In this document: in pieces, positions 1 through 64,000 of the stretch
Numbering within the stretch: position 1 is the stretch's first letter
Layout: every line of letters begins with the position of its first letter
Origin: Olsenella porci
Lineage (GTDB): Bacteria; Actinomycetota; Coriobacteriia; Coriobacteriales; Atopobiaceae
Direction of reading: 5' to 3'
Length of the DNA stretch: 64,000 nt
Assembly: GCF_009695875.1 (NCBI RefSeq)
Contig: NZ_VUNC01000001.1
Span: 434,001 to 498,000, forward strand
Notes under the pieces: generated by a model
What the model was told of the DNA's origin: nothing
The model's input: only the letters and a program-made list of their open reading frames with translations
Databases searched by the model: none
Made by a program: the position numbers and the translations under genes

Positions 1-647
1 GCCCAGGCGCGCCAGGGGCGGGTCCTCAGGGTGAAGTCGGGGCGCGTGAGCTCGGTGAATGCCACAAGAAGCGGCGGCACGGCAAAGAGGGCGTTGCCCG
101 TGAGGTAGGCGGGGGCGCTCACCAGGGCAAAGGCGAGAAGCCTCCTCCCCCAGCTTGCCAGCGCCACCCGTGGCTTGAAGGCCAGCGGCCGGTAGTCGAT
201 CCTCTCCCTCAGTCCAGCGCGCTCAAGGAGCACCTGTCCCGCGCACACCAGGGCGACCAGCGTGGCCACCGCAACGGGGTAGGTCCAGGAGTCGGTTCCC
301 AGCAGCACGGGGAGGATTGCCGCGCTGAGCATTGGTGTCATGTCTGCGGCGGCGAGGTTCATGCAGAGCGCGCAGAACGCGTATCCCAGAATCGCCTTGC
401 CCCACAGCCCCCAGGGGACCAGGAGGTTCAGCAGCAGCCCAAACACGGAGCCGATGGACATCAGGGCGAGCATGCGCGGACGGTTGATGTTCCAAGCCTG
501 GTGCGGCTGGATCCATGCGCCGCACAGGATGGCGGCGGTCTCGGGGAACAGTACCTCCTCGCAGGGGATTGCCTGCGACGCGGCGACCATTGCCACGAGG
601 AAGGCTCCGGAGAGCAGGATGGGCAGCCAGCGCGCGCGAAGGGACAA
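1..647 (-). CDS. Integral membrane protein, C-terminus outside the window
   Basis: The frame stays open from a TTG at 647 to the window edge, giving 215 codons with no stop. The protein is strongly hydrophobic, with about five membrane segments separated by short polar turns. The first segment lies near residues 8-25 and another begins after an NRPRM motif. I chose the TTG because GGAG lies 7 bases upstream and no ATG or GTG in frame lies nearer the upstream stop. Composition and topology recall small HPP-like or FUSC-like membrane families, but I do not recognise a diagnostic motif and give no function. It is divergent from murB, with about 200 bases between the two starts. Translation was done by hand, so single residues may be wrong. 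Confidence 0.6.
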   Translation of the reverse strand, partial: MSLRARWLPILLSGAFLVAMVAASQAIPCEEVLFPETAAILCGAWIQPHQAWNINRPRMLALMSIGSVFGLLLNLLVPWGLWGKAILGYAFCALCMNLAAADMTPMLSAAILPVLLGTDSWTYPVAVATLVALVCAGQVLLERAGLRERIDYRPLAFKPRVALASWGRRLLAFALVSAPAYLTGNALFAVPPLLVAFTELTRPDFTLRTRPWRAW

Positions 648-850
648 GGTGGGACTCCAATTCTTGGGGGGATTCGTGTGGGTTGGGAACGTAAGGGTTC
701 CCCAAGCCCTTGCGGGGTAGCATGGGTCCCTCGCAAGGGTACCTGTATACTTGTGATACCAGATTGGGCGTCATTTTGGACGAGAGGGGACGGATCCTCT
801 CGCCCGCAAATCCATGTCACGGCGCCCGGAAAGAGGAGAGTGATAGCGGC

Positions 851-1774
851 ATGTCCGACAGTGCCGACCATTTGCGTCCCCTGGCCTGGAAGCTCCGCTC
901 CATAGTTGGGGAGGACAACGTCCTGGAGGGGGAGCCCATGAGCGGGCACACCACCTTCAAGATCGGCGGCCCGGCCGACCTGTACGTCATCCCGGAGGAC
1001 CCGGAGGAGGTGAGGGACGTGGTGGCCGCCTGCGGGGAGGCGGGGGAGCCGTACTTCGTGCTTGGTCGTGGCTCCGACCTCCTGGTTTCGGACGACGGCT
1101 ATCGCGGCGTCATCATCGCCATCGCAGACGGGCTGGTCAACGTGTCCGTGGACGACGAGGTCATGACCTGCCAGGCGGGCGTGAGCCTGCGCGAGGCTTC
1201 CGAGATGGCATGCGAGCTGGGCCTCACCGGCCTGGAGTTCGCCTGCGGGATACCCGGCTCCGTCGGTGGGGCGTGCTTCATGAACGCGGGTGCCTACGAC
1301 GGTTGCATGGCAGACGTGCTCGCCTCGGTGCGCGCGCTCATGCCCGACGGCAGTATCTGCGACATCGACGCGGACGACCTGCAGATGGGCTACCGCACCA
1401 GCAGGGTGAGGACCGAGGGGCTCGTGGTGTTGTCCGCCTCGTTCAAGCTCCGCGAGGGTGATCCCGAGGCAATCCGCGAGAAGATGGACGACCTCACGCA
1501 GCGTCGAGAGTCCAAGCAGCCGCTTGAGCTCCCCAGCGCCGGCTCCACGTTCAAGCGCCCCGAGGGCCACTTTGCCGGCAAGCTCATCAGCGACGCGGGG
1601 CTGCAGGGATACCGCGTGGGCGGGGCCGAGGTCTCGACCAAGCACGCGGGCTTCGTGGTCAACGTGGACAACGCCACGGCGGCCGACGTCCACGCCGTGA
1701 TCGAGCACGTCCAGGACGAGGTCGAGCGCCAGTTTGGCGTCAGGCTGGAGCCCGAGGTGCGCTTCCTCCCGTAG
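851..1774 (+). CDS. murB: UDP-N-acetylenolpyruvoylglucosamine reductase (MurB)
   Basis: MurB reduces UDP-GlcNAc-enolpyruvate to UDP-MurNAc with NADPH and FAD in the cytoplasm, the second committed step of peptidoglycan synthesis. The 307-residue product has the N-terminal motif HTTFKIGGPAD, the FAD-binding stretch FVLGRGSDLLVSDDGYRG, the GIPGSVGGACFMNAGAYDG motif, and a C-terminal PSAGSTFKRPEGHFAGKLI segment carrying the catalytic serine. Length fits the short (type II) MurB group. The ATG at 851 has GAGGAG about 13 bases upstream. An in-frame ATG at 710 would add a basic extension that does not look like MurB. It appears monocistronic. Confidence 0.95.
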   Translation: MSDSADHLRPLAWKLRSIVGEDNVLEGEPMSGHTTFKIGGPADLYVIPEDPEEVRDVVAACGEAGEPYFVLGRGSDLLVSDDGYRGVIIAIADGLVNVSVDDEVMTCQAGVSLREASEMACELGLTGLEFACGIPGSVGGACFMNAGAYDGCMADVLASVRALMPDGSICDIDADDLQMGYRTSRVRTEGLVVLSASFKLREGDPEAIREKMDDLTQRRESKQPLELPSAGSTFKRPEGHFAGKLISDAGLQGYRVGGAEVSTKHAGFVVNVDNATAADVHAVIEHVQDEVERQFGVRLEPEVRFLP

Positions 1775-2375
1775 GGGGTCTCTGCGGGGGCCGTGATGCC
1801 CCCTCATCAGGCGAGAGACTCATGGCGGCATCCGCTTGGGACGACTCCCGGCGGGTGCCGCCTTCCTTTGGCGCCGGCTCTCTGTTGGTTGGGCCCGGGC
1901 CGCCCTCCTAAGGACGCCGATGGCCCAGGGCTCGGCCCTTCTCTGAGCCCCTCTCCGATAAAAGCTTAAAGAAGGGTAGGGGGTCGTCCTCCCGGGGTGG
2001 CCGCCCGCCCCTCGCCGCGGGCGCGCCGAGGCCGTCCCGCACGGCCCCTCTGCCGGCGCCGACCCCGGTCCTTTCCTCGGGTTGCGTGCCAGGTGCAGGA
2101 GGGGGTATCCCAGCCTTACCTATCACCCGGCCAAAGCTATCAATATATGAATCATGGCTGCCAGGTGGTACGTCGAGGGCTCGGCCAATCCCCTTTGATG
2201 GTCAGACATCCGGCGAAGGGGGCACAGACCAGCCGCTGGTGTTGATTCTCCCGGAGATAGTGCTCAAGGAAGGGAGGCGACGTGGGATCGCTCGTGGAGA
2301 CCCCTCGGGTGGAAATCCCATTCCCTGGATGTCGAAGTCCCTTCTGCCTGCTAGGGTCCCACGCGGGGATGGTGC

Positions 2376-2423
2376 CGTCAGAAACCTCACGCCGTGTGTA
2401 CACGTGGGACGCACTTTTTGGCG
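2376..2423. repeat. 48-bp palindrome with GTGTACAC core, copy 1
   Basis: The element is symmetrical about GTGTACAC at 2396-2403. Outer arms read TCAGAAA on the left and TTTTTGG on the right. It is the first of four copies in 330 bases. Confidence 0.8.
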
Positions 2424-2479
2424 GCGTTTGCGCCTCGGCTATCGGTGACCTGCGGGTGAGTCCCGCTCCTCGTGGACAG

Positions 2480-2527
2480 TGTCAGAAACCTCACGCCGTG
2501 TGTACACGCGGGATGGACTTTTTGACG
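2480..2527. repeat. 48-bp palindrome with GTGTACAC core, copy 2
   Basis: Core at 2500-2507. The left arm is nearly identical to copy 1 (TGTCAGAAACCTCACGCCGT); the right arm ends ACTTTTTGACG. The centre lies 104 bases from copy 1. Confidence 0.8.
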
Positions 2528-2552
2528 ACAGTGGGGCCAGGAGGGAACCTTC

Positions 2553-2600
2553 CGCCTGAAAACCCGTCCCATGTGTACACGCGGGATGGACTTTCTGGCA
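2553..2600. repeat. 48-bp palindrome with GTGTACAC core, copy 3
   Basis: Core at 2573-2580. Right arm GCGGGATGGACTTTCTGGCA is the best match to the family consensus, and its complement resembles the left arm. The centre lies 73 bases from copy 2. Confidence 0.8.
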
Positions 2601-2657
2601 AAGCTTCGCTCCATAATGCTCGGCAACTGGGGAAACGCAGGGGATTGACGGCTTCGC

Positions 2658-2704
2658 TGCCAAAAATTTCGTCCCATGTGTACACGCGGACGCACTTTCT
2701 GGCA
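2658..2704. repeat. 47-bp palindrome with GTGTACAC core, copy 4
   Basis: Core at 2678-2685. Ends are TGCCA and TGGCA, an inverted pair, and CGTCC on the left is matched by GGACG on the right. The centre lies 105 bases from copy 3. It is one base shorter than the others. Confidence 0.8.
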
Positions 2705-3283
2705 CTTGCTGAGGGAGATGGTTCGGCCCTGTCCCCTCTGCCTCGCGAGCGGCGTTCGTTGCCGTCCATCCAATGGCTACCGATGCCATTCTTGTGAGGC
2801 ATGGAAAGGCTCCGGTCCCTTGGCAGAGAATCGTCCGCACTCCCCGCGAGCGATTTGCTGCCAGCTGGCCCCCGATCTCCGACGAGAACGCTATCGCAAG
2901 GGCTGGCTGGTGCTACCAGGATAATGAACCGCGAACGGGTCAGCTTATCCCAGGTGCCTATTGGCTACCCCCTCGCTATGACCGGCATGCGCCAAGCGCT
3001 CATCCCATTCTTTGACTTGGGATCCCTCTCGTGTTTGGTGGGGCCAGGAATTGCGTTTCCCTCCCATGACCAACATGGGCCGCAAGCCCGTAACCCGTAC
3101 GGCCGGTGGAATGGGTTGGGATTGCGCCCCCGACCTTCTCTCCCGCTCATTGCTTGTCCTCGGCTTCGCGAGTGGCGATAGCCCGGAGGCCTCCCCGACT
3201 TCGTCTTTTCACACGCTCGCAGGTGACTGGCGACCGTCCCCCGATTTGCCTGGGATGGGCATCTTTCAGAATCGTTTCTGTTT

Positions 3284-3312
3284 TAACTGTATTAGACTCA
3301 CTAGTACAGTTA
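3284..3312 (+). promoter_or_regulatory. Palindromic operator overlapping the likely macAB promoter
   Basis: TAACTGTA (3284-3291) and TACAGTTA (3305-3312) form perfect inverted arms, and the inner bases extend the symmetry as CTGTAnTAG-N5-CTAnTACAG. A -35-like TTAACT and a -10-like TACAGT, 16 bases apart, fall inside the arms, so a bound repressor would block RNA polymerase. The pattern resembles operators of GntR-type (YtrA-like) regulators of ABC exporters; that link is inferred from the motif alone and no such regulator gene is in the window. Confidence 0.6.
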
Positions 3313-3400
3313 GGATGGTCGCACCAGCAGGATGCCCCATCGCGACGCAACCCAGAACCAGTCGGGGCGGCACGCGCCCCGTCGACCCTCGGGAGACGAG

Positions 3401-5092
3401 ATGAAGAAGAGCAACAAGTTCCACATCCCACGGAAGGGCGAGGGGGAGAAGTCATTCCCGCAGCCACCGGAGGGCGCCGACGACGCGGCTCACGATTCTA
3501 CGGAAGAGCAGCAGACTGTCCTGGCTCCCAAGCCTGTCCTGGGGCATCGCGGGGGAGAGGGGCACGCCGACCTGCCGCCCGTCGTCGAGGGGCCCGAGCT
3601 CGACGAGGAGGAGCGCGCCGCCTATGAGCGCCTGAAGGAGATGCGCGCCCAGCGCCGTCGCAAGAAGATCCGTAACCGCCTGATAGTCGCCGGCATCGCC
3701 GCGGTCGTGATCCTGGGAATCGTGTTCGTTCCCAAGATGCTTGCGCCCAAGGACGACGGCGGGGACTTCTACAGCACGGACACCGTGACCAAGGGTCACT
3801 TTGAGGAGACGGTCGAGGCCTCCGGGTCGGTGCAGCCCGTCTCGTCGGTCGTAGTGACCCCCGAGGTCGACGGCACCATCGCGAGCGTCAGTGTGATGCA
3901 GGGCCAGCAGGTCGAGAAGGGGCAGACCCTCTTCACCATCAAGAACGACGACCTCGACCGCGCCGTGCGCGAGGCGTACCGCAACCTCAAGTCCGCCAAG
4001 TCGCAGCTTGCCCAGGCGCAGCAGGCGCTCAAGGACGCTAAGTCCGCCGCGGCGCAGGCGCAGGCCGCCTCGGCACAGGTGGGCGCCGACCAGCAGGCGG
4101 CTGCCCTCCCCAACGCCACCTCCGCCACGCTTCACCAGGCAGACGACGGGGGCGTCCCCGCCGACTCCTCCAATGGTGGAGTCGCGATGGGCGACACCTC
4201 CGGACAGGGTGGCTCCGCGACCACCGCCATCTCCTCGGGCGACGCGGTCCAGGATGCCAAGAACGCCGTCGAGACCGCCCAGAACCAGGTCGATGACGCC
4301 CAGGATGCCTACGACAAGGCCGTCTCGCAGGCGAACAAGCGCACCGTGACCTCACCCATCTCGGGCACCGTGCTGGAGCTCAACGCCACAACCGGATCTG
4401 CGGTGGGCCAGCAGGCCGCCTCCGCCCAGGCACAGGGCACTGGGAGTGGCAACCTCTGCCAGGTAGCCGACCTCTCGCAGATGAAGGTGACGGTCAACGT
4501 GGGCGAGAACGACATCAACAAGGTCGCCGTTGGCCAAAAGGCGACCGTGACCTTCTCGTCCATCCAGGACCTCTCGCTTGACGCCACGGTCCAGTCCGTT
4601 GCCGCGACCACCAGCACCAGCTCCGATGCCACCGGGATGACCAGCGGTCCCACGTACGCCGTGGAGCTTCTCATCCCCCAGCCCGACGCCAAGGTCAAGC
4701 CGGGTATGACCGCGAACGTGAGCATCGTCACCAACTCGCTGGACGACGCCCTCATCGTCCCCACGTCCGCGCTCACGGACAACGGCGACGGAACGGGCAG
4801 TGTCAACGTCGAGACGGACGCGGAGTCCCACACCTCGCGCACGGTCAGCGTCACGATCGTCGCCAAGAGCGGCTCGCAGGCCGCGGTGACGGGAGACCTC
4901 AAGGAGGGGGACGTGCTCGTGGTCTCGGGCGGCACCGTCGACTCGGGCGAGACGGGCGACGCCACCGCCACCGACGCCTCGTCCTCTGATGGCGTGGACT
5001 CCTCGGCAGGCGGCGAGGCCTCGGGCGACTCCGTCCCTGCTGACGCGACGGCTGACCGCATGGTCGCAGGTCGTGCCCTTGGGGTGCTGTGA
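3401..5092 (+). CDS. MacA/HlyD-type periplasmic adaptor of ABC exporter
   Basis: 563 residues. A charged cytoplasmic tail of about 93 residues is followed by one membrane helix (about 94-112) and then an extracytoplasmic adaptor. The latter has a lipoyl-like half motif (GSVQPVSSVVVTPEVDGTI), an Ala/Gln-rich coiled-coil hairpin, the second lipoyl half (TVTSPISGTVLELNATTG) and a beta-barrel region. The C-terminus is a Ser/Asp/Ala-rich tail. Such proteins link an FtsX-type permease to its substrate at the cell surface. The ATG at 3401 follows a GGGAGACGAG ribosome site; an upstream ATG at 3332 adds an implausible leader. The next gene starts 2 bases after the stop, so the three genes form an operon. 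The long cytoplasmic N-terminus is unusual for MacA. Confidence 0.88.
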   Translation: MKKSNKFHIPRKGEGEKSFPQPPEGADDAAHDSTEEQQTVLAPKPVLGHRGGEGHADLPPVVEGPELDEEERAAYERLKEMRAQRRRKKIRNRLIVAGIAAVVILGIVFVPKMLAPKDDGGDFYSTDTVTKGHFEETVEASGSVQPVSSVVVTPEVDGTIASVSVMQGQQVEKGQTLFTIKNDDLDRAVREAYRNLKSAKSQLAQAQQALKDAKSAAAQAQAASAQVGADQQAAALPNATSATLHQADDGGVPADSSNGGVAMGDTSGQGGSATTAISSGDAVQDAKNAVETAQNQVDDAQDAYDKAVSQANKRTVTSPISGTVLELNATTGSAVGQQAASAQAQGTGSGNLCQVADLSQMKVTVNVGENDINKVAVGQKATVTFSSIQDLSLDATVQSVAATTSTSSDATGMTSGPTYAVELLIPQPDAKVKPGMTANVSIVTNSLDDALIVPTSALTDNGDGTGSVNVETDAESHTSRTVSVTIVAKSGSQAAVTGDLKEGDVLVVSGGTVDSGETGDATATDASSSDGVDSSAGGEASGDSVPADATADRMVAGRALGVL

Positions 5093-5093
5093 C

Positions 5094-5870
5094 ATGACCG
5101 CTCCCGTAATAGAGATGCGCGGCATCCACCGCATCTTCGAGACCGCCGCGGGCCTCAACCACGTGCTGAGGGGGGTGTCCCTCACGGTCGAGCGCGGGGA
5201 GTTCCTCGCGATCATGGGGCCGTCTGGCTCGGGCAAGTCAACGCTCATGAACATCCTCGGCTGCCTGGACACCCCTACCACTGGCACCTATCACCTCGAG
5301 GGCCTGGACGTGGCACGTCTCACCGACGACGAGCTCTCGTTCGTGCGCGCCCGGCGCATCGGGTTCGTGTTCCAGTCGTTCAACCTGCTGCCCACCTACA
5401 CCGTGCTGCGCAACGTGATGCTCCCGCTCGTGTTTGCCGGGGTCCCGTACGGCGAGAGGGAGGAGCGCGCGGTCCGGGCGCTCCACGAGGTCTCGCTTCC
5501 CGTTGACCACTACGACAACAGGACCAACCAGCTCTCCGGCGGGCAGATGCAGCGCGTCGCCATCGCCCGTGCCGTCGTGGCGGACCCGGCGATCATCCTC
5601 GCGGACGAGCCCACGGGCAACCTCGACTCCGCCACGGGCGAGATGGTCATGCAGACCTTCGCCCGGCTCCGCGACAAGGGGAAGACCATCGTCCTCATCA
5701 CGCACGACCCGCACGTTGCCGCCCGCGCGGACCGCACGCTCCACATGCTGGACGGCAGGCTCGTCGCCACCCCCGACGAGGGCGTGGACCAGGGATGGGG
5801 GCAGCTCTCCTCTCCCGCAGCAACGGGAGAGGGGCGCACCAAGCGCCTGAGGGAGGTGCCGTCGGTATGA
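5094..5870 (+). CDS. MacB/LolD-type ABC exporter ATPase
   Basis: 258 residues of a single ABC ATPase domain. Walker A is GPSGSGKST at residues 42-50, followed by the MacB/LolD-type MNILGCLD; the signature is [14 protein letters not shown] and Walker B is [13 protein letters not shown]. The switch histidine is in LITHDPHVA. It powers export with the adjacent permease and adaptor. The start is 1 base after the adaptor stop, and the 3' end overlaps the permease start by four bases (ATGA), typical of translational coupling. Confidence 0.93.
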
Positions 5871-7105
5871 CCATGACCATGCGCGACCTGTTGCGCGAGA
5901 CCACCAGCTCGCTCGAGGCAAACCGCGGCAGGACCCTGCTCACCGTGCTGGGCATCGTCATCGGCATCGCCGCCGTCATCGCCATGACCTCGCTCATCGG
6001 GGGCATGCGAAACGCGCTCGTGGGCAGCCTGGGCCTCAACGCCGCCAGGACCGTCAGCATCTACGTCAACGGCAGCGGGTTGGGCGAGCAGCAGGTGGAC
6101 TCGCTCCGCTCCGCCATGCCCGAGTACGAGAGCCTGGATGGCGTCACGTATGGCGGCGGCACCGTGAAGACCCAGGGCGGCAGCGTCCAGATGACCGCCA
6201 TGGGATGTGCAGCCTCCACGGTCACCAGCTCGGGCGCCAAGGTCACCTCGGGCAGACTGTGGAGCGACTCCGAGGCGAGCTCGGGGGCCAACGTGTGCGT
6301 CCTCACCACGGACGACGTGCGGCAGATCTTTGGGAGTGCCGACTATGACGCAGTGGGGAAGACCTTCAAGCTCGACTCCGCCGAGTTCACCGTCGTCGGC
6401 ATCGCGGAGACGGACTCCGGCATGGGCCAGGGGCAGGGCATGATGTGGGTCCCCGCCCAAACGTGCGCCAACCTGTGGATGGGCGGACAGCTCACCTACG
6501 ATTCGCTCACCGGCATCGTGCACGAGGGGGCGGACGTGGACCAGGTTGCCACGCGCACCAAGGAGCGCCTGGAGTCCATCCTGGGCGTCACCTCGCAGGG
6601 CTCCAGCGACGGGTCCGACTCCATGGGCGACACGGTCCAGGTGCAGACCATGAAGTCGGTCATCGACCAGCTCGACAGCTTCTCGTCCACCTTCAGCCTC
6701 CTTGCCGGCGCAGTCGCGGGCATATCGCTCCTGGTCGGAGGCATCGGCATCATGAACATGATGCTCACCAACGTCACGGAGAGGATCAGAGAGATCGGGC
6801 TCCGTCGAGCCCTCGGTGCCACCAGGGGGGACATCACCGCGCAGTTCCTGGCCGAGTCCATCGCCATCAGCGTCATCGGCGGCATCCTGGGCGTGGCGCT
6901 GGGCTATGGCGGGTCATGGGCGCTCGCGCTCGCCATCCCCACCAGCTCGCTGGGCATGGGCGACACCAAGATCGTCCCGGCGGTGTCGCCCGAGGCGGTT
7001 CTGCTCGCCACGGGCATCTGCGTGGTCGTGGGCTTGCTGTTTGGCTACTACCCCGCCCGACGGGCGGCGCGGCTCGACCCGGTCGAGGCGCTGCGTTACC
7101 AGTAG
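5867..7105 (+). CDS. MacB/FtsX-type ABC permease
   Basis: 412 residues. An N-terminal membrane helix ([18 protein letters not shown]) precedes a MacB-like extracellular domain of about 230 residues. The C-terminal FtsX domain has three helices and the conserved stretch [28 protein letters not shown]. With the preceding ATPase and adaptor it forms a tripartite-like exporter of unknown substrate (antimicrobial peptide, lipoprotein or drug). In a Gram-positive cell it would work without an outer-membrane channel. A GGGAGG ribosome site lies inside the ATPase gene, supporting coupled translation from ATG 5867. Confidence 0.92.
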
Positions 7106-7133
7106 CTGCATCGGATTTGAGGTGCCGTCGCGT

Positions 7134-7162
7134 GCCCCGCATCGCCCTCGGGTGGTGCGGGG
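7134..7162. terminator. Hairpin between convergent genes
   Basis: GCCCCGCA and TGCGGGG arms flank a loop between the convergent exporter permease and beta-lactamase-like gene. It has no U-run, so its termination strength is uncertain. Confidence 0.4.
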
Positions 7163-7241
7163 TGCGTTACGCTGGCAGGGGAGAGATGCGCCACGGCTGG
7201 ATTGCGGCCCATCCCGACGGGATTGCTGGCGACCGAGACGC

Positions 7242-8534
7242 CTAGCCCCTCTCCGCCGCATCCAGCGTGTCGAGGGCCGATATCACGGGCTCCAGCTGGT
7301 CAAGCTCCGCCGGGGCGGTCGACATCACCACCATGATGTACGGGCCTCCCTCGGAGTCCGGCACTAGCACGACCCCGGCGTCGTTTGCCGCCTTGCCAAA
7401 GAGGGCGTTCTCGTCCTTGGGATACCAGCCCGCCTTTGACCAGGTCACGTACCGATCGCCCAGAACGTCTGCCATGGGCGAGGTGGTCCTTGCCTGAAAC
7501 AGGCCGGCGAGGTCGGACGAGTGGCCGCTCACGCTGCTCAGGTAGGCGTAGACTGCCTTCCATTCCTCTGCCAGCTGGTGGGGCGTGCTGTGGGGGTACT
7601 TCCAGGCTACGTACTGCTGCCGCGTCTCGTACGGGCCAAGCGACACGTCGTGCTCGTCCAGCCACGACACAAAGAAGTCCTGCCCGTACTGCTCCACCAG
7701 GCTGGCGTAGGCGTCGTTGTCCGAGTCAACGATGGTGCGGGTCACGCGGTCACTCACGTCCTCCCAGCTCACCTGGCCCGTGTCCACCAGCTCCTGGAGC
7801 AGGGCGCACACGTAGGGGCCCTTGATGCTGCTCGCCGTGTAGAAGCTCGACTCGGCGTTGTACGAGATGCGCGTCTCGCCGTTCAGGTCCTCGAGGTAGA
7901 TTCCAAGCGACCAGCCGTTGGCCTCAAAGCTGCTGATGGCGGACTCAAGGTCGCTGACTTCCTGCGTGGAGCCGTCCCGCGCTATGCCGGTGACCTCCAG
8001 CGTGCCGGAGCTAACGGTCGCGCTCTGGGTCTCCGCCGCCTCCATGCGGGCGTCTGCGACCGAGTCCGCTTGGGTTGCGACCGCGGCCGAGTCGGAGTTT
8101 GCCGTCGAGTCGGCCGACCGCGAGGCACGTCCCTCCAGCGCGCCCAGGCCCAGCATGATCGCCACTGCAGCCGCGACGGACACCGCCGCGACCTCGCGAT
8201 AGTTGTCAGGCAGGGGAGAGGAGCCATCGCGCCTGCGTTGCGGCGACACCCGACGCCCCCCACCGCGCCGTCCGCCAGGGGGAGGGGTCGCTCCTCCTTC
8301 ATGCCCGCTGGGCCGTTCAGAGGGCCGAGATGCTCTGGCGTCTGCCGATCCGCTGCCATGGTCGCGATGCCCGTGCGAATGTGAGAGGGACGATGCCCCA
8401 AAACGCCGCGCAGCGCCCCCGCGGCGGCGGTCGCCGTCTTCGCGGGCATCCCCCGATGGGTGCCTGGGGGTTGCCTCGCGACGATGTGGGCCGCGTTCCT
8501 CTCGCCTGTCCATTGCCTGGTATCCCCTGTCCAT
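7242..8534 (-). CDS. Membrane-anchored beta-lactamase-fold serine hydrolase
   Basis: About 430 residues. The order is a long Arg/Gly/His/Ser-rich N-terminal tail of about 110 residues, one membrane helix (about 115-135), a linker, then a class A beta-lactamase/transpeptidase fold. The active-site motifs are visible: SSIK as SxxK (near residues 235-238), SDN (near 271-273) and KAG in place of KTG (near 367). It therefore probably acts on a beta-lactam or peptidoglycan stem peptide outside the cell, or binds without catalysis. The start is uncertain: ATG 8534 and ATG 8513 both have AGGGG about 10 bases upstream, and a TTG at 8582 is also in frame. Confidence 0.75.
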   Translation of the reverse strand: MDRGYQAMDRREERGPHRREATPRHPSGDAREDGDRRRGGAARRFGASSLSHSHGHRDHGSGSADARASRPSERPSGHEGGATPPPGGRRGGGRRVSPQRRRDGSSPLPDNYREVAAVSVAAAVAIMLGLGALEGRASRSADSTANSDSAAVATQADSVADARMEAAETQSATVSSGTLEVTGIARDGSTQEVSDLESAISSFEANGWSLGIYLEDLNGETRISYNAESSFYTASSIKGPYVCALLQELVDTGQVSWEDVSDRVTRTIVDSDNDAYASLVEQYGQDFFVSWLDEHDVSLGPYETRQQYVAWKYPHSTPHQLAEEWKAVYAYLSSVSGHSSDLAGLFQARTTSPMADVLGDRYVTWSKAGWYPKDENALFGKAANDAGVVLVPDSEGGPYIMVVMSTAPAELDQLEPVISALDTLDAAERG

Positions 8535-8729
8535 TCCCTGCAGACCCCTAAGGGTCTTTCCAATGTTCACAAGAATAGTCAAAGACCGGATTGGCAGACT
8601 TTCAGCAATGCGTCCCTGGGGGAGAGGAGCTTAACCACCTTGGTTGAGGCTTCTCCCCATGGCCCCAGAGGGGACGAATCGCTTTTGAGGGGAGCGGCAA
8701 TCGGTGGATTGCCGGGCTCGTGGGGCTAT

Positions 8730-8783
8730 CAATGGTCTAAGAATGGGACGGGCCGTTCACCTTCTAGGCTAGGTTGGCTCATC
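8730..8783 (+). repeat. Shared intergenic module, copy 1
   Basis: Begins CAATGGTCTAAGAATGGGAC and continues through GGGCCGTTCACC to TTGGCTCAT. A close copy lies at 55482-55534 and a shorter relative at 38688-38715. In both long copies a 46-bp palindrome follows about 95-100 bases downstream. Confidence 0.75.
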
Positions 8784-8830
8784 CGTGCGCGCTGGGCACC
8801 GGCCGCCTCTTTGGCACTTTCCCATCGGAT

Positions 8831-8876
8831 GGTAGCGGGCTCTCGATATGAGTGCTCACTTCAGGTGCTCGTTGCC
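8831..8876. repeat. 46-bp palindrome, copy B1
   Basis: Imperfect palindrome centred on TGAGTGCTCA (8849-8858), starting GGTAGC and ending TTGCC. Confidence 0.75.
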
Positions 8877-8902
8877 ATTCGAACCCGGCGTGTGAGCTAT
8901 TT

Positions 8903-8948
8903 GGCAGCAAACTCCCGATGCGAGTGCTCACATCGGGAGTTTGCTGCC
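8903..8948. repeat. 46-bp palindrome, copy B2 (best copy)
   Basis: Perfect 18-base arms, GGCAGCAAACTCCCGATG and its exact complement, flank a 10-base core CGAGTGCTCA. It is the cleanest member of the family and would form a very stable hairpin or cruciform. Confidence 0.9.
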
Positions 8949-9016
8949 ATCGACGGGAGAAGCCCGTACCCCTTAGGCTCTTTACCTGCGTGGATGTCGT
9001 GGAGACCTGGTCTTCC

Positions 9017-9062
9017 CCTGGCTGACCGCCCACGAAAAGTGCTCACGCGGGGCGTTTGCTGC
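9017..9062. repeat. 46-bp palindrome, decayed copy B3
   Basis: The core AGTGCTCAC and right arm ending GTTTGCTGCC are kept, but the left arm has lost most symmetry. The end still falls at the family length. Confidence 0.5.
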
Positions 9063-9297
9063 CAGCGGGATGGCGTGTGCCCCTCCCGTCCGGGATGGAG
9101 ATGCTCCCATGGGTGGCGTCTGCGACCCTCTCCTTCGTCGAGCCCTTCTTCTCGGGGAACCAACTTTTGGTTTTTGAGCTAGCCCTTCAACGGTGGGTGG
9201 CGAAACGGAGACCCTCCCACGAAGCCGTACGGGACACAATATAACGCGGACGACTGGTCACCCAATCGCCCGCGCTTGGTAGCTGTTGCCTTGCCAG

Positions 9298-10662
9298 TTA
9301 GTTCTTGAGAGAGTTGAGAGGAGCGGGGAACCGGCCGCCGCGATGGGCGAAGACGCTCCCCGCGTGGCGGTTGACGGGCATCACGGGTGCGGAGCCAAAG
9401 AGTCCGCCAAACTCGAGCATGTCACCCTCGCTCTTGCCGATGGCGGGAATCAGGCGCACCGCGGTGGTCTTGGCGTTGATCACGCCGATGGCCATCTCGT
9501 CCGCGATGATGCCGGCGATCGCCTCGACGGGGGTGTCGCCCGGGATGGCGATCATGTCCAGCCCCACCGAGCACACGCAGGTCATGGCCTCGAGCTTCTC
9601 GATGGAGAGTGCGCCGTCCTCCGCCGCGCGAATCATGCCGGCGTCCTCGGAAACGGGAATGAAGGCGCCAGAGAGACCGCCCACGCTCGAGCTGGCCATG
9701 ACGCCGCCCTTTTTCACGCAGTCGTTGAGCAGTGCGAGGGCGCAGGTGGTGCCGGGTCCGCCGCACTCGCCGACCCCGATGATCTCCAGGATCTCGGCGA
9801 CGGAGTCGCCGGCTGCGGGGGTGGGTGCCAGGCTCAGGTCGACGATGCCCTTCTCGGCACCAAGGCGACGCGCCGCCTCGCGGCTCATGAGCTCGCCCGC
9901 GCGCGTGATCTTGAACGCGGTCTGCTTGATGCGCTCGGCGACCTCCATGAGGTCTGCGCCCTCGGGCAGGTCGCGAAGGGCGGCGGCCATGACGCCGGGG
10001 CCCGAGACGCCCACGTTGATGACGGCATCGGCCTCGCCCGAGCCGTGGATGGCACCCGCCATAAAGGGGGAGTCCTCCACCATGTTGCTGAACACCACGA
10101 GCTTGGCGGCGCCATAGCAGTCGATGTCGGTGGTCAGGCGGGCGCAGTCGATCATCTTCTGGGCGAGAAGGAGCACGGCGTCCATGTTGATGCCCGCTCG
10201 CAGGCTTGCGACGTTGACGCTGGAGCAGACTCTGGTGGTGGAGGCGAGCGCCTGGGGGATCGAGTCGATGAGCCTGCGGTCGGCATCACCCATCCCCTTC
10301 TGGACCAGGGCGCTGAAGCCGCCCATGAAGTCAATGCCCAGGGACTCGGCCGCCCTGTCCATGGCGTGGGCTATGGGGGTCAGGTCCTTGTCGGGGCAGG
10401 CGGCGGCAATCTGGGCAATGGGCGTCACCGAGACACGCTTGTTCGCGATGGGGATGCCATACTCGCGCTCGAGCTGCGTCGCCACGGGGACCAGGTTTTC
10501 GGCGGTCTTGGTGATTCGGTCGTACACCTTCGTGCACATCCGGTCCATGTCCTCGTCCGCGCACCCATAGAGCGAGATGCCCATGGTGATGGTCCTGAGG
10601 TCGAGGTTCTGCTGCGAGACCATGTTCAGGGTCTCGGCGACCTCTTCTGGGGTGATGGCCAT
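9298..10662 (-). CDS. UPF0210 (DUF711) family protein
   Basis: 454 residues, the usual length of the UPF0210 family, called PFL-family proteins in some annotations although they lack glycyl-radical chemistry. Conserved stretches include [62 protein letters not shown] and [14 protein letters not shown]. The biochemical role is unknown. In many bacteria the family is paired with an ACT-domain (UPF0237) gene; none is next to this copy. The start at 10662 is supported by AAGGAG 7 bases upstream; a longer in-frame extension reaches into promoter-like sequence. Confidence 0.9.
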
Positions 10663-11268
10663 GCGTGCTCCTTGCGGGATAGTGGTTGCGTACGTGCTGT
10701 TTGCAGCCATGATACAGCGCAAAGGTTTCAGGTGATTGACGTGGGCGGGCTGCCGAGCGCACCTCCCAACATCCACATGGGGTGCCTGGCACATGACGCG
10801 CGCCCGTCTCCGTCTGAAGCTGGGCGAGAAGGTCACCCCTGCAAGCTCGAGCCAAATTTCAGAACTAAACAATAGAACAAAACGTTCGTTAATTTACAGC
10901 ACGTAAAACCGTTCCCACTGTTTAAAAATCACCGAACCGAAGTCCGTTCAACACATGTTTCTAACCACTCACGGGAGAGGGGATTCGAACTCAAACTGAA
11001 CGGGAGTAGAACTGTTTGTGAGGAAGAGGGGTGGCAATAACACCAGTTAAATGCCACCGATTCTCGACAGAGGCAACCAGGCGAAGCAAAGCGGCTTGGA
11101 GAGGAACGGCACAAAGGTTTCGTCCGAAGGAACTAAACATCCACTAAACAATGTGGTCCAGGAGAGAAAAAACCGATTACGAACCGTTTACTCTCCGCAT
11201 CCGGTTGATTCGCCAACGGTGTCTCAAGCACGAACACAGGTACAGGGGTTTCGAAGGGAGTATTTAGT
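10663..11268. promoter_or_regulatory. AT-rich regulatory region between UPF0210 and the pentose transporter
   Basis: The composition falls well below the surrounding GC. A repeated GAACTAAACA occurs at about 10862 and 11130, followed at 11143 by ACTAAACAATG; AACGTTCGTT lies near 10880. Such repeats suggest binding sites for a sugar regulator of the transporter-araBAD operon, but I cannot assign which. The binding-protein gene has GAAGGGAG 8 bases before its ATG. Confidence 0.4.
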
Positions 11269-12465
11269 ATGGTCAATGTTTCTAGGCGTGGCTTCCTGAA
11301 GCTTTCCGGTGTCACCGGTGCTGGCCTTGGCGCGGCAGCTCTGCTCTCCGCTTGCAGCGGCAGTGGGTCGGGTTCCGACTCCGGTTCCTCTGATGGCGGC
11401 AGCGATGTCAAGATCGGCGTCTCCATCTGGAGCTCCACGGACGCGCTGGGCAAGCTCTCGGCCGACATCGTGAAGAAGGCAGCGAAGATCCTGGGTGTCG
11501 AGACCCAGTTCGTTGACCAGGGCCATGTCTCCGAGCAGGTCACCGCCTCCGCCGAGACCCTCGCCGCGGCAGGCTGCAACGGCATGATCATCTGCAACTC
11601 CGCGGACTCCGAGATGACCTCCGTCATCAACACCTGCAACGAGAACGAGATGTACGTCACGCAGTTCTACCGCATCATCTCCAAGGAGAACTCGCCCGAC
11701 GTCTACAAGGCGGCCGAGAACTCCAAGTTCTACGTGGGAGCCGTCCATGAGGACGAGGTCCTCAACGGCAAGACGCTCATGAACCTCCTCCTGGAGAAGG
11801 GTGGCCCCAACAAGACCGGCGCCCGCAGCATCTGCCTCGAGGGCTGGACGGTCGGCGATGCAACGTTCCAGCTTCGTTGGCAGGGCTACAAGGAGGGCCT
11901 GGACGAGTGGAACAAGGAGCACCCTGACGACAAGGCCACGATGACCGACCCCGTCTACGCCAACACCAGCTCCGCCGAAGGCGCCAAGGTCACCGAGCAG
12001 TTCGTCAACACCTACCCCGACATGGACGCCCTGATCGTCGCCGGCGGTGGCGGCGACCCGCTCGTGGGCTCCATCGGCCAGCTCAAGAACATGGGCCTGA
12101 CCGGCAAGATCTCCGTCGTCTCCACGGACTTCCTGGACGACCTTGAGGACCAGCTCAAGACCGGCGGCATCTTCGCCGAGTCCGGCGGCCACTTCTGCGA
12201 CCCGCTGTACGCCTTCATCCTCACCTACCAGGCCTGCACCGGCAAGCTCGAGGTCAAGGAGGGCGAGTTCGGCAAGGAGATCAAGTTCCCGTACGTCTAC
12301 GTCTCCAGCTCCGAGGACTACGCCAACTACAAGAAGTACTTCGTCGACGAGGCTCCCTACACGGACGACGAGATCAAGGAGCTCGCAAAGGACGACTTCG
12401 ACGCGCTCGACAAGGCGGCGACCTCGCTCTCGATCGACGACGTGAAGAGCCGTCACTCCAAGTAG
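11269..12465 (+). CDS. Sugar ABC transporter substrate-binding lipoprotein
   Basis: 398 residues of the periplasmic-binding-protein type 1 (ribose/galactose-like) fold. The N-terminus has a Tat-like SRRGFLKLSG followed by a lipobox LLSAC with Cys29, so the mature protein should be lipid-anchored outside the cell. A Gly/Ser/Asp linker leads to KIGVSIWSSTDALG at the domain start. The neighbours (permeases, double ATPase, araA, kinase, araD) point to L-arabinose or a related pentose as ligand; the ligand is an inference. First gene of the operon. Confidence 0.9.
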   Translation: MVNVSRRGFLKLSGVTGAGLGAAALLSACSGSGSGSDSGSSDGGSDVKIGVSIWSSTDALGKLSADIVKKAAKILGVETQFVDQGHVSEQVTASAETLAAAGCNGMIICNSADSEMTSVINTCNENEMYVTQFYRIISKENSPDVYKAAENSKFYVGAVHEDEVLNGKTLMNLLLEKGGPNKTGARSICLEGWTVGDATFQLRWQGYKEGLDEWNKEHPDDKATMTDPVYANTSSAEGAKVTEQFVNTYPDMDALIVAGGGGDPLVGSIGQLKNMGLTGKISVVSTDFLDDLEDQLKTGGIFAESGGHFCDPLYAFILTYQACTGKLEVKEGEFGKEIKFPYVYVSSSEDYANYKKYFVDEAPYTDDEIKELAKDDFDALDKAATSLSIDDVKSRHSK

Positions 12466-12510
12466 GACCAAGCTCGCCTGCGCCGGCGAGGCGCCACGAC
12501 GAGAACGGTT

Positions 12511-12543
12511 GGGAGGGGGCCAGGGTACGTTGGGCCCCCTCCC
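12511..12543 (+). other. Stable mRNA hairpin after binding-protein gene
   Basis: GGGAGGGGGCC and GGCCCCCTCCC arms flank an 11-base loop. Such hairpins after a binding-protein gene often stabilise the upstream transcript or partly terminate it, giving more binding protein than permease. No U-run follows. Confidence 0.65.
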
Positions 12544-12587
12544 TGTTCTGAGGATGCAATCCCCCGATTGGAAGGAAGGAGCGATTG

Positions 12588-13538
12588 ATGCAATCGTTTC
12601 TCAAAAAGGCGAAGACGAGCCAGTGGTACGGCGTAGGGCTCCTCCTCGTCATCTCCGTCATCATCTGGGCAATCTTCAAGGTGGCTGCCCCCGCGACCTT
12701 CGGCGCGCCGGACAAGCTCCTGTCGTACCTGCAGTCCGCCCTCATCTACGCCGTGGGCGGCTGCGGACTGTACTTCATCTGCGTCATGGGGCTGTTCGAC
12801 TTCTCCATCGGCGCGATGCTCATCCTGTCCGAGCTCATGGCCATCGCCTTCATCCCCAAGCTCGGGTGGCTCTCGGTCATCGTGATCCCCATCCTGGTCG
12901 GCTTCCTGCTGGGCTTCTGCAACGGCATCGCCTACATCAAGATGCACATCCCCTCGATCATCGTGACCACGGGCCTCTCCCTCATCTATGAGAGCTTCTC
13001 GGTGTGGGTCGCCGACATCAACGGCACGCGTTTGGACGACGCCTACAAGCTCTTTGGCGCCTATCCCTGGAACCTGATCGTTGCCGTCCTCGCGTACCTG
13101 CTGTGCTGGTTCATTCTCAAGTACACCAAGATCGGTACGTACACCAACGCAATCGGCGCCAACGAGCTCGTCGCAAAGAACATGGGCGTGGACGTCGACA
13201 AGTACAAGGCCATCGCGTTCACCCTCTGCGGCACCTTCGTGGGCATCATGTCAATCCTCTACCTGGGCTACGGCACCGCGCAGACCCCGCAGACCGGCAT
13301 GCTCTCCCAGGCGCTCAACTTCCAGCCCCTCATGGGCACCTTCTTCGGGTTGGCATTCAAGAAGTACGGCCACCCCGTGGTCTCGATCCTCATCGGCGAG
13401 TACATCGTCGCCATGATCTTCGCGGGCTTCGTCGCCATCGGCATGCCCACCACGGTCAACAACATCGTCACCGGAGCAACGCTGCTCGCAATCGTCACGC
13501 TCACCACCAAGCGCGTCAACGGCGCCGTGGTCAAGTAG
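12588..13538 (+). CDS. Sugar ABC transporter permease (BPD_transp_2 type)
   Basis: 316 residues with about eight to ten hydrophobic helices. It carries the family segment GANELVAKNMGVDVDKYKAIAFTLCG, equivalent to the coupling region of ribose/xylose permeases. It forms half of the membrane channel with the product at 15061. The ATG at 12588 has GAAGGAAGGAG upstream; the TTG three bases earlier is less likely. Confidence 0.9.
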   Translation: MQSFLKKAKTSQWYGVGLLLVISVIIWAIFKVAAPATFGAPDKLLSYLQSALIYAVGGCGLYFICVMGLFDFSIGAMLILSELMAIAFIPKLGWLSVIVIPILVGFLLGFCNGIAYIKMHIPSIIVTTGLSLIYESFSVWVADINGTRLDDAYKLFGAYPWNLIVAVLAYLLCWFILKYTKIGTYTNAIGANELVAKNMGVDVDKYKAIAFTLCGTFVGIMSILYLGYGTAQTPQTGMLSQALNFQPLMGTFFGLAFKKYGHPVVSILIGEYIVAMIFAGFVAIGMPTTVNNIVTGATLLAIVTLTTKRVNGAVVK

Positions 13539-13554
13539 GGAAGGGGGACTCGCA

Positions 13555-15048
13555 ATGGCAAAGGAAATCATGCTTCATGCCGTGGGCATCGACAAGCGCT
13601 TTGGGCCCACGCACGCAGTGGACCACGTCTCCCTCGACTTCTACAAGGGCGAGATTCACGCGCTCATAGGCGAGAACGGCTCGGGCAAGTCCACGTTCAC
13701 CAACATGCTCACTGGCATCATCACCATCGGCGGCGGCACCTTCGAGCTGGACGGGGAGAAGATTGCCCCCAAGAACCAGGTCGACGCCAACCACCATGGC
13801 GCCGCGGTCATCGTGCAGGAGCAGGGCACGCTCGACGGCCTCACCGTCGCCGAGAACATGTTCCTGGGCGACGAGGACCAGTTCATGAGCAAGGGGATTA
13901 AGAACACCGCCGCCATGTACAAGAAGGCCCAGGAGCTGCTCGACGGCTACGGCCTGGCGCACATCAAGGCGACCGACCCCATCGAGCACTACAACTTCGA
14001 GGACCGCAAGCTGGTCGAGATCGTCAAGTCAACCTGGTTCAAGCCGAAGGTCCTCGTGGTGGACGAGACCACCACGGCGCTCTCGCAGAGCGGCCGTGAG
14101 GAGCTCTTCCGCGTGATGAGGGACGTCCGCGACGACAACCGCACGGTCATCTTCATCAGCCACGACATGGGCGAGGTCCTCGAGATGTCCGACACCATCT
14201 CGATCCTGCGCGACGGCGAGTTCATCAAGACTGTCGATGCCAAGGAGGTGGACCAGGACGGGCTCAAGACCCTCATGGTCGGCCGCAAGATGAGCGAGCA
14301 CTACTATCGCGAGGACTACGACCAGAGCCTCGCCGGCGACGTCGCGATCTCGATGAAGGACGTCTCGGTCCCCGGCCAGCTGGAGAACCTCTCCCTCGAG
14401 CTCCACAAGGGCGAGATCCTGGGCATCGGCGGACTCTCCGAATGCGGCATGCACGAGGTCGGTAAGGCCCTGTTCGGCGCTTCCTACAACCGCACCGGCG
14501 AGGTCAAGCTGGGCGACGGGACCCCGATCGACGACATCAACGCCGCCATCGACCACTCGATCGCATACGCCTCCAAGGACCGTGACAACGAGTCGCTGCT
14601 CATTGCGGACACCATCCAGGACAACATCACCCTGCCGTCCCTGCGCAAGATGAAGAAGCCCCTCTCGCCCAAGCACGAGCGCGAGTTCGCGGAGAAGTAC
14701 GCAAAGCAGATGTCCGTAAAGATGGTCGGCGTGAGCCAGTTCGTCTCCGCGCTCTCCGGCGGCAACAAGCAGAAGGTCGTCCTGGCCCGCTGGCTGGGCG
14801 CCGAGTCTGACATCCTGGTGCTCGACTCGCCCACGCGTGGCATCGACATCAAGGTGAAGGCCGACATCTACAACCTCATGGACGAGATGCGCAAGCAGGG
14901 CAAGGCCATCCTCGTCATCTCCGAGGAGATCATGGAGCTCATCGGCATGTGCGACCGGATCCTCGTGATGAAGGACCACAAGGTCGCCGGCGAGCTGGAG
15001 CGCTCCCGTGACCTCACCGAGAACGACCTCATCTCTCTCATGGTTTAG
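13555..15048 (+). CDS. Sugar ABC transporter double ATPase (RbsA/XylG type)
   Basis: 497 residues with two fused ABC domains. The first has Walker A GENGSGKST near residue 40 and Walker B-like VLVVDETTTALS. The second has the signature LSGGNKQKVVLARWL and DILVLDSPTRGIDIK. As in RbsA/MglA/XylG proteins, the second P-loop is degenerate. It energises pentose uptake with the two flanking permeases. Sixteen bases separate it from the upstream gene and twelve from the downstream gene. Confidence 0.93.
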   Translation: MAKEIMLHAVGIDKRFGPTHAVDHVSLDFYKGEIHALIGENGSGKSTFTNMLTGIITIGGGTFELDGEKIAPKNQVDANHHGAAVIVQEQGTLDGLTVAENMFLGDEDQFMSKGIKNTAAMYKKAQELLDGYGLAHIKATDPIEHYNFEDRKLVEIVKSTWFKPKVLVVDETTTALSQSGREELFRVMRDVRDDNRTVIFISHDMGEVLEMSDTISILRDGEFIKTVDAKEVDQDGLKTLMVGRKMSEHYYREDYDQSLAGDVAISMKDVSVPGQLENLSLELHKGEILGIGGLSECGMHEVGKALFGASYNRTGEVKLGDGTPIDDINAAIDHSIAYASKDRDNESLLIADTIQDNITLPSLRKMKKPLSPKHEREFAEKYAKQMSVKMVGVSQFVSALSGGNKQKVVLARWLGAESDILVLDSPTRGIDIKVKADIYNLMDEMRKQGKAILVISEEIMELIGMCDRILVMKDHKVAGELERSRDLTENDLISLMV

Positions 15049-15060
15049 GAGGCTCAAGGG

Positions 15061-16032
15061 ATGGCTGACACCAACACCGCGACGGTCACGGCCGAAGACA
15101 CCGCGATCCGTCCCAAGTTCAACGTTCGCAACATCCTCCCGATCATCGGGTTCGTGGTCATCGTCCTGTTCTTCGCGGTGGCCACCCACGGGAGGCTGGT
15201 CAACCCCAAGAACATCAGGTTGATCCTCAACTCCACCTACACGCTCATGATCTCGTCCATCGGCGTGTTCATGATCATGACCATGGGCTCGCTCGACTTC
15301 TCGCAGGGTTCCATGATCGGCCTGTGCTGCATTGTGGTCTGCGTGCTCTCGAAGGTGAGCCTGCCGCTCGCCATCCTCGGTGGCATCGCCACGGGCGCCG
15401 CAATCGGCGCGCTCAACGCCTACTTCCACGTCCGTCGCCAGATCGCATCGTTCATCGTCACGATCTGCACCATGTTCCTGCTTCGTGGCGTGGTCGCGTT
15501 CCTCACCACCGACGCCCCCGCACAGGGCGCAGGATACCTGCAGGCCGACTACAACGACCCCATGCTGCTCATGACCATCACGATCATCTGCCTCGTGGTC
15601 TTCTACCTCGTGTTCACCTTCACCCCGCTGGGAGCCAACCTCAAGGCTATCGGCGCCTCCCAGACCGCGGCGCGCTTCGCGGGCATCAAGGTCCAGAAGA
15701 CCAAGACCCTCGTGTACATCGCTGCTGGCGCCATCACGGGCTTCTCCGCCTTTATCCTCGCCATCCGCAACGGTTCGGTCACCGCGACCGGCGGCAACAT
15801 GATGGAGACCCAGATCATGCTGGCGCTCGTCCTTGGCGGCCTGCCCATCTCCGGCGGCGCAAAGGTGCGCTTCTCCAACATCGTGGTCGGCGTCCTCACC
15901 TACTGCATCCTCGACCGCGGCCTCTCGATGATGGGGTTCGAGGCGGCGCCCAAGCAGCTCATCATGGGCATCGTCTTCCTCATCTTCCTCGCACTGTTCT
16001 CCGACCGCGAGTCCGGCCAGGTCATCAAGTAG
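15061..16032 (+). CDS. Sugar ABC transporter permease, second subunit
   Basis: 323 residues, multi-spanning, with the family segment GANLKAIGASQTAARFAGIKVQK and a GSLDFSQGSMIGL motif typical of ribose/xylose-type permeases. Having two different permease genes in one sugar ABC operon implies a heterodimeric channel. The start ATG follows GGAGG with proper spacing. Confidence 0.9.
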   Translation: MADTNTATVTAEDTAIRPKFNVRNILPIIGFVVIVLFFAVATHGRLVNPKNIRLILNSTYTLMISSIGVFMIMTMGSLDFSQGSMIGLCCIVVCVLSKVSLPLAILGGIATGAAIGALNAYFHVRRQIASFIVTICTMFLLRGVVAFLTTDAPAQGAGYLQADYNDPMLLMTITIICLVVFYLVFTFTPLGANLKAIGASQTAARFAGIKVQKTKTLVYIAAGAITGFSAFILAIRNGSVTATGGNMMETQIMLALVLGGLPISGGAKVRFSNIVVGVLTYCILDRGLSMMGFEAAPKQLIMGIVFLIFLALFSDRESGQVIK

Positions 16033-16116
16033 TCCGTGCTCCCTCCCGGCGGCTTCCGCCGTCGGGGCGACGGGGTGGCCAGGACAAGCGTCCCAACCGT
16101 CCCGCCCCTTGCCTCC

Positions 16117-16142
16117 GTGGGAGGCCCCGTCGGGCCTCCCAC
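16117..16142 (+). other. Perfect hairpin before araA
   Basis: GTGGGAGGCCC and GGGCCTCCCAC are perfect 11-base arms with a four-base loop. With no U-run it more likely separates mRNA segments or protects the downstream messenger than terminates. Confidence 0.65.
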
Positions 16143-16189
16143 ACCCCAGACACCTTGCTTCCACGCATACACTTTAGGGAGGTAGTCAA

Positions 16190-17686
16190 ATGCTACAAAT
16201 CAAGAAGTATCAGTTCTGGTTCTGCCCCTGCACCCAGGACCTCTATGGTGACGAGGTGCTGGAGCACGTTCAGGCCCACGCACAGGAGGTCGTCGAGGCC
16301 CTCAACGCCTCCGACCTCATCCCCTACCAGATCGTGTGCAAGCCCAACCTGCTCACCAGCGACGTCATCAGCCAGACGTTCAACGCAGCCAACATGGATC
16401 CCGACTGCGCGGGCATCATCACCTGGGCCCATACCTTCTCGCCCGCCAAGAGCTACATCCACGGCCTGCAGGACCTCCGCAAGCCGCTGTGCCAGTTTGC
16501 GACGCAGTACAACGAGGAGATCCCGTACGACACCATCGACATGGACTTCATGAACGAGAACCAGGCGGCCCATGGCGAGCGCGAGTTCGGGCACATCTTC
16601 GCCCGCATGCGCATCCCCCACAAGATCGTGTTTGGCTTCTGGAAGGACCCCGTGGCGCAGCGCGAGCTCGGCGAGTGGATGCGCGTGGCCGTCGGCGTCA
16701 ACGAGAGCCGCAACATCAAGGTCTGCCGCTTTGCGGACACCATGCGCAACGTTGCCGTGACCGATGGCGACAAGGTCGAGGCCGAGCAGAAGTTTGGCTG
16801 GACCGTTGACGCCTGGCCCGTGAACGACCTCGTTCCCTACGTCGACGCGGTTTCCGACGCCGAGGTCAAGGCCCTTACCGACGAGTACTACGACACCTAC
16901 GAGCTCGTGCTCGACGGCCGCGACCCCGAGGAGTTCCGTCGCCACGTGGAGGTCCAGGCGCGCCAGGAGATCGGCATCGAGCGCTTCCTCGACGAGCATG
17001 GCTATAACGCCTTCTCCGACCACTTTGGCGACCTTGGTGGCCTCAAGCAGCTGCCGTCGCTCTCCATCCAGCGCCTGATGCAGAAGGGCTACGGCTTTGG
17101 CCCCGAGGGCGACTGGAAGACGCCTGCCATGGTGCGTCTGATGAAGGTCATGACCGCGGGCCAGAAGGACGCCAAGGGCTCCGCGCTCATGGAGGACTAC
17201 ACCTACAACCTGGTCCCGGGCAAGGAGGGCATCCTCGAGAGCCACATGAGCGAGGTCGATCCCTCCGTGGCAGACGGGCGCCTGGCAATCCGCGTGACGC
17301 CGCTCTCGATGGGCGAGCGCGAGGATCCCGCGCGTCTCATCTTTACCGCCAAGGAGGGCCCGGCCATCGCAACCTCGCTGATTGACCTGGGCAACCGCTT
17401 CCGCCTCATCGTCCAGAAGGTCGACGCCAAGAAGGTCGAGAAGCCCATGCCCATGCTCCCCACCGGCACCGTCTTCTGGACGCCTCGTCCCAACCTCAAG
17501 GTCGGCACGGAGGCCTGGATTTACGCCGGTGGCGCGCACCACACCGCCTTCACCTATGACCTCACCGTCGACCAGATGGCCGACTGGGCCGAGCTCATGG
17601 GCGTCGAGTGCGCCGTCATCGACGAGAACACCACCATCCGCGACTTCAAGCGCGACCTGCTCCTGGGCGAGGTCGCATACCGCTAG
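16190..17686 (+). CDS. araA: L-arabinose isomerase
   Basis: Converts L-arabinose to L-ribulose in the cytoplasm with Mn2+. 498 residues, close to the usual 500, and collinear with the E. coli enzyme throughout. The catalytic and metal ligands are present: Glu306 in FGPEGDWK, Glu335 in LMEDYTY, His352 in SHMSEV, and a His in GGAHHTAF at 450-451. MDFMNENQAAHGEREFG is the conserved subunit-contact stretch. The gene lies between the transporter and the ribulokinase, with a GGGAGG ribosome site before ATG 16190. Confidence 0.97.
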   Translation: MLQIKKYQFWFCPCTQDLYGDEVLEHVQAHAQEVVEALNASDLIPYQIVCKPNLLTSDVISQTFNAANMDPDCAGIITWAHTFSPAKSYIHGLQDLRKPLCQFATQYNEEIPYDTIDMDFMNENQAAHGEREFGHIFARMRIPHKIVFGFWKDPVAQRELGEWMRVAVGVNESRNIKVCRFADTMRNVAVTDGDKVEAEQKFGWTVDAWPVNDLVPYVDAVSDAEVKALTDEYYDTYELVLDGRDPEEFRRHVEVQARQEIGIERFLDEHGYNAFSDHFGDLGGLKQLPSLSIQRLMQKGYGFGPEGDWKTPAMVRLMKVMTAGQKDAKGSALMEDYTYNLVPGKEGILESHMSEVDPSVADGRLAIRVTPLSMGEREDPARLIFTAKEGPAIATSLIDLGNRFRLIVQKVDAKKVEKPMPMLPTGTVFWTPRPNLKVGTEAWIYAGGAHHTAFTYDLTVDQMADWAELMGVECAVIDENTTIRDFKRDLLLGEVAYR

Positions 17687-17746
17687 GGGCGCCCGTCGCG
17701 TGACCGGTCGGCCTTGCGGCCGATAGGTGGCACACATACTCAACGC

Positions 17747-17782
17747 ATGCGGCCGCGCCCTCGGCAGGGGGTGCGGCCGCAT
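17747..17782 (+). other. Perfect hairpin between araA and the ribulokinase gene
   Basis: ATGCGGCCGC and GCGGCCGCAT are perfect 10-base arms around a 16-base loop. A smaller GGCC hairpin lies just upstream (about 17709-17722). Both could set different mRNA levels for araA and the kinase. Confidence 0.7.
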
Positions 17783-17806
17783 CTTCCAAGAAGTGGAGAG
17801 ACGAAC

Positions 17807-19414
17807 ATGGCAGCAACCAAGGAGCAGGTCAAAGAGCAGCTCGAGGGGGGCAGGTGCTCCCTTGGCATCGAGTACGGCTCAACGCGCATCAAGGCAGTCC
17901 TTGTGGACGAGGGCAACGACCCCATCGCGGTGGGCACCTTCGACTGGGAGAACTCCCTCGTCGACGGTTACTGGACCTATGCCCAGGAGGAGCTCGACAA
18001 CGGCATCGCGGCGGCGTACGCGTCGCTCAAGGAGGATGTGCGCCAGCGCTACGGCGTGACGCTCAGGCGGCTCGGCGCGCTGGGTGTCTCGGCCATGATG
18101 CACGGGTATCTCCCCTTCGACGGCGAGGGCAGGCTGCTGGTTCCGTTCCGCACCTGGCGCAACACCACCACCACGCGCGCGGCCCACGAGCTCTCCAAGC
18201 TCTTCGCGTTTCACATCCCCGAGCGCTGGAGCGTGAGCCACCTGTACCAGGCGGTCCTGGATGGCGAGGAGCACGTGCCCCACATCGCGTCGTTCACCAC
18301 GCTCGCGGGCTACGCGCACCGTCGCCTCACTGGCGAGCATGTCCTCTCCGTGGGCGATGCCTCGGGCATGTTCCCCATCGACTCCCAGACCCACGACTAC
18401 GACGCACAGAAGATTGCCGCCTTCGACCAGCTCGTGGCGGAGAAGGGCGTTGCGTGGAAGGTCGAGGACCTTCTCCCCAGGGTGCTCGTCGCGGGTGACG
18501 TGGCAGGTCATCTGACCCCCGAGGGTGCGAGGTTCCTCGACCACGATGGCGACCTCGAGGCAGGCTGCCCCGTCTGCCCGCCCGAGGGAGACGCGGGCAC
18601 GGGCATGATCGCCACCAACAGCGTGGCCCCGCGCACCGGCAACGTCTCTGCCGGCACCTCGGTCTTCTCCATGGTCGTGCTGGAGCACGCGCTCAAGGAT
18701 GCCACCGTGCCGCAGATCGACCTGGTCACCACCCCGGTGGGCGATCCCGTGGCCATGGTCCACTGCAACAACTGCACCTCCGACATCAACGACTGGGTCA
18801 ACCTGCTCGTCGACTACTCCCGCGCCATGGGCCAGGAGGTCGACAAGGGCCAGGTGTTCACGACCCTGTTCAATAAGGCACTCGAGGGCGAGAAGGACGC
18901 AGGCGGCCTGGTCTCGACCCCGTTCATCTCGGGCGAGACGGTCATGGGCGTCCAGACCGGCTATCCTCTGTTTGCCCGCAGGCCAGACGCTCGCCTGACC
19001 ATCGCCAACTTCATGCGCGAGCACATCATGGCCGCGTTCGGTGCGCTGGCTGTGGGCAACGAGGCCCTGCGCGAGGAGGGCGTGAAGATCGACCGCCTGT
19101 ATGGTCACGGCGGCATCTTCAAGACCCCCAAGGTCGCGCAATCCATTCTCGCGGCGGCGCTTGACGCCCCCGTCACCGTGATGGCGACGGCGGGCGAGGG
19201 CGGTGCCTGGGGCCAGGCGGTCGCAGCCTCCTACATGATTCACAAGGAGGAGGGCGAGACCCTCTCCCACTACCTCGATCAGAAGGTGTTTGGCGGCATG
19301 GAGCAGGTCACGCTGGAGCCCGATCCCGCGGACGTCGAGGGCTATCGCGCCTGGCTGGCAGACTTCCGTCGTGCCAACGAGGCGGAGAGGGAGCTCGAGC
19401 GCCAGATGGCGTAG
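17807..19414 (+). CDS. FGGY-family L-ribulokinase (probable)
   Basis: 535 residues of the FGGY sugar kinase fold. The N-terminal phosphate-binding loop is SLGIEYGSTRIKAVLVDEG, a GNVSAGTSVFSM motif contacts ATP, and the C-terminal domain has GHGGIFKTPKVAQ and ATAGEGGAWGQA. It is not the classical E. coli AraB type but a divergent group that occupies the same operon slot. With AraA upstream and AraD downstream it almost certainly phosphorylates L-ribulose. ATG 17807 with GTGGAGAG upstream fits; the longer in-frame start at 17714 lies in the hairpin. Confidence 0.88.
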   Translation: MAATKEQVKEQLEGGRCSLGIEYGSTRIKAVLVDEGNDPIAVGTFDWENSLVDGYWTYAQEELDNGIAAAYASLKEDVRQRYGVTLRRLGALGVSAMMHGYLPFDGEGRLLVPFRTWRNTTTTRAAHELSKLFAFHIPERWSVSHLYQAVLDGEEHVPHIASFTTLAGYAHRRLTGEHVLSVGDASGMFPIDSQTHDYDAQKIAAFDQLVAEKGVAWKVEDLLPRVLVAGDVAGHLTPEGARFLDHDGDLEAGCPVCPPEGDAGTGMIATNSVAPRTGNVSAGTSVFSMVVLEHALKDATVPQIDLVTTPVGDPVAMVHCNNCTSDINDWVNLLVDYSRAMGQEVDKGQVFTTLFNKALEGEKDAGGLVSTPFISGETVMGVQTGYPLFARRPDARLTIANFMREHIMAAFGALAVGNEALREEGVKIDRLYGHGGIFKTPKVAQSILAAALDAPVTVMATAGEGGAWGQAVAASYMIHKEEGETLSHYLDQKVFGGMEQVTLEPDPADVEGYRAWLADFRRANEAERELERQMA

Positions 19415-19497
19415 GGCTCTGCAACTGAAGGTCGGCTATGGGGAGGGCAGCACGGGTACTTCCGGTGCCCTTCCAATCCAGAGAAAGGTTTCTCGAC

Positions 19498-20211
19498 ATG
19501 ATGCTGAAGGAGCTCCGCGAGCAGGTCTACGAGGCCAACATGGACCTGCCAAAGTACGGACTTGTTGTGTTCACCTGGGGCAATGCCTCACAGGTCGACC
19601 GCGAGAGGGGCCTCTTTGTGATCAAGCCCTCCGGCGTGCCCTACGACGAGCTCACGCCAGAGAGCATGGTGGTCTGCGACTTTGACTGCAATGTCGTCGA
19701 GGGTGACCTCAACCCGTCGAGCGACACCCCGACGCACGCCTACCTGTATCGTCAGTGGGACAACGTCGGCGGCATCGTCCACACCCACTCTAGCCAGGCG
19801 GTCTCCTGGGCCCAGGCAGGACGCCCCATTCCCTGCTACGGCACCACGCAGGCAGACTACTTCTATGGCGAGGTTCCGTGCATGCGCGGCCTCACCAAGG
19901 ACGAGATCGAGGAGGCCTACGAGCTCAATACGGGCAAGGTCATCGTCGAGGGCTTCAAGGACCTCGACCCGGTCTCTCACCCTGGCTGCCTCGTGCGCAA
20001 CCACGGCCCGTTCAGCTGGGGCAAGGATGCCGCCCAGGCGGTGTATCACGCCGTGGTGATCGAGGAGGTCGCCAAGATGGCGCTCCATACCGAGCAGCTC
20101 TGCGTGTCGGCGGGCAAGCCCATTGAGGAAGCGCTCGCCCCCCAGTACCTGCTCGACAAGCACTACATGCGCAAGCATGGGCCCAACGCCTACTACGGCC
20201 AGGGCAAGTAG
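19498..20211 (+). CDS. araD: L-ribulose-5-phosphate 4-epimerase
   Basis: Inverts C4 of L-ribulose-5-P to give D-xylulose-5-P, the substrate of the phosphoketolase encoded 3 kb downstream. 237 residues against 231 in E. coli, with strong collinearity. Zn2+ ligands are His95 and His97 in GGIVHTHS and His169 in [10 protein letters not shown]; Asp76 is in SSDTPTH. The end [18 protein letters not shown] is diagnostic. Two adjacent ATGs (19498, 19501) could start it. It ends the operon before a strong terminator. Confidence 0.96.
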
Positions 20212-20239
20212 CCTCCCTCCCCGCGAAGGGGGAACGCAG

Positions 20240-20275
20240 GGGGTGCCGGACTCGGATGGGCCCGGCACCCCTTTT
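20240..20275 (+). terminator. Intrinsic terminator of the pentose operon
   Basis: GGGGTGCCGG and CCGGCACCCC arms (20240-20249, 20262-20271) are followed by TTTT. Confidence 0.9.
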
Positions 20276-20301
20276 CTGCACCTTCTGATATCCAGAGCCG
20301 C

Positions 20302-21345
20302 CTAGTCAGACGTGCCGAACGCGAACGTCGTTGTGGAGACGAATGGGTGTCCTGGCGCATAGACCGGCTGCGGGAAGTTCTTGTGGTGAATGGCGTCCGG
20401 GTAAAACTGGGCCTCAAGCGCCACGCCGTCATACGGGCGATAGTGCGCGCCGCCCTTCCCGATGTCGTCCAACCACCTGCCGGTGTAGACCTGGAGCCCC
20501 GGGGCATCGGTGAGGACGTCCATCGTGATGCCCGTCTGGTCTCCCGCCAGCGTCGCCACGCGCTCCACGCGCTCGTCGTTGTGCAGGGCGAAGTTGGTGT
20601 CGTACCCCTCTCCTGCCTGTGTGGCGTCGCGGCCCAGGGTCTTTGCGGCCCTGAAGTCGAACGGTGTGCCGGCGACGTCCAGAATCTGACCCGTTGGGAT
20701 GTGGTGCTCGTCCGCGGGCGTGTACCTCTCCGCCTCAAGCTGAAGCGCGTGCCCCAGCACGGAGCCCGACGCGTGCCCGTTGAGGTTCCAGTACGCATGG
20801 CAGGTCAGGTTGATGATGGTCGTTGCCGAGGGCTCCGCCTCGTAGTGCACGGTCAGCCGGTTGTCCGCCCAGAGGGCATAGGTTACCCTCACGTTGACCG
20901 CGCCTGGGAACCCCTGGTCGCCCGTGCGGCTCAGGAGGCCCATCGTGACGGTTGCGCCACCGTCCGCGGTCTGGTCGGGGCCGGAGGCGATGGTCCACAG
21001 GCGCTCGAACCACATGTGCGGGCCCGAGTGGTTGTTGTTCTCCCCTTCGTTCCTCGCCAGGCGGAAGGTGGTGCCGCCAAGGTCAAAGGTGGCGCCTGCG
21101 ATGCGGTTTGCGCACCGCCCCACGATGGCGCCGAGGAGTGAGGGGTTGTTCTCGTAGCCGGGCGCACCGTCGCGCCCTAGGAGGACATCGATCAGGTTGC
21201 CCCTGCCGTCAGGTACCAACACCGACTGCAGGCAGGCGCCAACCTGTGACACGCCCACGCGCATCCCCGCCCCGTTGGAGAGTACGACGAGGCTTGCCTC
21301 CCTGCCGTCCGACATCCTGCCAAAGCCACGCGTCTCGACAGACAT
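20302..21345 (-). CDS. galM: Aldose 1-epimerase (mutarotase)
   Basis: Interconverts alpha and beta anomers of free aldoses. 347 residues. Substrate- and catalysis-related motifs are present: the N-terminal GRCANRIAGATFDLGG with NEGENNNHSG, the HAYWNLNGH histidine motif, and VALEAQFYPDA, which supplies the catalytic Glu. The start has GGGAGGTAGCGG upstream. Its place next to the arabinose genes suggests it supplies the anomer used by AraA or the transporter, as in several arabinose loci. It is convergent with araD. Confidence 0.93.
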   Translation of the reverse strand: MSVETRGFGRMSDGREASLVVLSNGAGMRVGVSQVGACLQSVLVPDGRGNLIDVLLGRDGAPGYENNPSLLGAIVGRCANRIAGATFDLGGTTFRLARNEGENNNHSGPHMWFERLWTIASGPDQTADGGATVTMGLLSRTGDQGFPGAVNVRVTYALWADNRLTVHYEAEPSATTIINLTCHAYWNLNGHASGSVLGHALQLEAERYTPADEHHIPTGQILDVAGTPFDFRAAKTLGRDATQAGEGYDTNFALHNDERVERVATLAGDQTGITMDVLTDAPGLQVYTGRWLDDIGKGGAHYRPYDGVALEAQFYPDAIHHKNFPQPVYAPGHPFVSTTTFAFGTSD

Positions 21346-21564
21346 CCGCTACCTCCCGCCAACGTGCGTGCATAGACACCTTCACATTAACGTGGCGGGG
21401 GGACCATGGCTCGATGTTTCGGTGGGTGAGACCAGCGGTCGCCGTGTGCGCGTCCCAGAAGGCAGCCTGCGGGAACGGGGCCTCTCCTCGCGGGCGGGGA
21501 GCGCGCCGAATGCCTGCGATGAGGGCTCGGAGCGTCTTGCCCGCGGCCCGTTCCAACGGACCGG

Positions 21565-22347
21565 CTACCCCTCCTGCCCCAACTCCAGCGGGACCCTGAT
21601 GACCTCGCGAACCCCTGCCGAAAGCAGCTCCTCCACCTGCTCGTCGGTCGCTCCGTCGTCGGTGATGACCGTTCCGGCGTCGGCGGCGGTGCCAAACGCA
21701 TAGGTGCACTCAACGCCGATCTTGTCCGAGTCGAGCAGGACGAAGTGCGCCCTGGATCGCGCGAGCATGAGCGCATCGACGGTGGGCTCTGGGGCGGTGT
21801 TGGAGGTGAGGCCCACCCTCGCGCTGATGCCGCTGCATCCGATGAAGCACTTGGTGGCGGTGAAGCGCCCGATGGTGTCGAGCGCGAGCTGGCCCGTGAG
21901 CGAGGCTCGCGGTGGCACGGCCTCCCCGCCTGTGAGGAGGACGGTGGGCTTGAGTGGGCCCTGCAGGAGCATGACCTTGCTGTTGTTGGTGATGACCGAG
22001 ACGTCTTCCGCCTCGATGTGGTTGACCACGTCGAGGGCCGTGGAGCTGGCGTTCACAAAGACCGCGTCGCCGTCCTCCACAAAGCCAGCCGCGCGTCGTG
22101 CAATTGCCCTCTTGGCCATGACGCGGCGGGAGCCTGAGGGCCTCCCCAGCGTGTTCACGAGGGTTGCGGAACCGTACTGGTGCGAGACGAGTTGCCTCGA
22201 CTCCAGGTAGTCAAGGTCGCGACGGATAGTCAGAGGCGAAACCCCAAAGCGCTCGGCGAGGTCCGTGACGTCCATCCTCCCGCGCTCCTCGAGGAGGCGG
22301 ACTATGTCCTCGCGACGCTTCATTACGAAGGACTCGCTTCTCCGCAT
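21565..22347 (-). CDS. DeoR-family transcriptional regulator
   Basis: 260 residues. The N-terminal winged helix-turn-helix is VTDLAERFGVSPLTIRRDLDYLE. The C-terminal DeoR sensor domain has VFVNASSTALDVVNHI, VITNNSKV, LLTGGE and CFIGCSGISARVGLTS, typical of proteins that sense a sugar phosphate. It lies between the araBAD operon and the phosphoketolase gene, so it may control either; the AT-rich region right upstream of it is a likely target. ATG 22347 has GGAGGGG at good spacing; an alternative ATG is at 22323. Confidence 0.9.
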   Translation of the reverse strand: MRRSESFVMKRREDIVRLLEERGRMDVTDLAERFGVSPLTIRRDLDYLESRQLVSHQYGSATLVNTLGRPSGSRRVMAKRAIARRAAGFVEDGDAVFVNASSTALDVVNHIEAEDVSVITNNSKVMLLQGPLKPTVLLTGGEAVPPRASLTGQLALDTIGRFTATKCFIGCSGISARVGLTSNTAPEPTVDALMLARSRAHFVLLDSDKIGVECTYAFGTAADAGTVITDDGATDEQVEELLSAGVREVIRVPLELGQEG

Positions 22348-22848
22348 GCGGTGCCCCCCTCCGTCGCTCGCTCTGCGCGTTTACGTGCCGCGCAAGTTGA
22401 TTCCAACGACCATTTTATGAACCATGCGGTCGTTTTCGGGGGCTTCTTTTCTCTCGATCTGCGCCTCGACTGAGAGACTACGGCAAAATTATGCAAAAAC
22501 GAAATTTATAAACGATTCGCTCGATGTTGGGTTCAAAACGTTCATATATATTTTGGAGACTCATAACAGTACAGGTAAACAAGTTGTGTCAAGCGTTTAC
22601 ATCGCTCCAAAAACAATCATGAGGTCAATAAACGTGTTGAACGGTCTATGAGAAAAGATGGTAGAAAAAGCCCAAAAATATTTAGTTCCAAATTGACTGT
22701 GAGGTTAGGATATGGGACTCTTCTAGGAGAAGAGACGCCGTGCGCTGCGCACGGTCGGCCGATGCAGTCATGCGCCTCCCGGCGGTGCCGTGGGCACGGG
22801 GGAGGGCCTTGGCGCGAGAGAGTCTCTTGCGCCGGAAGGGAGCAAGTC
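22348..22848. promoter_or_regulatory. AT-rich regulatory region upstream of PTS-like gene and xfp
   Basis: No gene. The base composition drops sharply between about 22480 and 22700. The motif AAACG recurs (AAACGAAAT, AAACGATTCG, AAACGTTCATA, AAACGTG), in keeping with binding sites for the divergently encoded DeoR regulator. The precise promoter elements are not clear to me. Confidence 0.4.
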
Positions 22849-23157
22849 ATGGCAGAGAAGTACAAGGCACTGGTGTGCTGCCGCGCTGGGGTTGCGATGA
22901 GCCAGATCCTCGACGTCAACGTGAATCAGGTACTCGCGGAGGAGGGCTATCCCATCCAGACCGAGCGTGGAACGATCGACGACATCAAGGGTTTTGACGG
23001 CGACCTGGTAATCACCATGTCCGACATGGCCATCGACCTCCAGGGCAAGGAGGGTCTGCCCTACGTGGTCGGCATCCGCAACGTCGTCGACAAGCCCGAG
23101 ATCAAGGCGGGTCTCGTCGCCTTCCTCAAGAGCAAGGGCGAGGACGTGGCTGAGTAG
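22849..23157 (+). CDS. Orphan PTS IIB-like protein
   Basis: 102 residues. The start EKYKALVCCRAGVAMSQIL resembles the phosphocysteine loop of PTS EIIB domains of the ascorbate/galactitol or lactose type (KxLVxCxxGxxTS), with tandem cysteines where the active Cys should be. The rest fits a small alpha/beta Rossmann-like domain. No IIA, IIC or HPr gene is beside it. Instead it lies 78 bases ahead of phosphoketolase in the same direction, so the two are likely cotranscribed. It may sense PTS phosphorylation rather than transport; that is an inference. GGAAGGGAG precedes ATG 22849. Confidence 0.7.
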   Translation: MAEKYKALVCCRAGVAMSQILDVNVNQVLAEEGYPIQTERGTIDDIKGFDGDLVITMSDMAIDLQGKEGLPYVVGIRNVVDKPEIKAGLVAFLKSKGEDVAE

Positions 23158-23235
23158 GTGCCGTCCGCACCCATCAGGCACCACGTAGCAGTCACAAGGG
23201 CGCCCCACGGGGCGCGGCAAAGAAAGGAAGCCTTC

Positions 23236-25746
23236 ATGGCCGAGGAGCTTGGAACACCTTGGAAGAAGCTCGACGCACCGGTTGCCGAGGAGGAGCTGGC
23301 CTGGGTCGACAGGTATTGGCGTGCCGCCAATTACATGTCGGTGGGCCAGATCTACCTGCGCAGCAACCCGCTCATGCGCAAGGACTTCGTTGACGAGAAG
23401 ACGGGCGAGACGCGCGACTTCGGCCGTGCCGACGTCAAGCACCGCCTGGTTGGCCACTGGGGCACCACGCCCGGCATCAACTTCCTGATGGGCCACGTCA
23501 ACCGACTCATCCACGACCACGGCCAGAGCGTCGTGTTCTTCATGGGGCCGGGTCACGGCGGACCTGCCGGCACCTCCCAGTCGCTGCTCGACGGAACCTA
23601 CCGCGAGCACTACCCGCAGATTACCGACGACGAGGCTGGCCTGCAGCGCTTCTTCCGCCAGTTCTCGTACCCCGGCGGCATCCCCAGCCACTTTGCGCCC
23701 GAGACCCCCGGCTCCATCCACGAGGGCGGCGAGCTCGGCTATACCCTCTCCCACGCCTACGGCGCCGTCCTCAACAACCCCAGCCTGCTTGCGTTCGCCG
23801 TCGTGGGTGACGGCGAGGCCGAGACCGGCCCCCTCGCCACGTCCTGGCAGACCAACAAGCTGATCAACCCCGTCACCGATGGCATCGTTCTGCCCGTCCT
23901 GCACCTCAACGGCTACAAGATCGCCAACCCCACCATCCTCGCCCGCATCAGCGATGAGGAGCGTGACGAGTTCTTCCGTGGCATGGGCTATCACCCCTAC
24001 ACGTTCACCGCTGGGTTTGATGACGAGAGCCACATCTCGATCCACCGTCGCTTTGCCGCGCTGCTGGAGCAGGTGTTCAACGAGATCTGTGACATCAAGT
24101 GGCGTGCCCTTGCCGGCGAGACCGCCCGCCCCGAGTACCCCATGATCATCTTCCGCACCCCCAAGGGTTGGACGTGCCCCAAGTACATCGACGGCAAGAA
24201 GACCGAGGGCAGCTGGCGTGCCCATCAGGTGCCCCTGGCGTCTGCCAAGGACACCCACGAGCACTTCCGTGTGCTCCGCAGCTGGCTGCGCAGCTACAGG
24301 CCTCAGGAGCTGTGGGACGAGAACGGTACCCTTCGCCCCGAGGTCACCGAGTTCATGCCGCAGGGCGACCTGCGCCTGGGGGCCAACCCCAACGCCAACG
24401 GTGGCCTGCTCCTCGAGGACCTCACGCTGCCCGACATCCACGACTACGAGATTCCGGTCAAGGAGAAGGGCCATGGCTGCGGCATGACCGAGGCGGCTCG
24501 CGTGTTTGGCAACTACACCGCCGACGTCCTCAAGCTCAACCTCACCAAGTTCCGTCTCTTCGGGCCCGACGAGACCGCGTCCAACCGCCTTCAGGCGGCG
24601 TACAAGCTCACCGATAAGCAGTGGGACGCCGGCTTCAACGCCGACCCCGAGAACGACGTGTACCTCAGCAGCACCGGCTCGGTCATCGAGCAGCTGTCCG
24701 AGCACCAGTGCGAGGGGCTCCTCGAGGGCTTCCTGCTCACCGGCCGTCATGGCGTGTGGAGCTCGTACGAGTCGTTCATCCACGTGGTCGACTCCATGGT
24801 CAACCAGCACGCCAAGTGGCTCGAGGCCACCGTTCGCCACATCCCCTGGCGCAAGCCCATCTCCAGCCTCAACATCCTGCTCACCAGCCACGTCTGGCGT
24901 CAGGACCACAACGGCTTCAGCCACCAGGACCCCGGCTTTGTGGACGTGCTGCTGAACAAGAACTTCCACAACGACCACATCGTCCAGGTGTACTACCCGG
25001 CCGATGCCAACATGCTCCTGTGCGTTGGCGAGGAGGCCTACAAGTCCACCAACAAGATCAACGCGATCTTCGCCGGCAAGCAGCCCTCGCCGACCTTCCA
25101 GAGCATCGACGAGGCCAAGCAGGAGCTCGCCGAGGGCGTGGCAGAGTGGGAGTGGGCGGGCAACACCGCTGCGGGCGAGAAGCCCGACATCGTGCTCGCC
25201 TGCTGCGGCGACGTCCCAACGCTCGAGATGCTCGCCACCTCTGACGCGCTGCAGGACCTGGGCATCAAGGTCCGCTTCGTCAACGTGGTCAAGCTCCTCT
25301 CCATCCAGGACAGCGAGGAGAACGACGAGGCCATCTCCGACGAGCGCTTCAAGCAGCTCTTTGGCGAGGACGTGCCCGTGCTCTTCGCCTTCCATGCCTA
25401 TGCGCACACGGTGTACGGCCTCATCCACGGTCGTCCCAACCACGACAACTTCCATGTGCACGGCTACATGGAGGAGGGCTCCACGACCACCCCGTACGAC
25501 ATGCTTCGCCTCAACGAGATGGACCGCTGGGCGCTCGCGTCGCATGCGCTCGAGATTCTGGATGCCAAGAAGTGGGCAAAGCAGATCAAGGAGTGGCGCG
25601 ACTTCCGCGACGAGGCCTTCCAGTTCGCCGTGGACAACGGCTACGATCACCCGCGCTTCACCGAGTGGGTCTGGCGCGAGGTCACCGGCCACCAGGACAA
25701 CTCCGCGGCGGCCATGTCCTCCACCGGCGGCGACAACGACGAGTAG
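23236..25746 (+). CDS. xfp: Xylulose-5-phosphate/fructose-6-phosphate phosphoketolase
   Basis: TPP enzyme that splits xylulose-5-P (and often fructose-6-P) with phosphate into acetyl-phosphate and glyceraldehyde-3-P (or erythrose-4-P). 836 residues, slightly longer than bifidobacterial Xfp because of extra residues near the start and a short Ser/Gly/Asp tail. Conserved blocks include [63 protein letters not shown], the TPP motif [30 protein letters not shown] and [16 protein letters not shown]. It is the metabolic sink for the arabinose and xylulose genes nearby. Confidence 0.97.
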
Positions 25747-25826
25747 CGCCTGCTAGCCGGCAGGGGAGAGGGGCGAGCAACGTGCCCGCGGCCCTCTCCC
25801 ACGAACCGGGCGAGCACTCCGCTGAC

Positions 25827-25869
25827 AAGGGGCCTCCCGCACCGTCTTCGGGTGCGGGAGGCCCCTTTT
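25827..25869 (+). terminator. Intrinsic terminator after xfp
   Basis: A long GC stem (GGGGCCTCCCGCACC with GGTGCGGGAGGCCCC) closes a short loop and is followed by TTTTGTTT. Confidence 0.93.
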
Positions 25870-26284
25870 GTTTGTGGGCGTTTGCGGTCGTGGCCACGTT
25901 CCTGGGGCTTCTCTCAGAATGAGATCCCGTGCGAGAGTCGTGAGGCCCGTGCCTCCTTGCGGGAGGTAGGCTCTCGAGGTCAATGAATGGATAGGGCTGT
26001 TTCCCTACCCCTCCCAGCAAGGAGCATCGCCGCGGATGGGGAGTTCCCTTCCAGGGGAGGGGGGCGGGAAGTCCGCGTTCTCCCGCAAGCCATGGAGTGC
26101 CAGAGTCAAAGAATGGAAGGGGTCGGTGCCCATCCGGCAGGTGTGCCCTACGCAGGTCGGGGTCATCCCCTCCTGCCAGGGGGGAGGGTCCGTTCTGGAT
26201 GGATCCCAGGGCACTGCCCCTCGGTCGGCAGGGACACTCACCACAAGAAATCCTGGCGCCTGCGGGAGTCCGGGTCTCCTGCGG

Positions 26285-26360
26285 GCTTAACACCCCTAGG
26301 CCTCCTGCGGATTCGGCGGGTGCGTGCTTAATGATTCCCTGCCTCGTGTGGATTTCGGCC
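26285..26360 (+). repeat. Two direct copies of the GCTTA-CCTC-GGATT element
   Basis: Unit 1 (26285-26316) reads GCTTAACACCCCTAGG then CCTCCTGCGGATTCGG. Unit 2 (26326-26360) keeps GCTTAA, CCCT, CCTC and GGATTTCGG at the same spacing. Confidence 0.6.
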
Positions 26361-26374
26361 TCTCTCGTCTGCGT

Positions 26375-26476
26375 GAGGGCTAGAGATGCTAAGCATTTGG
26401 AGGCGAAATCCACAAGAGGGACAGGAGGGCTAAGCATCAGAACGCGGAATCCGCTAGAGGGCTAGTGCAGCTAAGC
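26375..26476 (-). repeat. Inverted copies of the GCTTA-CCTC-GGATT element
   Basis: On the minus strand unit 3 (26402-26435) ends in GTGGATTTCGCC and pairs with unit 2; unit 4 (26443-26476) ends in GCGGATTCCGCG and pairs with unit 1. A half unit (26375-26394) lacks the GGATT part. The four units form nested inverted pairs. Confidence 0.6.
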
Positions 26477-26699
26477 GGGCACACCGTCCCGTCCGCACGG
26501 GGTCGGGGAGAGTTAAGCAGTGGCGTCTCGACGCTTGCCCGGAGACGCTTTTAGCCGCGAAGCCCCACCTCACCGGCCCCTCTCTGACACCCCTTTAACA
26601 CCCCACTCGGGGTGAGCCGCTGCTCCGAACGAGCTGCGTCTCCCAAGCCGAGGTGTGGGAGCGCGCGACCTTGGGCTCCATCGTACCTGACCCGCGCCC

Positions 26700-27698
26700 C
26701 TAGACCTGCGCGACGCTGTCCCTCTCGACGAAGCGGGCGGAGATGTGCGTGGTGCACACGTAGTCGTGCGGGTCGCGGACCTGCTCGATGAGCTTGCGCA
26801 CCGCGATCTCGCCAATGTCGTGCTTGGGCACGTGCAGGGTGGTGAGCGCGGGGAGCATGGCGGTCGCCAGGGGCAGGTCGTCAAAGCCCACGAACGAGAC
26901 GTCCTGCGGCACGCGATAGCCTGCCTCCAGGAGCGCGCGCATCATGCCGCACGCCATCACGTCGTTCTCGGCGAAGAACGCGGTGGGGAGGTCGTTGTTT
27001 GCCGCGACCCACCTGCGCGAGGCCTCGTATGCGGTGGAGATGGTGGTTCCCACGGTCACCTCGTAGCGGCGGTCAAACTCCAGGCCCGCCTCGCGCAGGG
27101 CGAGCAGGTAGCCGCGCTTGCGCAGGGGGAAGTTGCGGATCTGGAGGTCTCCACGCAGGTACCCGATGCGCGTGTGGCCCTTGTCGATGAGGTAGCGCAC
27201 GGCGCGGTAGGCCGAGCTCTCGTTAGAGATCACGATGGACTCTATGAAGTCGCGGACGCACCAGCCGTCCACGATCACGAGGGGTGCCACGGAGCCGTAA
27301 AACGGGGCGTAGTCGCCCTCCTCCATCTCGGTTCCCAAAAGAACGATTCCGTTGGTGGGGTCCTGGCACATCTCGTGCAGCAGGGGACCGCTCTCGGGGT
27401 CCAGGAGGTCGACGGTGACGTAGTTGGTCGAGAGGCCATGGCACCTTGCCTCGCGCTCCACCCCGTTGATAACGATGGGGTGGAAGTCCGACTCGTCCAG
27501 CACGCGACCGCTCTTCCTCGCCACGATGAAGACGATCTTCTCGAGCTTGTTGGGACGCTGGTAGCCCAGTTCCTGGGCAGCCTTGATGATTGCCTCCGCC
27601 GTCTTCTTGCTCACGCCCCGCTTGTGGTTGAGGGCGTTGGAGACGGTGGCGGGGGAGAATCCCGTGCGACGGCTAATGTCGCGAACCCCAACCTTCAC
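26700..27698 (-). CDS. LacI-family transcriptional regulator
   Basis: 332 residues from a GTG at 27698, which has GGAGG 5 bases upstream; a TTG at 27710 overlaps that ribosome site and is less likely. The LacI helix-turn-helix VRDISRRTGFSPATVSNALNHKRGVSKKT and hinge are followed by a type 1 periplasmic-binding-like sensor domain (TNGIVLLGTEM, VIVDGW, KGHTRIGYLRGD, SFVGFDDLPLATAMLPALTT). It is divergent from xylB and the natural candidate repressor of that gene and itself, probably responding to a pentose or pentitol. Confidence 0.92.
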   Translation of the reverse strand: MKVGVRDISRRTGFSPATVSNALNHKRGVSKKTAEAIIKAAQELGYQRPNKLEKIVFIVARKSGRVLDESDFHPIVINGVEREARCHGLSTNYVTVDLLDPESGPLLHEMCQDPTNGIVLLGTEMEEGDYAPFYGSVAPLVIVDGWCVRDFIESIVISNESSAYRAVRYLIDKGHTRIGYLRGDLQIRNFPLRKRGYLLALREAGLEFDRRYEVTVGTTISTAYEASRRWVAANNDLPTAFFAENDVMACGMMRALLEAGYRVPQDVSFVGFDDLPLATAMLPALTTLHVPKHDIGEIAVRKLIEQVRDPHDYVCTTHISARFVERDSVAQV

Positions 27699-28169
27699 GG
27701 TGGCCTCCAAATCGGAACCTAACGAAGAAGAAAACCTAAAACCGAGGAAAACAATAAACCATGGATGAGGCTAATTTGTTCGGTTTTGTTTAAATGAGAC
27801 AATCTTCTCGCTCAGCGGTCATCGCATTTCCTGGGGGGAGGAACACGGGCGGAGACCACCTCTAAAACATCCATTCAACTGCGGCAATTCACCAATGGGA
27901 TGTGTGTCAAGGCAAACCCAGGGGACTGTCTCTTCTCCCTGGCGAGCCGTCTGCGACCACGATTGGACCGAGCGATTTCCACATAAGTGTTTAGTCCTGT
28001 TTATGAGAGCTGTAGGACGAAGCCGCCACCCTCGCCGAAACGTGCTACACGCCGCCGAAAGCCCCGGGCGTGGCGGGCTGTTCCATGCCTAGAATGGCAG
28101 GGTGCCTCTGGGGGCGCCGGAAACGGCGGGGGCCTTCTCGCCTGGGAAAGACCGGAAGGTGGCGCTGTC
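27699..28169. promoter_or_regulatory. Divergent regulatory region lacI-xylB
   Basis: AT-rich between about 27720 and 27810. Two oppositely oriented copies of an AAAACCGA-type motif, AAAACCGAGGAAAAC (about 27738) and the complement of TTTGTTCGGTTTTG (about 27776), flank a 25-30 base spacer and are plausible operator half sites for the divergent LacI protein. I cannot place -35/-10 boxes with confidence. Confidence 0.4.
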
Positions 28170-29645
28170 ATGTATTTCATCGGGATTGACGTTGGGACGT
28201 CTGCGACCAAGCTGCTGCTGATGGACGAGGGTGGTGGGGTCCGCTCGGTGGTGAGCAGACGCTATTCCACCGCGATGCCGCAGCCGGGGTGGAGCGAGCA
28301 GAATCCGGACGACTGGTGGGACGCCGTGTGCAACGGCATTCCCGAGCTCCTGGAGGGCGTGGACGCAAGCCAGGTCGCCGGCATCGGGTGTTGCGGACAG
28401 ATGCACGGGCTTGTCACGTTGGACGCTCGGGACCGCGTGATCCGTCCCGCCATCCTGTGGAACGACAGCCGCAGCCGCTACCAGGTGGGGTGCCTCAACA
28501 GGGACATCGGGCGGGAGGCAATCGCCCGCTACACCGGCAACGTCGCCTACGTGGGCTTTACTGCCCCCAAGCTGCTGTGGCTCCGCGAGGAGGAGCCCGA
28601 GCACTTCTCGGCCATCCGCAAGATCATGCTCCCCAAGGACTACATCACCTTCCGTCTTACGGGCGAGTACGTCACGGACTACTCGGACGCGTCCGGGACG
28701 CTGCTCCTGGATGTCCGCAACCGCTGCTGGAGCAAGCACATGCTGGGTCTGTGCGGCCTGTGGCGTGCCAAGATGCCGCGCCTGTGCGAGAGCTGGGAGG
28801 AGGTTGGCACCCTGCTTCCCGAGGTCGCCGACCGCCTGGGCCTGCCCAGGACGGTGAGGGTGTGTGCCGGCGCGGGGGACAACGCCTCCGCCGCCGTTGG
28901 CGCGGGCGCCGTGGGTGAGGGCAGCTGCAACATCGTCCTGGGGACCGCCGGGACCATCCTCATGAACATGGCCAGCTACCATGAGGACAAGGACAACAAG
29001 TTGCACTGCTTCTGCAACGCAGAGGGCGGCTGGAACCTCATGGGCTGCATCCTCACGGCAGCCGGCTGCAACGAGTGGTGGATGGGCAACGTGCTCCAGA
29101 CGGAGGACTACACCGCGGAGCAGGGCGCCATCTCGCTCGCGGCGCTTGGGCAGAACGACGTGTTCTTCCTCCCGTACCTCATGGGCGAGAGGACCCCGCA
29201 CAACGACCCGCGCGCCCGCGGGGCCTTCGTGGGGATGCGCGCCACGAGCACGCGTGCCGACCTCACGCAGGCGGTGCTTGAGGGCGTCGCCTTCGCGCTG
29301 CGTGACTGCGCCTGCATCGCCCGCGAGGAGGAGCTGGACGTCTCTTCGTCCACCATCTGCGGAGGCGGCGCGAGGAGCCGCCTGTGGCTCTCCATCATCT
29401 CCGACGTCCTGGGGATTCCCCTGCGCATCACGCAGACCGAGCAGGCGCCGGCGATGGGGGCGGCGATGCTCGCCAGCGTGTGTTGTGGGGCCTACGGGGA
29501 CGTGGCGCAGTGCGCGAGGGCCCTTGTCCACACCAAGGGGACCGTGGAGCCAAACCGTGAGGTGGTCTCCCTCTACAATGGGCGCTATGATACCTGGCGC
29601 CGCATCTATCCCGCCCTGCGGGGCGTGTTCCAGGAGATCCTGTAG
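28170..29645 (+). CDS. xylB: Xylulokinase
   Basis: FGGY kinase of 491 residues that phosphorylates D-xylulose to xylulose-5-P, feeding phosphoketolase. The N-terminal IGIDVGTSATKLLLMDEGG is the ATP phosphate loop, GCCGQMHGLV is the xylulokinase-type substrate signature, and the catalytic Asp lies in CAGAGDNASAAVG. C-terminal features are LPYLMGERTPHNDPRARGAFVG and CGGGARSRLWLSIISDVLG. No xylose isomerase is next to it, so it may serve a pentitol or scavenged xylulose. The start has GGAAGGTGG upstream. NudC follows after 15 bases. Confidence 0.92.
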   Translation: MYFIGIDVGTSATKLLLMDEGGGVRSVVSRRYSTAMPQPGWSEQNPDDWWDAVCNGIPELLEGVDASQVAGIGCCGQMHGLVTLDARDRVIRPAILWNDSRSRYQVGCLNRDIGREAIARYTGNVAYVGFTAPKLLWLREEEPEHFSAIRKIMLPKDYITFRLTGEYVTDYSDASGTLLLDVRNRCWSKHMLGLCGLWRAKMPRLCESWEEVGTLLPEVADRLGLPRTVRVCAGAGDNASAAVGAGAVGEGSCNIVLGTAGTILMNMASYHEDKDNKLHCFCNAEGGWNLMGCILTAAGCNEWWMGNVLQTEDYTAEQGAISLAALGQNDVFFLPYLMGERTPHNDPRARGAFVGMRATSTRADLTQAVLEGVAFALRDCACIAREEELDVSSSTICGGGARSRLWLSIISDVLGIPLRITQTEQAPAMGAAMLASVCCGAYGDVAQCARALVHTKGTVEPNREVVSLYNGRYDTWRRIYPALRGVFQEIL

Positions 29646-29660
29646 AGGAGAGCGTCGCAC

Positions 29661-30563
29661 GTGATCCAAGACATAGGGGACCATCGCTTCGACCGGACCT
29701 ATCGCACCGACTCGCCCACAGGGAGGAGCTTCGTCCTCGCGTACCACCAGGGGCTTGCCCTGTATGCGGTGCGCGACGGCGGGCTCGAGCTGCCCCGGCT
29801 GTCCGACTGGGGCGCCAGCGCCGCCGAGCTCCATGCGCGATACCTGTTTGCAATCGGGGACAGCGAGTTCTTCCTCGCCGACTGCCGTGTGGCGGGGGGC
29901 ATGGGAGAGGGGGCGCCCGTCCCGATCGCCCCAGATCCCGGCGAGCCGGACGGCCTGGAGGTCCCGGTGCCCGCGGGCTTCTCCTTTGCTCCCATCCGCG
30001 AGTTCCGCTACCTTGAGCCGCGGTGGATGGCCTTTGCCGCAATCACCGGCTACCACCTGTGGGACTGGTACCGCCACAACCGGTTCTGCGGCGTGTGCGG
30101 CACCCCACTCCAGCACGTGGCAACCAGCCGCGAGCTCGCCTGCCCGCACTGCTCCAACGTGGTGTACCCGCGCATCAGTCCGGCGGTGATCGTGGGTGTC
30201 ACCGACGGCGACAGGATCGTCCTCACCAAGTACGCCGGGCGAGAGTACAAGAACTACGCCCTCGTGGCCGGCTTCGTTGAGGTGGGCGAGAGCATGGAGG
30301 ACTGCGTCCGGCGTGAGGTCATGGAGGAGGTCGGCCTGCGCGTGGGCAACCTCCGCTACTACAAGAGCCAGCCCTGGCCGTTCACCCAGACTGTCCTGAG
30401 CGGCTACTTCTGTGACGTCGAGGGGGACTCCCACATCACCCTCGACCGTCACGAGCTCAAGCTTGGCCGCTGGTTTGATCGCTCGGACCTCCCTCTGAGC
30501 CTCCCCGACACGTCGAGCCTCACCAACGAGATGATCTGCGCCTTCGCTCGCGGGGATGCCTAG
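29661..30563 (+). CDS. nudC: NADH pyrophosphatase (Nudix, NudC type)
   Basis: 300 residues. NudC cleaves NADH to NMNH and AMP and removes NAD caps from RNA. A four-cysteine zinc ribbon (CGVCG and CPHC, about residues 140-160) precedes the Nudix box GFVEVGESMEDCVRREVMEEVGL. The SQPWPF motif that marks NADH-specific members follows it. The GTG start at 29661 has AGAGGAG upstream. It is probably cotranscribed with xylB, an arrangement with no obvious pathway logic. Confidence 0.93.
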   Translation: MIQDIGDHRFDRTYRTDSPTGRSFVLAYHQGLALYAVRDGGLELPRLSDWGASAAELHARYLFAIGDSEFFLADCRVAGGMGEGAPVPIAPDPGEPDGLEVPVPAGFSFAPIREFRYLEPRWMAFAAITGYHLWDWYRHNRFCGVCGTPLQHVATSRELACPHCSNVVYPRISPAVIVGVTDGDRIVLTKYAGREYKNYALVAGFVEVGESMEDCVRREVMEEVGLRVGNLRYYKSQPWPFTQTVLSGYFCDVEGDSHITLDRHELKLGRWFDRSDLPLSLPDTSSLTNEMICAFARGDA

Positions 30564-30699
30564 GCGGCGGGTGCCCCTTCAGATTTCCCGAGGGTCTGTG
30601 ACGGCCCCGGGGCGCATTGTTGCCTGACTGTGAACTGTTTCTCCATCGCCGAGGGGTGGGCGCTAGAGTACGTCTCAACCGAATACGCACGACCAAACC

Positions 30700-30990
30700 T
30701 AAGAAGCGGAAGGTAGACGCCACACGCGCGCACAGAGATTCTGGGGTGCTGAGATCCAGGACGAGATGCGGGGCGTTGATTGGGCCGCCGAGGGCGCACC
30801 CAAAGGAAGGGGCAAATGCTCCTGCCGAGTAGGCTGCGACGTGAGGGCATACGTCAGTTGCCAGAGACGTGACAGCGTCTTGCAAAGCGCGTGGGCACAT
30901 CCCACGAACCAAGGTGGCACCGCGAGTCCCAGGGACCCGTCCTTGACGAATCTGCATCTGTAGACGACGTCGGGGGCGGGTCCCTTCCGT
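30700..30990 (+). promoter_or_regulatory. T-box leader of the trp operon (tryptophan specifier)
   Basis: The conserved T-box AAGGTGGCACCGCG lies at 30911-30924. A stem I can be drawn with lower stem GCGG/CCGC (30706-30709 with 30785-30788) and upper stem GACGCC/GGCGTT (30716-30721 with 30772-30777), leaving TGG (30781-30783) on the 3' side of the internal loop. That is the right place for a specifier codon, here for tRNA-Trp. A distal hairpin TTCTGG/CCAGGA caps stem I. Downstream, 12-base arms at 30931-30942 and 30974-30985 form a competing terminator-like stem, though without a U-run, so control may also be at translation. Confidence 0.85.
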
Positions 30991-31014
30991 TCTCGAGGAA
31001 AGCGGGAGGTGAGC

Positions 31015-32532
31015 ATGTACCCATCGCTTGAGGAGGTCCGTCGGATCGCGGAGAGGGGGGAGTACGAGAGGATCCCCGTCCGCCGCGAGATCCTCTCGGA
31101 CGGCTTCACCACGATCGAGGCGGTCCGGCGCCTTCGCGGGGCGAGCCATCACGTGTTCATGCTCGAGAGCGCCGAGCCCGACGAGCGCTCCGGGCGCTTC
31201 TCGTTCCTGGGCCTTGACCCCAGCATGGAGGTCACCTGCCTGGACGGTGAGCTGAAGGTCCGCAGGAACCTCGGCAGGCCGGCCATGGGCGGGGGAGAGG
31301 GGACGGCTCCAGAGGTCGAGACCAGCCACGTCGATCACCCGGGCGCCTTCCTGCGCGAGGTGCTGGCGGCGCATCGCAGCCCCCAGCTCGACGGGTTCCC
31401 GCCGTTCTGTGGCGGCTTGGTGGGGTACTTCTCCTACGACTACCTCAAGTACAGCGAACCGACGCTGCGCGGCGGCGATATGGGCCACGCGGACTTCCTC
31501 GACATGGACCTCATGCTCTTTGACGACGTGATCGCCTTCGACTCGTACCGCCAGCGCGTGGTGCTGGTGACGGGCGTCCCCACCCGGGGCGAACTCGAGC
31601 GGGGCTACCGCGAGGCGGAGGGACGCCTGGACCGCATGGAGGACATCCTGCGCCATGGGGAGCCGGCCAAGTTCGAGCCGCTCAAGCTCGCGGAGCCGCT
31701 CGAGCCCCGCTTCTCGCGCAAGCGCTACTGCGAGATGGTTCGCACCGCGCAACATCACATCCACGAGGGCGACATCTTCCAGGTGGTGCTGAGCGACCCC
31801 GTCACGGCATCGGCTACGGGCAGCCTCTTTGACGCCTATCGCCTGCTCAGGGCCGAGAACCCCAGTCCGTACATGTTCTACTTCACGAGCGATGACCTGG
31901 AGCTGGCGGGTGCGAGCCCCGAGACCCTGGCGCGTCTTACCGACGGGCGCCTGTTCACCTACCCGCTCGCCGGCACGCGCCCGCGTGGCGCGACGCCCGA
32001 GGAGGACGAGCGCCTGGAGCGCGACCTCCTCTCGGACGAGAAGGAGCTCGCGGAGCACAACATGCTCGTCGACCTGGGGAGAAACGACCTCGGGCGCGTG
32101 GCGGAGCTGGGGAGCGTCCACGTGGACGAGTTCCACAAGATCCTGCGCTTCTCCCATGTGATGCACATCGGATCCACGGTGAGCGCCTGCATCGCCCAGG
32201 ACAAGGACGCGGTGGACGCCGTCGACTCCATCCTCCCCGCGGGCACCCTCTCGGGCGCTCCCAAGCTCCGCGCCTGCCAGATCATCCGCGACCTGGAGGG
32301 CTACAAGCGCGGCATCTACGGGGGAGCCATCGGCTACCTGGACTTTGCCGGCAACCTGGACACCTGCATCGGCATCCGCCTGGCATACAAGAAGGACGGG
32401 GAGGTCTGCGTTCAGTCCGGCGCGGGCGTCGTCGCGGACAGCGTTCCCGAGCACGAGTTTGAGGAGTGCCGCAACAAGGCTCGCGCGGTGGTTCGCGCCA
32501 TCGAGGCCTCGGAGGGGGGCATCGACCGATGA
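31015..32532 (+). CDS. trpE: Anthranilate synthase component I
   Basis: Makes anthranilate from chorismate using ammonia from TrpG. 505 residues. The N-terminal regulatory part has FMLESAEPDERSGRFSFLG; residues of this LLES-type motif bind feedback tryptophan. The chorismate-binding half has GDIFQVVLSDPV, ASPETLARL, PLAGTRPRGATPEED, ELAEHNMLVDLGRNDLGRV and PAGTLSGAPKLRA. GGGAGG lies 6 bases before ATG 31015. The stop overlaps the trpG start (ATGA). Confidence 0.96.
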   Translation: MYPSLEEVRRIAERGEYERIPVRREILSDGFTTIEAVRRLRGASHHVFMLESAEPDERSGRFSFLGLDPSMEVTCLDGELKVRRNLGRPAMGGGEGTAPEVETSHVDHPGAFLREVLAAHRSPQLDGFPPFCGGLVGYFSYDYLKYSEPTLRGGDMGHADFLDMDLMLFDDVIAFDSYRQRVVLVTGVPTRGELERGYREAEGRLDRMEDILRHGEPAKFEPLKLAEPLEPRFSRKRYCEMVRTAQHHIHEGDIFQVVLSDPVTASATGSLFDAYRLLRAENPSPYMFYFTSDDLELAGASPETLARLTDGRLFTYPLAGTRPRGATPEEDERLERDLLSDEKELAEHNMLVDLGRNDLGRVAELGSVHVDEFHKILRFSHVMHIGSTVSACIAQDKDAVDAVDSILPAGTLSGAPKLRACQIIRDLEGYKRGIYGGAIGYLDFAGNLDTCIGIRLAYKKDGEVCVQSGAGVVADSVPEHEFEECRNKARAVVRAIEASEGGIDR

Positions 32533-33122
32533 TCTGCCTCATCGACAACTATGACAGCTTCTCCTACAACCTGTACCAGCTCCTGGGCTCCATCGATCCG
32601 GACATCCGCGTAGTGCGCAACGACGAGCTCACGGTGGAGGAGCTCAAGGGCCTCTCGCCCGACGCGGTGGTGCTCTCGCCGGGGCCCGGCCGTCCCTCTG
32701 ACGCGGGCATCTGCGAGGGCGTGGTTCGCACCCTCACCGGTACGGTTCCCATCCTGGGAGTGTGCCTGGGCCACCAGGCAATCGTGGAGGCGTTTGGTGG
32801 CGTGGTCACGTATGCCTCGGCGATCATGCATGGCAAGGCGTCGAAGGTGACGCTTGATCGGGATTGCGAGCTGTTCCGCGGCATCGACTCACCCACCACC
32901 GTGGCTCGCTATCACTCGCTCGCTGCCGATGCGGCGTCCATGCCTGCATGCCTGCGCGTGACTGCGACCACGGACGACGGAGAGGTCATGGCCGTCCAGC
33001 ACGTCGAGGCACCGACCTTTGGGGTCCAGTTCCACCCCGAGTCGGTCATGACGGCGGAGGGTCCGGCCATGGCGAGGAACTTCCTCGACGTGGTGGACCG
33101 ATGGCGCTCGGGTGACTTGTAG
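32529..33122 (+). CDS. trpG: Anthranilate synthase component II (glutamine amidotransferase)
   Basis: 197 residues, class I amidotransferase. The nucleophile is the Cys in ILGVCLGHQ; the His-Glu pair is in VQFHPESV. MICLIDNYDSFSYNLYQ is the usual TrpG/PabA start. It passes ammonia to TrpE and could also serve aminodeoxychorismate synthase, as in many Gram-positives. Overlap with trpE by four bases indicates coupled translation. Confidence 0.95.
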   Translation: MICLIDNYDSFSYNLYQLLGSIDPDIRVVRNDELTVEELKGLSPDAVVLSPGPGRPSDAGICEGVVRTLTGTVPILGVCLGHQAIVEAFGGVVTYASAIMHGKASKVTLDRDCELFRGIDSPTTVARYHSLAADAASMPACLRVTATTDDGEVMAVQHVEAPTFGVQFHPESVMTAEGPAMARNFLDVVDRWRSGDL

Positions 33123-33189
33123 GGTTGCAGCATCGGCACGAGGCGCAGGGCAGAAACAGTCAGTTCTCAAGTGACAGGGAGACATCAGG

Positions 33190-34212
33190 ATGATCAGGGA
33201 AGCAATCGAGAAGATCGTGTCCAAGGAGGACCTCACCTACGACGAGGCCTACGCCACCATGCGCGAGATCATGAGCGGCGAGACCAGCCCCACCCAGAAC
33301 GCGGCGTTCCTCGCGGCGCTCTCCACCAAGTCGACCAAGGCCGAGACGATCGACGAGATCTCGGGTTGCGCCGCCGCCATGCGGGAGCTGGCGACGCCGG
33401 TCGAGCACCCGGGCGTCGACACGCTCGAGATCGTGGGCACGGGCGGGGACCGCTCCAACACCTTCAACATCTCCACCACCGCGGCGCTCATCTGCGCCGG
33501 GGCGGGTGCCAAGGTTACCAAGCACGGCAACCGCGCGGCAAGCTCCAAGTGCGGCACCGCGGACTGCCTGGAGGCGCTGGGCGTCAACCTCGACCAGGAT
33601 CCGGACAAGGTCCGCTCCGAGCTCGATTCCTGCGGCATGGCGTTCCTCTTTGCCCAGAGGTATCACAGCGCCATGCGTTACGTTGGCTCCATCCGCAAGG
33701 AGCTGGGCATTCGCACCGTCTTCAACATCCTGGGGCCGCTCACCAACCCGGCCAAGCCCGCCTACTTCCTCCTGGGCGTGTACGACGAGTACCTCGTGGA
33801 GCCCATCGCAAAGGTTCTCTCCAACCTTGGGGTGAGGCGTGCGCTCGTGGTCTATGGACAGGATCGCATGGACGAGATCTCGCTCTCCGCCCCCACGAGC
33901 GCCTGCGAGCTGCGTGACGGCTACTATCGCACCCTGACCATCGCACCCGAGGACTTTGGCCTCGCTCGCTGTGTAAAGCAGGAGCTGCTCGGCGGCACCC
34001 CCGAGGAGAACGCCGCTACCGTGCGCTCGATCCTCTCTGGCGAGGACCGCGGCCCCAAGCGCGACGCGGCCGTCCTCAACGCAGGTGCCGCCCTGTACGT
34101 GAGCGGCATTGCCGACTCCATCGCCGAGGGTGTTGCCAAGGCGGGCGTTTCGGTGGACGACGGTTCCGCGCTCCGCACGCTGGACGCGTTCGTGGAAGAG
34201 AGCAACCGCTGA
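33190..34212 (+). CDS. trpD: Anthranilate phosphoribosyltransferase
   Basis: 340 residues. Transfers phosphoribosyl from PRPP to anthranilate. PRPP- and anthranilate-binding motifs are visible: [53 protein letters not shown] and [13 protein letters not shown] free-standing TrpD, not fused to TrpG. AGGGAGACATCAGG precedes the ATG, and the stop overlaps trpC. Confidence 0.96.
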
Positions 34213-35033
34213 TGGGGGAGCACGGGAACATCCTCCAGACCATCGCGGAGCGAACCCGCGAGCGCATCGCCCACGAGCGGGAGGAGAGGCCCCTCGACCA
34301 GGTTGCCGGTGAGGCGCGCGGCCTCGCCGAGAAGGAGCTCGAGAGCGGCGGCTCGTTCCGCTTCCCGTTTGAGCGCGCGCTCTGGGCACCCGGCATGTCG
34401 TTCATCTGCGAGTGCAAGAAGGCGTCCCCCTCCAAGGGGGTCATCGCGGAAGACTTTGACCCCGTCGCCATCGCCCGCGAGTACGAGGCGGCGGGCGCGG
34501 CTGCGATAAGCTGCCTCACCGAGCCGTTCTGGTTCCAGGGGAGGGACGAGTACCTCTCCGCCATCGCGGACACCGTCTCGATCCCGGTCCTGCGCAAGGA
34601 CTTTGTGGTGGACGAGTACATGGTCTACCAGGCCAAGGTCCTTGGCGCGCATGCGGTTCTCCTCATCTGCTCCATCCTCACCGACGAGCAGCTGGCGCAC
34701 TACGTCTCGCTCGCCCACGAGCTGGGGCTCTCCGCGCTGGTGGAGGCCTATGCCCCGGAGGAGGTTCCCCGGGCCATCGCGGCCGGTGCGCGCGTGGTGG
34801 GCGTCAACAACCGTGACCTCCGCACCTTCAAGGTCGACTTTGGCAACAGCATCCTCCTTCGCCCGCTCGTTGGGCCCGAGCGCCTCTTCGTCTCGGAGAG
34901 CGGCGTGAGGGATGCCAATGACATTCGCCGCCTATATGATGCGGGCGTCGATGCGGTGCTCGTGGGAGAGACCCTCATGCGCCAGAATGACAAGTCAGCC
35001 GCACTTGCCGAGCTGAGGGGAGAGGTTCCGTGA
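34212..35033 (+). CDS. trpC: Indole-3-glycerol phosphate synthase
   Basis: 273 residues of TIM barrel. Conserved catalytic segments include FICECKKASPSKGVI (lysine and active-site loop), VLRKDFVVDEYMVYQAK, LVEAY, VVGVNNRDLRTF, LFVSESGV and AVLVGETLMR. It closes the ring of carboxyphenylaminodeoxyribulose-P. The ATG at 34212 shares one base with the trpD stop, and its stop overlaps the trpF start, so translation of trpDCF is tightly coupled. Confidence 0.95.
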   Translation: MGEHGNILQTIAERTRERIAHEREERPLDQVAGEARGLAEKELESGGSFRFPFERALWAPGMSFICECKKASPSKGVIAEDFDPVAIAREYEAAGAAAISCLTEPFWFQGRDEYLSAIADTVSIPVLRKDFVVDEYMVYQAKVLGAHAVLLICSILTDEQLAHYVSLAHELGLSALVEAYAPEEVPRAIAAGARVVGVNNRDLRTFKVDFGNSILLRPLVGPERLFVSESGVRDANDIRRLYDAGVDAVLVGETLMRQNDKSAALAELRGEVP

Positions 35034-35752
35034 TGAACAACCGTCGCATGTCCACCGTCAGGATGCGAGAGCTCCTGGACGAGGGGAGCGAGCGTACGCA
35101 CGTCAAGCTTTGCGGGATGTTCCGCGAGCAGGACATAGACGTGGTGAACGAGGTGCTCCCGGACCTCTGTGGCTTCATCGTGGACTACCCGAGCTCGCAC
35201 AGGCACGTCGACCGCGACCGGCTCCAGCAGCTGGTCGACAGGCTCGATCCCCGAGTCCCCGCGGTGGGGGTCTTCGTGGACGAGCCGCTCGGACTGGTCT
35301 CCGAGCTGGCCGACACGGTGCTGGACATGGTCCAGCTGCACGGCAACGAGGGAAACCCCTACATCGTGTTTCTCCGCGAGCTCGTTGACATACCCATCTG
35401 CCAGGCAATCCGCGTCCGCACGCCCGACGATGTGCGTCGCGCGAACGAGTCAAAGGCCGACATCGTCCTCCTGGACGGTGGCGCCGGCTCGGGAAAGGCC
35501 TTCGACTGGTCCCTCATCCAGGGCGTCGAGCGGCCCTTCATCCTGGCGGGGGGCCTCGACCCGCAGAACGTGGGTGAGGCAATAGACAGGTTCCACCCCT
35601 GGGGCGTGGACATGAGCTCGGGCATCGAGACCGACCGGCTCAAGGACCCCGGGAAGATGCGAGCGGCCGTGGCCGCAGTTAGGGGAAGAGATGAGCAACT
35701 CCGCGACCTCTCGGGGTCGGTTCGGGATTCACGGGGGGCAGTACATTCCTGA
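35033..35752 (+). CDS. trpF: Phosphoribosylanthranilate isomerase
   Basis: 239 residues, longer than the usual 200-220. The catalytic Cys is in [12 protein letters not shown], the general acid Asp in [15 protein letters not shown], and phosphate is bound by [11 protein letters not shown] and [10 protein letters not shown]. In this copy the N-terminal first strand is preceded by about 20 residues, and the C-terminal 20 residues lie over the trpB start (35691), an overlap of 62 bases. GGGGAGAGG precedes the TGATG junction with trpC. Confidence 0.9.
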
Positions 35753-36890
35753 GACCCTCATGAACGCCGTGATCGAGCTCGAGGAAGCCTACGACCGGTA
35801 CAAGGACGATCCTACGTTCAACGCCGAGCTCACCGACCTGCTCAACAACTACGCAAACCGTCCCTCCCTGCTCTACTTCGCAAAGAACATGACGAGGGAC
35901 CTGGGTGGCGCCAAGGTGTACCTCAAGCGAGAGGACCTCAACCACACTGGCGCCCACAAGATCAACAACGCTCTTGGCCAGGCGCTTCTCGCCAAGTACA
36001 TGGGCAAGACTCGCCTGATCGCCGAGACGGGCGCCGGCCAGCATGGCGTGGCAACCGCCACCGTGGCGGCGCTTCTCGGCATGGAGTGCGTGGTGTACAT
36101 GGGCGTGAAGGACATGGAGCGCCAGGCGCTCAACGTGTACCGCATGCGTCTGCTGGGCGCCGAGGTGCGTGGCGTGTCGTCCGGCACCGGCACCCTCAAG
36201 GACGCGGTGTCCGAGGCCATGCGCGAGTGGACGAGCCGCATCGACGACACCCACTACCTCATTGGCTCTACCATGGGTCCGCACCCGTTCCCCATGATCG
36301 TCCGTGACTTCCAGGCCGTGATCAGCCGCGAGGCCCGCGCGCAGATCCTCGAGGCGGAGGGCAGGCTCCCAGATGCGGTCATCGCCTGCGTGGGCGGTGG
36401 CTCCAACGCCATGGGCAGCTTCTACCACTTCATTCCCGACGAGGGCGTTCGTCTCATCGGATGCGAGGCGGCCGGTCGGGGGATCGACACCAAGGAGACC
36501 GCGGCGACCATCGAGACCGGTCGCGTGGGCATCTTCCATGGCATGAAGAGCTACTTCTGCCAGGACGAGTACGGCCAGATCGCTCCCGTCTACTCCATCA
36601 GCGCAGGCCTCGACTACCCGGGCGTCGGTCCCGAGCACGCCATGCTGCACGACACGGGTCGCGCCGAGTACGTGGGCATCACCGACGACGAGGCGGTGGA
36701 CGCCTTCGAGTACCTGTCCAGGCAGGAGGGCGTCATCCCCGCAATCGAGAGCGCGCACGCCGTGGCGTATGCCATGAAGCTCGCACCGACCATGGACAAG
36801 GACCAGATCATCATCGTCACGCTGTCCGGGCGTGGCGACAAGGACGTGGCGGCCATCGCCCGCTACAGGGGAGAGGACCTCCATGACTAG
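35691..36890 (+). CDS. trpB: Tryptophan synthase beta chain
   Basis: 399 residues, TrpB1 type. PLP Lys is in [18 protein letters not shown]; the phosphate-binding glycine loop is [31 protein letters not shown]-like [10 protein letters not shown] and [17 protein letters not shown] are typical. It condenses indole with serine. The start lies inside trpF with GGGGAAGAG upstream; the stop overlaps trpA by eight bases. Confidence 0.97.
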
Positions 36891-37677
36891 CATCAAGGAC
36901 GCATTCACGGCGGCGGACGGGAGCCGCAAGAAGGCATTTGTGCCATTCATCACCTGTGGGGATCCCTCGCTCGACGTCACCGAGGAGGCGCTTCTCGCCA
37001 TGCAGCGGGCGGGTGCCGACCTCATCGAGCTGGGCATACCGTTCAGCGACCCCACGGCCGAGGGTCCCGTCATCCAGGAGGCCAACATCCGCGCGCTCTC
37101 GGGTGGCGTCACCACCGACTCCATCCTTGCGATGGTCGAGCGCGTGCGCGACAGGGGCCTCACCGTGCCCCTGGTGTTCATGACCTACGCCAACGTGGTC
37201 TTTGGCTACGACACCGAGCGCTTTGCCGCAAACGCCGCCAAGGCGGGGGTCCAGGGCGTCATCCTCCCGGACGTCCCCTTTGAGGAGAAGGCGGAGTTCT
37301 CCGAGCCCCTGGCTGCGGAGGGCCTGGAGCTCGTGAGTCTCATCGCCCCCACCTCGCACGAGCGCGTCCGCAGCATCGCGCGGGAGGCGAAGGGGTTCGT
37401 GTACTGCGTGAGCTCGCTCGGCGTCACGGGCGTTCGCTCCAAGATCACGACGGACATCGCCGGCATGGTTGAGCTCGTGCGCGAGGCCTCGAGCATCCCC
37501 GTTGCGGTTGGTTTTGGCATCAGTACGCCCGAGCAGGCGGCGCGGATGGCGGCGGTCTCGGACGGTGCCATTGTGGGCTCGGCAATCGTCCGCATCGTCG
37601 CGGAGCATGGCGAGGGGTGCGTCCCCTACGTCGAGAATTACGTGCGCTCGATGGCGGAGGCGGTCCACTCCGCGTAG
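36883..37677 (+). CDS. trpA: Tryptophan synthase alpha chain
   Basis: 264 residues. Cleaves indole-3-glycerol phosphate and channels indole to TrpB. Catalytic Glu is in [20 protein letters not shown] and Asp in [11 protein letters not shown]; the phosphate loop is [22 protein letters not shown] lies upstream inside trpB. It is the last gene of the operon; a GC-rich imperfect hairpin (about 37689-37731) follows, without a U-run. Confidence 0.96.
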
Positions 37678-37829
37678 GCAACTCGCGTGGCGGCGGGGGG
37701 CGGGCGTGTGGGCCTCCCCTGCCGCCGCGACGGCTTACAGATTCATTACCGTCGCGTATTTCCCCCATTAACTGCGCGGATACAAACTAGATGGTAGCTG
37801 GTCAGAGTCTTCCCATGGGGGTGGCAACC

Positions 37830-38156
37830 ATGACTACCATCGCTCTTTCCAATCGTTCGGGCATCTCTGGAAGCCGTCCGCGCGACGGGCGTGCGGGGAT
37901 TGGCGCCGCTAGGGGAGAGGGACGTTCCTCCGCGGCTTCCGCGGTGGCCTCCTGGCTGTGGGAGGTCGGCCTCCCCATCGTCGTCGTGGCGACTTACCTG
38001 GTGAGCCTTGCCTGCATCGTGATGGGGGTGGGCGAGGAGTGCGCTTGGACGCTCTTCCTGCTCTGCTTTAGCTTGGTCGTCGTCGCTCTGATCCTGGTGG
38101 TCCCGATTCTGCGCCACAGGGCTCTGTTCGCCCGGGAGGGCAACGGGGTGGCATAG
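37830..38156 (+). CDS. Small two-helix membrane protein, unknown function
   Basis: 108 residues. A basic, Ser/Gly-rich N-terminal half is followed by two hydrophobic helices (about 48-68 and 77-98) and a short basic tail. No known family is recognised. It resembles the product at 40822 in layout: basic disordered start, two helices, basic tail. ATG 37830 has GGGGGTGG at good distance; an in-frame ATG 15 bases upstream overlaps that site. Confidence 0.6.
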   Translation: MTTIALSNRSGISGSRPRDGRAGIGAARGEGRSSAASAVASWLWEVGLPIVVVATYLVSLACIVMGVGEECAWTLFLLCFSLVVVALILVVPILRHRALFAREGNGVA

Positions 38157-38482
38157 GGGTCCTGTGGCGCCGAGCGTGCCGGCGACCCTCGTTGCCGGCA
38201 TTTGGGCTGATGCCAAGCCGTCCGCCCGGTTGGCTGTCGCGTTGCGACCCCTCAAGGCCAAAGAAGGGGAGAGGGCAATTCACCCTCGCGGGGTTGGTTG
38301 CCCTCGAGGAAGGGTCTGTTCCGTTCCTGGTCATCGGCATCACCTGCCATACAGACGCTGGCGGCGGTGTTTTCGAGTTAGTGTGCGTCTTACCCAGCAT
38401 CCCCCCGCGCGCGGAGGGTCGCTGTAGTCCCCTTTTGAGGGCTCTCCACCGCAGATGGGACACGATTGCGAAGGGCTCGCTT

Positions 38483-38528
38483 GGCAGCGAACTCCCGAAG
38501 TGAGTGCACATATCGGGCTCTGGCTGCC
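38483..38528. repeat. 46-bp palindrome, copy B4
   Basis: Starts GGCAGCGAACTCCCGAAG, core TGAGTGCACA, ends GGCTGCC. Same length as the other copies. Confidence 0.8.
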
Positions 38529-38687
38529 ACCGAAGTAACCCCGTGGGTCGCTGCACTGCCGTCAAAACATCAAGTAATAAACTATGATGGTAAAACGTCC
38601 GCGAAGCCGCCGTGCTAGGGGGCTGAAATGCGTGCGGGTCCCACGTACAGCGCTCGGGCCACAGGCCACGTTTGCCACGTCAGGATG

Positions 38688-38715
38688 TCAATAGGCTAAG
38701 AATAGGGCGTGCCCC
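38688..38715 (+). repeat. Shared intergenic module, short copy
   Basis: Reads TCAATAGGCTAAGAATAGGG, matching the start of the modules at 8730 and 55482. Confidence 0.5.
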
Positions 38716-38828
38716 GCAAGGGGTGTGCCGGTGCGTTGTCTCCGCGTGCCATGGTCCCCTTCTATGAGTTATTCTGCGAATGTATGCTTGTCACGCGAAC
38801 CGTGCGCTCCAAGATTGGCATCAGCGCG

Positions 38829-38896
38829 TTTAACTCCCCTAGCCCTCATGCTGATTTGTGCCGTCCTATCCCCCATGAGGGCTAGCGTCACTAAGC
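38829..38896. repeat. Inverted pair of GCTTA-type elements
   Basis: CTAGCCCTCATG (38839-38850) and CATGAGGGCTAG (38874-38885) are perfect 12-base arms. The flanks TTTAACTCC and ACTAAGC match the outer parts of the elements at 26285-26476. Confidence 0.7.
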
Positions 38897-39060
38897 ACCC
38901 CATTGGGACCATGCAGGAAAGGACAAGATAGCCATCCGCGTTTCTCACCCGGTGCAGTCACATGGCCTCTCGTTGCCCGGTTTCCGCCGGGAGTGTCCGT
39001 AGGGGAGGAATGCGGGATAATCCCCCTGAGAAAGAAGCATCGCCAGAGACGGGAGACAGC

Positions 39061-40119
39061 ATGACAGACGTCAGGTTTGCGACCATTGGTACCAGTGCCA
39101 TCACCGAGCGGTTTGTCGCCGCGCTGGCGGAGGTTCCTGGCACGCGCTACGTTGCGGCGTACTCGCGCGACCTCTCCCGTGCCAAGGAGTTCGGCGAGTC
39201 TCGCGGGGCAACCCTCGCGTTCGACGACCTGAATGCACTTGCAGCGTCGGACCAGGTCGACGCCGTCTACGTGGCTTCTCCCAACGGGGCACACGCAAGG
39301 CAGGCGTCGCTTCTCGCCCAAGGGGGCAAGCACGTCCTGGTCGAGAAGGCCTTCGCGTCAAACGAGCGCGAGGCGACCGAGGCGTTCGCGCGCGCCCACG
39401 AGTCGGGGGTCGTATGCATGGAGGCTATGCGTAACCTTCACACTCCGGGCTTCCATAACGTGGCGGCAAACCTCGCCCGCGTGGGCAGGGTGAGCCAGGC
39501 GACCTTCCGGTATGGCAAGGTCACCTCGCGCATCGCCAAGCTCAGGGCGGGCGAGCACGTTAACCAGTTTGATCCCGCGCTCTCCGAGGGCGGCCTCATG
39601 GACATCGGCGTCTACGCCGTCGAGCCTGCAATCGCGCTGTTCGGGCGCCCCGAGCGCGTGAGCGCGAGCCTGCTCACCATCCCGCTCCCCTGGGAGCCGG
39701 AGCCCTCGGGCGCCAAGATCGACCTTGCGGGGAGCGTGGTCCTGAGCTACCCCCGCGCCATCGTCGACCTCAATTACAGCAAGGTAGCCAACGACTTCTA
39801 CGGCGCACAGGTGGCAGGAGATGCGGGGACGCTCATGTGGGAGCAGACCAACTGCCCAGCCGACCTCAGGTTCGTTCCCTACGAGGACAAGGGCATGGTG
39901 TACAGTGCCGCCGGTGGCAAGGCCGAGGTCATTCCCGCCAACATGCCCGACAACGACATGACCTGCGAGGTCGCGACGTTCGTCGACGCAATCAACGGTG
40001 ACGTCGACGCCCTGGGCAGGGTCGCCTTCTGCGAGCGGGTCACCGTGGGGTCCCTTGCGGTCATGGACGAGGCACGCCGCCAGGCGGGGATTCGCTTTCC
40101 CGCAGACGACGCCCGCTAG
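39061..40119 (+). CDS. Gfo/Idh/MocA-family oxidoreductase
   Basis: 352 residues. N-terminal Rossmann fold begins VRFATIGTSAITERFVAAL; AVYVASPNGAHARQ and KHVLVEKAFASNEREA include the EKP-like lysine (here EKA). The C-terminal alpha/beta domain has GGLMDIGVYAVEPA. Family members oxidise or reduce sugars, inositols or their derivatives with NAD(P); the substrate here is unknown. The PTS EIIA gene starts 8 bases after the stop, so the pair is probably cotranscribed. Confidence 0.88.
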   Translation: MTDVRFATIGTSAITERFVAALAEVPGTRYVAAYSRDLSRAKEFGESRGATLAFDDLNALAASDQVDAVYVASPNGAHARQASLLAQGGKHVLVEKAFASNEREATEAFARAHESGVVCMEAMRNLHTPGFHNVAANLARVGRVSQATFRYGKVTSRIAKLRAGEHVNQFDPALSEGGLMDIGVYAVEPAIALFGRPERVSASLLTIPLPWEPEPSGAKIDLAGSVVLSYPRAIVDLNYSKVANDFYGAQVAGDAGTLMWEQTNCPADLRFVPYEDKGMVYSAAGGKAEVIPANMPDNDMTCEVATFVDAINGDVDALGRVAFCERVTVGSLAVMDEARRQAGIRFPADDAR

Positions 40120-40127
40120 GGGGGCAC

Positions 40128-40637
40128 ATGGGACTCTTGGGAAGGCTTCGAGGGCATGGGGGAGAGAAGGGCGAGCCATCCGGCGCGCAGCTCCTCTCGC
40201 CGGTCTCCGGCCCTCTCGTGTCCCTCTCCCAGGTGGATGACCCGGTCTTCTCCACGGGCGCGATGGGGGAGGGCTTTGCCGTGAGGCCAGAGGACGAGGT
40301 CGTGCTCTCGCCCGTCTCTGGCACCGTCTCGGTGGCTGGCGCCCCCAACTTCCATGCGGTCGACATCACCGGTGACGGTGGCGTCGAGGTCCTGGTGCAC
40401 GTGGGGGTGGACACCGTCGAGATGGGCGGCCGTGGCTTCGAGGTGCTCGTCCGCCCGGGACAGCGCGTCAAGGCGGGCCAGGCGCTTCTCACCTTCTCGC
40501 GTGACCTCATCGCTTGGGCGGGGTTCGACGACGTGGTGATCGTCTCGGTCCCCAACTCCGCCGACCTCGGCGGGGTGCACATGCTCCTCGACGGGCACGT
40601 GGACGCCGGCACCCCCGTGGCGCGCGTTGGGGCGTAG
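40128..40637 (+). CDS. Stand-alone PTS EIIA(Glc)-type protein
   Basis: 169 residues of the glucose-type IIA beta-sandwich: SPVSGPLVSLSQVDDPVFSTGAMGEGFAV, then SPVSGTVSV. The two active histidines are both present, one in NFHAVDI and one in VLVHVGVDTVEM. It lacks fused IIB/IIC domains, and none is nearby, so it either donates phosphate to a distant permease or acts as a regulator like Crr. GGGGGG precedes the ATG. It is linked to the oxidoreductase upstream. Confidence 0.92.
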   Translation: MGLLGRLRGHGGEKGEPSGAQLLSPVSGPLVSLSQVDDPVFSTGAMGEGFAVRPEDEVVLSPVSGTVSVAGAPNFHAVDITGDGGVEVLVHVGVDTVEMGGRGFEVLVRPGQRVKAGQALLTFSRDLIAWAGFDDVVIVSVPNSADLGGVHMLLDGHVDAGTPVARVGA

Positions 40638-40821
40638 GGGACGGCACCTCTCTCCCCTGGAACTCCTTTGCCGGGAGCGCATCGTCGCCGGACTACGCGT
40701 GGCATTCCCCTTGCCCCTCCAACCCTCCTCCCATCGACCCTTACCCCATCCTTACGGCGCGCTGCCCCTGCGTGGACGCCCCCGCCCTACGCTTGTCTTG
40801 CAAGAACGAGCGGAGACGAGG

Positions 40822-41151
40822 ATGGGGGGTCGCATGGAGACGGCAGGGCTGGGAGTCGGCATGACGGCGGGTGCGGAGGCATCCTTCAGGGTGGACGCGA
40901 ACGACTCTGCGCCACGGGGGAGGCGTCGGGCTTCCCGGGCGTTGCTGGAGCGTGCCGACGCCATCACCTGCCTTGTGGCCCCGTCCGTAGCCGTCGCGCT
41001 GTCCCTTGCCTCGCTCGTGGTGGAACGTCTCGACCTGATGGGCGAGGTTCCCCTGGCACTCCTCCTGCTTGCTCTCGTGGGGGTGATTGCCGCCGGCTCG
41101 ATTGCGCTGGAGCGCAACTCGCGGCAGCGCCTGGGGAAGTCGCGCGCGTGA
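40822..41151 (+). CDS. Small two-helix membrane protein, unknown function
   Basis: 109 residues. A charged N-terminal half (VDANDSAPRGRRRASRALLER) precedes two hydrophobic helices (about 54-71 and 79-96) and a basic end. Layout matches the product at 37830, so the two may be paralogues, though identity is low. ATG 40822 has GGAG upstream; ATG 40834 is also possible. No family recognised. Confidence 0.5.
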   Translation: MGGRMETAGLGVGMTAGAEASFRVDANDSAPRGRRRASRALLERADAITCLVAPSVAVALSLASLVVERLDLMGEVPLALLLLALVGVIAAGSIALERNSRQRLGKSRA

Positions 41152-41280
41152 CGACTACGTGACGCCTCGGCGCCCATTGTTACGGTCTGGGAAACCGGGA
41201 CATCCTCTCTCCTCAGGGGGTGTCAAACTAACCACCAAGCCGCGCTCGTGGGGAGCGCGCAAGCATACGAGGAGTCTCTC
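41152..41280 (+). promoter_or_regulatory. Upstream region of the leu leader
   Basis: Should contain the leu operon promoter. I see TTACGG and other weak matches but no convincing -35/-10 pair. Confidence 0.3.
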
Positions 41281-41394
41281 ATGCACAGGGCAGAGGTCGC
41301 AGTTTTGGGGAATGCCGGTCGCACCATGGGGTGCGCCCTTCTTCTCGCTGCGCTCGAGCTTACCTCGCCCCTAGCGGGGCTCCCCCTAGCGTAG
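41281..41394 (+). CDS. Candidate leucine-rich leader peptide of leuACDB
   Basis: A 37-codon frame ending MGCALLLAALELTSPLAGLP then LA. Nine of 37 codons are Leu, with three in a row (CTT CTT CTC) and further CTT and CTA codons that are rare in this GC-rich genome. GAGGAG lies 6 bases before the ATG. It lies 160 bases ahead of leuA, with GC-rich inverted repeats between. This is the classical layout of ribosome-mediated attenuation, known for leuA in other Actinobacteria. The peptide itself likely has no function. Confidence 0.7.
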   Translation: MHRAEVAVLGNAGRTMGCALLLAALELTSPLAGLPLA

Positions 41395-41556
41395 GCCCTA
41401 TCGGCCCATGCCAAGGCGGCGGCAGTGCGCCGCACGCCCGTCCCTACGGTTCTCTCTATCGACCTCCCCACCCCTTTGCATGCGAGCTCCTTGGCGGCGC
41501 CACCAGACGCCGTGCCACACACGTCCATTGGCCCAAGATGGCAAGGAGCAAAGATC
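41395..41556 (+). promoter_or_regulatory. Putative leu attenuator region
   Basis: GCCCC/GGGGC repeats at the end of the leader frame (about 41367-41380) and a GGCGGC/GCCGC stem (about 41415-41433) followed by a pyrimidine-rich stretch could be alternative hairpins. The fold was judged by eye only. Confidence 0.45.
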
Positions 41557-43092
41557 ATGACCCGCAAGATCGACATCTTCGACACCACGCTTCGTGACGG
41601 CGAGCAGTCGCCCGGAGCCTCCATGAACACCGAGGAGAAGCTCGTCATCGCGCAGGAGCTGCTGCGCATGCACGTTGACGTCATCGAGGCCGGCTTCCCC
41701 ATCTCCAGCCCCGGCGACTTCCGCTCCGTGCAGGAGATCGGTCGCATGGCAGGTGACGACGCCGTGGTGGTAGGCCTCACCCGTGCCGTCGACAAGGACA
41801 TCGACCGCGCCGCCGAGGCGCTCAAGACCGCCAAGCGCCCCCGCATCCACACGGGACTCGGCGTCTCTCCCCAGCACCTGCGCGAGAAGCTCCGCATCAC
41901 CGAGGACGAGTGCGTGGAGCGTGCCATCCACTGCGTCAAGTACGCAAAGCAGTACGTGGACGACGTCGAGTTCTACGCGGAGGACGCCGGCCGTGCCGAC
42001 CAGAAGTTCCTGGAGCGTGTGATCCAGGCCGTGGTCAACGCAGGCGCCACCGTGGTCAACATCCCCGACACCACGGGCTACCAGATGCCCGACGACTTCG
42101 GCCGCCGCATCAAGGGCCTGGCCGACAACGTCATTGGCATCGAGAACGTCAAGATCTCGGTCCACACCCACAACGACCTGGGCATGGCGACCGCCCTCGC
42201 CCTGGCGGGCGTCAAGAACGGCGCGCGCCAGGTGGAGTGCACCATCAACGGCCTGGGCGAGAGGGCCGGCAACACGGCGCTGGAGGAGGTGGTCATGGCC
42301 ATCAGGATGCACGGCGACGAGCTCGACGCGCACACCGACGTCGTGACCACGGAGCTCACCCGCGCCAGCCACCTGGTGAGCAGCATCACCGGCATGCAGG
42401 TCCAGGCCAACAAGGCCATCGTGGGCGCCAACGCCTTTGCGCACAGCTCCGGCATCCACCAGGACGGCGTGCTCAAGGCCCGCGACACCTACGAGATCAT
42501 CGACCCCGCCGACGTGGGCGCCGCCGGGTCCGAGATCGTGCTGTCCGCCCGCAGCGGCCACGCGGCCCTCAAGCACCGCCTCGCCGAGCTGGGCTACACC
42601 TTCTCCGACAAGGAGTACGACGAGATCTACCAGCGCTTCCTCGAGGTCGCCGACCAGAAGAAGGAGGTCTACGACGAGGACCTGGAGTCCATCGTGCAGG
42701 AGCGGCAGCGCAGCGTGACCTCGGTCTACACCCTCGACGCCATCCAGGTCGTCTGCGGCGATGCGGCGGTGCCCACCGCCACGGTCACCATCTCCGACGA
42801 GGCAGGCGAGAAGCACGTGGTCGCCGTCACCGGGACCGGCCCCGTGGATGCCGCCTACAAGGCGATCGACCAGGTCGTCTCCACCAGCTGCGACCTCCAG
42901 GAGTTCTCGGTAAAGTCCATCACGCGCGGCATCGACGCCATCGGCGAGGTCACGGTGCGCATCTCCGCAGAGGACGGCAAGGTCTACACCGGCCGCGGCT
43001 CCGACACCGACATCGTGGTCTCCAGCGCCAAGGCATACGTCAACGCCATCAACCGCATGATCTCGACCGCCCGCTCCAAGGCGGGTAAGTAG
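41557..43092 (+). CDS. leuA: 2-isopropylmalate synthase
   Basis: 511 residues. Condenses acetyl-CoA with 2-oxoisovalerate. The catalytic barrel starts [19 protein letters not shown]; metal ligands are in [11 protein letters not shown] and [22 protein letters not shown] follows. The C-terminal LeuA dimer domain ([30 protein letters not shown]) binds feedback leucine. Length and motifs fit the bacterial LeuA1 group. AAGGAG precedes the ATG at 41557; longer in-frame starts lie in the leader and are unlikely. Confidence 0.95.
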
Positions 43093-43152
43093 GCGTAAGA
43101 CACCCGCAGGGCCGCCGCCGGGCGGAGCCAACACCAAGAGAGAGGGACCTAC

Positions 43153-44415
43153 ATGACACGAGCCATGACCATGGCCGAGAAGATGCTTGCCGCGCACGCC
43201 GGGCTGGACGAGGTCGTTCCCGGTCAGCTGGTGGAGTGCGACCTGGACGGCGTCCTGGCAAACGACATCACCGCCCCCATCGCCATCAAGACGGTGCGCG
43301 AGATCGGGGCGGGGGTGTGGGACCCCACGAGTATCTTCCTCGTGCCCGACCACTACAGCCCTAACAAGGACATCAAGAGCGCCGAGCAGACCAAGGTCAC
43401 GCGTGACTTCGCGCACGAGATGGGCATCACCCACTACTACGAGCAGGGCTGCATGGGCATCGAGCACGCCCTTCTCCCCGAGCTCGGCGTGGTGGGCCCG
43501 GGCGACCTGGTGATTGGCGCCGACTCCCACACCTGCACCTACGGCGGCATCGGCGCCTTCTCCACCGGAGTTGGCTCAACGGACGCCGGCGTGGGCATGG
43601 CGACGGGTCGCGCCTGGTTCAAGGTCCCCGAGACCATCCGCATCCAGGTGGACGGGGAGCTTCCCGCGGGCGCGAGCGCAAAGGACATCATCCTCTACGT
43701 CATCGGCCAGATCGGCGTGGACGGCGCGCTGTACTGCGCCATGGAGTTCACCGGCTCCACCATCGCCAACCTGAGCGTCGAGGGCAGGCTCACCATCGCC
43801 AACATGGCGATCGAGGCCGGCGGCAAGGCCGGCCTGTTCGAGGTGGACGACGTTGCCCGCAAGTGGCTCGAGGGCAGGACCGAGCGTCCCTGGACCGAGT
43901 ACCACAGCGACCCCGACGCCCAGTACAAGCAGGTCATCAAGATCGACGCGGCCGACATCGTCCCCACCGTCGCTTGGCCCCACCTGCCCAGCAACACGCA
44001 TCCCGTTGCGGAGAGCCGCCACATCAAGATCGATCAGGCGGTCATCGGGTCGTGCACCAACGGCCGCATCGAGGACATGCGCGCCGCCGCCGACGTCCTG
44101 CGCGGTCGCACGGTCGACCCCAACGTCCGCTGCATCGTGATTCCCGCCACCCAGGGCGTGTGGCTCCAGTGCGTGCACGAGGGCCTCATGGACGTGTTCA
44201 TCAACGCCCACTGCGTGGTCTCCACCCCCACCTGTGGTCCCTGCCTGGGAGGCTACATGGGCATCCTCGCCGCGGGGGAGAGGTGCGTCTCGTCCACCAA
44301 CAGGAACTTCGTCGGGCGCATGGGCGACCCCACGAGCGAGGTGTATCTGGCCAGCCCCGCAGTCGCCGCGGCGTCCGCCGTCGCCGGTCACATCGCGCTC
44401 CCGTCCGACCTGTAG
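43153..44415 (+). CDS. leuC: 3-isopropylmalate dehydratase large subunit (short type)
   Basis: 420 residues. Aconitase-like subunit holding a 4Fe-4S cluster; the cysteines are in GSCTNGR and TPTCGPC. Other landmarks are GADSHTCTYGGIGAF and the end FVGRMGD. It is shorter than the 466-residue E. coli protein and belongs to the compact HacA/LeuC group common in archaea and anaerobes. AGAGGG precedes the ATG. Confidence 0.94.
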   Translation: MTRAMTMAEKMLAAHAGLDEVVPGQLVECDLDGVLANDITAPIAIKTVREIGAGVWDPTSIFLVPDHYSPNKDIKSAEQTKVTRDFAHEMGITHYYEQGCMGIEHALLPELGVVGPGDLVIGADSHTCTYGGIGAFSTGVGSTDAGVGMATGRAWFKVPETIRIQVDGELPAGASAKDIILYVIGQIGVDGALYCAMEFTGSTIANLSVEGRLTIANMAIEAGGKAGLFEVDDVARKWLEGRTERPWTEYHSDPDAQYKQVIKIDAADIVPTVAWPHLPSNTHPVAESRHIKIDQAVIGSCTNGRIEDMRAAADVLRGRTVDPNVRCIVIPATQGVWLQCVHEGLMDVFINAHCVVSTPTCGPCLGGYMGILAAGERCVSSTNRNFVGRMGDPTSEVYLASPAVAAASAVAGHIALPSDL

Positions 44416-44442
44416 TCCCCGCCCGAGCAAAGGAGATACTCA

Positions 44443-44952
44443 ATGCAGTTCAAGGGAACCGTCTTCCGCTACGGGAGGGACATCGACACCGACGTCATCA
44501 TCCCCGCGCGCTACCTCAACACCTCCGACCCGGCGGAGCTCGCCAAGCACTGCCTGGAGGACCTGGACACCACCTTCGTCAAGCGGGTCAAGCCGGGTGA
44601 CATCATCGTCGCGGACCAGAACTTTGGCTGTGGCAGCTCGCGCGAGCACGCCCCCGTGGCGATCAAGGCGGCGGGCGTCTCGGTGGTCATCGCCAAGAGC
44701 TTCGCGCGCATCTTCTACCGCAACGCCATCAACATCGGCCTCCCCATCATGGAGTGCCCCGAGGCCTGCGACGCCATCTCTGACGGCGATGTGGTCGAGG
44801 TCGACGCCGACACCGGCACCATTCGCGACGAGACCACCGGCCAGACCTTCTCGGCCCAGCCGTTCCCGCCGTTCATCCAAGAGATCATCAGCGAGGGCGG
44901 GCTCGTGGCCCGCACCAAGGCACGCCTCGCCCGCGAGGCCAAGGGAGAGTAG
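44443..44952 (+). CDS. leuD: 3-isopropylmalate dehydratase small subunit (short type)
   Basis: 169 residues. Swivel domain with [15 protein letters not shown] and the substrate-binding YGxG-like [18 protein letters not shown]. The compact length matches the short LeuC upstream. AAAGGAG precedes the ATG, 27 bases after leuC. Confidence 0.94.
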
Positions 44953-44954
44953 GC

Positions 44955-46070
44955 ATGGCATCCAAGACGTACCGCATCTGCACGCTTCCAGGCGACGGCA
45001 TTGGCCCCGAGATCATCGCAGAGGGCAAGAAGGTCCTCCAGGCGGTGGGCAAGAGGGCTGGCGTGACGTTCACCTGCACCGACGCGCTCATCGGCGGCGC
45101 AGCGATCGATGCCACGGGCAGCCCGCTGCCCGACGCGACCCTGGAGGCAGCCCGTGCATCCGACGCCGTTCTGCTCTCCAGCGTGGGCGGTCCCAAGTGG
45201 GACTCCACCGATCCCAACGCCCCCCGTCCCGAGCAGGGTCTGCTGGGGATCAGAAAGGGACTGGGCCTGTACACCAACCTCCGCCCGGTCAAGATCTACG
45301 ATGCGCTGGCGGGGGCCTCGACCCTGCGTCCCGAGGTCATCAAGGGCGTCGACCTGGTAATCGTGCGCGAGCTCACGGGCGGACTCTACTTTGGCAAACG
45401 CGAGCGCTTCTACGACGAGGAGGGCGCCGGCTCCAACGGTGGTCGCGGCCAGCGTGCCTATGACACCTGCGAGTACCGCGAGTACGAGGTCGAGCGCATC
45501 GCTCGCAAGGCCTTCCAGGCAGCGCGCAAGAGGCGCAACAAGGTCACGAGCGTTGACAAGCGCAACGTCCTGGAGACGTCCCGCCTGTGGCGCGAGGTCG
45601 TCCACCGCGTGCACGACGAGGAGTTCCCCGAGATCGAGCTGGAGGACCTTCTGGTGGACAACACCGCCATGCAGCTCATCAACCGTCCCGCCGACTTCGA
45701 CGTCGTGGTGACCGAAAACATGTTCGGTGACATCCTCTCGGACGAGGCGGCCCAGATCACGGGCTCGCTTGGCATGCTCGCATCTGCGTCGCTGGGTGAC
45801 GGCGTCTCGCTCTTCGAGCCCAGCGCGGGCTCCGCGCCCGACATCGCGGGGCAGGGCATCGCAAACCCGCTCGCGCAGATCCTCTCCGTTGCCATGATGC
45901 TCACCTACGCCTTTGGGATGGACGAGCAGGCGGCATGGGTGCAGGACGGCGTTGAGCGCGTGCTGGACGACGGTTGGCGCACGCGCGACATCGCGGATGG
46001 CTCGACTCCAGCCGACCACGTGCTGGGAACCTCCGCCATGGGCGACAAGGTCGTGGAGTACCTGGGGTAG
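44955..46070 (+). CDS. leuB: 3-isopropylmalate dehydrogenase
   Basis: 371 residues. Oxidative decarboxylation of 3-isopropylmalate with NAD. Begins YRICTLPGDGIGPEI; has LLSSVGGPKWD, NLRPVKIY, VRELTGGLYFG, VDKRNVLETSRLWR and the metal/cofactor segment NMFGDILSDEAAQITGSLGMLASASLG. It starts 2 bases after leuD and ends the operon. Confidence 0.96.
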   Translation: MASKTYRICTLPGDGIGPEIIAEGKKVLQAVGKRAGVTFTCTDALIGGAAIDATGSPLPDATLEAARASDAVLLSSVGGPKWDSTDPNAPRPEQGLLGIRKGLGLYTNLRPVKIYDALAGASTLRPEVIKGVDLVIVRELTGGLYFGKRERFYDEEGAGSNGGRGQRAYDTCEYREYEVERIARKAFQAARKRRNKVTSVDKRNVLETSRLWREVVHRVHDEEFPEIELEDLLVDNTAMQLINRPADFDVVVTENMFGDILSDEAAQITGSLGMLASASLGDGVSLFEPSAGSAPDIAGQGIANPLAQILSVAMMLTYAFGMDEQAAWVQDGVERVLDDGWRTRDIADGSTPADHVLGTSAMGDKVVEYLG

Positions 46071-46094
46071 GCACATTCCCCAACGCAAGGGGGG

Positions 46095-46150
46095 AGACGC
46101 GCGCCGCTGCCGGTGGGATGGCCCACGGCGGCGGCGCGTCACCTTTCTCT
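46095..46150 (+). terminator. Terminator of the leu operon
   Basis: A long GC-rich stem (GACGCG...GGTGGG with CCCACGG...GCGCGTC) followed by CTTTCTCT. Confidence 0.75.
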
Positions 46151-46183
46151 CCCACCGTTCCCTCTGGTGGATGCACGCACAAA

Positions 46184-46216
46184 GGGGGTCCGGGGCATAT
46201 GGCTCCCGGACCCCCC
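46184..46216. terminator. Second, bidirectional hairpin between leuB and OPT gene
   Basis: GGGGGTCCGGG and CCCGGACCCCC arms. On the minus strand it is followed by TTTG and sits just after the OPT gene; on the plus strand a GTTTTCG follows a few bases later. Confidence 0.7.
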
Positions 46217-46240
46217 AAGTACGTTTTCGTTGTACGGTGG

Positions 46241-47938
46241 CTAGCCCGCGAGTCCCGCAATCACCGAGGCAAGGGCGATGATCACGCCCACCACCGACTC
46301 GCCGCCCAGCAGGCCGGAGGCAACGACCAGGCCGCTCTCGTCGGACTTCGCGTGCGCCTCCTCCTTCTCGCTGGCCGAGAGGTCCTTGCGACGCGCAGCG
46401 CAGACGCGGTCGTAAGCCACCTTGGCAAGTGCTCCCAGCGCCCCGGTGAACGAGAGGTAGAACGGCAGGTACACGCCCAGGCCAAACATCATGGACGGGA
46501 GGTTGGCGTAGTAGAGCGCGATGCCCGCCACCAGGCCGATCACGAACGCGGGGACGCTGGGGATGCCAGAAACCATCGTGGCGACCACCGAGGCCTGGGC
46601 AGCCACGAACTGCTTGTCGGGGCCAAAGGCGTCGGGGCCATACGCCGAGACGAGTGCGACCATGACCGCCGCCGCCACAAACGCCCCCAGCACGCCGCCG
46701 ATGGCCTGGCCCAGCCACTGCGCGCGGGGGTCGGTGCCCAGGATTGCGCCGGCCTTGAAGTCGTTCATCACGTCTCCCGCAAGTCCGCAGGCAACCGCGA
46801 CTATGCCCGCCACGTAGAACAGCCTCACCTGGGGGAGGCCCGAGAACGCGGCGACCACGAGCATCACGATCAGACCAAAGATCTCCATGGGGTCGATGCC
46901 GGTCTGGCCGCACGACTGTGCGCTCATGGCGGTGGTCACAAAGGCGAGGAGCACCACCACGACGGCGGGGACGGGGCCAAGCCCCAGGCCCACGCAGGCG
47001 AGAACCGCCACGGACGCGGTCGCGAGCCCCAGGATGCCGGCATCCAGCCTCACGCTGCCCGAAACCAGAGACTCCTGCCCGTCTCCGCTGGCGTCACCCC
47101 CGCGCATGCCGCGCAGGATGCCCGCCGCCTCGGGGAGGATGTCGCGAATCACCACGGCGATGCCCGCGCCCATCATCAGGCCCATGCCCAGGCTCTTGAC
47201 GATGCCCTGGGCGGCCTCGACGCTCCACAGCCCGGCGGCGCTGCCCGCGACCACCAGGCCAAAGTTGGCAAAGGCCGCGCCGACAAACCACCAGGCGACC
47301 GCCGCGCCACCCACCAAAAAGCCCACCGAGAGCATCATGGGCGAGTTGTAGATGCCAAAGGTCACGCCGGGGATGGGGAGCGACGCGAGCATGGTGGGGA
47401 GCACGCCGAGGGCGTCGCGCAACACGGTGTAGGCGCCCGCGATGCCCATGGAGCCAAACAGCTGAGCGCCCGTTCTGCCGCCGGCCTCCGTCGCCCGCAG
47501 CGTCTGTGCCGCAGCATTGCCCATGGGGAACTCCAGCTGGGAGTCCACGATGAAGTGGCGGTGGATGACCGCCGTGCAGGCCAGGCCGAGCACCGTGCCG
47601 CACAGCGCCACGAGGAGCATCTGGGTCCAGCCCACCTGGTCGGCGTATCCCAGCATCCAGGCGCCGGGGATCGTGAACGCAAGGCCACCCGCCACCATCG
47701 CGCCAGCGGACATGATGGTGTGAGTCACGTTCGCCTCGTTGAGCGAGGCGTTGCCCAGCAGCTTGAGGAAGAAGAGCGAGACCACCGCCGCAAACACGAT
47801 GGGCCAGGGGAGCGCCCCCAGCCTCAGGGCGGTGTAGGCCGACGAGGCCGTGATGATCACGCATCCCACGCAGCCGATGATGACCCCGCGCAGCGTGAGC
47901 TGCCCGCGCCAAGGGGTGCGGTTGGTACCGTTGTCCAT
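46241..47938 (-). CDS. OPT-family oligopeptide/metal-complex transporter
   Basis: 565 residues and about 14-16 hydrophobic helices. OPT-family features include the first helix region TLRGVIIGCVGCVIITASSAYTALRLG, the SLNEANVTHTIMSAG segment, and SQLEFPMGNAAAQTLRATE after a re-entrant stretch. OPT proteins import oligopeptides or metal-siderophore complexes with protons; the substrate is unknown. The ATG at 47938 has CAGGAG upstream; the frame continues upstream into low-quality sequence that overlaps coaX. Confidence 0.9.
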   Translation of the reverse strand: MDNGTNRTPWRGQLTLRGVIIGCVGCVIITASSAYTALRLGALPWPIVFAAVVSLFFLKLLGNASLNEANVTHTIMSAGAMVAGGLAFTIPGAWMLGYADQVGWTQMLLVALCGTVLGLACTAVIHRHFIVDSQLEFPMGNAAAQTLRATEAGGRTGAQLFGSMGIAGAYTVLRDALGVLPTMLASLPIPGVTFGIYNSPMMLSVGFLVGGAAVAWWFVGAAFANFGLVVAGSAAGLWSVEAAQGIVKSLGMGLMMGAGIAVVIRDILPEAAGILRGMRGGDASGDGQESLVSGSVRLDAGILGLATASVAVLACVGLGLGPVPAVVVVLLAFVTTAMSAQSCGQTGIDPMEIFGLIVMLVVAAFSGLPQVRLFYVAGIVAVACGLAGDVMNDFKAGAILGTDPRAQWLGQAIGGVLGAFVAAAVMVALVSAYGPDAFGPDKQFVAAQASVVATMVSGIPSVPAFVIGLVAGIALYYANLPSMMFGLGVYLPFYLSFTGALGALAKVAYDRVCAARRKDLSASEKEEAHAKSDESGLVVASGLLGGESVVGVIIALASVIAGLAG

Positions 47939-48109
47939 GTGTTTCTCCTGTTCGTATATCCGCTCCCCCTGTGGCCTGCTGACACCGTTGCCGTGTGGCG
48001 TTGGGGTGGCAGCTCTGCCGAGGAGTCGGGTTACCGGATGCCCGTCGCCCCGGACATGGGTGGCGGACTTGGTACAGTATAGCGACGGCATCAAGAGGGA
48101 GTGGTACGC

Positions 48110-49039
48110 ATGGCGCACGAGGTCCGAGGGGTAGAGGGAGAAGTCCGGTCCGCGGGTGGCGCGGCGGTGCTCGCCGTGGACGTGGGGAACACCAGCACGT
48201 CCTTTGGCCTGTTCGGTGCGGGTGCCGACGCCCTCGCGGAGCCCCTGGGGACCTGGGAGGTTACTACCCCGCAGCGGCTTACTCCCGACGAGGCCCGCAT
48301 ACAGGCGCAGCAGGCCCTCGCCTGTCTCCTCGGCGATGTCGCCGGTGGCACGACCCTCCCTGCTCCTGCTGGGGGAGAGGCGCGTGGCCACTCGGCTGGA
48401 AGACCCGTCCCCATGGGTGCGATCCTCTCATGCGTTGTCCCCAGCCTCAGTGCCGCGTGGGAGGACGCCCTGCGCTCGCTGTGCCCTGGTGGTCGGGCGC
48501 TGCTCGTTGGCCCCGGCCTGCGCACGGGACTGCCCATGCGCTACAAGGATCCCTCGGAGGTGGGGCCGGATCGCATCGCGGACGTCCTCGCCGCCCGGGA
48601 GTCCTACGGGTCGCCGGTGGTCGTGGTGGACTTTGGGACCACCATGAACGTTGAGGTCGTTGACGCAGCGGGGGCCTTTGACGGAGGGATCATCGCTCCC
48701 GGGCTGGCGCTTGGCGCGACTGCCCTCAGCCGCGCGGCGGCTCGTCTCCCCGTGATCGAGCTCCGTGCGCCCGAGCGTGCGATTGGCCGCTCCACGCGCG
48801 AGGCGATGCAGTCGGGCGTCGTGCTGGGAGAGGTCGCTCGCGTGGACGGACTGGTCGACCGGGTGTTCTCCGAGCTGGGGCAGGTGGCTCCCGTCGTCCT
48901 CACGGGAGACCATGCCGGACAGCTTGCAGCGCTCCTCGCGCACGAGGTCAGGGTGGACGAGACCCTCACCCTCCGCGGGTTGCACCAGCTGTTCCTCTCC
49001 AACGTCGAAAGGGGCGGGCAGAGGCAGCGCAGGGCTTGA
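48110..49039 (+). CDS. coaX: Type III pantothenate kinase
   Basis: First step of CoA synthesis, cytoplasmic. 309 residues, about 40 longer than usual because of an N-terminal extension and a Gly/Ala/Arg-rich insert near residues 84-104. ATP-binding motif AVLAVDVGNTSTSFGLF, substrate motif GPDRIADVLAARESYG, and VVVDFGTTMNVEVVD are all present; FDGGIIAPGLALGATAL is typical. GAGGGAG lies 8 bases before ATG 48110. Confidence 0.92.
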   Translation: MAHEVRGVEGEVRSAGGAAVLAVDVGNTSTSFGLFGAGADALAEPLGTWEVTTPQRLTPDEARIQAQQALACLLGDVAGGTTLPAPAGGEARGHSAGRPVPMGAILSCVVPSLSAAWEDALRSLCPGGRALLVGPGLRTGLPMRYKDPSEVGPDRIADVLAARESYGSPVVVVDFGTTMNVEVVDAAGAFDGGIIAPGLALGATALSRAAARLPVIELRAPERAIGRSTREAMQSGVVLGEVARVDGLVDRVFSELGQVAPVVLTGDHAGQLAALLAHEVRVDETLTLRGLHQLFLSNVERGGQRQRRA

Positions 49040-49290
49040 GGTCGCTTTGCTCCAGCCAGAAGCAGCGGGGGTTGTCTCCTCTCACCAAGACCTCTACGGC
49101 GTCGGCAACGCTGCATGTTCTCGGGCGGTAGGTCCCAAAGAGCGGAGGTCAAAGAAGGGGAGGAGAGACGCCTCCGCTTGCGGCTGTCCCATGCCGCTAA
49201 CCCGAGCGGGGCGCAACCGCCCTCTCGGAACCGTCCCCGGTCCCACAACTCTCAGGTTGGTCCCGTCTTAAACATCAAAGTCCGAATTGT

Positions 49291-49336
49291 GGCAGCTAAG
49301 TCCCGATGTGAGTGCCTCCCCGCGGGAGGGGAGTCC
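49291..49336. repeat. 46-bp palindrome, copy B5 (right arm decayed)
   Basis: Left half GGCAGCTAAGTCCCGATGTG then AGTGC is intact; the right half has diverged. Confidence 0.6.
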
Positions 49337-49405
49337 GCATGGGCTAGGCTCATCGGCATCCCCCCAGGTGGGAGACTTGCGCGAGGCGGTAGCCCCCCGA
49401 CCCGT

Positions 49406-49451
49406 GGCAGCAACCTCCCGACGCGAGCACTCACATCAGGAGGTTGCTGCC
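49406..49451. repeat. 46-bp palindrome, copy B6
   Basis: Arms GGCAGCAACCTCCCGA and AGGAGGTTGCTGCC around GCGAGCACTCAC. The left and right arms have changed together at the CAACCTCC position, which keeps the pairing. Confidence 0.85.
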
Positions 49452-49477
49452 AATCGGATCCGATTGAGGGGCCTAAT

Positions 49478-49523
49478 GGCAAGAGACTCCCGATATGAGT
49501 ACTCACTTCGGGAGCCTGCCGCC
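49478..49523. repeat. 46-bp palindrome, copy B7
   Basis: Starts GGCAAGAGACTCCCGATATG, core GAGTACTC, ends CGGGAGCCTGCCGCC. Confidence 0.8.
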
Positions 49524-49581
49524 ATGGTCCAAGGCTTGATTGGGTTCCAACTGGGATTGCGCCCCAGGCGTCGGGCCCTCT

Positions 49582-49627
49582 GTCAGCGGGAGCCTGATAT
49601 GTGCGTTCACTTCTGGAGTCTCTTGCC
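49582..49627. repeat. 46-bp palindrome, copy B8 (diverged)
   Basis: GTCAGCGGGAGCCTGATATG, core TGCGTTCA, ends GGAGTCTCTTGCC. Length is kept while arm matches are weaker. Confidence 0.6.
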
Positions 49628-50258
49628 AACCGGCTTGCCTGAAAGGGATTCGGCCGGAGCCTCGCGCCATCCCCGGCCGACAAGCGCTCAAGGAAGGGGA
49701 TGGGGAGTACGGACCGCGTGAGGAGGGGCCGGCTGGGTGAGAGAACGCCCCTCTCCATTCTCAGACCGTCGATTTCCTTCAATGGGTGGCACGGCTTGCA
49801 ACCCCGGGGAGCGGGTTGCAGATGGGACCACGGGGGCTCGTCCTTATGCACATGCGAGCGACTTGCTGCTAGGGGGAGCCGCTATCGTGTCTCCCATCCC
49901 TACCAATTCCTTCTTAGGTGCTCTTCGACGAGCTACAGGTATGTCTTTCCCATCGAGCGCAGGGGCTTTCTCACTGTCGTGTCAGCCCATTCCCGCAGCC
50001 CTACCGGGGCTTGATGCCAAGGGGGAATCATCGCGCCCGTTATGACGATATCGCTTCTCCCCCAGCTTGGCGTGTCCGGACGATACAATCGTGTGGACCA
50101 ACTGCGCTGTGACTGACGGAGAATCGTGGGCAACCACGGGGGAGCGGCGCACGTAACCTACCATGCCGACCGTCTGGGCAAGTCGCACCCGCAGGGAGCG
50201 TCTGCCCACGTGTGGCGTCGTTCCCTTGGTGCGAAGGATCGCTTCGAAGGGAGCTCGC

Positions 50259-50891
50259 ATGCAGGACCTGGCACAGCTACTGAGGGAGAACCCGTACCCG
50301 GGCCGCGGAATCGTGGTGGGCGCGGGGCGCGTGTACTACTGGATCATGGGTCGCAGCTCCAACAGCCGCAACCGTGTGTTTGTCACGACGGACGACGGCA
50401 TTCAGACCCAGGCTCACGACCCCAGCAAGCTGGAGGACCCCAGCCTCATCATCTACCATCCCGTTCGCACCATGGGCGATGACCTCGTGGTGACCAATGG
50501 CGACCAGACCGACACCATCGTGCAGGCCGGCGACTTCCGCGATGGTTGCATGGCGCGCGTGTACGAGCCCGACGCCCCCAACTACACCCCCCGCATCAGC
50601 TCCATCATCCACCCCGACGGCAGCTTCGAGCTCTCCATCCTCAAGCGCCAGGACGGTCGTTGCCTGCGTGAGTTCTTCGCATACGAGGGCGCGGACGAGG
50701 GCTGCGGCTACTTCATCAGCACCTACCAGGGCGACGGGAACCCGCTTCCCTCCTTCGCCGGCGAGCCCATCCCGGTGACCGTCCCCGATCCGGACGAGGT
50801 GTGGTCCGCCCTTAACCAGGACAACAAGGTGAGCCTCTACGCCAACGTGGCGGGCAAGGTGAAGCTCTACAACAAGAACCTCGGCGACTAG
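50259..50891 (+). CDS. PurO-type IMP cyclohydrolase
   Basis: 210 residues. The start NPYPGRGIVVGAGRVYYWIMGRSSNSRNRVF matches the archaeal-type IMP cyclohydrolase (PurO) family, which closes the purine ring of FAICAR to give IMP. It stands 19 bases ahead of a stand-alone AICAR transformylase, so the two together replace bifunctional PurH. The start at ATG 50259 has GAAGGGAG upstream. Confidence 0.88.
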   Translation: MQDLAQLLRENPYPGRGIVVGAGRVYYWIMGRSSNSRNRVFVTTDDGIQTQAHDPSKLEDPSLIIYHPVRTMGDDLVVTNGDQTDTIVQAGDFRDGCMARVYEPDAPNYTPRISSIIHPDGSFELSILKRQDGRCLREFFAYEGADEGCGYFISTYQGDGNPLPSFAGEPIPVTVPDPDEVWSALNQDNKVSLYANVAGKVKLYNKNLGD

Positions 50892-50910
50892 GCAAGGGAG
50901 AGGAACTGGC

Positions 50911-52092
50911 ATGAACTCGCTCGAACTCAAGTATGGCTGCAACCCCAATCAGAAGCCCGCGCGCATCTTCATGAAGGATGGGTCGGACCTGCCGGTGGAG
51001 GTCCTGAGCGGCAAGCCCGGCTACATCAACTTCCTGGACGCGCTCAACTCCTGGCAGCTGGTGAAGGAGCTCAAGGAGGCGACCGGCCTTCCCGCGGCGG
51101 CGTCCTTCAAGCACGTGAGCCCCGCCGGGGCCGCGGTGGGGCTGCCCCTCTCCGATGTGGACCGCCAGATCTACTTCGTGAAGGACGACCTTGAGGATCC
51201 CAGCCCCATCGCCTGCGCCTACATCAGGGCTCGCGGCGCCGACCGCCTCTCGTCCTACGGCGACTGGGCCGCGCTCTCCGACACCTGCGACGCCGACGTG
51301 GCCCGCTACCTCAAGGGGGAGGTCTCTGACGGCATCATCGCTCCCGACTTCACCCCGGAGGCGCTGCAGATCCTCTCTGCCAAGAAGGGCGGCCGCTACA
51401 ACGTGGTGAAGATCGACCCCACCTATGTCCCCGCCGAGAAGGAGTGCAAGGACGTCTTTGGCATCACCTTTGAGCAGGGGCACAACTTCTACAAGATCGA
51501 CGAGGACCAGCTCCAGAACGTGGTCACCAGCAACAAGGTGTTTCCGGAGGACGCCAAGCGCGACCTCATCGTGGCGCTGATTGCCCTCAAGTACACGCAG
51601 TCCAACTCCGTCGCCTACGCAAAGGGCGGCCAGACCATCGGCGTGGGCGCCGGCCAGCAGAGCCGCATCCACTGCACGAGGCTTGCCGGCAACAAGGCCG
51701 ACACCTGGTTCCTTCGCCAGCATCCCAAGGTGCTCTCGCTGCCCTTCGTGGACGGCATCCGTCGCGCAAACCGTGACAACGCCATTGACGTCTACATCTC
51801 GGAGGAGCACGACGACGTGCTGCGCGACGGCGAGTGGCAGAAGTGGTTCAAGGAGCGTCCCGAGGTTCTGACCATGGACGAGAAGAAGGCCTGGATCGCC
51901 ACCCAGATGGGCGTGGCGCTGGGCTCCGACGCCTTCTTCCCCTTTGGCGACAACGTGGAGCGCGCGCACAAGTCTGGCGTCAGCTACATCGCCGAGCCGG
52001 GTGGCTCCATCCGCGACGACAACGTGATCGAGACCGCCGACAAGTACGGCATGGTCATGGCGTTTACGGGGATGAGGCTGTTCCACCACTAA
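50911..52092 (+). CDS. Stand-alone AICAR transformylase (PurH C-domain)
   Basis: 393 residues. Formylates AICAR with 10-formyl-THF. It starts LELKYGCNPNQKPARIF; the catalytic Lys-His pair is in SFKHVSPAGAAVG; KYTQSNSVAYAKGGQTIGVGAGQQSRIHCTR and the end GGSIRDDNVIETADKYGMVMAFTGMRLFHH are diagnostic. The MGS-like IMP cyclohydrolase domain at the N-terminus of normal PurH is absent; PurO upstream supplies that activity. Confidence 0.93.
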   Translation: MNSLELKYGCNPNQKPARIFMKDGSDLPVEVLSGKPGYINFLDALNSWQLVKELKEATGLPAAASFKHVSPAGAAVGLPLSDVDRQIYFVKDDLEDPSPIACAYIRARGADRLSSYGDWAALSDTCDADVARYLKGEVSDGIIAPDFTPEALQILSAKKGGRYNVVKIDPTYVPAEKECKDVFGITFEQGHNFYKIDEDQLQNVVTSNKVFPEDAKRDLIVALIALKYTQSNSVAYAKGGQTIGVGAGQQSRIHCTRLAGNKADTWFLRQHPKVLSLPFVDGIRRANRDNAIDVYISEEHDDVLRDGEWQKWFKERPEVLTMDEKKAWIATQMGVALGSDAFFPFGDNVERAHKSGVSYIAEPGGSIRDDNVIETADKYGMVMAFTGMRLFHH

Positions 52093-52164
52093 GGGGTAGG
52101 GGAGAGGAGTGGGGATTCTTTCTCCCATCCCATCCCGCTGGCAGTCACGTCTCAAGAGACAAAG

Positions 52165-52198
52165 CGAGGCCGGTCGTCATCCCTGACGGCCGGCCTCG
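52165..52198 (+). terminator. Hairpin terminator after the purine pair
   Basis: CGAGGCCGGTCGTCA and TGACGGCCGGCCTCG pair over 15 bases with one G-U and a four-base loop. There is no U-run. Confidence 0.65.
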
Positions 52199-52242
52199 TG
52201 TGTGATGCCCCCAACGAACGGACGCGCCGCCTGGGGCGGCTG

Positions 52243-52431
52243 CTACATCCTTGGCTTTAACTCCGTGGGGCAGGTGATGATGTTGTCAGACGGCCCGCGG
52301 TTTCCGGTCACCTTGTGAGCGACGCCCACGATGAGTGCGACGACGCCGATGAAGGCGGCGAGCATGAGTGCGAACCCTAGGAAGACACTCCAGACGAACA
52401 GGGGACTAGATACGGCGGCAGACGTAACCAT
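52243..52431 (-). CDS. Small single-helix membrane protein
   Basis: 62 residues: short outside segment, one helix (LFVWSVFLGFALMLAAFIGV and following residues, about 11-38), then a polar tail ending in CPTELKPRM. ATG 52431 has GAGAGGAG upstream, which supports translation. No known family. It is convergent with the purine genes. Confidence 0.6.
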   Translation of the reverse strand: MVTSAAVSSPLFVWSVFLGFALMLAAFIGVVALIVGVAHKVTGNRGPSDNIITCPTELKPRM

Positions 52432-52818
52432 AGGCGCTCCTCTCACATCACGTGACAACTAATTTCAATGAGTAATATACCCACTTCTGCGTAATGTTTC
52501 AATATGATTTCTCACCGAATATTGCCAGCTAAACGCCTTACAAATGCGGCCGGTACAGGATAACAAAAATTGCCTGTATTCCAAATTACGATTAAAACGG
52601 AAATAAAATGCATCAACTAAGGCGAATTCTCATCGCATGACGGCGTTTGCCCTGCATGTACGCATCCGCACACATCAGAAGATGGATGTTCGCGAAACAC
52701 AAATGCACACACTCCCGTTTCACGCCGCACAACATCCCGAATCACTCCCGTAACCGTCCGGGCGGAGAATCGGCGGTGCGAGAGGCGATGGGGCCTCCGT
52801 CGTCGAGAGGAGCGAGCG
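52432..52818. promoter_or_regulatory. AT-rich divergent promoter region
   Basis: Strikingly AT-rich from about 52450 to 52640. TACAGG (52554-52559) and CCTGTA (52573-52578) form an inverted repeat around an A-rich centre and may be an operator for the aminotransferase gene, the small membrane protein or both. Confidence 0.4.
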
Positions 52819-54021
52819 GTGGCAGACGGTGTCGATTCTCTGATGTACGAGTTTGGTGCGGGGAAGTCCGCCATCAGGACGGTCTTCGAGGAGACCTGCG
52901 CGCTGCGCGAGCAGGGACGCACCGACTTCTGGGACTTCTCGATCGGCAATCCGTACGTTCCCGCGCCGCCCAAGGTCAACGAGACAATACGAGAGGTCCT
53001 GGGCCAGTACGCCCCCATCGACCTCCACGGGTATCCCCCCAACAACGGGTGGCCAGCCACCAGGGCGGCGGTCGCCAAGAACCTCAACGAGCGCTTCTCC
53101 ACCAACTACTCCATGGGCGACGTGGTGATGACGGGGGGGTGTGCCGGAGCAATCACGGCAACCATCTGCGCGCTCACGACCGCGGGGGAGGACATCATTG
53201 TCATCACCCCGTACTTCCCTGAGTACCGCATGTACATCCAGGCCTGGAAGTGCAAGTGCATCGAGGTCCCTTCGGAGCCGGAGACGTTTCAGCTGGACAT
53301 CGACGCAATCAAGAAGGCAATCACCCCCTGCACGCGCATGGTGATCGTGAACACGCCCAACAACCCCACTGGCGCCGTGTATTCGGAGGAGAGCCTCCGC
53401 GCACTGGGAGACGTCCTGCGCGAGGCCTCCAAGCGCTACCAGAAGACCATCTACCTGCTGTCCGACGAGCCGTATCGCGAGATCTGCTACGACGGCGCCC
53501 AGAACCCCTGGGTCGCTGACTGCTACGAGAACACCATCGTGTGCTACTCGTGGTCCAAGTCGCTCTCGCTCCCCGGCGAGCGCGTGGGTTACGCGCTGGT
53601 GCCGCCCACGGTCACCAACCACTCCATGGTGTACGATGCCCTCCTCGGTGCGCAGCGTGCGGTCAATACCATCACCAACAGCCTGTTCACCCGCGTCATC
53701 GAGCGCTGCGTGGACCTGCCCGCGCCGGTGGAAGAGTACGAGCGCAAGCGCAAGATCATCTACGAGGGGCTTAAAGAAATTGGCTACGAGGTGGTGCGGC
53801 CGCAGGGCGCGTTCTACCTGTGGCTCAAGTGCCTGGAGGAGGACGACCACAGCTTCTGCAGGCGTGCCGCGGCGGAGCAGCACCTGTTTCTGGTCGAGTC
53901 GACCGACTTCGGGTGCTCAGGCTGGGCAAGGATTTCGTACGCGTGCAGCGACGAGACCCTCTCCACCTCGCTCCCGGCATTCAAGAGGCTCTTTGACTCG
54001 TATGGTGGCTACCAGTGGTAA
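52819..54021 (+). CDS. Class I/II pyridoxal-phosphate aminotransferase
   Basis: 400 residues. The PLP lysine is in CYSWSKSLSLPGERVGY; the cofactor-binding Asn/Asp are in VNTPNNPTGAVYS and LLSDEPYREI; DFWDFSIGNPYVPAP is the start of the fold I domain. It transfers an amino group between an amino acid (aspartate or an aromatic one, unknown) and a 2-oxo acid. The GTG at 52819 has GAGAGGAG upstream; an ATG at 52843 is possible. Confidence 0.87.
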   Translation: MADGVDSLMYEFGAGKSAIRTVFEETCALREQGRTDFWDFSIGNPYVPAPPKVNETIREVLGQYAPIDLHGYPPNNGWPATRAAVAKNLNERFSTNYSMGDVVMTGGCAGAITATICALTTAGEDIIVITPYFPEYRMYIQAWKCKCIEVPSEPETFQLDIDAIKKAITPCTRMVIVNTPNNPTGAVYSEESLRALGDVLREASKRYQKTIYLLSDEPYREICYDGAQNPWVADCYENTIVCYSWSKSLSLPGERVGYALVPPTVTNHSMVYDALLGAQRAVNTITNSLFTRVIERCVDLPAPVEEYERKRKIIYEGLKEIGYEVVRPQGAFYLWLKCLEEDDHSFCRRAAAEQHLFLVESTDFGCSGWARISYACSDETLSTSLPAFKRLFDSYGGYQW

Positions 54022-54155
54022 GTGTCCCGCTGGCCGAGCATTCCGTCCAAGCGGCGCACTTCCGATGAACGGGCGCGTGTCTCCCCTTTTGTTGGGTACG
54101 AACATCCAAGGATGGGGTCGCAAGGGCGACCCTGCCTCGTCCAAAGGGGGACATC

Positions 54156-55103
54156 GTGTGCACGAGCATTCGCTTTAACGACAAGAGCGGTCACATGTAC
54201 CTGGGCAGGAACCTCGATTGGAGCTGCGGGTACGGCGAGAGGGTCGTGGTGACCCCTAGGGGCTTCAAGCCGGCCTCCCCGTTTGGAGTGACCCCCGAGG
54301 TCAAGCACGCCATCATCGGCATGGGCATCGTGGAGGAGGGCCAGCCCCTCTACTTTGACTGCGGCAACGAGTGCGGCCTCGCCGTCGCCGGACTCAACTT
54401 CCCGGGCTACGCGGTGTACGAGAAGGACGCGGTCGACGGCAAGACCAACGTCTCGTCCTGGGAGTTCCCGCTGTGGGTGTGCGCCAACTTCTCCGACATC
54501 AACGAGGTCGAGGACGCCCTTGACAACGTTGCCGTTGTCGACCGCCCCGTGACCGACAAGTATCCCACCTCGCTCCTGCACTGGATCATCGGAGACGAGC
54601 AGCGCTCCATCGTGGTCGAGTATCGCGAGGATGGCATGCACGTGTTCCACGACGATGTGGACGTTCTGGCGAACCAGCCCGGCTTTGGCTGGCACACCGA
54701 GAACCTGCGCAACTACATCAACGTCAGCAGCGACTTCCCCGAGGGCGAGGGCTCCATGGGTACCCCGCTCAAGCCGTTTGGCAGCGGCTCGTGCCAGCGT
54801 GGCCTCCCCGGTGACTACTATTCCACCTCGCGCTTCGTCCGCGCAGCCTACGTCAACGCCAACTACCCGGCGCAGGATACCGAGGAGGACAACGTCAGCC
54901 GCATGTTCCACTCCCTGCAGCAGGTTGCCATGGTGGACGGCTGCGCGCGCATGGGCGACGGTGCCTTCGAGAAGACGGTGTACACCGGTTGCTTCTCCAG
55001 CCGCACCAACTCCTACTACTTCAACACCTACGACGACCAGACGGTTCATGCCTACCACCTCGCGGACTATCCGCAGGAGGGCACCGAGCCCATCGTCGCC
55101 TAG
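54156..55103 (+). CDS. bsh: Bile salt hydrolase (choloylglycine hydrolase)
   Basis: 315 residues, collinear with bifidobacterial bile salt hydrolases. The nucleophile Cys2 becomes N-terminal after Met removal; Arg18 and Asp21 lie in LGRNLDWS, Asn81 in AGLNFPGYA, Asn173 in VLANQPGF and the catalytic Arg near 226-229 in TSRFVRAAY. It cleaves glycine or taurine from conjugated bile acids in the cytoplasm; penicillin V acylase activity is the alternative in this family. GTG start with AAAGGGGG upstream. Confidence 0.92.
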   Translation: MCTSIRFNDKSGHMYLGRNLDWSCGYGERVVVTPRGFKPASPFGVTPEVKHAIIGMGIVEEGQPLYFDCGNECGLAVAGLNFPGYAVYEKDAVDGKTNVSSWEFPLWVCANFSDINEVEDALDNVAVVDRPVTDKYPTSLLHWIIGDEQRSIVVEYREDGMHVFHDDVDVLANQPGFGWHTENLRNYINVSSDFPEGEGSMGTPLKPFGSGSCQRGLPGDYYSTSRFVRAAYVNANYPAQDTEEDNVSRMFHSLQQVAMVDGCARMGDGAFEKTVYTGCFSSRTNSYYFNTYDDQTVHAYHLADYPQEGTEPIVA

Positions 55104-55173
55104 GGGGCGCGAGCCATCCGCAGGGGGGCAGCGAACCTACCGTCGCGGTGCGGGTCTCAGGCAGTTGTCATCT

Positions 55174-55204
55174 TGGGCCGAGGCATGCAGCCTCGGCCCA
55201 TTTT
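55174..55204 (+). terminator. Intrinsic terminator after bsh
   Basis: TGGGCCGAGGC and GCCTCGGCCCA perfect 11-base arms, five-base loop, TTTT tail. Confidence 0.93.
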
Positions 55205-55481
55205 GCGGGACTGGCACTCGCCACGGCTGTTCCGAGGGAATTCGCTCGGCCGGCGTTGACCGACAGTTCCCGACCCGCATGTGCTCGGTATTCCTAATGC
55301 TGCCTTCGCACTCGGTCGCCCGGCGACTGTCGAGAGCCAGAGAAGGGGAGAGACGCACGCAAAGCGAGAAGCTCCGACCTCGGGGGAGGGGGCGTGTTCC
55401 CCTTGGGTATTCGGCGACGGCGTCTGGCTTCCGCGATGTCCGGCCACCGGGTTCCGAGCTACAGCAAACGCGACGGGGAAC

Positions 55482-55534
55482 CAATGGCCTAAGAATGGGA
55501 CGGGCCGTCCACCGTTAGGGTCAGCTGGCTCATA
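55482..55534 (+). repeat. Shared intergenic module, copy 2
   Basis: Begins CAATGGCCTAAGAATGGGAC, continues GGGCCGTCCACC and ends CTGGCTCAT, parallel to 8730-8783. The palindrome B9 follows 94 bases after its start. Confidence 0.75.
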
Positions 55535-55575
55535 CGCGTGCGCCTGCCACTGCCCCCTCTCACTTCTTGCCAGAT

Positions 55576-55621
55576 GGCAGCAAACTCCCGACGTGAGTGC
55601 TCACATCCGTCGTCTGCCGCC
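55576..55621. repeat. 46-bp palindrome, copy B9
   Basis: Left arm GGCAGCAAACTCCCGACG, core TGAGTGCTCA, right arm ends TCTGCCGCC. Confidence 0.8.
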
Positions 55622-55680
55622 AGGGAGATGACCCCCAGGGCCGAGTGCCCCAGTTGGTCATTCATCAATGTTTCAACCAT

Positions 55681-55726
55681 GACAGCTACTTCCCGATGCG
55701 AGCGCTCACATCCGTCTCCCGCTGCC
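55681..55726. repeat. 46-bp palindrome, copy B10
   Basis: GACAGCTACTTCCCGATG, core CGAGCGCTCA, ends TCCCGCTGCC. Confidence 0.75.
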
Positions 55727-56061
55727 ATTGACGGGAACGGCTCGGCGAGGGAGGTGGCGGCAAAACGTCGGCGTGATCGCGCGGAGTCCCCCGGGTGGCG
55801 GGGGGGGGTGGCGTTGCCCTGCCCAGCCCCCTTGCCGGCCCCAGTCCCTCGCCGTTTCTTACACCACTTCTGTGCGCACTACCCACAGAAGTGGTCCGCT
55901 TCCCGAGGACGTGCCGCCGTGATACCCCCCGTCAAAAGTCTCTCTTCTTTGAGCCCCTATGTGGATGCTCACCAGCTGTGTGAACAGCGGGCCCTCGCAT
56001 CTATGTAAGCAAGGTCTCCGATGCCTGAGGAGGGGAGAAGCACTATCCGCTGATTGCCGCG

Positions 56062-56634
56062 TTACTCCATGGTGTGGGACTCGAACACGGGGTCGTCGCG
56101 CCAGAGTACGACCTCGCCCGCCTGAAGCGATGCCGGGACGTCGATCAGGCGCTGGTTTGCCGAGCCCCTGAAGCGCAGGGTGATGTCCTTCTCGCCTTCG
56201 ATGAACGGGCCGTCCACCAGAACGTCGAGACACGAGAGGATGCGTGGGGTCGCCTCGGTGACGGGAGAGCTGGTGTAGGGTGCCTCGACCGGCACCTCGC
56301 CCCTCAGCTCCTCCCATGTGAAGCCGGAGTACAGCCACACGTTCTTCTCGGGAAAGCGCTCGTGCACACGCTCCAGGAAGTTTGCCAGCGGTCCCTGATT
56401 CTCGCGCTCCATGGGCTCGCCGCCCAGCACGCTGAGCCCGTCCACATAGGGGTGGTCCAGGCTCTGGAGCAGCTGCTCCTCTACCTGCGGCGTGAAGGGC
56501 TCTCCCGCCGCAAAGTCGGCGGCAATCTGGTTGAAGCAGAACGGGCAGTGCCGCCTGCATCCAGACACAAATAGCGTGGTGCGCACGCCCACGCCGTTCG
56601 CGATGTCGCAGTACTTGATGTTGGAGTAGTTCAT
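56062..56634 (-). CDS. nrdG: Anaerobic ribonucleotide reductase activating protein
   Basis: 190 residues. Radical SAM activase that installs the glycyl radical in NrdD. The cluster cysteines are in GCRRHCPFC (CxxxCxxC); GLSVLGGEPMERENQ binds SAM, and MNYSNIKYCDIANGVGVRTTLFVSG is the usual start. NrdD, normally adjacent, is not in the window. It lies 132 bases after the permease gene on the same strand, behind a hairpin (about 56720-56746). Confidence 0.93.
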   Translation of the reverse strand: MNYSNIKYCDIANGVGVRTTLFVSGCRRHCPFCFNQIAADFAAGEPFTPQVEEQLLQSLDHPYVDGLSVLGGEPMERENQGPLANFLERVHERFPEKNVWLYSGFTWEELRGEVPVEAPYTSSPVTEATPRILSCLDVLVDGPFIEGEKDITLRFRGSANQRLIDVPASLQAGEVVLWRDDPVFESHTME

Positions 56635-56766
56635 GGGCGCCCTTCCGATTGACGGCTTCCCATTCTAACAAGCGCCCCGGACGGAAGGCGCGAGGCTTCG
56701 TGCCCACGGTGTGACACCACGGGGGGCACGCCAGGGGCGTGGCCCCAGAAGGGGAGAGATGCGTTG

Positions 56767-57417
56767 CTACGACTCGCGGAGCCGCCGCTCCAGGCGCTTG
56801 CCGACCGCCACCAGGGCCATAACGATGAGGTAGTAGACCACCGCCACCACGAGGAACGGCTCGAAGGCGCGATAGGTCAGGGCCTGCACGCTCTGGGCGG
56901 CGCGCATCATGTCCATGAGGCCGATGGTCGCCACGAGCGAGGAGCTCTTGAGCACCGTGATGACCTCGTTCATCAGGGCGGGCACCACCGAGCGGAGCGC
57001 CTGGGGGATGATGATACGGGCCATCATCGTGGTATACGAGAGCCCCAGGGCGCGCGCGGCATCGTACTGCCCGCGGTCCACGCCCTCGATGCCGCCGCGG
57101 AGCGTCTCGGACACCGTTGCCGACCCGTTGAGCCCCAGCGTGAGCACCGAGGCGGTGAACATCGAAATCTTGTATCCCGTGAGCTGCGGCGTGGCGAAGT
57201 AGGCGATGAACAGGAGAACGATCAGGGGGACGCCGCGAAAGATCGAGGTGTAGAAGTCCAGAACCGCGCGCAACGGCCGACAGGGGAGCACCTTGAGCAC
57301 GGCGATGACCGCCCCCAGGGCAAACGCGAGCACCAGGGCGGCCCCCGTCACCTCGAGGGTGACGAGGAGGCCGCTCCAGAACAGCGACTCATAGGGGACT
57401 ACGACCGAGAAGTCCAT
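56767..57417 (-). CDS. Polar amino acid ABC transporter permease
   Basis: 216 residues, about five helices, HisM/GlnP type. The coupling EAA loop reads DAARALGLSYTTMMARIIIPQALR, and FYTSIFRGVPLIVLLF is characteristic. It starts nine bases after the binding-protein gene. No ATPase gene accompanies it. Confidence 0.92.
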   Translation of the reverse strand: MDFSVVVPYESLFWSGLLVTLEVTGAALVLAFALGAVIAVLKVLPCRPLRAVLDFYTSIFRGVPLIVLLFIAYFATPQLTGYKISMFTASVLTLGLNGSATVSETLRGGIEGVDRGQYDAARALGLSYTTMMARIIIPQALRSVVPALMNEVITVLKSSSLVATIGLMDMMRAAQSVQALTYRAFEPFLVVAVVYYLIVMALVAVGKRLERRLRES

Positions 57418-57426
57418 CTCCGCCGG

Positions 57427-58443
57427 CTACTGGGCGCTGCTGTCCGCGGCGTCGCCCACGGTGGAGCTACCCGCCGCGGAGGTGTCGCCGCCCCACTCGA
57501 AGTCCTTGCCCACATACTTGCCAATGAACTTGTCGATGGTGCCGTCCTCCAGCATCTGGCCAATGCACTCGTCAAACGCGGAGATGAACGAGGCGCCCTT
57601 GACCGCCATGACGCGATAGACGCCCACGTAGTCGCTGGTCTCGCTGCGGTCGAGAAGGCCCAGGGTCAGCTTGTCGTTGGCCTTCTGCATGGACACGCCC
57701 TCGGCGCCGTCGCACACGTAGGCGTCGATGCGTCCGGCAAGGACCTCCTGCAGGCACTGGTTGCCGTCGTCATAGGTGTGGACGTCCGCGTTAGGCAGCA
57801 CCGAGGTCACGAACTTGTTCTGGACGGTGCCCGTGGTGCAGGCGATGCTCTTGCCCTTAAGCCCGTCGACGCTCGTGACCTTGTCCCCCTGCGTCAGCAC
57901 GCCCACAAGCGGCTGGTAGTATCCGCGGGTGAAGTCGTAGGTCTTCTCACGCTCCTCGTTGGACGACATGGCCATGGTGAAGTCCTTGTCGTTACCCTGA
58001 ACCGAGGCCAGGGTTGCGGCAAACTTCTGGGCCTCGAACTCGTAGGAGAAGCCAAGGCGCTTTGCCATCTCGTCCGCCACCGCGATGTCCAGGCCAACGA
58101 CCTTTTGGGAGCCGCCCGTCTCGTCGATGTAACGGTAGGGCGCAAAGGCGTCGTCACCCACAAAGGTGAGCTTCTGGCCCGAGAGCGCGCCGCCGGCGGA
58201 GGAGTCGGAGGAGTCTGCCGTCCCGGTCCCCGCGGAGGTGGCGGAGGCCCCGCCATTGGACCCGCATCCCGAGAGGAACAGCGGGGTGAGAACCGCCCCG
58301 GCCGCCATCAGGCCAAGGAATCCCCTGCGGTCGATCGACTTGCTGAAATGGCTCGCGTCGCGCGTCGCGTCCGCGACGCTGTTGTCCCTGGTGTCCGTAT
58401 GAATTCCCCCAAAAGCCAACTGATCCAATATGCTGCGCACCAT
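57427..58443 (-). CDS. Polar amino acid ABC transporter binding lipoprotein
   Basis: 338 residues from ATG 58443. A Tat-like RRGFLGLMAAGAVL and lipobox LSGC (Cys60) precede a Ser/Gly/Thr linker and an SBP_bac_3 domain: KLTFVGDDAFAPYRYIDETG, VVGLDIAVADEMAKRLG, DFTRGYYQPLVGVL, GKSIACTTGTVQNKF. The signal peptide lies unusually deep; no better start is available and no clear ribosome site precedes this ATG, although TACTAT 3 bases upstream could be the -10 of a leaderless transcript. A second ATG at 58464 is also open. Confidence 0.85.
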   Translation of the reverse strand: MVRSILDQLAFGGIHTDTRDNSVADATRDASHFSKSIDRRGFLGLMAAGAVLTPLFLSGCGSNGGASATSAGTGTADSSDSSAGGALSGQKLTFVGDDAFAPYRYIDETGGSQKVVGLDIAVADEMAKRLGFSYEFEAQKFAATLASVQGNDKDFTMAMSSNEEREKTYDFTRGYYQPLVGVLTQGDKVTSVDGLKGKSIACTTGTVQNKFVTSVLPNADVHTYDDGNQCLQEVLAGRIDAYVCDGAEGVSMQKANDKLTLGLLDRSETSDYVGVYRVMAVKGASFISAFDECIGQMLEDGTIDKFIGKYVGKDFEWGGDTSAAGSSTVGDAADSSAQ

Positions 58444-58586
58444 TGTATAGTACTTAAATCCCATCAAACGAATGGGAATTTGGCTGGTAACGAACTCGAC
58501 TCGGATTGGACTGCAAGGTCTTTGGTCTCGCCCCACGCGCTGCCTCGATGGCGTATGTTGTCTGGGATACGACGGAGGGAGGACCC

Positions 58587-59279
58587 ATGCGGGTCACGCA
58601 CATATACCACAGCGGCTTCGCGGTTGAGCTCAAGGGCTGCAACCTGCTGTTTGACTGGTACACCGGGGAGCTGCCACCGCTGAGGAGGGACGTCCCGCTC
58701 GTGGTGTTCGTCTCACACGAGCATTCGGACCACTATGGCCGCTGCATCTGGAGGCTGCCCAACTCGTTTTCCGACGTCCGCTACGTGGTGGACCGCGCGG
58801 TGGCGGAGCAGGCGCCGCAGGGCAGGGACGTGCTGCCGGTCGAGCCGGAAGGCGACTATTGCATAGGCCTCGGAACCGATGCAGGTACGATGGAGGTCCG
58901 GACGCTCGAGTCCAACGACGAGGGCGTGGCCTTTTTGGTGCGCGCGTGCGGCAGGACGGTCTACTTCTCGGGCGATCTCAACGTTTGGTGGTGGAACCGT
59001 CCCAAGGCGCAGAACGAGGCATCGGAGAGGTTCTTCCGCGGCGAGCTGGAGCGCATCGCCAATGCCGACGTCGACGCCGCGTTCGTGCCCCTGGACCCAA
59101 GGCTCGAGGACCCCGTTGCCGGCATTGCGGCGTACATGGACGTCGTGGGTGCGCGCGACGTGTTTCCCATGCACTACTGGCACGATGCGGAGGACGCCCA
59201 GGAGTGCCTGTCTGATCCCCGCCTTGTCCCCTATGCGGCGCGGCTCCACTTTGAGGACGTGTGCGAGCTGCCGGAGTAG
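58587..59279 (+). CDS. Metallo-beta-lactamase-fold hydrolase
   Basis: 230 residues. Metal-binding motif SHEHSDHYG (HxHxDH) near residue 52, then TVYFSGDLN with a ligand Asp, and PMHYWHD with a late His. It resembles UlaG-like or YtkL-like MBL hydrolases; the substrate is unknown. GGAGGGAGG precedes ATG 58587. Divergent from the amino acid transporter genes. Confidence 0.85.
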   Translation: MRVTHIYHSGFAVELKGCNLLFDWYTGELPPLRRDVPLVVFVSHEHSDHYGRCIWRLPNSFSDVRYVVDRAVAEQAPQGRDVLPVEPEGDYCIGLGTDAGTMEVRTLESNDEGVAFLVRACGRTVYFSGDLNVWWWNRPKAQNEASERFFRGELERIANADVDAAFVPLDPRLEDPVAGIAAYMDVVGARDVFPMHYWHDAEDAQECLSDPRLVPYAARLHFEDVCELPE

Positions 59280-59333
59280 GTCCGGGCAGGGGAGACCCGC
59301 GCGCGTGCCGTCCGCAAGTCATCTGCACGCGAG

Positions 59334-59370
59334 AGGGGCGGGGCGTCCCGATTGGGAGCGCCCCGCCCCT
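59334..59370 (+). terminator. Hairpin terminator after MBL gene
   Basis: AGGGGCGGGGCGTCCC and GGGAGCGCCCCGCCCCT arms, four-base loop. No clear U-run. Confidence 0.75.
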
Positions 59371-59401
59371 GCTGTTGCGGGCTGGAGCCCGTGTCGCACT
59401 A

Positions 59402-59634
59402 TTACTCGGGTTGCGCAGGGTCTCGTAGCAGAGCTTTGCCAGCGCCATGCCCGCGCGGGTGATGCCAGTGCCCTCGAGGCTGGGCGACTCGGTGCGCAGG
59501 GACGCGCGGCCTCGAAGTAGGTGCCCAGCGCGTCTCCCATGCCCGCGACCAGGAAGCGAACGGGTGCGTTGGCGATTACCTGCGAGTCGATCATCACGGC
59601 GTCGGGGCTGGTGGGATCCAACCTGTTGGGAAGC
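59402..59634 (-). pseudogene. gldA: Remnant of glycerol dehydrogenase (gldA)
   Basis: On the minus strand one frame reads SPDAVMIDSQVIANAPVRFL then VAGMGDALGTYFEA, and the next frame continues with SPSLEGTGITRAGMALAKLC then YETLRNP. Together they match the middle of glycerol dehydrogenase, where the stretch following MGDALGTYFEA lies beside the zinc site. One base is missing near 59509, which breaks the frame, and both ends of the gene are gone. The remnant is about 75 codons of an expected 360. Confidence 0.8.
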
Positions 59635-59771
59635 CAACGCGATGGGCCCGCCCGTCTTCCCCAGTGGGGTTCAAATATCGAACAAACTAACATAAATATG
59701 CAAAAACGATACGTCTGGTGTGCAAATGTTGCAGATTCGTTTATTTGCAGCCATGCGTAATGCGAAACCCA

Positions 59772-59777
59772 TATACT
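59772..59777 (+). promoter_or_regulatory. Likely -10 element of carAB
   Basis: TATACT, close to the consensus, lies in an AT-rich stretch about 20 bases ahead of the leader hairpins. No good -35 was found. Confidence 0.4.
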
Positions 59778-59794
59778 TGCCCAGACCTTTAACG

Positions 59795-59892
59795 CGGTAC
59801 GAGATACCGAGAAGGCTTGCATAGCGCTTGTCGTCGGGCACTGGTCCGGCCTCTCGGGAGCACGCGCCCTGGGCGCGGGGCTCCCCTTTTTT
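59795..59892 (+). promoter_or_regulatory. Three-hairpin attenuator of carAB
   Basis: Three mutually exclusive stems can be drawn. First, CGGTA/TACCG (59795-59809). Second, CCGAGAAGGC/GCCTCTCGG (59807-59816 with 59849-59857), which uses bases of the first. Third, a strong terminator GGGAGCACGCGCCC/GGGCGCG...GGCTCCC (59856-59885) with TTTTTT (59887-59892), overlapping the second by two bases. The order matches anti-antiterminator, antiterminator, terminator, as in PyrR-controlled pyrimidine operons. The first hairpin region ATACCGAGAAGGCT loosely resembles the PyrR-binding consensus. Confidence 0.75.
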
Positions 59893-59932
59893 GGACCGTG
59901 GACGGCGAGGGCGCGGAAAGGCGGGTGGTGCA

Positions 59933-61192
59933 GTGAACCTGTTGGTCAACACGGAGGGCTGCCGGGAGGCCCTCATCGCGCTGGAGGACGGGACCGTCCT
60001 TCGCGGGCGTGGGTTTGGGGCCCCGGGCGAGGCCTTTGGCGAAATCGTCTTCAACACGTCCATGGTGGGATACCAAGAGATTGTGACCGACCCCTCGTAT
60101 GCGGGACAGATCGTGACCTTCACCTATCCCCAGCTGGGCAACTACGGCATCACATCGACGGATGCCCAGTCCGAGCGTCCCCGTCTGAGGGGCGTCGTGG
60201 CGCATGACGTGTGCCGCACCCCCAGCAACTGGCAGTGCGTGCAGAGCCTGCCCGACTACATCGCCCAAAGCGGCGTCGTGGGGATAGAGGACGTGGACAC
60301 CCGGGCCCTCACCCTGCGCATTCGGGAGGCGGGCGCCATGCGGGCGGCGATCTCGACCGTCGACCTCGACCCCAAGAGCCTTCTTTCCCGCGTGCGCTCG
60401 TCCGCCGGCATCGGCGACCACAACTATGTGGCGGACGTCTCGTGCGACGGGCCACGCGTGGTCCACGCCAGGGGAGAGGAACGCCACCACGTGGTCGCCT
60501 ACGACTGCGGGATGAAGGAGGGCATAGTCGAGCACCTGGCCCAGGCGGGATGTGAGGTGACGGTCGTCCCCTGGGACACGCCCGCCGAGGACGCCCTCGC
60601 ACTGCATCCCGACGGGGTGTTCTTCTCCAATGGGCCCGGTGACCCCACGTCAGTTCCCCACGTTCCCGACGCCGTGCGCACCGTGCTCGGCAAGCTTCCC
60701 GTCTTTGGCATCTGCCTGGGAAACCAGATGATTGCCCTTGCGGCGGGCGGCTCAATACAGAAGCTGCCGTACGGGCACCATGGCGGCAACGAGCCGGTGA
60801 TGAACCTCCTCACGGGACGGGTTGAGGTCACCGCCCAGAACCACAACTACGGTGTGGTGTTCCCCAGCCTCGGGCGCCTGGTGCCCGAGCTCTCCGGTGG
60901 CGTGGCGGAGCACCCGGCAGACGGCGACCTGCGCGCCTGGAGCCGCGCGCGCATCGCCCCCGTGGTGCGCAACGAGCGCTACGGGCGCATCCGCCTGACG
61001 CACGTCAACCTCAACGACGGGACCCCCGAGGGCCTGCAGTTCCTGGACGTACCCGCCTTCGCGGTGCAGTACCACCCCGAGGCGCGGCCGGGGCCAAACG
61101 ACTCGGCGTACCTGTTCGAGTCGTTCGCGCGCCTGATGGACGGCCGCGACGACTACCTTGCCATCGACGTGCGAGAGGGAAGGTGCCGCTAG
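59933..61192 (+). CDS. carA: Carbamoyl-phosphate synthase small chain
   Basis: 419 residues. Glutaminase subunit. The amidotransferase Cys is in VFGICLGNQM; the His-Glu pair is in QYHPEA; the N-terminal domain has ALEDGTVLRGRGFG, GEIVFNTSMVGYQEI and DPSYAGQIVTFTYP. Start: GTG at 59933 with GGAAAGG upstream; the longer frame from 59828 runs through the terminator. carB begins at the next base after the stop. Confidence 0.94.
   Translation: MNLLVNTEGCREALIALEDGTVLRGRGFGAPGEAFGEIVFNTSMVGYQEIVTDPSYAGQIVTFTYPQLGNYGITSTDAQSERPRLRGVVAHDVCRTPSNWQCVQSLPDYIAQSGVVGIEDVDTRALTLRIREAGAMRAAISTVDLDPKSLLSRVRSSAGIGDHNYVADVSCDGPRVVHARGEERHHVVAYDCGMKEGIVEHLAQAGCEVTVVPWDTPAEDALALHPDGVFFSNGPGDPTSVPHVPDAVRTVLGKLPVFGICLGNQMIALAAGGSIQKLPYGHHGGNEPVMNLLTGRVEVTAQNHNYGVVFPSLGRLVPELSGGVAEHPADGDLRAWSRARIAPVVRNERYGRIRLTHVNLNDGTPEGLQFLDVPAFAVQYHPEARPGPNDSAYLFESFARLMDGRDDYLAIDVREGRCR

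Positions 61193-64000
<2,808 letters not shown>

Follow-up and report, generated by a model that had tools for sequence, protein, structure and literature searches.

Helix-phased arrays of intergenic dyads in an Atopobiaceae genome are candidate composite binding sites for a nucleoprotein complex

Dispersed palindromes in bacteria are usually put down to RAYT-driven hairpins or to inert debris. An array in the 64-kb window (the whole stretch of DNA analysed here) raises the question of whether either explanation suffices. It sits in a 1.56-kb intergenic gap, from the end of murB at 1774 to the start of a MacA-like gene at 3332 or later. The core GTGTACAC lies there at 2396, 2500, 2573 and 2678, with 104, 73 and 105 bp between copies, exactly where the first-pass annotation had placed it and far beyond chance: the window contains five copies against a mean of 0.35 in shuffled sequence, and five were never reached by shuffling. 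A position-weight model of the surrounding dyad, family F1, scores 59 bits for dyad 1 (2376–2423, core 2396–2403), 64 bits for dyad 2 (2480–2527, core 2500–2507), 62 bits for dyad 3 (2553–2600, core 2573–2580; 73 bp from dyad 2) and 26 bits for dyad 4 (2658–2704, core 2678–2685); no F1 score in ten shuffled windows reached 0. The dyads, here and below, are given without strand. Their earlier description as 48-bp palindromes with common outer-arm ends needs qualification: three units are 48 bp long, the fourth has a one-base deletion and measures 47 bp, all are imperfect, and the arms are present but vary between units (CGTCAGAAA, TGTCAGAAA, CGCCTGAAA, TGCCAAAAA; family consensus TGTCAGAAA/TTTCTGACA). 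Downstream, a MacA-like/ABC ATPase/permease operon (3332–7105) separates murB from a beta-lactamase-like and a PFL-like gene, which come directly after murB in most relatives.

The annotation had missed a second motif in this array, as well as three further arrays in the window. The motif, M, reads GTTTCCCCAGTTGCC on the minus strand at 2622–2636, where its 14 of 15 matches are the best in the 64 kb, and its centre is 52.5 bp from the centres of both dyads 3 and 4, the midpoint of their 105-bp spacing. The further arrays (8830–8949, 49405–49628 and 55575–55727) are built from a paralogous 48-bp dyad, F2, with the core GTGAGYRCTCAC and the layout TGGCAGCAA-ACTCCCGAT-GTGAGYRCTCAC mirrored. Dyads at 8830–8877 and 8902–8949 are 72 bp apart and are followed by a degenerate unit (9017–9064) whose right half is intact and whose score is near noise level. 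The second array has dyads at 49405–49452, 49477–49524 and 49581–49628, spaced by 72 and 104 bp, with a weak M-like motif (49546–49560, minus strand, 10/15) midway in the 104-bp spacing. In the third, the dyads at 55575–55622 and 55680–55727 are 105 bp apart and the M-like motif AGTGCCCCAGTTGGT (55644–55658, plus strand, 11/15) again stands midway. A single F2 dyad lies at 38482–38529.

Throughout the genome of this gut-type actinobacterium (G000, 2.36 Mb) the core GTGTACAC occurs 70 times, against 18 for the reversed control. The 48-bp sequence model together with direct reading gave 15 F1 arrays, all intergenic. Every one of the 36 F1 within-array spacings falls into the classes 73 (13), 84 (4), 85 (1), 104 (9) or 105 bp (9), in the order long-73-long. 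Copies scattered singly, which the annotation had named as evidence against phasing, are few and partly degenerate; the copies mainly form arrays with the same spacings. F2 spacings are 71/72 or 104/105 bp in 16 of 19 adjacent pairs, counts from a list separate from the approximate F2 list used in the circular statistic. F2 arrays often lie 140–500 bp away from an F1 array, and one mixed array has three F1 units and then one F2 unit, at spacings of 104, 73 and 104 bp. The array regions at C1:390688–391656 and C1:384801–385665 (L079 and L078), about 6 kb from each other, are 82–84% identical, and one has an extra dyad and linker, which suggests that recombination between dyads adds or removes units.

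The F1 model gave no convincing match in 99 relatives and one weak match among 140 genomes of the family, pointing to a species of another genus of Atopobiaceae (G162). About 20 arrays read there have the same architecture with a different core, the dyad being TGGCAGAAA-N9-GTGCGTACGCAC mirrored and GTGCGTACGCAC its core. Matches to this dyad at spacing 73 number 55 in G162 (0 in the reversed control), two in its congener G028 and 0 in six other congeners. In 19 stretches of G162 the 51 spacings are 72 (3), 73 (24), 82 (1), 83 (1) and 84 bp (22); because the search was set for 73, that class is partly built in, whereas the 84 class and the order are not. Three arrays reached through the F1 model rather than through spacing (L191, L193 and L195) likewise give 72/73 and 84, and the one array of G028 runs 73-84-73. 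The comparison with related genomes that the annotation had proposed did not refute it: G162 keeps phased spacing despite its different core.

Other dyad families were also encountered. Tandem arrays with a 73-bp period, alternating linkers and a 146-bp higher-order period are formed by another dyad, GTCCGTTTGTGCACACG...CGTGTGCAAAGTCGGAC, in G121 (L239–L243) and G033 (L244); they were found by the spacing-73 search, so their period is not independent evidence. A third family, F3, is a 52-bp dyad (TGCCGCGGATTCCGAACGGTTAGGGC mirrored; L291–L310, for example L310 1325–1438) with matches in all eight species of the genus of G162, in pairs 60–62 bp apart in 21 of 25 spacings, or about 5.8 turns. 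Since seven of these eight species have Y1_Tnp genes, F3 may be an ordinary REPIN family.

The annotation's claim of whole-turn spacing was borne out, both in F1 and in G162. Taking 10.5 bp per turn, the classes of 73, 84 and 104.5 bp correspond to 6.95, 8.0 and 9.95 turns, with a class-level p of about 0.0015 that is to be read with care, as the arrays share ancestry and only three classes are independent. The 72-bp F2 spacing (6.86 turns) is slightly off a whole number. Mean pairwise identity of the 73-bp-class linkers is 37–38%, against 27% for shuffled linkers and 63–68% for dyads; with identity near random and length fixed, length is kept while sequence drifts. In three homologous loci the arrays keep 73 and 84 exactly, and the control flank outside them, up to the next F2 unit, measures 236, 254 and 256 bp. 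Fixed spacing alone need not mean helical phasing, since that of F3 is constant yet non-integral. The case for phasing in F1, F2 and G162 comes instead from the agreement of several length classes and from the position of M midway, and as a matter of sequence geometry it is well supported.

M (GTTTSCCCAGTTGGS) is directional and occupies the exact midpoint of most long linkers in both G000 and G162, with scores exceeding shuffles in most of them. Of the 18 F1 linkers in the 104/105 class, 15 have M at 51.5–53.5 bp from each neighbouring dyad, as do 8 of the 9 long linkers that are F2 or mixed; in G162 all 84-bp linkers have it at 41.5–42.5 bp from each dyad. It is weak in the 84-bp linkers of G000, and the 73-bp linkers gave no match above noise. 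The distance from M to a dyad is therefore about 52 bp (5 turns) in 104/105 linkers and 42 bp (4 turns) in 84 linkers, so that, from 84 (42+42) to 105 (52.5+52.5), both flanks of M lengthen by about one helical turn. We take M to be unlike the IHF consensus in its sequence.

Do the dyads act as duplex sites or as hairpins? Half-to-half pairing in F1 was 75.0%, against 75.7% when shuffled (66.6 against 66.5% in a second test), and in G162 it was 61.8 against 62.1%; neither set shows compensatory covariation between dyad halves beyond shuffles. An RNA or cruciform hairpin was rejected on these two negative tests. As each half-site is conserved by itself, the dyad looks like a dyad-symmetric protein site on duplex DNA. 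Hairpin repeats of the REPIN or BIME kind, spread by a RAYT and functioning as structures in RNA or single-stranded DNA, would account for intergenic, palindromic, composite and species-specific units in many copies per genome, and in BIME-1, too, two palindromes enclose a protein site (PMC2817692). However, no Rfam family matched, and the covariation missing here is common in REPINs (PMC3116915). RAYT genes (Y1_Tnp, PF01797) gave 0 matches in G000 and G162, although they are present in 9 of the 12 genomes searched, including all seven congeners of G162, among them G028 with its single array. The hairpin reading is very improbable and for these genomes already largely refuted; RAYT/REPIN membership was rejected for G000 and G162, and the arrays may work like a BIME without being filed as one.

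In design, the nearest known system is the BIME-1 or RIB of enterobacteria, in which two REP palindromes flank an IHF-binding sequence and for which a role in chromosome organisation has been proposed (PMC2817692). The two share a dispersed intergenic order of palindrome, central protein site (predicted here) and palindrome, several per array. Their sequences are unrelated, and the present arrays differ in their 48-bp duplex-type dyads lacking covariation, whole-turn spacing, M exactly midway and the absence of RAYT from G000 and G162. Tandem REP arrays of Pseudomonas fluorescens SBW25 (GI and GIII) have fixed separations of 72 and 112 bp, and resemble ours as species-specific intergenic inverted-repeat units; REPIN arms covary, form predicted hairpins and are tied to RAYTs, neither of which holds for our arrays, and the passages cited do not describe the distances as phased (PMC3116915).

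The distribution of the arrays bears on whether they are mobile. They lie between convergent as well as co-oriented genes, beside unrelated cellular genes (rpsJ, rpoB, serS, tgt, murB and others) among which no candidate for a cognate protein was found. Within the regions compared, no neighbour on either side is common to G000 and 20 stretches of G162 and G028, and no orthologous array positions were found between G000 and G162. In relatives, murB at the window locus is followed by a beta-lactamase-like or PFL-like gene without an array, and at one G162 array site congeners have the same two flanking genes and no such array (a gap of, for example, 141 bp versus 459 bp); gain here or loss there fits these empty gaps equally with these genomes. 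Such dispersal, to different places in each species and with orthologous gaps empty in close relatives, undoes the contrast with mobile DNA that the annotation had drawn. It favours a non-autonomous mobile element whose dyads bind a transposase or recombinase, the phased array being a synaptic or targeting complex spread in a lineage and lost elsewhere. The species-specific copy number seen among G162 and its congeners, a 527-bp copy present with 99.8% identity at two sites separated by 7 kb, homology between G162 arrays that stops at their outermost dyads, and the TG start and CA end of all dyad consensus sequences point the same way. The empty orthologous sites of a MITE or transposon end are thus seen at both the G162 and window loci, but there is no target-site duplication around the dyads or the 527-bp copy, the copies have diverged like unconstrained intergenic DNA with no fresh burst, and the scan of G162 neighbours showed ordinary cellular genes and no transposase that recurs. 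In G000, about 1.3 kb away from one F1 array, where a contig ends, a fragment (C9:284249–284575, L042) resembles by eye the N-terminus of an IS110-type transposase. No match to a phage, plasmid or viral origin was obtained, and we consider a mobile element possible, if rather unlikely.

Constant spacing could also reflect nothing more than recent copying of a single element whose phase is not under functional constraint; the arrays are clearly homologous, some pairs being 82–99.8% identical. Such an origin is hard to reconcile with linkers of near-random identity but invariant length, with length classes that differ by whole turns symmetrically around M, and with unconstrained flanks that vary in length, and we judge it improbable. 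Long dyads in multi-site arrays are typical of operators, and some arrays, that of the window included, precede a gene by a few hundred bp; yet the neighbours that a transcription factor would control are unrelated and differ between species, and several arrays stand where two genes converge and a promoter would not be expected, so that we give operators equally little credence. A CRISPR array was rejected: in place of identical direct repeats and unique near-equal spacers there are two to six imperfect dyads with several fixed spacing classes, and no cas genes occur among the neighbours scanned.

We favour the reading, with a probability of roughly 0.6, that these scattered arrays act as composite binding sites on which a phased nucleoprotein complex is built, most likely serving as landing pads where protein would assemble in a row. 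Protein binding to the dyads is strongly inferred. The missing covariation favours binding to duplex DNA; the cooperative binding or DNA loop that the annotation had proposed would be a further step. A sequence-specific protein, as a symmetric dimer or tetramer, would occupy each 48-bp dyad (an arm of about 9 bp, a 9-bp variable middle and a core of about 12 bp, mirrored). Neighbours 73 bp (7 turns) apart would touch directly. At total spacings of 84 or 104/105 bp, contact would run through a second factor on M, which lies 4 or 5 turns away from either dyad, so that the whole assembly would face one side of the helix. Res sites, lambda attP and plasmid centromeres resemble the predicted arrangement, as they hold several dimer sites in fixed helical register with the site of a bending protein in between; those are single functional loci per replicon, in contrast to the dozens of scattered intergenic copies here, and no recombinase or partition gene was found beside the arrays examined. 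As to the role of such a complex, our guess, slightly preferred, is chromosome structuring or local topology control, as proposed for E. coli BIMEs; the main alternative is a synaptic or targeting site of a mobile system. The turnover of positions between species argues against an essential fixed architectural role.

What is kept genome-wide is geometry rather than linker sequence: whole-turn spacings outlast near-complete linker drift, a second site stands exactly midway, and the same rule holds in another genus with a different core. We found no earlier description of these arrays in the literature. More tentatively, they may belong to a previously undescribed, lineage-specific nucleoprotein system of Atopobiaceae, in which a dedicated dyad protein whose site specificity evolves fast (two genera show three related cores) and a partner on M would form helix-phased filaments or loops at dozens of intergenic arrays. 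Whether interspersed repeats can serve as phased nucleoprotein scaffolds is directly testable in genomes without RAYT. One G162 array (L226 1–1462) is flanked by a gene that matches the C-terminal domain of Wadjet JetD and by a homologue of the large window gene at 23158–25746, and the same defence locus may also be present in the window.
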